32,575 nt of DNA from Methylococcaceae bacterium NSP1-2 (GTDB taxonomy: Bacteria > Pseudomonadota > Gammaproteobacteria > Methylococcales > Methylomonadaceae). The notes beneath the pieces were generated by a model. That model saw nothing but the letters and a program-made list of their open reading frames with translations, did no database searches and was not told the origin of the DNA. Positions 1-32,575 of the stretch are shown here, one piece after another; the first letter of the stretch is position 1; every line of letters starts with the position of its first letter. The DNA lies in NCBI GenBank assembly GCA_002256685.1, contig NQJH01000017.1, positions 1 through 32,575 of the forward strand, read 5' to 3'. The translations under genes were made by a program, and so were the position numbers.

Positions 1-1
1 A

Positions 2-1762
2 ATTGATGCTAATAAATGGGCAGTCAGTTCACGAGGTTTTAACGGTCGTCGGGCTAATAAATTACTGGTTCTAATCGATGGTCGTAGTGCCTATACTCGT
101 TCTTTTGCTGGCGTATACTGGGAAAATCAGGATGTCATGATGGAAGACATCGACCGTATCGAAGTTATTCGAGGTCCAGGAGCAACCTTATGGGGAGCTA
201 ATGCAGTCAATGGTGTCATCAATATTATTAGCAAAAATTCATCGAAGACACAGGGTGGTTCATTAAATGCAGGCGGCGGCACTGAGGAGCAGGGTTTTGG
301 TTCATTTCGTTATGGCACAAAATTCGGTGCAGATACCACAGCTAGAGCCTACATCAAAGGCTTTAATCGTGGTCAGAACACCTTGTTATCAGGCAACAAA
401 GCGGGTGATGACTGGAGTAAAGTGCAAGGCGGTTTTCGTATGGATTCACAATTAAGCACACAGGATGCGCTAACCGTTCAAGGTGATATTTATCAAACCA
501 ATATCAATCAGTTTTCTTATTATGCACAACTGGCACCCCCTTTTCAGCTTACCGAAAATGATAGCGATCACGCGTATGGCGGTAATCTGCTCGGTAAATT
601 GCAACATACTTTTTCGCCAACGTCGGATTATTCGTTACAGTTTTATTACGATACTTACACGCGCAATGAAGTTCCACTCTATGAAAAACGCGATACACTG
701 GATATTGATTTTCAGCACCGTTTCACTTTATTAGACTGGCATGAAATTGTTTGGGGACTGGACTACCGTTTTGGTCATGACAAACTTATTGGTAAACAAA
801 TACAAAATGGTACAACTCCCTATAATATAAATCCAGCCAGTGTGAATGACCAAGTAATCAGTGGCTTTATTCAGGATGAAATGGCACTGATAGACAATAA
901 ACTCTGGTTAACGATAGGTTCCAAATTTGAACACAACGATTACAGTGGTTTCGAGGGTCAACCCTCCGCGAAGATTATGTGGGCTCCCCATAATCAACAT
1001 CGGCTGTGGGCTAGTGTTTCAAGAGCAGTACGCACACCATCACGCGCAGAACGAGATCTTACCGCACTGAATAGTGTTATTCCTCCACAAACTTTGCCCG
1101 TCTCACCTTTCAGAACACCGACTACGTCGATAGTCATCCAAGGCAATCCTGATTATCACTCTGAAGAAGTTATTACTTATGAATTAGGTTATAGAACAAC
1201 CTTTTCTAAATCGGCTTCTTTGGATGTAACAGGGTTTTACAATAATTACCGTGATCTGCGCTACTCGCGTACAAAGTTGCCGATATTCAATGGTAGATCC
1301 TTGATACAGCCTTTAACGTTTACCAACAATCTACAGGGTGAAACCTATGGTGTCGAAATCGCCACCGTTTGGCAAATGCTGGACTGGTGGCGTTGGGATG
1401 TTAATTACAGTTGGCTTCATACCCAATTGAATTACAGCGGAAGCGGTCCACAAACGGGTATCAGTCCTCAGCAACGTGTTTCAATGCGTGGCGCACTGTC
1501 ACCTCAAAAAGATATTGATTTGGATTTTTGGTTTCGTTATGTGGATACCAATACTGCCGTGGGTACATTTGGCAGTATTGATATCAAACCCTACGTTACA
1601 GTTGATCTGCGTGCGGCATGGCGACCTTATCAAGGCATTGAGTTATCCTTGGTTGGTCAAAACTTGTTGGCACAAAAACACCTAGAATATGTGAACGAAA
1701 ATCAAACCTTACCGACCGCAATCGACCGAGGCATGTACGGAAAAATAAGCTGGAATTTTTGA
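2..1762 (+). CDS. TonB-dependent receptor, 5' truncated by window edge
   Basis: Frame is open from base 2 (IDANKWAVSSRGFNGRRANKLLVLIDGRS...). Plug-domain motif IDRIEVIRGPGATLWGANAVNGVINIISK, then beta-barrel-like sequence ending in aromatic SWNF. Confidence 0.93.
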   Translation: MDANKWAVSSRGFNGRRANKLLVLIDGRSAYTRSFAGVYWENQDVMMEDIDRIEVIRGPGATLWGANAVNGVINIISKNSSKTQGGSLNAGGGTEEQGFGSFRYGTKFGADTTARAYIKGFNRGQNTLLSGNKAGDDWSKVQGGFRMDSQLSTQDALTVQGDIYQTNINQFSYYAQLAPPFQLTENDSDHAYGGNLLGKLQHTFSPTSDYSLQFYYDTYTRNEVPLYEKRDTLDIDFQHRFTLLDWHEIVWGLDYRFGHDKLIGKQIQNGTTPYNINPASVNDQVISGFIQDEMALIDNKLWLTIGSKFEHNDYSGFEGQPSAKIMWAPHNQHRLWASVSRAVRTPSRAERDLTALNSVIPPQTLPVSPFRTPTTSIVIQGNPDYHSEEVITYELGYRTTFSKSASLDVTGFYNNYRDLRYSRTKLPIFNGRSLIQPLTFTNNLQGETYGVEIATVWQMLDWWRWDVNYSWLHTQLNYSGSGPQTGISPQQRVSMRGALSPQKDIDLDFWFRYVDTNTAVGTFGSIDIKPYVTVDLRAAWRPYQGIELSLVGQNLLAQKHLEYVNENQTLPTAIDRGMYGKISWNF

Positions 1763-1765
1763 CCA

Positions 1766-2305
1766 ATGATCAAACAGGTCAAAAAATTCCTACTGCCATT
1801 ATTGGGTCTGGGGTTATTGCTCAACACCCAATCGCCCATATTTGCCCAGTCGCTGGAAGAGCAAACGGTCTTAGCGGCTTTGGCACTGAATATTGTGCGT
1901 TTCACCACTTGGCCACCCGAAACACAACTGCAAGAATCTATTGATTTCTGTGTGGTAGGCGATAACGTCGTGCAACAATCTTTTACCAGTATTGACCATA
2001 AAGCGGTGGGCGATAAAACGCTACAAATTATTAACCTATCGCGCTTGCAAAATTTTGAACAGTGTCATGTGCTTTATGTCAGTGAGTTAAAACAGAATAT
2101 TTTGCTACAAGTGTTTGTCGAAATAAAAAAACGTCCGCTACTGACTATCGGCGAAGGCTACGATTTTGCGGCGCAAGGTGGCATGGTTGGCATGGAAAAT
2201 CTAAATGGCAAAATTACACTACATGTCAACCTGCCCGTGATGCGGGAATCAAATTTGAATATCAGCGCACGCTTATTAAAGCTAGCGCATATTATCGGTA
2301 ATTAA
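1766..2305 (+). CDS. YfiR family (DUF4154) periplasmic protein
   Basis: 179 aa with N-terminal signal-like segment, then LAALALNIVRFTTWP, FCVVGDN, CHVLYVS and LLTIGEGYDFAAQGGMVGM, typical of YfiR/DUF4154. Sits directly upstream of a CHASE8-like sensor protein. Confidence 0.85.
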   Translation: MIKQVKKFLLPLLGLGLLLNTQSPIFAQSLEEQTVLAALALNIVRFTTWPPETQLQESIDFCVVGDNVVQQSFTSIDHKAVGDKTLQIINLSRLQNFEQCHVLYVSELKQNILLQVFVEIKKRPLLTIGEGYDFAAQGGMVGMENLNGKITLHVNLPVMRESNLNISARLLKLAHIIGN

Positions 2306-2309
2306 AATT

Positions 2310-5300
2310 ATGGCTATGAAATGGTTTAAGAATGCGCCGATACGGATAAAACTCATTTTAATCATGACTTTAACTACGATGCTGGCTCTATTTTTGGCAA
2401 CATCTGCCGTAGTGATTAACGAATACTTCACCAAAAAAGACGACACCGAAAAACAACTGGTATTAATCGCGGATATTATTGCGTGGAACGGTTCTGCCTC
2501 CTTGACTTTTCATGATGTTCAAACTGCTCAAGAAATGCTAAAAGGACTTAATAGCCAACCTAGCTTGCTGTCTGCTGATTTATATGACAATGCTGGCAAT
2601 GTTTTTGCATCGTACCAATCACCCAAAAAGTTGAAACCGAGCTTATCCAACATAGACATTAAAACGCTTATTAGCGTTTCGCAAAACCACGCGCCTCCAC
2701 AAAACCTGATTCAATCCCTGCACACCCAATTAACAGATTGGTATAGCCTAGTATTCAAACCCAGTATTAAAGAGCTAGGGTCACCACTTTATAAACAAAC
2801 TATTATTTATGATGACCATAATACCCTACATTTGCTCAGGCCCATTTTGTTGGATGGTGAACTGCAAGGTATTTTACATTTAGCCGATGATCAAAGTGGT
2901 TTGCAGGCGTTACTCGATAGATTTTATTTAATTATTAGTCTGATTGTCGCTTTTACAGGACTATCCCTTTTTATTGTTTCTACTAAATTACAACAAGTTT
3001 TTCTTGCTCCGCTATTAGAACTGATGCACGCCATGCAGACGGTTACTCATGAGAAAAATTTTACTCACCGCATCACGAAAATCAACGCTGATGAATTTGG
3101 CGAAATGGCGACTGTTTATAACACCATGTTGACTGAAATTCAGCAGCGCGACCAACAGTTGAGTCAACATCGAGCGCATCTGGAACAACAGGTGATTAGT
3201 CGTACCAAAGAATTATCGGAAAAAAATCAGAGCCTTGAAACTGCTATTCAGGATGCAATCACCGCAAAAGAAGGGGCTGAATCCGCCAGTAAAGCAAAAT
3301 CACAGTTTCTTGCCAGCATGAGCCATGAAATTCGTACACCGATAAATGGCGTACTTGGTATGACTGAACTGTTACTTAATACCGAACTTAATAGCCGTCA
3401 AATACGCTTAGCAGAAACTTCTTTTCGTTCTGCCGAAACATTACTAGGGATTATTAATAATATTTTGGATTTTTCTAAAATTGAGGCGGGGAAATTTTCG
3501 CTAGTTTATAGCGATATTGATTTGCGCGATTTACTGGAAGAAACAGCAGCAATGCTGTCGATTCAAGCACATAATAAAGGGCTGGAGTTAATTTTAAATT
3601 TACCCAATGAATTAAACGGCATAGTGCGTTGCGATGCAGAGAGACTGCGGCAAATATTAATTAATTTATTGAGTAATGCGATTAAATTTACCGAGCACGG
3701 CGAGGTTCAATTAAAAGTCACGCTATTAAATAGCACTGATAAACGGCAAGAATTATTGTTCGAAGTGATAGATACAGGTTCTGGTATTGCTGCTGAACAA
3801 CAACTGTTTATTTTTGATAGTTTTACGCAAGTGGATAACACGACCACACGGCGTTTCGGTGGCACGGGTTTAGGGTTGACCATTTCTAAACAATTAGTAG
3901 AGATAATGGATGGGCAGTTGGAGCTGAGTAGCACAGTGGGCAAAGGCTCTTGTTTCCACTTTCGCCTGACTTTAGAGCAGAACCAACAAACGGTACCTGA
4001 AAAACAGGATATTAATGTGCTACAAGGCTTAGCGGTGCTAGTGGTTGATGACAATGCCACTCATCGCGGTGTTCTTTGTAAGCAATTATCCTATTGGGGT
4101 ATGCACTGTGAGTGTGTGGAAAATGGCGAACTGGCTTTAAATGCCTTGCTCAAGGCGGCACTTCTACATAGACCTTTTCAAATCGTGGTGTTGGATTGGC
4201 ACATGCCGCGTATGGAAGGACCCGAACTGGCACTGGCGATTAGGGCAGAACCGCTGATACCTAAGTTATCAATCGTGTTATTAAGTTCAGATAACCTAAT
4301 ATTAAAAAGCAACAAAGATCATGACTATAAAATTGATTACTTTTTGAATAAACCTGTCACACAAAAAAAACTATTGCATTGTTTATTAGAGTTATTGAAT
4401 ATTAGGCAAAATCAGCAGCAATATGAACTTCAGTCGATGATAAAAAAACACATTAAATTAGCCGCCAATATATTGGTAGCCGAAGATAATCTGATTAATC
4501 AAGAAGTCTGCATGGGAATGTTACGCGCTATTGGCTGTCAGGTGCAGATAGCCGATAATGGCAAGAATGCAGTTCAGGCATTTGAACAAGGTCACTATGA
4601 TTTGATTTTAATGGATTGTCACATGCCAGACATGGATGGTTTTCAAAGTACGAGTGCTATTCGGCAACTTGAACAACTGTCCAGCAACTCTACCCATATT
4701 CCGATTATTGCGTTAACGGCTAAGCCTTTTAATCAACAACAACTGCAAATGACACTGGAAAAATGGCTACCTTCTCAAGAAAGTGAGATAGGGAAAACGA
4801 CCAGCATAGTAATCGAAACACCACTTATAAAAATGCCCAAATCTATTCTCAATACTGAAGCACTTGAAAATTTACGCCCCTTAATCACAGCCACTGGCGA
4901 AAGTGTGCTGAACAAGGCGATAGGGCTGTTTTTGAGTAGTGTGACAGAACAGCTGACTAACATGGGCAATGCGTTAAATAATCAAGATGCTAAGACCTTA
5001 ACTAAAATTGCCCATAGCTTTAAATCGGCTTGTGCCAACTTAGGAGCGCAAAACCTAGCCGATTATGCCGCTGCTATTGAAACACTGGCTAGGGCAGGGC
5101 AATTGCAAGGTGTTGGGGTGTTAATAACAACAATAACAAATGAATTACCCGCCATTTTAACGGCATTAAATGAAGAAATTACCCGTCTCCCTACTACACA
5201 AATTATACAAACTGTATCTGCTCTACAACAGAAGCGAATTTTACTCGTCGATGATGAATTAAGTTTTCGCTTAGTGAGTCGTGAAGCCTTGCAAGCCGCC

Positions 5301-7724
5301 GGTTTTATTATTGATGAAGCGGTTAATGGTCACCAAGCTTTGGAAAAAGTTAAGCAACAGTTACCTGATGTGATACTGCTCGATGCCATCATGGATGATG
5401 GACTGGATGGTTTTGAAACCTGCGTACTATTACGAGAAGTATCAGGCATGACCGATGTACCTATCATTATGTCAACTGGCTTAGGTGATATAGCGTCTAT
5501 TAATCGCGCTTTTGATGTAGGAGCGACTGATTTTATTATTAAGCCGCTTAACTATCCTCTTATTATTCATCGGTTAAATTTCATTTTAAGAGCGGGTCAC
5601 AATACCGCTGAATTGAGAAACAGTAAAATTCAACTAACAGCGGCGCAACGGATAGCACGTTTAGGTTATTGGACGTGGAATACAAAAACGAATCACTTTG
5701 AAATTTCTGCCCATTTGGCAAAATTGTGTGGGATTAAACTAGAAAGCTTTGATTATACGCAGGATTGTTTTTTTCAACTGGTTCATCACCAAGACCGCGA
5801 TTTTGTGAAAAAACTCTTTGCTAAGGTCTCGCAAGGTCAGTCAGAACAAAAAGCAGATTTTCGCTTACAAGTAGTCGATGCTGACCCTATTGTTGTTCAC
5901 CAGGAAATAGATGCCATCAACGATTCTGGTGAGCCCATTATTATCGGTACCATACAAGATATTACTGCCCGCATACAGGCAGAAGCCGAGCTTAGCATTG
6001 CCGCAATTGCCTTTGAGTCACAGGAAGGCATGATGATTACAGACAACCAATGTGTTGTTTTGCGCGTTAATCAGGCTTTTACCGACATCACTGGCTACAC
6101 GGCTAACGAAATTATCGGTAAGTCTCCGCGTAATCTCCGTTCAGGTCGTCATGATAAAGATTTTTATAATAAAATGTGGTGCAGTATTAACCAGACAAAT
6201 TCGTGGGCTGGTGAAATATGGAATCGACGTAAAAACAGTGAAGTTTTTCCGGTGTGGTTAACCATCTCCGCCGTCAAAAACTATAATGACAAAGTGACGC
6301 ATTATGTTAGTTCCTACACCGACATTTCTGAACGCAAAGCCAACGAGGAACAAATCAAACAACTCGCCTTCTATGATCCACTCACTGGACTTGCCAACCG
6401 ACGACTACTGTTAGAACAACTAAAACACAGCATCAACATAGAACGACGCGAAGGCAAACAACTAGCACTGCTGATGCTTGATCTGGATCGCTTCAAAAAT
6501 GTCAACGATAGATGGGGGCATCTTGCAGGCGATGAATTACTGCAACAAGTGGCGCAACGTATCAAAGCAAAATTGCGTGATGTGGATATGGTTGCACGTT
6601 TAGGTGGGGATGAATTTGTGGTGTTGCTGGAAAATATCAGTCACTCAGAAGATGCAGCTCGCATTGCCCAAATGATCATCGCCGATTTAGCCAAACCTTT
6701 TAGATTAATGCAAAGTGACAATGCGCGAATCGGTACTAGCATCGGTATTGCTTTGTACCCACAGCACGGTGACTCTGCACAAATCCTGATGGATAATGCG
6801 GATATTGCGCTGTATCAAGCTAAAGCGCAGGGGCGAGGTTGTTATGCTTACTTTTCAGAAGAGCTGACCCATGCTGTTCGAGAACGCATTGCATTAGAAT
6901 CACGTTTGCAAAAAGCAATTGAATTGCAGGAATTTCGCGTTTTCTTTCAGCCACAAGTGAATATTATTACTGGGCATATTACGGGAGCAGAAGCCCTAGT
7001 GCGTTGGCAAGATCCTATTGAGGGTTTGATACAACCCAACCAGTTTATTCCCCTCGCCGAAGAAACTAATCTAATTATTGAAATAGGGGAGTGGGTATTA
7101 CGCGAAACCTGTAAACAAGGTCGGCAATGGTTGGATGCAGGATTAGCACCATTAATCTTAGCCGTTAATGTGTCATCTAAGCAGTTTCGTCATATTAACA
7201 TAGTTGATTTAGTGACTCAGGTACTACATGAAACAGGCTTTCCGGCTCAGCAGTTGGAATTGGAAATAACGGAAAGTGGTTTGATGGAGTGCCAAGATAA
7301 TCAAACTGATGATAACCTGATGGTGAATAAAAATGGGGTTATTAGCATTCTAAATGACCTGCGTGCACTGGGTGTTCGCCTTGCTATTGATGATTTTGGT
7401 ACGGGCTATTCATCTTTAGCCTATCTCAAACGCTTCCCCTTGGATGTGTTGAAAATCGACAAGAGCTTTATTGATGACATTCCTAACTTAAAAGATGATA
7501 TGGAAATTGCTGCCACCATTATTGCAATGGGACGTAACTTAGGCTTTCAAGTGTTAGCCGAAGGCGTGGAAACTGCGGAACAATTGGCTTTTTTACAAGA
7601 AAAAGGCTGTGACACTTATCAAGGCTTTTTCAAAAATAAACCGATGCCAGCAGAAGCCTTTGCCAACTTATTGCGAGAAGACCGTACCCTGCCTTCGATT
7701 AATATAGATAACATCTCTATCTAA
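2310..7724 (+). CDS. Hybrid sensor histidine kinase / diguanylate cyclase-phosphodiesterase (CHASE8-like, HAMP, HisKA, HATPase, REC, REC, Hpt, REC, PAS, PAS, GGDEF, EAL)
   Basis: 1804 aa. Motifs: SMSHEIRTPINGVLGM (HisKA), GGTGLGLTISKQL (HATPase), VVLDWHMP and LILMDCHMPDMDG (REC), AHSFKSACANLGA (Hpt), DVILLDAIMDDGLDGFE (REC), RLGGDEFVVLL (GGDEF), EALVRW and DDFGTGYSSLAYLKRFPLDVLKIDKSFI (EAL). Confidence 0.93.
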   Translation: MAMKWFKNAPIRIKLILIMTLTTMLALFLATSAVVINEYFTKKDDTEKQLVLIADIIAWNGSASLTFHDVQTAQEMLKGLNSQPSLLSADLYDNAGNVFASYQSPKKLKPSLSNIDIKTLISVSQNHAPPQNLIQSLHTQLTDWYSLVFKPSIKELGSPLYKQTIIYDDHNTLHLLRPILLDGELQGILHLADDQSGLQALLDRFYLIISLIVAFTGLSLFIVSTKLQQVFLAPLLELMHAMQTVTHEKNFTHRITKINADEFGEMATVYNTMLTEIQQRDQQLSQHRAHLEQQVISRTKELSEKNQSLETAIQDAITAKEGAESASKAKSQFLASMSHEIRTPINGVLGMTELLLNTELNSRQIRLAETSFRSAETLLGIINNILDFSKIEAGKFSLVYSDIDLRDLLEETAAMLSIQAHNKGLELILNLPNELNGIVRCDAERLRQILINLLSNAIKFTEHGEVQLKVTLLNSTDKRQELLFEVIDTGSGIAAEQQLFIFDSFTQVDNTTTRRFGGTGLGLTISKQLVEIMDGQLELSSTVGKGSCFHFRLTLEQNQQTVPEKQDINVLQGLAVLVVDDNATHRGVLCKQLSYWGMHCECVENGELALNALLKAALLHRPFQIVVLDWHMPRMEGPELALAIRAEPLIPKLSIVLLSSDNLILKSNKDHDYKIDYFLNKPVTQKKLLHCLLELLNIRQNQQQYELQSMIKKHIKLAANILVAEDNLINQEVCMGMLRAIGCQVQIADNGKNAVQAFEQGHYDLILMDCHMPDMDGFQSTSAIRQLEQLSSNSTHIPIIALTAKPFNQQQLQMTLEKWLPSQESEIGKTTSIVIETPLIKMPKSILNTEALENLRPLITATGESVLNKAIGLFLSSVTEQLTNMGNALNNQDAKTLTKIAHSFKSACANLGAQNLADYAAAIETLARAGQLQGVGVLITTITNELPAILTALNEEITRLPTTQIIQTVSALQQKRILLVDDELSFRLVSREALQAAGFIIDEAVNGHQALEKVKQQLPDVILLDAIMDDGLDGFETCVLLREVSGMTDVPIIMSTGLGDIASINRAFDVGATDFIIKPLNYPLIIHRLNFILRAGHNTAELRNSKIQLTAAQRIARLGYWTWNTKTNHFEISAHLAKLCGIKLESFDYTQDCFFQLVHHQDRDFVKKLFAKVSQGQSEQKADFRLQVVDADPIVVHQEIDAINDSGEPIIIGTIQDITARIQAEAELSIAAIAFESQEGMMITDNQCVVLRVNQAFTDITGYTANEIIGKSPRNLRSGRHDKDFYNKMWCSINQTNSWAGEIWNRRKNSEVFPVWLTISAVKNYNDKVTHYVSSYTDISERKANEEQIKQLAFYDPLTGLANRRLLLEQLKHSINIERREGKQLALLMLDLDRFKNVNDRWGHLAGDELLQQVAQRIKAKLRDVDMVARLGGDEFVVLLENISHSEDAARIAQMIIADLAKPFRLMQSDNARIGTSIGIALYPQHGDSAQILMDNADIALYQAKAQGRGCYAYFSEELTHAVRERIALESRLQKAIELQEFRVFFQPQVNIITGHITGAEALVRWQDPIEGLIQPNQFIPLAEETNLIIEIGEWVLRETCKQGRQWLDAGLAPLILAVNVSSKQFRHINIVDLVTQVLHETGFPAQQLELEITESGLMECQDNQTDDNLMVNKNGVISILNDLRALGVRLAIDDFGTGYSSLAYLKRFPLDVLKIDKSFIDDIPNLKDDMEIAATIIAMGRNLGFQVLAEGVETAEQLAFLQEKGCDTYQGFFKNKPMPAEAFANLLREDRTLPSINIDNISI

Positions 7725-7735
7725 ACGCTATTTAA

Positions 7736-8659
7736 CTATTTTCGATTTAATTGATCATAGACAACAACTTGATTTTTGCCATGCGCTTTAGCAAAGTAAA
7801 GCGCGTCATCGGCATTTTTTACGATGCTAATCATGGTGTCGCTAGGCGTACAATGGGCAACACCAAAACTACAAGTACAATGCCCCACCACTGAAAAAGA
7901 ATGATCAGCAATTATTTTGCATAATTTTTTGACAAAAGTAATCGTATTATTCAAGCTTTTTAGGTGTGGCACAATAATCATGAATTCCTCACCACCCCAA
8001 CGACCAAAACAATCTGAGAGGCGAATATTATCATTGATTAATTGCGCCATCTCTATCAAAACCACATCGCCTACTAAATGACCCTGCGTATCGTTAATTT
8101 TTTTGAAGTCATCAATATCAATTAATACCACACTAAACAAACTATTATAACGCGCCATATCGTAAATTTGTGCGTCCAAAACGTGGTTAAGGTGACTACG
8201 ATTGAACACTTTGGTGAGTTCATCATGTCGGTTGATTTCTACGAGTTCTTTGTTTTTTATCGCTAATAACGCATGAGCTTCTGCTAAACGGTTTTGCATG
8301 GCTTTCAGTTCGCAAATATCGACTTCAATAGTATATTTGACGGTTCGGTCATCTGACCAACATAAGGTTTTTTCATGATGCTGATACCAACAATCATTGT
8401 ATTCATTAAAACGTTCAAAAATTAGAGTGGTGTTATTAGGCTTACCCTGTTCATCAACTAATTGTTTAATTTTGCAATAATGACAAGGCGAATCTTCCTT
8501 ATAGATGGCTTCGTAGCAAACTTTATTGACACAGTCGCCATGCGCTTCTTTATACCTACGATTAGCATAAATGACTTGATAGGTTTTAATATCAACCACA
8601 TAAACACCAAAAGGAAACATCTCAAATAATGCTTCAAAAAGGTGGTTTTCTACCATCAT
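7736..8659 (-). CDS. PAS domain diguanylate cyclase
   Basis: RWGGEEFMII active site with RxxD (RLSD) five residues upstream; N-terminal PAS-like domain with cysteine motif PCHYC. Confidence 0.9.
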   Translation of the reverse strand: MMVENHLFEALFEMFPFGVYVVDIKTYQVIYANRRYKEAHGDCVNKVCYEAIYKEDSPCHYCKIKQLVDEQGKPNNTTLIFERFNEYNDCWYQHHEKTLCWSDDRTVKYTIEVDICELKAMQNRLAEAHALLAIKNKELVEINRHDELTKVFNRSHLNHVLDAQIYDMARYNSLFSVVLIDIDDFKKINDTQGHLVGDVVLIEMAQLINDNIRLSDCFGRWGGEEFMIIVPHLKSLNNTITFVKKLCKIIADHSFSVVGHCTCSFGVAHCTPSDTMISIVKNADDALYFAKAHGKNQVVVYDQLNRK

Positions 8660-9033
8660 AATTTATATTTCTCGTAAACTTGATTGATCATTTCTGCCAA
8701 CTTATCGGCTTTAATGGGTTTTAAAATGTAACCTTTCGCACCGATGTCAATCGACTCAATCACCATTTGTTCTTGTCCATGCGAAGTGACCATAATAATT
8801 AACGCTTTGGGAAAACGATTAATAATTTGTCGTGTGGCTTCTATGCCATCCATATCGGGCATGGTGATGTCCATTGTTACCATATCAGGTTGATATTGTT
8901 GGTAATAGGCTAAAGCCTCCGTACCTGTCTTGCAGGAACAAATAACGGAATGCCCTATTTGTTCTAAAATTTGCGTTAATTTTTTGATGGTAATGGATGA
9001 ATCATCCACCACCATAACGCGTAAGCTATCCAT
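8656..9033 (-). CDS. CheY-like single-domain response regulator
   Basis: MDSLRVMVVDDSSITIKKL...DMVTMDITMPDMDGIEATRQI...VTSHGQ...KGYILKPIKADKL. Start placed at 9033 because of an upstream AGGAGA RBS; the ORF track start is 9087. Overlaps the next gene by ATGA. Confidence 0.92.
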   Translation of the reverse strand: MDSLRVMVVDDSSITIKKLTQILEQIGHSVICSCKTGTEALAYYQQYQPDMVTMDITMPDMDGIEATRQIINRFPKALIIMVTSHGQEQMVIESIDIGAKGYILKPIKADKLAEMINQVYEKYKL

Positions 9034-9067
9034 GTAGTTCTCCTGCCTTATTTGGTTCTGTATAAAG

Positions 9068-9535
9068 TTACTTGAGCAAATAGACATCTAACGCACCGTA
9101 TTTTGTTATCAAATTGGCTTTATAAAACAAAGAATTTCGCTGACAGGCTATTTGTTGTGCAGCAGTGATTACCAGCGGCGGCGACATGATGATTTTTTTG
9201 TCAGTCTCATTAACATCTGCCAAGGTATTGCCTACGATAATGTTAATAATATCGCCTGCACTGTCAGTCAGTGCTTCTTCTTGTTCATCCTCTGCTATGT
9301 CTAAGTCAGCTGTATAGCGGGCGAAAATCTCATTAAAAAGACCCTTATCATAACTCAAGGCAACAAACATTTTGATACTGCCTTCTACATTAATTAACGA
9401 GGTTAAATAATTCAACTCCATTTTTTGAATAGTGTTTAACTCAGAGGTGGTACTGGTCGTTTCGATCATTAATTCGGTACTAAAAAAATCAATGACGGTG
9501 GACGACATTGCCCAATTAGGCGAATGTTCTGTCAT
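9068..9535 (-). CDS. CheX/CheC-like chemotaxis phosphatase
   Basis: 155 aa with VEGSIKMFVALSYDKGLFNEIFARY and DSAGDIINIIVGNTLAD, resembling the CheX/CheC helix motif. Located between a CheA-like kinase and a CheY-like protein. Exact start uncertain (9535 or 9508). Confidence 0.75.
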   Translation of the reverse strand: MTEHSPNWAMSSTVIDFFSTELMIETTSTTSELNTIQKMELNYLTSLINVEGSIKMFVALSYDKGLFNEIFARYTADLDIAEDEQEEALTDSAGDIINIIVGNTLADVNETDKKIIMSPPLVITAAQQIACQRNSLFYKANLITKYGALDVYLLK

Positions 9536-12251
9536 AGTCAGTTGATAATGAATCGTTAAAGGGAAGGGTGAAAGTAAAACAAGTGCCTTGTCCTAAAAAA
9601 CTGCTCACTATAACACTGCCCTGTATTTTTTCTAATTCTGCGTACACGGCGGCTAAACCGACACCTTGTCCAGAAATTAGCGTCACTTCGCTAGCCGTTG
9701 ATAAATTTGGCTCAAAAATCAATAGTAAACATTGCTGCTCGGTAAAGCTGTCTAGCTGTGCTTGCGTGTAACGTCCTAATGCGATACATTTTTGTTTTAA
9801 CTGTGCAATGTCTATACCCGCACCATCATCGGCGATAGTCATGATGATGGCGTGTTCTTTCTGGCTTACTTGGCAACGAATATTACCTAATTCTGGTTTG
9901 CCTGCTGCTTCACGTTGTTCAGGCGATTCAATGCCATGATCGACACAGTTACGAAATACATGAATCAAGGCTTTGCTAAAGCCATAAAAATAATCAGGGT
10001 CAACTAATACGCTATCGCCCTCGATAGTCAATTCAGCAATTTGCTTTTGTAAGCGCGTGGCTAACTGCTGCACAGTTTTTGAATAACTCGCTAATAAGGA
10101 TTTAAACTCCACAAAGCGTAAACGCTGCATTTTATGAATTAGCCCTGTAATATTATCAGACGATAAAGGTAACTCGGCAATTAACTGTTTAGCAAAGGCA
10201 ATGCTGTCTTTTAAAGCTTGCTCCGATACTTGAACCTGCCCTTTTTGATCAAAATAATGCTCGCCTAATGCGGTTTGTAAGTAATTTAAATCGTGTTGAA
10301 AATGTGTCGCCAAATCATGGGTTAGCAATAATTTCTTCAGTGCGATTTCAGAACAGTGTGCCGTGGTTTTCAATGCCGACAAATCGGCTTCTAGTTGATG
10401 CAAAACAGCGGGGCTATGTAATAAAGCTTTTTGCAAAAATACCCCTTTAAAAGTGTGAACCTTACGATATAACTGATCAATTTTATTCATTGTACTGCTA
10501 GGTTGTTGAACAATAGTTGAATAATCATGGTCAATAAAAAGCTGATAATCTTGCTTTAAATCAAAGAATTCTTTTGGTTCTGACACGACTTCCACGATAA
10601 ACAGCAAGCGTTTTTTCTCATCAATTAATTGCTGTTTTAACGCCTCGGCTTGCGTAATATCGACCATTTTCATCATCATGGTGTTATTTGTTAAGGGTCT
10701 ATACGAAGCGGCAATTATTTTTTGCTGTATTTTAAATTGTTTGGGCAATAAAGACAGTAGCAAGTTTTGTTTGAAGGTATCGGTTTCTCGTAAAATCCGC
10801 TGCATATTTTTTTGAAAGTTCGTCTGTTGTGTCAACTGGTCTGGAAAAAGCAGTAAATTAATTAACTTTCCCTCGATAGCTTGGCTAAATAAATGCGTAC
10901 ACTCTTCGCTATAACCGTCATCGATGACCATCATCGCATCAAAGGCTAAAAAACCTTCTCCCGAATTATTGAGCAAGGTTTGTAATTTTTCTAAGATATT
11001 GTTTAAGCTAGCGGTTCTGATGGCAACTTGCTCTTCTAATAACTTATTGGCTTGTTCTAATTGCTCAATAAAAAGCTGTTTTTGTTGCTGATTTTTTTCT
11101 ATTTCCAGCGTAATTTCGCTTCTTAAACGTTTATTCAGCAGCGCTCTTTGTACACTCAAGCCCCAAAACAACAATAAACCACTACTTAATACCGCTATAC
11201 CCCAGTAAATAATGGTTAAATCAGGTCGGGGATTTTTTTCATAAAGAAAGTCTTTTAACGGAAAGTTGGCAGGCAACATACCCAATTCACTGTAAGTATT
11301 GGCAATATGTCGCCAACGTCCTTCGTGCATATAGCCCATTTCGACTAATTTAGGCTGTATCAACGGTAACATTTGCTGATACTGAAACAACAGGTGTTCA
11401 CGGGGATAATGTTGAGAGTATTTTTTTAAAATCAGATCAATCATTTCATCGGGATGATCCATTGCATAAATCCAGCCTTTAATACTGGCTTCTACAAAGG
11501 CTTTGACTTGTTGCGGGTGTTTTTTAAGGTAGGCTTCAGTGGTAAACAGATTGTCACCATAAAAATCGATACCGCCTTCACGCGGCGAGAATAAGCCATA
11601 AGGAATATTTTTTTCTTGTAGATAAAACGGTTCATCGGTGGAGTACACTGACATTACATCAATATCACCTTTAATAAGACCGTTTACATTATCGGTTAGG
11701 GTCATTTTAGTAAACGCATTAGGTTCAATACGTTCATTACGCAAAAAGCCATCTATTTCACCTTCAAACGCAAAATCTAACGCGACTCTTTTACCGACAA
11801 TATCATGAATAGTGCCAATTTTTTCGCCTTTTTTGTACATCAACGCGATAGGCGAATGTTGAAAAATCACCGCCAAAACCACAACGGGCTGTTGCTTTGC
11901 TCTTTGTAATAATAAATCGCTAGTCCCTACACCGAACTCGCTTTCACCTTGCAACACTTTATCAATTAAATTCTGCCCTGGTTTACCTTCATCAATGGTC
12001 ACGTCAAAACCTGCATCACGGTAATAGCCCAGTTCTTGTGCCGCGTAATAACCTGCAAATTGAAACTGATGCAGCCATTTTAACTGCAAGGTTACTTTTT
12101 CAACGGGGTGGGGCGATGAACTGTCTTTTGATGGCTTTAGTTTTTCCAACCAAGTCGTTAATGCGGTCGGAATGATGGACTGCTCAGCACTTGCCGCCGA
12201 TACAAAACTGCTGATTAATAATAGGATGACGACGTTAATTAATTTTTTCAC
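9516..12251 (-). CDS. Membrane sensor kinase: NMT1/THI5-like substrate-binding domain fused to CheA-like Hpt and HATPase
   Basis: Signal peptide, then VTLQLKWLHQFQFAGYYAAQELGYYRDAGFDVTIDEGKPGQN (NMT1/THI5-like), TM IIYWGIAVLSSGLLLFWGLSV, coiled coil, Hpt-like KVHTFKGVF, CheA-like ATPase RNCVDHGIESPEQREAAGKPELG, DDGAGID and GQGVGLAAVYAELEKIQG. Confidence 0.88.
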   Translation of the reverse strand: MKKLINVVILLLISSFVSAASAEQSIIPTALTTWLEKLKPSKDSSSPHPVEKVTLQLKWLHQFQFAGYYAAQELGYYRDAGFDVTIDEGKPGQNLIDKVLQGESEFGVGTSDLLLQRAKQQPVVVLAVIFQHSPIALMYKKGEKIGTIHDIVGKRVALDFAFEGEIDGFLRNERIEPNAFTKMTLTDNVNGLIKGDIDVMSVYSTDEPFYLQEKNIPYGLFSPREGGIDFYGDNLFTTEAYLKKHPQQVKAFVEASIKGWIYAMDHPDEMIDLILKKYSQHYPREHLLFQYQQMLPLIQPKLVEMGYMHEGRWRHIANTYSELGMLPANFPLKDFLYEKNPRPDLTIIYWGIAVLSSGLLLFWGLSVQRALLNKRLRSEITLEIEKNQQQKQLFIEQLEQANKLLEEQVAIRTASLNNILEKLQTLLNNSGEGFLAFDAMMVIDDGYSEECTHLFSQAIEGKLINLLLFPDQLTQQTNFQKNMQRILRETDTFKQNLLLSLLPKQFKIQQKIIAASYRPLTNNTMMMKMVDITQAEALKQQLIDEKKRLLFIVEVVSEPKEFFDLKQDYQLFIDHDYSTIVQQPSSTMNKIDQLYRKVHTFKGVFLQKALLHSPAVLHQLEADLSALKTTAHCSEIALKKLLLTHDLATHFQHDLNYLQTALGEHYFDQKGQVQVSEQALKDSIAFAKQLIAELPLSSDNITGLIHKMQRLRFVEFKSLLASYSKTVQQLATRLQKQIAELTIEGDSVLVDPDYFYGFSKALIHVFRNCVDHGIESPEQREAAGKPELGNIRCQVSQKEHAIIMTIADDGAGIDIAQLKQKCIALGRYTQAQLDSFTEQQCLLLIFEPNLSTASEVTLISGQGVGLAAVYAELEKIQGSVIVSSFLGQGTCFTFTLPFNDSLSTDYDRTFA

Positions 12252-12364
12252 TGCACACTATGCCTAGGTAATACTATCGTTTACTAGCGGTTTTTTTATC
12301 AGAAGATCTGGCTTTCATTCGCTACATTTGCACACCATATCATTACTTGGTGAAAAATATGACA

Positions 12365-12398
12365 CTGTCACACTATTGTCATATAAAATTAATATGCT
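12365..12398 (+). promoter_or_regulatory. Putative Pho box plus -10 upstream of pstS
   Basis: CTGTCAC-ACTA-TTGTCAT (7-4-7 direct repeat, 12365-12382), then TATGCT at 12393-12398, the spacing expected for a PhoB-activated promoter. Confidence 0.7.
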
Positions 12399-12447
12399 TG
12401 AGTCCATAACTACTTGAATATTTTCTATCACACTTTGAGAATTATTA

Positions 12448-13431
12448 ATGAAACTATCTTTTAAAACAAAATCGCTCTTTGCCGCATTAGGTTTTACCGC
12501 TGCGGCTTTGCTTAGCAGTACCGCAGGTGCAGTACAGAAAGTTGATAGCGGCGTGCCTGCTTATCAAAAAGCCAGCGGTATTTCGGGTAATTTATCCAGT
12601 GTTGGTTCTGATACCTTGGCAAACTTAATGACCATGTGGGCAGAAGAATTTAACCGCGAATACCCTAACGTGAATATTCAAATTCAAGCGGCAGGTTCGT
12701 CTACTGCACCGCCTGCACTGACTGAAGGTACTGCAAATATAGGTCCTATGAGTCGTGAAATGAAAGACGACGAAATAGCGGCATTTGAAGATAAATACGG
12801 TTACAAACCAACCGCAGTGCCTGTCGCGATTGACGCGCTAGCAGTGATGGTCAACAAAGACAACCCCATTAAAGGTTTAACCCTTCCACAAGTTGATGCG
12901 ATTTTTTCATCGACTCGCAAATGCGGTCACGAAACTGACATTGAAAACTGGGGTGATGCAGGCGTATCTGCTTGGAAAGCTAAAAGTATTCAGCTTTATG
13001 GACGTAACTCAGTTTCAGGTACTTACGGTTATTTTAAAGAAAACGCGTTATGTAAAGGCGATTTCAAAAGTAACGTAAACGAGCAACCCGGTTCAGCATC
13101 AGTCGTACAATCAGTGACTTCATCAGTCAATGGTGTGGGCTATTCAGGCATGGGTTACACCACGTCTGGCGTTAAAATGGTGGCTTTAGCCAAAAAAGCA
13201 GGCGACCCGTTTATTGAAGCAACTCCTGAAAATGCACTGAGCGGCAAATACCCGCTAACTCGTTATTTGTACGTTTATGTTAATAAAAAACCTAATACAC
13301 CGTTAGCTCCATTGGATTATGAATTCATTAAAATGGTGTTATCGCAAACAGGTCAGCAAGTTGTCATTAAAGACGGTTATATTCCACTACCTGCTAAAGT
13401 AGTTGAGAAAGCGTTGACTGCACTAAAATAA
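12448..13431 (+). CDS. pstS: Phosphate ABC transporter substrate-binding protein PstS
   Basis: Signal peptide; [60 protein letters not shown]; followed by pstC, pstA, pstB and phoU. Confidence 0.93.
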
Positions 13432-13465
13432 GCACAAAACTGCCCTAGGGCAACCGAAAAAACAC

Positions 13466-13508
13466 ACGGCTGGGATTCGTTTTAACGAATCTCAGCCGTT
13501 TTTTTTGG
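13466..13508 (+). terminator. Rho-independent terminator/attenuator after pstS
   Basis: ACGGCTGGGATTCGTTTTAACGAATCTCAGCCGT hairpin followed by an uninterrupted T tract. Confidence 0.88.
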
Positions 13509-13512
13509 TTTT

Positions 13513-13546
13513 TTGTTATATTATTGTCACATTCAATTTCTATAAT
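13513..13546 (+). promoter_or_regulatory. Putative second Pho box and -10 upstream of pstC
   Basis: TTGTTAT-ATTA-TTGTCAC (7-4-7, 13513-13530), then consensus TATAAT at 13541-13546, 10 nt after the box. Confidence 0.55.
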
Positions 13547-13552
13547 TTCCCC

Positions 13553-15832
13553 ATGTCTGATACTCATCCTCTAAATAAACCGCCCTCAGTTATGGAAAAA
13601 TCCGCTAATAGTTACTACCAACGCTGGCGACTCGTCAAAGATTCGCTGGCGCGTTTTGGTGTAATCGCAGGGGGTCTCAGTGTAATCGTCGCACTGGTAC
13701 TTATCTTCTTTTACTTACTTTATGTGGTTATTCCACTGTTTAAACCCGCTACCGCAGAAGCGGGAAATCACTATGCGTTGCCAGAAGCTGCACTAGGCAA
13801 AACGGTATTACTGGATGTCGAAGAGCAAAATGAAGTTGCTGCTCGATTTACTGACACTGGGCAAGTGATATTTTTTGAAGCGGCAACCGGTAAGCCTGTT
13901 TTAACTGAAAGTATTAAAATACCCGCTGGCACAAAGGTTGTTAGTTTTGCTCAAGGCAGCCCTATCAGCGAAGGGGCGGTTATTTATGGGCTGTCCAATG
14001 GTCAAGCGGTGGTTGTTAAACATCAGTATCAAATCACTTACCCTAATAACAAACGCTTAATTACTCCGTCTTTAAAATACCCATTGGGTGAAGCACCGAT
14101 AGTTATCGATGACAAAGGCACAGCATTAGAAATCTGCGCCGTTAAAGTCGGCGATAAATCCACGACTATTGTTGCTAAAACCGCCGATAAAGTCCGTTTA
14201 CTTCATATTGAAAAACAACAAAACTTATTCACTGATGAAGTCACTTTAGAGCGTACCGTAGTGGATTTAAATGTAGCAGTGGCGACTGTTACCAATATGC
14301 TTATTGATAAAGAAGAACGTAATCTCTACTTAGTGAGTGATGACGGTCACTTAAGTTTCTTTGATATTAGCGACAAAACCCTCCCCGTGATTAGACAGAA
14401 CGTTAATATGGTCACCGCAGGGGAAAAAATTACCGCCAGTACTTTTCTAAATGGTGATAGCTCGTTACTGATTGGCGATTCCACTGGCTTAGTTTCACAG
14501 TGGACGATGGTGAGAGACGAGTTAAAGCGTCCTGCGATACAAAAAATTCGCGCTTTTAAAGTCTCTGAAAAAGCCATTGCTGCTATCAATCCAGAGCCTC
14601 GTCGTAAAGGCTTTGCTGCTATTGATGCCGATGGCATGATGGGCGTTTACCATACAACCTCCGAGCGCGAAGTGCTGAGAGAACAGGTGACTAAAGCCTT
14701 GCCTATCGCTGCCGCGTTATCGCCTAGAGCCAACGCGCTGTTAGTCGAAGCCAGCGACAAAAACATTTATTTTTGGAAGCTAGATAATAAACATCCCGAA
14801 GTATCCGTTAAATCGCTGTGGCAAGAAGTTTGGTATGAAGGCTATCCCAAACCTGATTATATTTGGCAATCATCGGCATCAAATAACGATTTTGAGCCTA
14901 AATACAGCTTAACGCCTTTAGTGTTCGGTACGCTAAAAGCCGCCTTTTATGCGATGTTAGTGGCTATTCCGTTAGCATTGATGGGGGCGATTTATAGCGC
15001 GTATTTTATGACTCCGATAATGCGCCAATACGTCAAACCGACGGTTGAATTAATGGGTGCGTTGCCGACTGTTATCTTAGGCTTTCTAGCAGGACTTTGG
15101 TTAGCACCCACGTTAGAAGAAAATTTAGCCGGTTTCTTTCTGATGTTTATGCTGTTACCCGTAGGGGTCATGGTGTTTGCTTATGCGTGGCACAACTTAC
15201 CTGCGCGTATTTTAGAAAAAATTCCCGAAGGCTGGGAAGCGGCAATACTTATTCCCGTTATTTTACTCACAGGTTGGTTTGCGTTTGCAATCAGTGTGCC
15301 GCTGGAAACTGCTTTGCTTGGTGAGACCTTGCGAGATTGGTTTAAAAATGAATGGGGCATTGGTTACGATCAACGTAATTCGCTAGTGGTCGGTATGGCG
15401 ATGGGTTTTGCAGTTATTCCTACCATTTTCTCCATTGCTGAAGATGCTATTTTTAGCGTACCTAAGCACTTAACCGTCGGTTCATTAGCCTTAGGTGCAA
15501 CTACTTGGCAAACAATGACGAGAGTGGTGTTATTAACGGCAAGCCCCGGTATCTTCTCAGCGGTGATGATTGGTTTAGGTCGAGCTGTTGGTGAAACCAT
15601 GATTGTACTGATGGCGACTGGTAACACACCGGTAATGGATTTAAGTGTTTTTCAGGGATTGCGGACGCTAGCTGCCAATATTGCGGTGGAAATGCCTGAA
15701 TCACAAGTCGATAGTACGCATTATCGGGTATTATTTTTAGCTGCTTTAGTATTGTTTTTATTCACCTTTGTTTTTAATACGTTAGCGGAAATTATTCGCC
15801 AACGCCTACGCGAAAAATACAGTTCATTATGA
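13553..15832 (+). CDS. pstC: Phosphate ABC transporter permease PstC, N-terminally extended form
   Basis: C-terminal permease segment with PTVILGFLAGLWLAP and ALGATTWQTMTRVVLLTASPGIFSAVMIGLGRAVGETMIVLMATGNTP; long N-terminal beta-rich periplasmic domain. ATG at 13553 preferred over the TTG at 13505. Confidence 0.92.
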   Translation: MSDTHPLNKPPSVMEKSANSYYQRWRLVKDSLARFGVIAGGLSVIVALVLIFFYLLYVVIPLFKPATAEAGNHYALPEAALGKTVLLDVEEQNEVAARFTDTGQVIFFEAATGKPVLTESIKIPAGTKVVSFAQGSPISEGAVIYGLSNGQAVVVKHQYQITYPNNKRLITPSLKYPLGEAPIVIDDKGTALEICAVKVGDKSTTIVAKTADKVRLLHIEKQQNLFTDEVTLERTVVDLNVAVATVTNMLIDKEERNLYLVSDDGHLSFFDISDKTLPVIRQNVNMVTAGEKITASTFLNGDSSLLIGDSTGLVSQWTMVRDELKRPAIQKIRAFKVSEKAIAAINPEPRRKGFAAIDADGMMGVYHTTSEREVLREQVTKALPIAAALSPRANALLVEASDKNIYFWKLDNKHPEVSVKSLWQEVWYEGYPKPDYIWQSSASNNDFEPKYSLTPLVFGTLKAAFYAMLVAIPLALMGAIYSAYFMTPIMRQYVKPTVELMGALPTVILGFLAGLWLAPTLEENLAGFFLMFMLLPVGVMVFAYAWHNLPARILEKIPEGWEAAILIPVILLTGWFAFAISVPLETALLGETLRDWFKNEWGIGYDQRNSLVVGMAMGFAVIPTIFSIAEDAIFSVPKHLTVGSLALGATTWQTMTRVVLLTASPGIFSAVMIGLGRAVGETMIVLMATGNTPVMDLSVFQGLRTLAANIAVEMPESQVDSTHYRVLFLAALVLFLFTFVFNTLAEIIRQRLREKYSSL

Positions 15833-17484
15833 TGAAATTATGGTTTAAAAGTGGATCGCCTTGGATATGGCTGAATGCAGCAGCGGTAAGTACCTGTTTG
15901 ATTATGGTGATTGCGGTACTGGCTTTAGTGTTGGTACGCGGAGTGGGAAATTTTTGGCCCGCTCAAGTCACACAATTTTCTTACCAAGAAGAAGGCAAGC
16001 CACTAAGCGTTCTCATCGGTGAAAAAGTCGATACCAGTATCACGCCAGCCATCATGGCAAAGTCCACAGGGCATAAAATGGCGGATAACGAAGATACTTT
16101 AGTACAGTATCTAGTAAAAACCGGTAACCGTGATGTCACTGGCGCAGATTTTCGCTGGATAGAAGCGCGTAAGGTGCAAGAGCAAAGTGATCCTGATGCT
16201 ATGATCGTTATAGTACGCCGCGAATGGGGCAACTTTTATGGTCAATTGCTAGCAGTGCAAGAAAACGGTAAAACCGTTGCGACAGGCGACCAAGCCATGC
16301 CTGAATTGCAAAATAGAATCGCCGCCGCTTCGAGTGTTTTTAAGAAAATAACCCAAATAGAAAAAAAGGAAATCGGGGCGATTAACTACGGCTTAGAGCG
16401 ATTACGCTTGAAGCAGAAAAAATTGCAATTAGAAAACCGTTGGGATAGTGAAGCGGAAAAACAATTCGCCGCTGACAAAGCTGACTACGATGCCCAATAT
16501 CAAAGTCATCAAGCTGAACTCGCCGCATTGTATAAAGAAATTCGTCGTGATAGTTTGGTTGCTAAAACGGAATCGGGTGCAGAGATTAAAATTCCTTTGG
16601 CGAAGGTGGTGCAAGTTTATCAACCGAATACCATGAATTTTTTCGGTAAAATGGGCTTTTTCTACCACAAAGTGCTTGAGTTTTTAACTGATGAACCGCG
16701 TGAAGCCAATACTGAAGGCGGTATTTTCCCCGCTATTTTTGGTACGGTGATGATGGTTATCATCATGTCCATTATCGTGACACCATTTGGTGTGATTGCG
16801 GCTGTGTACTTGCGTGAATATGCAAAACAAGGTTTTACTACCCAATTAATACGCATTGCGGTCAACAATTTAGCAGGTGTTCCGTCAATTGTTTACGGGG
16901 TATTTGGATTAGGCTTCTTTGTCTATATTCTAGGTGGTAATATTGACGCGCTGTTTTTTCCTGAAGCCTCGCCTGCGCCAGTTTACGGCACCCCCGGCTT
17001 ATTGTGGGCTTCACTTACGCTGGCATTGTTAACCTTACCTGTGGTAATTGTATCTACTGAAGAAGGCTTAGCACGAATTCCAAAATCGATACGCGAGGGC
17101 AGTTTGGCATTAGGTGCGACTAAAGTGGAAACTTTGTGGCGTACCGTATTACCAATGGCAAGTCCTGCGATGATGACAGGCTTAATTTTGGCGGTTGCAC
17201 GCGCGGCGGGTGAAGTTGCTCCACTGATGTTGGTGGGCGTAGTTAAACTCGCACCAACCTTACCCTTAGACGGCAATTTCCCCTTTTTGCATTTAGACCG
17301 AAAATTTATGCACTTAGGTTTTCACATTTATGACGTAGGCTTTCAAAGCCCCAATGTTGAAGCGGCAAGACCTCTGGTTTACGCTACCGCATTGTTATTG
17401 GTGCTAGTGATTATTGTGCTGAACTTAACAGCCATTATTATTAGAAATCGCCTGCGTGAAAAATACCGAGCATTAGAAGGTTAA
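15829..17484 (+). CDS. pstA: Phosphate ABC transporter permease PstA, extended form
   Basis: GGIFPAIFGTVMMVIIMSIIVTPFGVIAAVYLREYA, NNLAGVPSIVYGVFGLGFFVY and SLALGATKVETLWRTVLPMASPAMMTGLILAVARAAGEVAPLM. ATGA overlap with pstC. Confidence 0.94.
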   Translation: MMKLWFKSGSPWIWLNAAAVSTCLIMVIAVLALVLVRGVGNFWPAQVTQFSYQEEGKPLSVLIGEKVDTSITPAIMAKSTGHKMADNEDTLVQYLVKTGNRDVTGADFRWIEARKVQEQSDPDAMIVIVRREWGNFYGQLLAVQENGKTVATGDQAMPELQNRIAAASSVFKKITQIEKKEIGAINYGLERLRLKQKKLQLENRWDSEAEKQFAADKADYDAQYQSHQAELAALYKEIRRDSLVAKTESGAEIKIPLAKVVQVYQPNTMNFFGKMGFFYHKVLEFLTDEPREANTEGGIFPAIFGTVMMVIIMSIIVTPFGVIAAVYLREYAKQGFTTQLIRIAVNNLAGVPSIVYGVFGLGFFVYILGGNIDALFFPEASPAPVYGTPGLLWASLTLALLTLPVVIVSTEEGLARIPKSIREGSLALGATKVETLWRTVLPMASPAMMTGLILAVARAAGEVAPLMLVGVVKLAPTLPLDGNFPFLHLDRKFMHLGFHIYDVGFQSPNVEAARPLVYATALLLVLVIIVLNLTAIIIRNRLREKYRALEG

Positions 17485-17487
17485 AAA

Positions 17488-18321
17488 ATGACAGCACAAC
17501 AAACCCGTTCACATTCTATGGATATGAGTTCTGTTCTACGCGGACAAGCACAAACACAAGCTCCCAATGAAACTTGTATCAAAGTAGAAAATCTGAATCT
17601 TTTTTATGGGCAAAAACAAGCATTACATGGCGTAAACATGGAAATGTACCGTAAAAAAGTCACCGCTTACATAGGACCCAGTGGCTGTGGTAAATCCACA
17701 CTGTTACGTTGTATTAACCGCATGAATGATTTGGTCGATAACGTTACCATTGAAGGCAAAATTTTATTGGACGATGAAAATATTTATGATAAATCCGTTA
17801 AGGTAGCAGAGTTACGCCGTCGGGTTGGCATGGTATTTCAAAAGCCTAATCCGTTTCCTAAGTCTATTTTTGAAAATGTCACTTACGGACTACGCATTCA
17901 AGGCATTAATGACAAACGTATTCTCGCAGAAACTGTCGAAAACTCCTTGCGTGGTGCGGCATTGTGGGATGAAGTTAAAGATCGTTTAGAGGATAACGCC
18001 TTAGGCTTATCGGGTGGACAACAACAACGTTTAGTCATTGCCAGAGCGATTGCTATTGAACCCGAAGTTTTGTTATTGGACGAACCCGCGTCTGCTTTAG
18101 ACCCTATTTCAACGTTAAAGATTGAAGAATTAATTAACGAACTGAAAGAGAAATATACTATAGTCATTGTTACGCACAATATGCAGCAAGCAGCACGGGT
18201 TTCTGATTACACTGCGTTTATGTATATGGGTGAATTGATTGAGATTGGTACAACTAGCGAGTTATTTACCAATCCTAAGAAAAAACAAACAGAAGATTAT
18301 ATTACTGGACGTTACGGTTAA
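17488..18321 (+). CDS. pstB: Phosphate ABC transporter ATP-binding protein PstB
   Basis: Walker [21 protein letters not shown], signature LSGGQQQRL, Walker [14 protein letters not shown]. Confidence 0.97.
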
Positions 18322-18333
18322 AGAGGCAAAACA

Positions 18334-19047
18334 ATGGATAACAGCAAAATAGGACACCATATCTCTGAACAATTCAACCTTGAATTGGAAGATATACGCA
18401 ATAAAGTATTAACAATGGGCGGCTTAGTTGAACAGCAAATAGAGCTGGCAATCCAAGCTTTTGCTACGGGTGATGCGGAACTCGCTGAGTTAGTGATTAA
18501 ACAAGACAATCAAGTTGACGCGTTAGAAATGGCAATTGACTTGGAATGTACCCAGATTTTAGCCTTACGCCAACCAGCGGCTTTTGATCTACGTTTATTA
18601 TTGACGGTCATTAAAATTATTAATGAATTGGAAATTATTGGCGATTTAGCGGAGCGTATTGCCAAAATGGCAATTCAACTTTCCGATACTGAAACTAAAA
18701 AAGATCAATACCACGAATTGCAACACATGACTGATTTAGTCAAGGATATGCTACACGGGGCTTTAGATGCGTTCGCCAGAATGTGTATCGATGACATTAC
18801 CGAGATTACGGGACGTGATGAAAATGTCGATAGAGAATACGCCAGCATAATTCGCCAGCTCATTACGCACATGATGGAAGACCCTAGAAATATTACGCGG
18901 ACGCTAAATGTGTTATGGACAGTCCGCGCAATCGAGCGTATTGGCGATCATGCTTGTTATATTTGTGAGCATTTGATTTTTATGATTAAAGGCGAAGCAG
19001 TACGGCATTTAACGCAGGCTGAATTGGAAAAAAAATTAAGCGAGTAA
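18334..19047 (+). CDS. phoU: Phosphate transport system regulator PhoU
   Basis: HISEQFNLELEDIRNKVLTMGGLVEQQIELAIQAF, IINELEIIGDLAERIAKMA, ERIGDHACYICEHLIFMIKG; last gene of the pst operon. Confidence 0.95.
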   Translation: MDNSKIGHHISEQFNLELEDIRNKVLTMGGLVEQQIELAIQAFATGDAELAELVIKQDNQVDALEMAIDLECTQILALRQPAAFDLRLLLTVIKIINELEIIGDLAERIAKMAIQLSDTETKKDQYHELQHMTDLVKDMLHGALDAFARMCIDDITEITGRDENVDREYASIIRQLITHMMEDPRNITRTLNVLWTVRAIERIGDHACYICEHLIFMIKGEAVRHLTQAELEKKLSE

Positions 19048-19063
19048 TACCTATTTATAAATA

Positions 19064-19097
19064 AACCGCCGAGGTCTTAAAGACCTCGGCGGTTTTA
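19064..19097. terminator. Bidirectional hairpin terminator after phoU
   Basis: AAACCGCCGAGGTCTTAAAGACCTCGGCGGTTTT perfect stem flanked by A and T runs. Confidence 0.85.
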
Positions 19098-19122
19098 TTG
19101 ATTTATACACGCCGACTTTTTG

Positions 19123-20298
19123 CTAACCCTTCAACACCGTTTCAACCAATTTCACCCAATACGCTGCGCCAATACTGAGACTGTCATCATTAAAATCATA
19201 ATGTGGATTATGCAGTAAACAGCTGTTTTCTGAACTACCATTTCCTATCCAAATATAACAACCTGCTTTTTCTTGGAGCATGAAGGCGAAGTCTTCTGAA
19301 CCCATACTGGGTGTCGGTTGGGTGTCGATACAGTCTGCACCGACGACAGCAGTTGCGGCGGTTAGAGCGAGAGCGGTTTCGGCGGGCGTGTTGAATGTGA
19401 CAGGATAACCTGCATTTTCAGGATTAAAGCTAACGGTCGCCTTAACAGAAAAACCTTGGCAAATAGCAGCAACCAGTTGGTGAATTTTATCGGCGATGAT
19501 AGTTTGAACCTTGCTATCGAAACACCGAAACGTGCCTCTTAATATCACTGTTTCAGGAATAGCGTTCCATGTATTGCCTGCGTGAATTTGGGTAATACTG
19601 ACCACAGCAGGTTGAGTGGGTTCAATGGTTCGGCTGACGATGGTTTGTAACGCCGTAATGAGTTGAGCGGCGGCTACAATAGCATCATTGCCCAGATGGG
19701 GCAGGGCGGCGTGAGTTGCTTGCCCAGTAATAATAATTTCAAAACAGTCAAAGGAGGCCATCAGCGCACCAGCTTTAATAGCAAAATGCCCGACGGGAAT
19801 ATCAGGAAAATTGTGCATTCCAAATACGCAATCGGCGGGGAATTTTTCAAATAAACCATCGACTAACATTTGTTTAGCCCCTGCGCGTCCTTCTTCGGCG
19901 GGTTGAAAAATAAAATATACCGTGCCGTTAAAGTTACGCTGGGTTGCTAATTGCCGTGCCGCACCTAATAACATCGCGGTGTGTCCGTCATGACCACAGG
20001 CGTGCATTTTGCCGTCATGACAGGATTTATGGGCAAAGTGATTTTGTTCTTGAATAAATAATGCGTCCATGTCGGCGCGTAAAGCGATTTTTTTCTGACT
20101 CGTGCCGACAGTTAGCGTCGCAACCACGCCCGTTTTGGCTAAGCCTTCATGCACCTCTAAACCAAAACTGCGCAATTTATCAGCCACAAAACGAGCGGTT
20201 TCGATTTCTTCAAAAGCAGTTTCAGGAAATCGGTGTAGGTGTTGCCGCCATGCTTTCATGTCGGCGTGGGCTTGGGTGTCGTTTTTTAAGTCTATCAT
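19123..20298 (-). CDS. M20 family amidohydrolase (hippurate hydrolase-like)
   Basis: HRFPETAFEEIETARFV, ALRADMDALFIQEQN, HACGHDGHTAMLLGAARQL, FIFQPAEEGRAGAKQM, SMGSEDFAFML. Confidence 0.93.
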   Translation of the reverse strand: MIDLKNDTQAHADMKAWRQHLHRFPETAFEEIETARFVADKLRSFGLEVHEGLAKTGVVATLTVGTSQKKIALRADMDALFIQEQNHFAHKSCHDGKMHACGHDGHTAMLLGAARQLATQRNFNGTVYFIFQPAEEGRAGAKQMLVDGLFEKFPADCVFGMHNFPDIPVGHFAIKAGALMASFDCFEIIITGQATHAALPHLGNDAIVAAAQLITALQTIVSRTIEPTQPAVVSITQIHAGNTWNAIPETVILRGTFRCFDSKVQTIIADKIHQLVAAICQGFSVKATVSFNPENAGYPVTFNTPAETALALTAATAVVGADCIDTQPTPSMGSEDFAFMLQEKAGCYIWIGNGSSENSCLLHNPHYDFNDDSLSIGAAYWVKLVETVLKG

Positions 20299-20321
20299 GG
20301 TTTATTTATGGCTATTAAAAG

Positions 20322-20350
20322 CGGTAGGCGCGAATCTGTCGCGCCTACCG
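20322..20350. repeat. Perfect intergenic inverted repeat
   Basis: CGGTAGGCGCGA-atctg-TCGCGCCTACCG between the amidohydrolase start and the speA end; may act as the speA terminator. Confidence 0.8.
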
Positions 20351-20355
20351 TAGCA

Positions 20356-22139
20356 TTATTTTTCCAAATAAGTATAAGCCGTTAATCCTGCAAGCAATTC
20401 TTGTTCATAGTCGTGCTGGTCTTTTTTACTGAGTGAACTATTTACCAGCTTTTCACGGTAAGCGATTTTTAATTCTTCGGTGCTGATATGCACATAATCC
20501 AATAAATCAGCGACATTTTCACCTTTGTGCAGATCATAAAAATGATAGCCATTATCATCCAATTCAATGTTAATCGAATGAGTGTCGCCGAATAGATTGT
20601 GCATATCGCCTAATATTTCTTGATACGCACCGAGCATAAAAAAGCCGATAAGATAAGGTTGTTGGCTATCAATAGGGTGAATTGGTAAGGTGTGTTCGAT
20701 ATTTTGCCCATCGATATATTGATCAATACGTCCATCGGAATCACACGTTAAATCGGAAAAATTTGATCAATACCCCAGACATCGGGCAATGATTGAAACA
20801 TCGAGAAATTACAAAACACTTTATCCGCCAGTTTCTCATTGAGTTCTTGCAAAATAGTGGCTTCGCTTTGATTGGTCGGATTAAGATTATTTTTAATCTG
20901 TTGGCATACCAGCGAGTAATTATTTTCCGCTTGGGCAAGCCCATCAATGCCTAATTTATCTTGAGTAAACTGCGCCCGTGCTTCGGACAGTTCAAATTGG
21001 GCATCATGATAATGTTCCACTAAGTTGCTGTTATTGGGTAATGCCAATAACTCCGCCTCATTGCTGTAAACCGATTCAATATCAGTGACATTGGTGATTA
21101 ATACCGCATGATGAGCGGTCAAAGCCCGACCTGATTCGGTGATAATATTCGGTTGTGGTAAGTCTTTTTCTGCACAAATGTCGGCAAAACTACGAACGAT
21201 ATTTTGCGCGTATTCATCCAAACTGTAATTAATCGACGATTCACGGCGTGAGCGGCTACCGTCATAATCCACGCCTAAACCGCCACCTGCATCGACAATT
21301 TTTATGTTCGCGCCTAAACGATGCAATTCAACATAGAATTGCCCCGCTTCTTTTAACGCAATTTTAATATCATGAATATTGGCAATTTGCGAACCCATGT
21401 GAAAGTGCATGAGTTTTAGGGTGTCTAGTAAATCGACTTGTTTCAGGCGGTCAATCAATTGCAGCACTTCATTAGCATGAAAACCGAATTTAGATTTTTC
21501 GCCGCCGCTGTTTTGCCATTTGCCCGCGCTGATGCTGGACAGGCGAATTCTTACGCCTAATTGAGGTTTCACATTCAGCTTGGCGGCTTCTTCAATAATC
21601 AGTTCTAGCTCTAGCGGTTTTTCGATGACTAGATGTAGATCTAAACCCATTTTCAAACCAATCAACGCTAAGCGAATATAAGCACGGTCTTTATAACCAT
21701 TACAAACGACTACGCCTTTTTTGGATAACGCCATAATCACTAGCAATTCAGGTTTGCTACCTGCTTCCAAGCCGATATTATCCGCCGCTAAAATACCTTC
21801 AACAACTTTGCGTTGTTGATTGACTTTAATTGGATACACAGGCGTGTAACTGCCTTGATAGTTGTGGTGCTCACAGGCTTTGGCAAAAGCGTTTTGTAGC
21901 CGTTTTACACGGTCTTTTAATATATCGGTAAAACGAACTAACACGGGCAACGATAATTGCTTGTCGTTGAGCGATAACGCAATTTCATACAAATCTAGCT
22001 CAGTCGTTTGCTCGGAACTGGGTTTAACGCAGACATGCCCTTTATCATTGATGGCAAAATAACCTTCTCCCCAGTTGTCGATTGCATAGGTTTGTGCAGA
22101 TTGCTGGGTTGTCCACGTTGTGTTGGTGCTTGAATTCAC
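20356..22139 (-). pseudogene. speA: Biosynthetic arginine decarboxylase SpeA, interrupted by an out-of-frame deletion
   Basis: N-terminal 463-aa ORF (20748-22139) with PLP region VYPIKVNQQRKVVEGI, ending DVWGIDQIFPI*. The C-terminal part continues in another frame as SDLTCDSDGRIDQYIDGQNIEHTLPIHPIDSQQPYLIGFFMLGAYQEILGDMHNLFGD...YTYLEK. Confidence 0.88.
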
Positions 22140-22229
22140 TTTTTGACTCCGTTATGTCGTGTCGTTGACGATGGCAACATTATATTCCGTCTTCGTGACT
22201 TTCTAGTGAAGAAGGTGATTAAAAACAAT

Positions 22230-22251
22230 AAGGGCGACCTAAGTCGCCCTT
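22230..22251. terminator. Hairpin downstream of hsp20
   Basis: AAGGGCGACCTAAGTCGCCCTT; in minus-strand sense it is followed by ATTGTTTTTAAT. Confidence 0.65.
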
Positions 22252-22275
22252 ACAGAAAATCGGGGATGGAAGAGC

Positions 22276-22713
22276 TTACTCTTCAGAGGTAACATCAATT
22301 TTTTTAGGTTTGACCGCCTCGCGTTTGGGTATGGTAATTTCCAATACCCCATTTTTACACTTCGCACTGATGGCATCACTATTGGCAGAATCAGGCAAAC
22401 TAAAGCGGCGATAAAAAGACCCATACACACGTTCTACACGTTTGTAACCTTCTTTCTCGGTTTTGGCTTCGGTTTTTTTCTCACCTTTAACCGTTAAAAC
22501 CCCGCCTTCCATATTCACATCAATATCTTCTGGTTTAACCCCTGGAATATCGGCATAAACGATAAACTTATCATTTTCTTCTTTTATATCAACAGCGGGA
22601 GCCCATTCAGCGGTTGATACCGAACCTTCGCCACTTTGAACGTCATGTGAGCGTTCTAGTTCTTTTTGTAATTGACTTAATAAACTCCAAGGTTCATAAC
22701 GAATAATAGCCAT
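22276..22713 (-). CDS. Hsp20/alpha-crystallin family small heat shock protein
   Basis: WAPAVDIKEENDKFIVYADIPGVKPEDIDVNMEGGVLTVKGEKK, RVYGSFYRRFSLPDSAN, KNGVLEITIPK. Confidence 0.97.
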   Translation of the reverse strand: MAIIRYEPWSLLSQLQKELERSHDVQSGEGSVSTAEWAPAVDIKEENDKFIVYADIPGVKPEDIDVNMEGGVLTVKGEKKTEAKTEKEGYKRVERVYGSFYRRFSLPDSANSDAISAKCKNGVLEITIPKREAVKPKKIDVTSEE

Positions 22714-22829
22714 TTCACGTCTCCTAAAAATTTAATGAATAATCAAAAATGAATGAAAACATTAAACTGCTTTCGTAGTGAAAAGTAGCGACGGAATTTT
22801 ATTTTTCAAGGGGTAAATAGATATTGTAA

Positions 22830-22852
22830 GGTGGGCAAAAAGCGTGCCCACC
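22830..22852. repeat. Intergenic inverted repeat
   Basis: GGTGGGCA-aaaagcg-TGCCCACC immediately downstream of the methyltransferase gene. Confidence 0.8.
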
Positions 22853-22861
22853 CTTGTATGA

Positions 22862-24318
22862 TTAAAAACAAATCCCTAGTGCCATGAAAATAGGCAGTTG
22901 TTTATTGGCAAAGGCGTGGGCTTGAATGACGAGTTCGGCAAGATTTTCGCTATCTGAACTCAGGGCAATACCGTCTTTGATGACGTACTGATTTTGCATC
23001 GCCAAGATTGACCATACAAACTGCGCCCATTGTTCGGGCTGGGTGTTACCTTGGGCTTTGGCAAGCAAAAACAGTTGCAGAAAACGCGGCACGACGATAC
23101 CGCCGCCGGTCACAGGGCTAGCAAGGCATACGAGTTCACTGCTACCGCGTGCTTTATCGCACAAGTAAGCATTGAGTGGGTCAGTTTGGTTTTTTGCTTT
23201 CGCAATGACGACATCATCCTGTGCAGGAAATAATACCCCTGCACCTATTAACACCATAACCGCTTGTATCACTTGACCTAAATTAATACCTAAGGTGCTG
23301 ACAACCTGTTCAATTTGTGCCAATGTTTTAGGGTGGTGGTCATTCAGGGTGTCCAAAATAGGGTTGTAAATTGCTTCGTGTAGCGTCGATTCACCTAGCC
23401 CCCCTGAGACTTTAAACGACACATCGGCACGGGCTTGTACTAATATAACTCGCTGTGCGCGTAGGGCTTCGGTTTGTTCGATAAAATTTAATCGCTCAGT
23501 GCCTTTGACCCAATAATCACGGCGAAACGGTTGATTGGTACAAAAATCCTGCACGGTTTCTGCGCAGAACAGGCAAAATTTAGTTTAGCGGCTGATAATA
23601 ATCCCGCTGTTCGAGAAAATGACAACGGTTGCCAGTTACGATTAAAATATTCATGAACCAGATAGCGATGACTATGACCTTTAAGCTTTTCAAGGCGTTC
23701 GGGAATTAGCGGATTGTCGCGGCTATAGTTGGGCTTGGTTGCGAGTAGTTGTTCTGCAAACTGGAGTGCTGAATCAAAACGAGATACGATACCTTGCCCT
23801 TGTGATCCCATAATGTCGGCGTGATCGGCAAGTAAATCCCGCATCGGCATCATAGCCGCCCAACCGGGTTGCGTGTTGTAACTCACATAGACAACACCCC
23901 CCGCTTTTAATTTACGCTGTAGAAAATCCACGATGACCGCACGATTTTCATCACTAATCCAACTCCACACGCCATGTAGGGCAATGTAGTCAAAATTGGG
24001 TAAATCAGTGCGACTACAAAATTCAGCAAACGATTGATCGAAAAGCTCGGTATTCGTACCAGAAACCGCTGCCAATTGCCGAGCAAACTGAGTATGAGCG
24101 GGATTAAAATCCGTACCAAACCATTGCACTATCGAAGCAGCGGCGTGTAAGTTGACACTCATGCCTTGACCAAAACCTAATTCACACGCCGTACCGACTT
24201 CGGGAAAATGCAGCCCCCTATTTAAAAATGCCAAACGTAATCGTAGCGGATTTAGTTCAGAGTAATAGCCAAAGGTATAATCAATATCGGCTACATAGCC
24301 ATCAGTCCAGTCAGTCAT
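22862..24318 (-). pseudogene. Class I SAM methyltransferase with methyltransferase regulatory domain, frameshifted
   Basis: N-terminal ORF 23488-24318 has CELGFGQGMSVNLHAAA and DYIALHGVWSWISDENRAVIVDFLQRKLKAGGVVYVSYNTQPGW. The regulatory domain continues in another frame (ETVQDFCTNQPFRRDYWVKGTERLNF..., 22862-23554). Switch at about 23561-23567. Confidence 0.82.
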
Positions 24319-24351
24319 GAAAAAGTCTCAGTGATATTTTAATAGGGGAGG

Positions 24352-24882
24352 TTACGCACAGCGTTCAATCATTTTGCCGGCTTGTTCGGCAAATTGTTCC
24401 AAGTTGCCTTTTTTTACTTTATCGACAGGAATAACTAAGGCAGTATTTAAACTGATGTAGATATACACATAGCGTTTGCCATATTCCACGCGTACTAATT
24501 CATCCCACGCCATTTTATGTTTACCGCTGGGTGATTTTTCTTGCAGATATTTGGGATTTTCAGGATCAATCGTTAAGGTATAAGTACCAAACATATTGTT
24601 CTTTTCTTTGTTGGTATAGTTGTTAAGAATTTGCCGACGCAAATCTAACATCATGATTTTTGGTGAGAACATCGCCCACAAAAAAGCAATAATAAGAATA
24701 TAACCCGACGCTTTCATATCGCCATAATAGAAATAGTAAAAACCACCTATCAGACCCATGATACCGGGAACGATCCAACGGTTTTTTCTGATGTTTTGTT
24801 GTATGTCTTCATTTCGCATGAATTGTATTTCATTGAAATGGATTAAATCTTCTTCTTGGAATTCGTATTCAATTTCAAACAT
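24352..24882 (-). CDS. YcxB-like membrane protein
   Basis: MFEIEYEFQEEDLIHFNEIQF, two hydrophobic segments, then a soluble C-terminus with WDELVRVEYGKRYVYIYISLNTALVIPVDKV. Confidence 0.6.
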   Translation of the reverse strand: MFEIEYEFQEEDLIHFNEIQFMRNEDIQQNIRKNRWIVPGIMGLIGGFYYFYYGDMKASGYILIIAFLWAMFSPKIMMLDLRRQILNNYTNKEKNNMFGTYTLTIDPENPKYLQEKSPSGKHKMAWDELVRVEYGKRYVYIYISLNTALVIPVDKVKKGNLEQFAEQAGKMIERCA

Positions 24883-24914
24883 GACTAAGGTGTAAAGGTT
24901 AAGGTTTAAAATGG

Positions 24915-25003
24915 TGTAGGTTGGGGTAGGCGATAGCCGTAACCCAACGCATCGAGGGTAAATGTTGGGTTACGCTATTCGAGCTCATAGCTAACTCAAC
25001 CTA
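24915..25003. repeat. Intergenic palindromic element
   Basis: Termini GTAGGTTG / CAACCTAC; internal inverted pair GCGATAGCCGTAACCCAAC / GTTGGGTTACGCTATTCG. Confidence 0.65.
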
Positions 25004-25013
25004 CAAAACTAAT

Positions 25014-26303
25014 TTAGTGCATTTTAATTTTTTGGTACACACTGCGTCGAAACGCATTAGAAAGCGTCAACATCGCGGTTCTAAAATAGCCATGTACTGC
25101 TATCTGGTGCATTTTATATAAAGACAGATAGACCACTTTAGCAATAAAACCGCCGATACTGACCGTCCCCATTAAACTGCCCATCAAATTGCCAACGGTG
25201 GTGTATTTACCTAACGACACTAGCGAACCGTAATCATGATAAGTAAATTTGACTAATTGTCCGCCTTTTAAGCGATTAACAATGGATTTAGCCAGTGTTG
25301 AAGCTTGTTGATGTGCCGATTGCGCTCTTGGTGGTACATTGCCACCATGCCCTTCCCAGACACAGGCGGCACAATCACCCATAGCAAAAATAGCATCGTC
25401 ACTGGTTTTTAGTGTGCTATCCACCACTAACTGATTGATATGGTTAGTTTCCAGTCCATCCAACTCTTTCAACCAATCAGGGGCTTTAATACCTGCTGCC
25501 CAGACTTTAATATCGGCTTCAATAAATTCACCGTCATGGGTAGTAATGCCCTCACGCGTGATTTCAGTCACTCGCCGTCCCATGCGCAAATCAACGCCTA
25601 AACTCACCAATTGCTGTTGCGTAGCCGTGGCTAATTTAATCGGTAGTGCAGGTAATAATTGCGTTGCCGCTTCAATGATGGTGAGTTTAACATCGCTGGT
25701 TTCTTTCAAACCATACATTGCCAATACATTGGTCACTTCGTGCAATTGTGCCGCTAATTCAACGCCTGTTGCACCCGCGCCAACAATGGCAATTGATAAC
25801 GGTTTAATACTGTTTTTACCGATATAATTTTTAATATAGGATTCAAACAAGTTTTTTTGAAACTTAAATGCTTGGGCAGTGGTATCCAAAAACAAACAGT
25901 GTTCCGCTACGCCTTTAATATTAAACGTATTACTGACACTACCGACCGCCATCACTAAGGTGTCATAGCTAAAAGTACGGCTGGGAATCAGTTCTTCGCC
26001 GTTATCATTAAACGTTGGGCTAATATAGACTTCTTTTTTAGCGCGGTTCAGCCCTTCCATTTTGCCTAAACGAAACCGAAAATCACTACGATACGCTTGC
26101 GCTAAATATTCAACTTGTTCCGATTCATCCAACGTACCCGCTGCCACTTCATGCAGCAACGGCTTCCAGATATGGGTAGATGCTGCATCAATCAGGGTAA
26201 TATCAGCCAGCCCTTTTTTGCCTAATTTACGCCCTAAACTGGTTGCTAGCTCCAAACCAGCCGCCCCGCCACCTACGATTACTATGTTATGTTTTTCAGC
26301 CAT
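25014..26303 (-). CDS. NAD(P)/FAD-dependent oxidoreductase, type II NADH dehydrogenase-like (NDH-2)
   Basis: MAEKHNIVIVGGGAAGLELATSLG, IAIVGAGATGVELAAQLHEV, DAIFAMGDCAACVWEGHGGNVPPRAQSAHQQA. Start at 26303 supported by AGGAAG RBS; the ORF track start is 26345. Confidence 0.9.
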   Translation of the reverse strand: MAEKHNIVIVGGGAAGLELATSLGRKLGKKGLADITLIDAASTHIWKPLLHEVAAGTLDESEQVEYLAQAYRSDFRFRLGKMEGLNRAKKEVYISPTFNDNGEELIPSRTFSYDTLVMAVGSVSNTFNIKGVAEHCLFLDTTAQAFKFQKNLFESYIKNYIGKNSIKPLSIAIVGAGATGVELAAQLHEVTNVLAMYGLKETSDVKLTIIEAATQLLPALPIKLATATQQQLVSLGVDLRMGRRVTEITREGITTHDGEFIEADIKVWAAGIKAPDWLKELDGLETNHINQLVVDSTLKTSDDAIFAMGDCAACVWEGHGGNVPPRAQSAHQQASTLAKSIVNRLKGGQLVKFTYHDYGSLVSLGKYTTVGNLMGSLMGTVSIGGFIAKVVYLSLYKMHQIAVHGYFRTAMLTLSNAFRRSVYQKIKMH

Positions 26304-26436
26304 GATTCTTCCTGCCTCAATAAACGTATTTATGTACGGTAGCATTATAACTAATCAATACCGCTGTGGCTGATTTTAACGCATTTACATGGCTTATAAT
26401 TCGATGGAGAGTTTCGTAGTCGAACTCAGTCGGTTA

Positions 26437-27219
26437 TTATTCTTTTCCTATCCATATCTCTAGTACACCTTCCTTTGCTTTCAGATTGGGTTGCACGGTA
26501 TAGACCTCAAGTTTAGTTATACTTTTGATAATTGACGCAAGCACTTCCGCTTTTTCTTTGTCGCTAGAATTAAAATAGCGTACCTGAGTTTTTGCAGGAA
26601 TTTTTTTGCTGTCAATTTCCTCAACTCCAGGCGCGATAATCATGTTGTTGCGAAGATTTTTCTGAATATCATTAGCTATAGATTGCTTACTTTTTTCATC
26701 TTTATCTACTTGAATATAAATTAAAGAGTTCCGAAGCTTTTGATAATATGTGCTTATATCTTCAGATGGAGATAGGGCGGGATTAGTTTTGTCGTTACTT
26801 ATCTTTTCTGCTTCAGCATCATTGGCTGATCCAGACTTTGGTTTCAATGACTCAATTTCCGTAGCCACCGTATTTATTGCTTCGTTGACAGCCACGAATA
26901 CTGGTCGTTTCTCGTCCCCAAATGCCTTTTCCAAAGCATTGAGAGCCGCCCAAGAAGCTCGAAACTTACCAGGTTCCGTCGCACTCAGATTAGCTAAAAA
27001 TGGCGCAATTAACGCCGCGTCTGCACGAGCTTTTTCTTGTTCTAATTCACTCGAAGATTTAAATATATTTTGAATAACTGTTGCAGAGACTATTGCGCCA
27101 AATAAAAATACGATTAGTGGTGATTTCGCTATATTATTGAACGCATCCCATATTTTTTTAACTGTCGATGGTGGTGGATTTTCTGGTTGTTTAAGTAAAA
27201 CGGTAAATTCTCGATTCAT
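26437..27219 (-). CDS. Hypothetical single-TM protein; C-terminal half vaguely LytR_C/SPOR-like
   Basis: MNREFTVLLKQ...SPLIVFLFGAIVSATVIQNIF TM segment, then QVRYFNSSDKEKAEVLASIIKSITKLEVYTVQPNLKAKEGVLEIWIGKE. Start at 27219 preceded by AGGTGATC; the ORF track start of 27297 would run into a repeat. Confidence 0.6.
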   Translation of the reverse strand: MNREFTVLLKQPENPPPSTVKKIWDAFNNIAKSPLIVFLFGAIVSATVIQNIFKSSSELEQEKARADAALIAPFLANLSATEPGKFRASWAALNALEKAFGDEKRPVFVAVNEAINTVATEIESLKPKSGSANDAEAEKISNDKTNPALSPSEDISTYYQKLRNSLIYIQVDKDEKSKQSIANDIQKNLRNNMIIAPGVEEIDSKKIPAKTQVRYFNSSDKEKAEVLASIIKSITKLEVYTVQPNLKAKEGVLEIWIGKE

Positions 27220-27255
27220 GATGATCACCTTTATTTTGAGTTTAACCAAATCAGA

Positions 27256-27357
27256 TCGTAGGCTGCTGGGATAACGTAAGGAATCCCAGCGCAACATTCA
27301 CAAAATGTAGGGATTCACTACATGCTCTATCGAGTCGTACCTCATCATAACCTACGA
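27256..27357. repeat. Intergenic palindromic element
   Basis: Terminal TCGTAGG / CCTACGA; internal inverted pairs GCTGGGAT / ATCCCAGC and TGTAG / CTACA. Confidence 0.55.
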
Positions 27358-27358
27358 C

Positions 27359-28402
27359 TTATATATACCAATCCTGAGGAATCTCATCGATTTTAAACGG
27401 CGCGACTTGAATGATGCGTTCTGAACCGTCTGCTTGGGTGATATTAATATCGACTTGCTCAGCATCACGTCCTTGACCATAACGGGCAACAATACGCGCC
27501 GCTAGATACAAATCTTCGGCACTCGGTTCGCCGTCTATTAACATTAAAGGACCAGGATGACTTGCGCAATTCATGCTGACAAATTGTTTTTTATAGCCTT
27601 GTAAGAATCGCCCTTCGCCTTCTTCACGCGCCACGATAACTTTAAAATGCGGATTCGGACGTATATGTCTGCCGACTTTTAATAGCATCACATCGTCTAA
27701 TTCGTAGTCTTTATGTCCGTGGGCTTGCCACAAATCGACTAATTTGGCGGAATAACTTTTATCAGTAAGAAAACAGCAACCGCCCGCAGGTTGGGCGTAG
27801 TCATCAAAGCCCCAGTCTTTAGCCAGTACCATTTGGGGCTTACGCGACCGCCCCGTAATGTCATGCAGTTTTTCTCTGTCTACCCAGCCTTCGCGTTCGG
27901 GCAAGGTTGCAGGTAAATTTTTCGCACACAAAGGACGCAGTAATAAATCATCTGCCCCTGATTGGGTAGCAATAATCGGCATAGTGGCTTTGCGTTGTGA
28001 CATCGGACGCTGACCGATCACTTCACCAGTGATGATAAAGTCAAAATCATTTTCGACCATCCACTGCTTGGCTTTGTTGACCATGAATATTTTGCAATCT
28101 AAACAGGGATTCAAATGTTGACCATAGCCGTGTTTAGGATTAATCAGGACATTTTTATATTCTTCGATAACATCGACAATATGTAGTTTGATACCGAGTT
28201 GTTCAGCAACCCACAGGGAGTTATTACGCTTAACTTTGGCTTTATCTTTGGCGCGTATGGCGTGGGTGTGTCCTTCGACACAAAATCCTGTAAAAAAATT
28301 AATGCCTTCGACGTGGACACCTTGTTCGAGGATGGTTTTAGCCGCCAACATGGAATCTAATCCACCTGAAATTAACGCGACCGCTTTTCTTTGCTTATTC
28401 AT
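27359..28402 (-). CDS. PP-loop ATPase, tRNA thiolase-like (MnmA/ThiI-related) with NFACT-R-like C-terminus
   Basis: ALISGGLDSMLAAKTI PP-loop, NPCLDCKIFMVNKAK, ITGEVIGQRPMSQ, PAGGCCFLTD; C-terminal GRHIRPNPHFKVIVAREEGE. Confidence 0.8.
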   Translation of the reverse strand: MNKQRKAVALISGGLDSMLAAKTILEQGVHVEGINFFTGFCVEGHTHAIRAKDKAKVKRNNSLWVAEQLGIKLHIVDVIEEYKNVLINPKHGYGQHLNPCLDCKIFMVNKAKQWMVENDFDFIITGEVIGQRPMSQRKATMPIIATQSGADDLLLRPLCAKNLPATLPEREGWVDREKLHDITGRSRKPQMVLAKDWGFDDYAQPAGGCCFLTDKSYSAKLVDLWQAHGHKDYELDDVMLLKVGRHIRPNPHFKVIVAREEGEGRFLQGYKKQFVSMNCASHPGPLMLIDGEPSAEDLYLAARIVARYGQGRDAEQVDINITQADGSERIIQVAPFKIDEIPQDWYI

Positions 28403-28442
28403 GAGACTCTTAGATTAAAAAAATGCGGCTATTATAGCGGAG

Positions 28443-28477
28443 TAGACCTGATAGGTTTTATAAACCTGTCAGGTCTT
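28443..28477. terminator. Inverted repeat downstream of the CBS gene
   Basis: AGACCTGATAGGTTTTATAAACCTGTCAGGTCT near-perfect hairpin; weak T tract on the minus strand. Confidence 0.5.
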
Positions 28478-28481
28478 TGAC

Positions 28482-28886
28482 TTAGCAAATTTTATACAAG
28501 CCATCCAATACCAATGAATTAGGACTCACCATTCCGATGACTTTACCGTTTTCAACTACCGGAACGCGAACCAGATTATAGGTAGCAAATAACCGTGAAC
28601 AATAGCGTATATCCATCTCAGGGTGCACTTGAATCACAGGGCAAGTCATAATTTCATAAACATTGACTCTATCAGGTGCGCGGTCTTTAGCCAATACCTG
28701 ACGTGCTATATCGCCCGACGTTATCATTCCATATTCATCATCATCATGACGCTTGTTGACAATCAATACTGACGTGCCCGATGCTTTCATTTCTTTTAAC
28801 GCATCACTGATGGTTGCTGTGCCATCTATACTAGCAAAACTTGCTTTCATTACTTCTTTGACACGAATAATTTTTGGTTCAGTCAT
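28482..28886 (-). CDS. CBS domain-containing protein
   Basis: Two CBS repeats: VKEVMKASFASIDGTATISDALKEMKASGTSVLIVNK...YGMITSGDIARQVL and VYEIMTCPVIQVHPEMDIRYCSRLFATYNLVRVPVVENGKVIGMVSPNSLV. Confidence 0.93.
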   Translation of the reverse strand: MTEPKIIRVKEVMKASFASIDGTATISDALKEMKASGTSVLIVNKRHDDDEYGMITSGDIARQVLAKDRAPDRVNVYEIMTCPVIQVHPEMDIRYCSRLFATYNLVRVPVVENGKVIGMVSPNSLVLDGLYKIC

Positions 28887-29245
28887 AACTCGTCTCCTAA
28901 CTCTTGGGTTAATTGTTCCACTTGGTGCATCACACCAATGGCATCTTCCACATCGATTTTAAAAGCAATCCCTGCGCCTGCTTTACTATCAAATTCGCCC
29001 GCTTTGGCTATTTTTTCTAAAATGTGACGGCTTAAATGTTCTTCAACTAAAAACATTAACACATCTCTCGGCGTGTCCAGTGTTAAGCCAAAAAAGGTTT
29101 TGGATTGTTTCAGACCTTCGCCCCGCGCATGATTAATCACCGTCGCGCCTTTCGCACCACTCTTACGCGCGGTATCCAGTACCAAATCGGTTTTGTCGTC
29201 TTCGACAAAGGCAATAATTAATTTAAAGTGCATAAATTTACTCAA
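28883..29245 (-). CDS. PII-like nitrogen regulator family protein
   Basis: FKLIIAFVEDDKTDLVLDTARKSGAKGATVINHARGEGLKQSKTFFGLTLDTPRDVLMFLVEEHLSRHILEKI. TTG start at 29245 or ATG at 29233. Confidence 0.82.
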   Translation of the reverse strand: MSKFMHFKLIIAFVEDDKTDLVLDTARKSGAKGATVINHARGEGLKQSKTFFGLTLDTPRDVLMFLVEEHLSRHILEKIAKAGEFDSKAGAGIAFKIDVEDAIGVMHQVEQLTQELGDEL

Positions 29246-30021
29246 GGTTTAGATGAAAGATGGCGTTTACTCAGCCACGCGGCAAGTTGCGCGTAACCCA
29301 ACACGGCAATAATAGGAAATAAACTGGCAAAAGCAATTAAGCCGAAACCATCTATTAATGGATTGCGATCTGGCACAACCTGTGCCAAGCCCAAACCTAA
29401 TGCAGTGACGAACGGCACGGTCACTGTTGAAGTCGTTACTCCGCCTGAATCATAAGCCAAACCAACAATGAACTTAGGCGCAAATAGGGTTTGTATTAAC
29501 ACCAACACATACCCGATGACGATAAAAATATACAATTCTATACCCGTAACTATGCGAAAAGCCCCAAGTGCGATACCAATCGCCACGCCAATGGACACGG
29601 CAATGCGTAAGCCCCATGCACGAATAGTACCGCCTGAAATCTGCTCGGCTTTAATTGCCACCGCCAATAAAGACGGTTCGGCTAAGGTAGTGGCAAAACC
29701 AATACAGGCAGCAAAGACATAAACCCAACTGTATGTTCGCCATGTTGCAAGCTGATCCTGTGGACTAATACCAAGGAATTCGGTGCTGGTCAATTCTTTT
29801 GCCATCAACTTACCCAATGGAAACAATGCCATATCCAAGCCTTCAAGGAAAAAAGCAATACCTAGCAACACATAGACAAAACCAATCAGGGTTTTTTTAG
29901 GATTAGGCAAAGGCTTACGAATCACCAACAATTGAAAGCCAATAATAATTGCCGCAATCGGTAAAATATCGCGGCAAGTGGCTAATAATGCTAAGGCAAA
30001 GTGAATGAGCCAAGCAATCAT
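29242..30021 (-). CDS. DUF1538 family membrane protein (second subunit)
   Basis: FLEGLDMALFPLGKLMAKEL, CIGFATTLAEPSLLAVAIKAEQISGG, VGLAYDSGGVTTSTVTVPFVTALGLGLAQVVPDRNPLIDGFGLIAFASLFPIIAV. Confidence 0.88.
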   Translation of the reverse strand: MIAWLIHFALALLATCRDILPIAAIIIGFQLLVIRKPLPNPKKTLIGFVYVLLGIAFFLEGLDMALFPLGKLMAKELTSTEFLGISPQDQLATWRTYSWVYVFAACIGFATTLAEPSLLAVAIKAEQISGGTIRAWGLRIAVSIGVAIGIALGAFRIVTGIELYIFIVIGYVLVLIQTLFAPKFIVGLAYDSGGVTTSTVTVPFVTALGLGLAQVVPDRNPLIDGFGLIAFASLFPIIAVLGYAQLAAWLSKRHLSSKP

Positions 30022-30746
30022 AGTATCGCCCCATAAGCCATGACGAAGATCATCGGCGTTAAGGATCCAAAAGCGATTAAACCGAAACCATCTATCATTG
30101 GATTACGTCCCTTAATCGTAGTGGCTAAGCCCAGACCTAGTGTAGCCACTAAAGGAACAGTAATGGTAGAAGCTGTTACCCCACCTAAATCGTAAGCGAT
30201 GCCAATAATTTCCGCAGGCGCGAACAAAGTCATGACCAGTACCACGCCATAACCACCAATCAATAAATAAGACAACGACCAACCATGAATAATGCGTAAC
30301 ACACCAATTAGAATAGCCACGCCGACTGACAAGGCAACTGTGAACCTTAATCCTAAACTATAGTGCATTTTTGCATCGCTACTGTGCGTGATAATATTGG
30401 CTTGACTGACAATATCGGTAGTTTCATTGATAATTGCAATCAGCGCGGGGTCAGCAACCGTTGTACCAAAACCTAAACAAAAAGCAAAGCTCAATAGCCA
30501 GAATGCACTCCCTTTACGCGCAAACGCATAAGCCAGTGATTCACCGAGTGGAAAAAAACTTTGTTCCAGCCCTTGAACGAACAACGCCAGCCCAAAAACC
30601 ACGAATACTGTACCGATGATTAAGCTGATAACATCTGGAATAGGTTGTTTAATGATTAAAACCTGAAATACAAAAACAACTGCGAGAATCGGCACGAGAT
30701 CGAGAAAACTATTGAACAATTGCTTAATAAAGTGGTTCTTTAACAT
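30018..30746 (-). CDS. DUF1538 family membrane protein (first subunit)
   Basis: FVQGLEQSFFPLGESLAYAFA, CLGFGTTVADPALIAIINE, IGIAYDLGGVTASTITVPLVATLGLGLATTIKGRNPMIDGFGLIAFGSLTPMIFVMAYG; paralogous to the next gene. Confidence 0.88.
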   Translation of the reverse strand: MLKNHFIKQLFNSFLDLVPILAVVFVFQVLIIKQPIPDVISLIIGTVFVVFGLALFVQGLEQSFFPLGESLAYAFARKGSAFWLLSFAFCLGFGTTVADPALIAIINETTDIVSQANIITHSSDAKMHYSLGLRFTVALSVGVAILIGVLRIIHGWSLSYLLIGGYGVVLVMTLFAPAEIIGIAYDLGGVTASTITVPLVATLGLGLATTIKGRNPMIDGFGLIAFGSLTPMIFVMAYGAIL

Positions 30747-30811
30747 AAACAGCCCAACTCCTTGAAGACGGTTTGATTGTATAGCAAAGGTCAGAGGGTA
30801 TCTATTGTGTT

Positions 30812-30843
30812 AAAAAAAAGCCCCGATAAATCGAGGCTTTTTC
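30812..30843 (-). terminator. Rho-independent terminator after the adhesin gene
   Basis: AAAAGCCCCGATAAATCGAGGCTTTTT hairpin flanked by A and T runs. Confidence 0.85.
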
Positions 30844-30894
30844 TTTAAAACAGACGGCGATTCACGTTAGCAAATCGCCATTGTAAACAACTGC

Positions 30895-32575
30895 TTACCA
30901 ACTGAAGCCTGCACCCGCATTAGCACTCATTTGACTGGTGCTACCGAAGCCGGAACCCATTGCTGCACTTAAGCGAATGTGTTCACCTACGTCCGCCTTA
31001 CCACCAAATGCAATCGCCTGTTGACCTGCATAAAAACCGCTACCCATACCGACTGAGTAATGGTGTCCTGCCATCGGTGCGGGAATAGCCGCCATTGCAG
31101 AGGCTTGTGAAATACCACTGTAAGCCCGCTCCGCAATGTTATTCATATCACCTGACAGATCCTGTAATTGACCATAGTTGACGGCATCGTATTTAGTCGT
31201 ACCATCCGCAACGCCAGTAACTTTAGCAGGACCGCCTGTGGAATTACTAAAGGTTGCGCCATTATCATTCATCGTTAATTTGGCAGGTTGTTGTGTACCA
31301 CCTGACAACTCGGTTCTATCTTCGTAGACTTTCAGACCATTGGTTTGACCTAGCCCGTTCGTTAAGGTGGTAGAAGCCACTGACTCTGGTGCGGGAGCGA
31401 CTGCCCCCGTGACAGGATCAACGACTGGAGCCCCTTTGACTACAACACCTGTTTGACCCGTTACGCCTGCTGTAGCACCCTCTAATTTACTGGTACCTAG
31501 ATCACCGACTACTGTTGAAGTCGCACCTGTTTTACCAACAAAAGCGGTATCACCGTTGACATAAAGATTACCATCGACCAGCGTATTACCACTGACTTTA
31601 TCTTGGTATGTCACCCCATTTAATCGATCACCTATGGTTGTATTAGGTGCAACAGTAGCTGGCGTACTAAGAACCTCTATGCCGCCAGAACCAGTACTCG
31701 CGCCTGGATTAGTCGCGGTAATACCCGTCACCCCGTTACTAGCTAATGTTCCAGGAGCTCCACCCAGTAGGGTCGTTCCAGTGCTATTCAGGGTAATGGA
31801 TGAAGAGGGCGCACCTGCTGTTTCGCCACCGCCAGTTAATCGTGTTCTATCTTCAAACACTTGCAGACCATTGGTTGTCCCTACACCGTTTGTCAACGTA
31901 GTAGAGGCTACAGATTCTACTTTAGTAGTATTTGTCACTAAATCAGTAACAGGGGCAGTTGTGGTAATACCCGTCTGCCCGATGACACCAGTGGTTTTCC
32001 CCGCGAGCTGACTACTAGCGAGATTGCTACTCGCATCAACCGTTGAAGTCGCCGAATGCGTACCGACAAAAGCCGTATCACCATTAACGTAAAGGTTCCC
32101 ATCTATAAACTCATTACCAGCAACCTGAGTCTGATACTGCGCCCCTGCCAGTCGATCACCAATCGTCGTATTGGCAGCGATAGTTTTGGTAAGCCCCTGT
32201 TTATAAGTAATCACGCCCCCCGTTCCATTTACAACATCATTGGTACCCGTGACACCATTAGAGCTTAATGGTGCCGTTGGATCACCTAGGATTCGATCTG
32301 CGGCGAGACTACCAGGATCAATATTAAGACCAATAACCGTGGCGTTGCTCATATTAAGTACGCCATTGATATTAGTCGTACCCGTCAGCGTAGTATTGCC
32401 CGTGTTAGTTAAATTACCTATGTTGTTAAGTGGTCCCGTATTATTAAGCCCCGACAGGATAGTTTGACCAGTCACATTGAGCGTGGTAGCCGTGATATTG
32501 CCTGCGGTCACATTACCTAACGTAGAGTTTCCTAACGACGTAAGATTGGTGAAATTACCATTATCCGCCGTGACA
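30895..32575 (-). CDS. Trimeric autotransporter adhesin-like protein with YadA-type anchor; truncated by window edge
   Basis: Frame stays open to base 32575 (VTADNGNFTNLTSLGNSTLGNVTAGN...). Low-complexity T/N/G repeats, then ...NIAERAYSGISQASAMAAIPAPMAGHHYSVGMGSGFYAGQQAIAFGGKADVGEHIRLSAAMGSGFGSTSQMSANAGAGFSW, a YadA anchor. Confidence 0.88.
   Translation of the reverse strand, partial: VTADNGNFTNLTSLGNSTLGNVTAGNITATTLNVTGQTILSGLNNTGPLNNIGNLTNTGNTTLTGTTNINGVLNMSNATVIGLNIDPGSLAADRILGDPTAPLSSNGVTGTNDVVNGTGGVITYKQGLTKTIAANTTIGDRLAGAQYQTQVAGNEFIDGNLYVNGDTAFVGTHSATSTVDASSNLASSQLAGKTTGVIGQTGITTTAPVTDLVTNTTKVESVASTTLTNGVGTTNGLQVFEDRTRLTGGGETAGAPSSSITLNSTGTTLLGGAPGTLASNGVTGITATNPGASTGSGGIEVLSTPATVAPNTTIGDRLNGVTYQDKVSGNTLVDGNLYVNGDTAFVGKTGATSTVVGDLGTSKLEGATAGVTGQTGVVVKGAPVVDPVTGAVAPAPESVASTTLTNGLGQTNGLKVYEDRTELSGGTQQPAKLTMNDNGATFSNSTGGPAKVTGVADGTTKYDAVNYGQLQDLSGDMNNIAERAYSGISQASAMAAIPAPMAGHHYSVGMGSGFYAGQQAIAFGGKADVGEHIRLSAAMGSGFGSTSQMSANAGAGFSW
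31333..32120 (-). repeat. Tandem module duplication in adhesin stalk
   Basis: DGNLYVNGDTAFVG...ATSTV and ESVASTTLTNG(V/L)GxTNGLxVxEDRTxLxGG each occur twice, offset by about 528-531 bp. Confidence 0.85.

Follow-up and report, generated by a model that had tools for sequence, protein, structure and literature searches.

A four-gene signalling operon

The window (the whole stretch of DNA analysed, 32,575 nucleotides) belongs to a Methylococcales bacterium and contains an operon of four genes on its minus strand:

9516..12251, minus strand: kinase gene, 911 aa, GTG start; its orthologue in G002, a genome of the same genus, is 78% identical
9516..12251, minus strand: layout of the kinase from N- to C-terminus, namely exported NMT1 domain, transmembrane (TM) helix, coiled coil, PAS-like domain, Hpt and CheA-type ATPase, with P5 absent
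9068..9535, minus strand: CheX gene, a CheX-type CheY-P phosphatase by family (PF13690), with a D95xxN98 motif
8656..9087, minus strand: stand-alone CheY gene (PF00072), likely true start at 9033
7736..8659, minus strand: PAS-GGDEF diguanylate cyclase gene, with a three-cysteine PAS, a coiled coil and GGEEF

An ORF check of the window found these genes at the positions assigned to them by a sequence-only reading, which had proposed a minus-strand four-gene signalling module, and Pfam matches for NMT1, HATPase_c, CheX, Response_reg and GGDEF confirmed that proposal. The catalytic motifs are intact in all four proteins, and G002 contains an operon of identical gene order in the same position, divergent from pstS. 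That reading had also described the genes as overlapping or closely spaced; the CheY and cyclase ORFs do overlap (4 nt). The 20-nt overlaps between kinase and CheX and between CheX and CheY may be partly ORF-calling artefacts, because CheY of G002 starts at a Met matching position 9033 of the window, and the kinase and CheX genes of that genome do not overlap.

A CheA-like kinase with its own sensor

The kinase comprises the following elements:

11445..12068, minus strand: NMT1/THI5-like solute-binding sensor domain, residues 62-269 (Pfam PF09084, E 4.5e-45, 158.9 bits)
11148..11219, minus strand: single TM helix, about residues 345-368, read from sequence
10659..10958, minus strand: PAS-like domain, residues 432-531, kept in 15 kinases and with a high-confidence predicted fold
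10266..10577, minus strand: Hpt (P1-like) helical bundle, with the phospho-acceptor His599 in KVHTFKG predicted from sequence
9555..10118, minus strand: CheA-type ATPase (P4), with N box HVFRNCVDHGIE and G boxes; the chain ends soon after

A coiled coil (residues 368-428) comes after the TM helix and appears as one long helix in the AlphaFold model, and the motif LLNxSGxGFLxF immediately precedes the PAS-like domain. The model is poor over the sensor (residues 118-233 below 50), a region that was left out of the structural reading. The solute-binding and ATPase domains are both called by Pfam. The Hpt is not called in the window kinase itself and is called in several of its relatives; its assignment here comes from the His-Thr-x-Lys-Gly motif, in which His, Thr, Lys and Gly are invariant in one family alignment (A1) and nearly so in another (A3), from the helical bundle of the predicted structure and from a weak alignment of this region with the CheA P1 of 6s1k.

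The ATPase (HATPase_c, residues 760-899, E 5e-15) matches the CheA P3P4 structure 4xiv in Foldseek (E 8e-15), with 247 columns aligned to the T. maritima P3P4; the helices preceding P4 are short (677-693 and 699-710), and a P3 family match is absent. Pfam finds no CheW-like P5 domain, the protein stopping at the last ATPase strand, and this docking domain is likewise absent from the scanned relatives. The fused sensor kinase without a recognisable P5 that had been read from the letters is therefore upheld: set against CheA, it has a P1-type Hpt with a predicted phosphorylatable His, a P4 and, in addition, its own sensor (NMT1 plus TM helix), but not P5.

CheX, CheY and the cyclase

The CheX protein matches PF13690 above the cut-off (E 4.2e-12) and aligns with the CheX structures 1xko and 3hm4. 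The [D/E]xxN motif is found in 49 of 49 homologues; the Asp in place of Glu in the window protein was rejected as a sign of lost activity, being present in 17 of the 49, with the Asn invariant. CheY is a single receiver domain (Response_reg, E 1.2e-30), with Asp73 (ORF numbering) as predicted phospho-acceptor; across 56 homologues the DD, D and K positions are invariant, and the T/S and Y/F positions are conserved.

The cyclase contains a GGDEF domain (E 4.4e-40) with GGEEF at residues 222-226 and an RxxD I-site (RLSD, 213-216). Its N-terminus is a PAS domain (PAS_8, E 7.8e-5), and a receiver domain of the WspR/PleD/Rrp1 type is absent. Three cysteines of this PAS (C48, C59 and C62) form an invariant C-x10-C-x2-C cluster. 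The match of the cyclase to SiaD was below the cut-off, and neither SiaA, B nor C was seen in the operon.

Recurrence of the gene set behind different sensors

Because searches with the whole kinase mainly brought up NMT1 sensors or ordinary CheA ATPases, a mid-region query and a core profile took their place. Kinases homologous across the whole PAS-like/Hpt/ATPase core were found in many phyla by the genome-wide scan, and the idea of a curiosity confined to Methylococcales was rejected. In a single scan with at most 80 loci listed, and with profiles whose training kinases are for the most part flanked by CheX, CheX lay beside or fused to 24 of the 39 full-core kinases, against 5 of 45 control CheA-type ATPases taken from the same scan; among the same listed matches, CheX and CheY together accompanied 22 of 39 against 4 of 45, and all four genes were present for 9 of 39 kinases, at 7 named loci, against none of the 45.

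The conservation of the four-gene order elsewhere, which the sequence-only reading had made one of its refutation tests, is borne out by the recurrence of the four-gene set in further groups: Rhodocyclales, Rhodospirillaceae, another beta-proteobacterium, Burkholderiaceae, Desulfovibrionaceae and Arcobacteraceae. No MCP or CheW was seen in these non-Methylococcales loci. Sensors are exchanged freely between loci, NMT1 being one among many borne by this kinase core, and the kinase, CheX, CheY and three-cysteine PAS are retained. Kinases with CheX fused to their C-terminus are present in Syntrophomonas, Chromobacterium, a Firmicute MAG and the gamma-proteobacterium G527; Chromobacterium alticapitis and Syntrophomonas palmitatica are among the isolates with such a fusion. 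Since the kinase-CheX-CheY-effector set recurs in distant bacteria behind many sensors, it has the look of a signalling design in wide use. Some relatives may communicate with receptors, because a cytoplasmic MCP-tip protein is encoded in Methylococcales loci at a greater distance (class II, e.g. L039), and an MCP lies downstream in one Dethiobacter locus.

Distribution of the three-cysteine PAS

With only two sequences behind it, a profile of this PAS detected 13 genes in 10 other loci, every one downstream of kinase-CheX-CheY, and the effectors bearing the PAS are diguanylate cyclases or histidine kinases; in 46 control loci it gave no match better than 2e-4. Across 369 gammaproteobacterial genomes, the sole four matches below 1e-40 all lie within operons of this type, and two of the four had not been used for training. 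At three loci (L121, L127 and L131) one operon holds both a cyclase and a histidine kinase, each headed by the same PAS, which fits a shared signal-receiving domain.

Proposed mechanism

We propose, with a probability of roughly 0.6, that the operon encodes a receptor-fused, CheW-independent chemosensory relay. Binding of a periplasmic ligand to the NMT1 domain would send a signal through the single TM helix, the coiled coil and the PAS-like domain to alter autophosphorylation of the Hpt at His599 by the kinase's own CheA-type ATPase. MCP and CheW would be unnecessary, since the sensor is part of the kinase itself and the CheW-binding P5 is missing. From the Hpt, the phosphoryl group would go to the stand-alone CheY, from which CheX would strip it to reset the signal. 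CheY~P would make the neighbouring cyclase more or less active by way of the three-cysteine PAS, a step that is conjectural together with its sign, so that the ligand would set the c-di-GMP signal. A precedent is provided by CheY3 of Shewanella, which binds diguanylate cyclases, SO4207 more strongly as a phospho-mimic (PMC7666153). The core idea of the sequence-only reading (chemotaxis parts on a receptor, CheX as off-switch and c-di-GMP as output) is supported by comparative genomics, in which the four-gene set recurs. The ligand class suggested there (pyrimidines, sulfonates and similar compounds) gains no such support, NMT1 being one of many sensors on this kinase core.

The CheY of the operon appears to be without its usual outlet, because FliM, the flagellar switch target, was not found in 8 of 8 congeneric genomes and no MCP was matched in the host assembly (G000), which is incomplete. 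In most of the Methylococcales relatives no cyclase adjoins kinase-CheX-CheY, and there CheY must use another outlet.

Alternative explanations

A possible but rather improbable alternative is that kinase-CheX-CheY acts on a separate target, such as pili or another regulator, and that the PAS-GGDEF protein senses a cue of its own and is merely co-expressed. No receiver domain is present in the cyclase, the triplet stands without this enzyme in most Methylococcales, and the invariant cysteines could bind metal or sense redox, in which case the three-cysteine PAS could be an independent sensor. Against this, the linkage between this PAS and CheY is tight and near-exclusive across phyla with different sensors, and the same domain is found on two effector types within one operon. 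It is very unlikely that the operon belongs to an ordinary chemosensory (ACF-class) or chemotaxis pathway with its MCP and CheW elsewhere in the genome. The ATPase is of the CheA type, class II relatives have the MCP-tip protein, and contig C324, the site of the genome's only CheW matches (there are none on the window contig), has a CheW adjoining a conventional CheA; but the docking domain is missing from the window kinase and its scanned relatives, the kinase bears its own sensor, the locus contains neither MCP nor CheW, and the incomplete assembly and the genus yield no MCP match and no FliM, respectively.

The position of the operon raises a further reading, equally hard to credit: a unit that signals phosphate starvation and is linked to the divergent pst operon. 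The element in question is:

12365..12382, plus strand: Pho-box-like site CTGTCACACTATTGTCAT of the divergent pstS, kept in all 8 congeners

In G000 and G002 the operon and pstSCAB-phoU are divergently arranged, and remnants are similarly placed in G001 and G003; the loss of the operon from G001, and probably from G003, makes it dispensable. The Pho-box-like site is equally conserved with or without the operon and so belongs to pstS, on which ground phosphate control of the operon was rejected. Moreover, among the Methylococcales loci compared, PstS adjoins the module only in this genus, and the sensor is an NMT1 domain, not a phosphate binder.

Relation to known systems

No description of this design was found in the open-licence literature, and its novelty is provisional because the search covered open-licence papers only. 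It is an even call whether these loci represent a widespread, undescribed architecture between classical two-component systems and chemosensory arrays, with sensor-swappable, P5-less CheA-like kinases, dedicated CheX and CheY, and the three-cysteine PAS as a specific module through which CheY~P acts on both diguanylate cyclases and histidine kinases. If so, the fast, resettable CheA/CheY/CheX chemistry works without receptor arrays, attached directly to ordinary membrane receptors, and a stand-alone CheY drives c-di-GMP via a dedicated PAS domain. The proposal offers a testable function for CheX/CheY pairs outside chemotaxis operons and for many genes annotated merely as PAS-GGDEF protein or histidine kinase.

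The CheW-like P5 is one of four core CheA domains, and CheA is described as having no input domain (PMC10782961). The window kinase shares with CheA (F, Tfp and ACF classes) the Hpt phosphodonor, the CheA-type ATPase, a partner CheY and CheX as CheY-P phosphatase, but differs in bearing its own sensor and lacking P5. In the Wsp-type pathway a chemosensory-type kinase controls the GGDEF enzyme WspR, using an MCP, CheW and a receiver-GGDEF protein. The operon likewise combines such a kinase with a GGDEF protein, but without MCP or CheW, and its CheY is separate and adjoins the PAS-GGDEF gene.

In Borrelia Hk1-Rrp1, a sensor kinase of the solute-binding-protein type adjoins a diguanylate cyclase (PMC4013479); unlike in the operon, the kinase is of the hybrid type (Hk1 has a kinase core, REC and Hpt), Rrp1 is itself a response regulator and the unit has no CheX. 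Vibrio VieS is a PBPb-TM-coiled coil-kinase-Hpt sensor linked to c-di-GMP (PMC8789113). It differs from the window kinase in its DHp-type kinase and in having neither CheX nor CheY. Its action is on a phosphodiesterase. HmrABCX of Caulobacter was rejected as a described version, since it has a hybrid kinase and two Hpt-type proteins, and CheX is unmentioned. Shewanella CheY3, as a stand-alone CheY, contacts the cyclases PdgA, PdgB and SO4207 (PMC7666153), but belongs to a flagellar system, and SO4207 has seven TM segments before its GGDEF domain and lacks this PAS. Finally, CheA-CheC/CheX fusions in Leptospira unite a kinase with a CheY phosphatase in a single chain (PMC10782961); those are F1 CheAs, whereas the fusions found here are on P5-less, sensor-bearing kinases.

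Architecture of the operon

An ORF check of the window placed four minus-strand genes as follows, each with a catalytic-family match above the Pfam cut-off:

9516–12251, minus strand: sensor kinase
9068–9535, minus strand: CheX
8656–9087, minus strand: stand-alone CheY
7736–8659, minus strand: PAS-GGDEF cyclase

The kinase contains, from the N to the C terminus, an exported NMT1/THI5 domain, one transmembrane helix, a long coiled coil, a PAS-like domain, an Hpt bundle and a CheA-type ATPase, at which the chain ends. The fused sensor and ATPase described in the sequence-only reading were recovered as Pfam matches. An AlphaFold model is confident for residues ~430–900, with CheA P3P4 and P4 structures as its best solved relatives. 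Sequence divergence keeps the Pfam Hpt model from calling this domain in the window kinase; nevertheless, the proposed Hpt-like domain is supported by a histidine that is invariant across 15 kinases, by a weak alignment with CheA P1, and by Pfam Hpt calls in several relatives. The CheW-like P5 domain is absent, as had been noted. Because the protein lacks P5 and carries its own sensor, it is not CheA proper by published criteria (PMC10782961), though it probably works like CheA.

The genes that follow, in the order CheX, CheY and PAS-GGDEF, also proved to be what had been claimed, with their catalytic residues kept. The acidic-xx-Asn pair of CheX is present in 49/49 homologues (Asp in the window, Glu in most), and CheY retains the receiver residues; in the cyclase, the GGEEF motif is accompanied by an RxxD I-site. 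The signal would most likely flow from the ligand to kinase His599, then to CheY Asp73, to the PAS effector and finally to c-di-GMP, with CheX as the reset. Contact between a stand-alone CheY and diguanylate cyclases has a precedent in Shewanella CheY3 (PMC7666153). No description of this architecture was found in the open-licence literature, to which the search was confined, so its novelty is provisional.

Linkage and distribution

Conservation of the four-gene set, whose lack would have counted against the sequence-only reading, is borne out at seven loci. The counts below are indicative rates and not a census, coming from the listed matches of one scan with profiles trained mainly on CheX-linked kinases. 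Among 39 full-core kinases (homologous over the whole PAS-like/Hpt/ATPase core), CheX is beside or fused to 24, CheY accompanies 28, and both are found with 22; all four genes occur with nine, at those seven loci. The corresponding values for 45 ordinary CheA-type ATPases in the same scan are 5, 17, 4 and 0. The five control CheX genes lie 600 to 2031 nt from the ATPase; the CheX gene next to a full-core kinase usually comes no more than 170 nt after it, and in four lineages CheX is part of the kinase polypeptide.

The core profile has full-length matches in 6/369 gammaproteobacterial genomes, including the window's, well apart from ordinary CheA (E ≤1e-104 versus ~1e-54 or weaker). In the wide scan (one genome per species), full-core relatives were found in Myxococcota, Thermodesulfobacteriota, alpha- and beta-proteobacteria, Campylobacterota, Bacillota, Spirochaetota, Cloacimonadota, Bdellovibrionota and Fibrobacterota. 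One, from Dethiobacter (L135 7006–11455), adjoins a receptor, the order being CheY, kinase and a complete dCache-HAMP MCP.

The kinase mid-region matches 27/311 genomes of Methylococcales. One class of loci (genera g13, g14 and g24) has kinase-CheX-CheY with other sensors and no adjoining cyclase. In a second, class II (L039 3319–9106 and L093–L103), the order, conserved across genera, is HAMP-Hpt-ATPase kinase, 318-aa cytoplasmic MCP-tip-only protein, short CheX-like protein, 328-aa CheX protein and CheY. In the core tree, the path from the window kinase to Myxococcota and Desulfovibrio kinases is shorter than that to other Methylococcales ones, which may reflect horizontal transfer.

Sensors and the three-cysteine PAS

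The sensors found on the core are varied:

NMT1: window, L127, L131
NMT1 plus SBP_bac_3 stretches: L077
SBP_bac_3: L120
dCache_3: L127
7TM: L123
PAS_7: L119
HAMP: L125
Ser/Thr-kinase-AAA-GAF array: L128

Kinases with an NMT1 sensor, those of the window, L077 and Arcobacteraceae, stand apart from one another in the core tree; within each Arcobacteraceae genome, the one with NMT1 groups with the tandem kinase beside it, which bears another sensor. The system is therefore not defined by its ligand. In these Arcobacteraceae loci (L127 6279–15499, L131 4606–13521), the two tandem kinases have a single CheX, a single CheY and two PAS effectors in common. The L128 kinase (3531–9470; 1979 aa), with Ser/Thr kinase, AAA and GAF ahead of the core, lies in a four-gene operon of the window type. 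In Chromobacterium alticapitis (L125 930–4892), a separate SBP_bac_3 protein gene directly precedes a kinase-CheX fusion. Further NMT1-family matches occur in the window's genome on contigs C366 (a 726-aa ORF), C287, C29, C93, C337 and C327.

The cyclase PAS carries an invariant C-x10-C-x2-C. A profile built from the window and its congener G002 alone matches 13 genes in ten further loci, all of which are full-core; every one of these genes is on the same strand and 3' of CheY, and 46 control loci gave a single match (E 2e-4). The four best PAS-profile matches in the 369 genomes are of the window operon type, two being outside the training set. The PAS is joined to different effectors:

PAS-GGDEF: L119, L120, L121, L122, L127, L128, L131, L209
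PAS-histidine kinase: L121, L127, L131, L210, L211

Since the PAS stays with CheY while sensor and effector both change, it is best read, from this gene arrangement, as the probable entry point of the CheY signal into the effector. The main rival is that the cysteines provide a second input to the effector, independent of CheY.

Genome setting

The operon diverges from pstSCAB-phoU. In G002, four genes identical in kind occupy the same position. In a second congener, G001 (L112 3742–4162), the kinase reading frame breaks off after 121 codons and continues with the final 27 codons of the cyclase (codon ~121 to ~281), a junction that is the scar of a deletion that removed the whole unit. Only the first 23 kinase codons are left in G003, adjoining unrelated sequence that is probably an insertion element, and the operon is absent from G004–G007. 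The stretch separating the operon from pstS holds a Pho-box-like site, which is retained whether the operon is there or not and therefore belongs to pstS; phosphate control of the operon through it was rejected.

The claim that the module lacks MCP and CheW stood. In the window's genome (an 88% complete assembly), no MCP was matched; CheW exists on another contig, with the one conventional CheA. FliM was found in 0/8 genomes of the genus, of which four are ≥90% complete and little contaminated, so CheY would have no flagellar outlet. The operon's CheX is the only one in the window's genome, and three PilZ proteins are available there as c-di-GMP receivers.

A second c-di-GMP signalling cluster (2–7724, plus strand) converges with the operon. 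It encodes a TonB-dependent receptor (TOL_0244 family), a YfiR-like periplasmic protein (TOL_0243 family) and an 1804-aa protein, CHASE8-HAMP-HisKA-HATPase-REC-REC-Hpt-REC-PAS-GGDEF-EAL. Elsewhere in the window are an ORF of 286 aa that matches no Pfam family at E ≤0.001 (26437–27297, minus strand) and a YadA-type trimeric autotransporter adhesin (30895–32511, minus strand).
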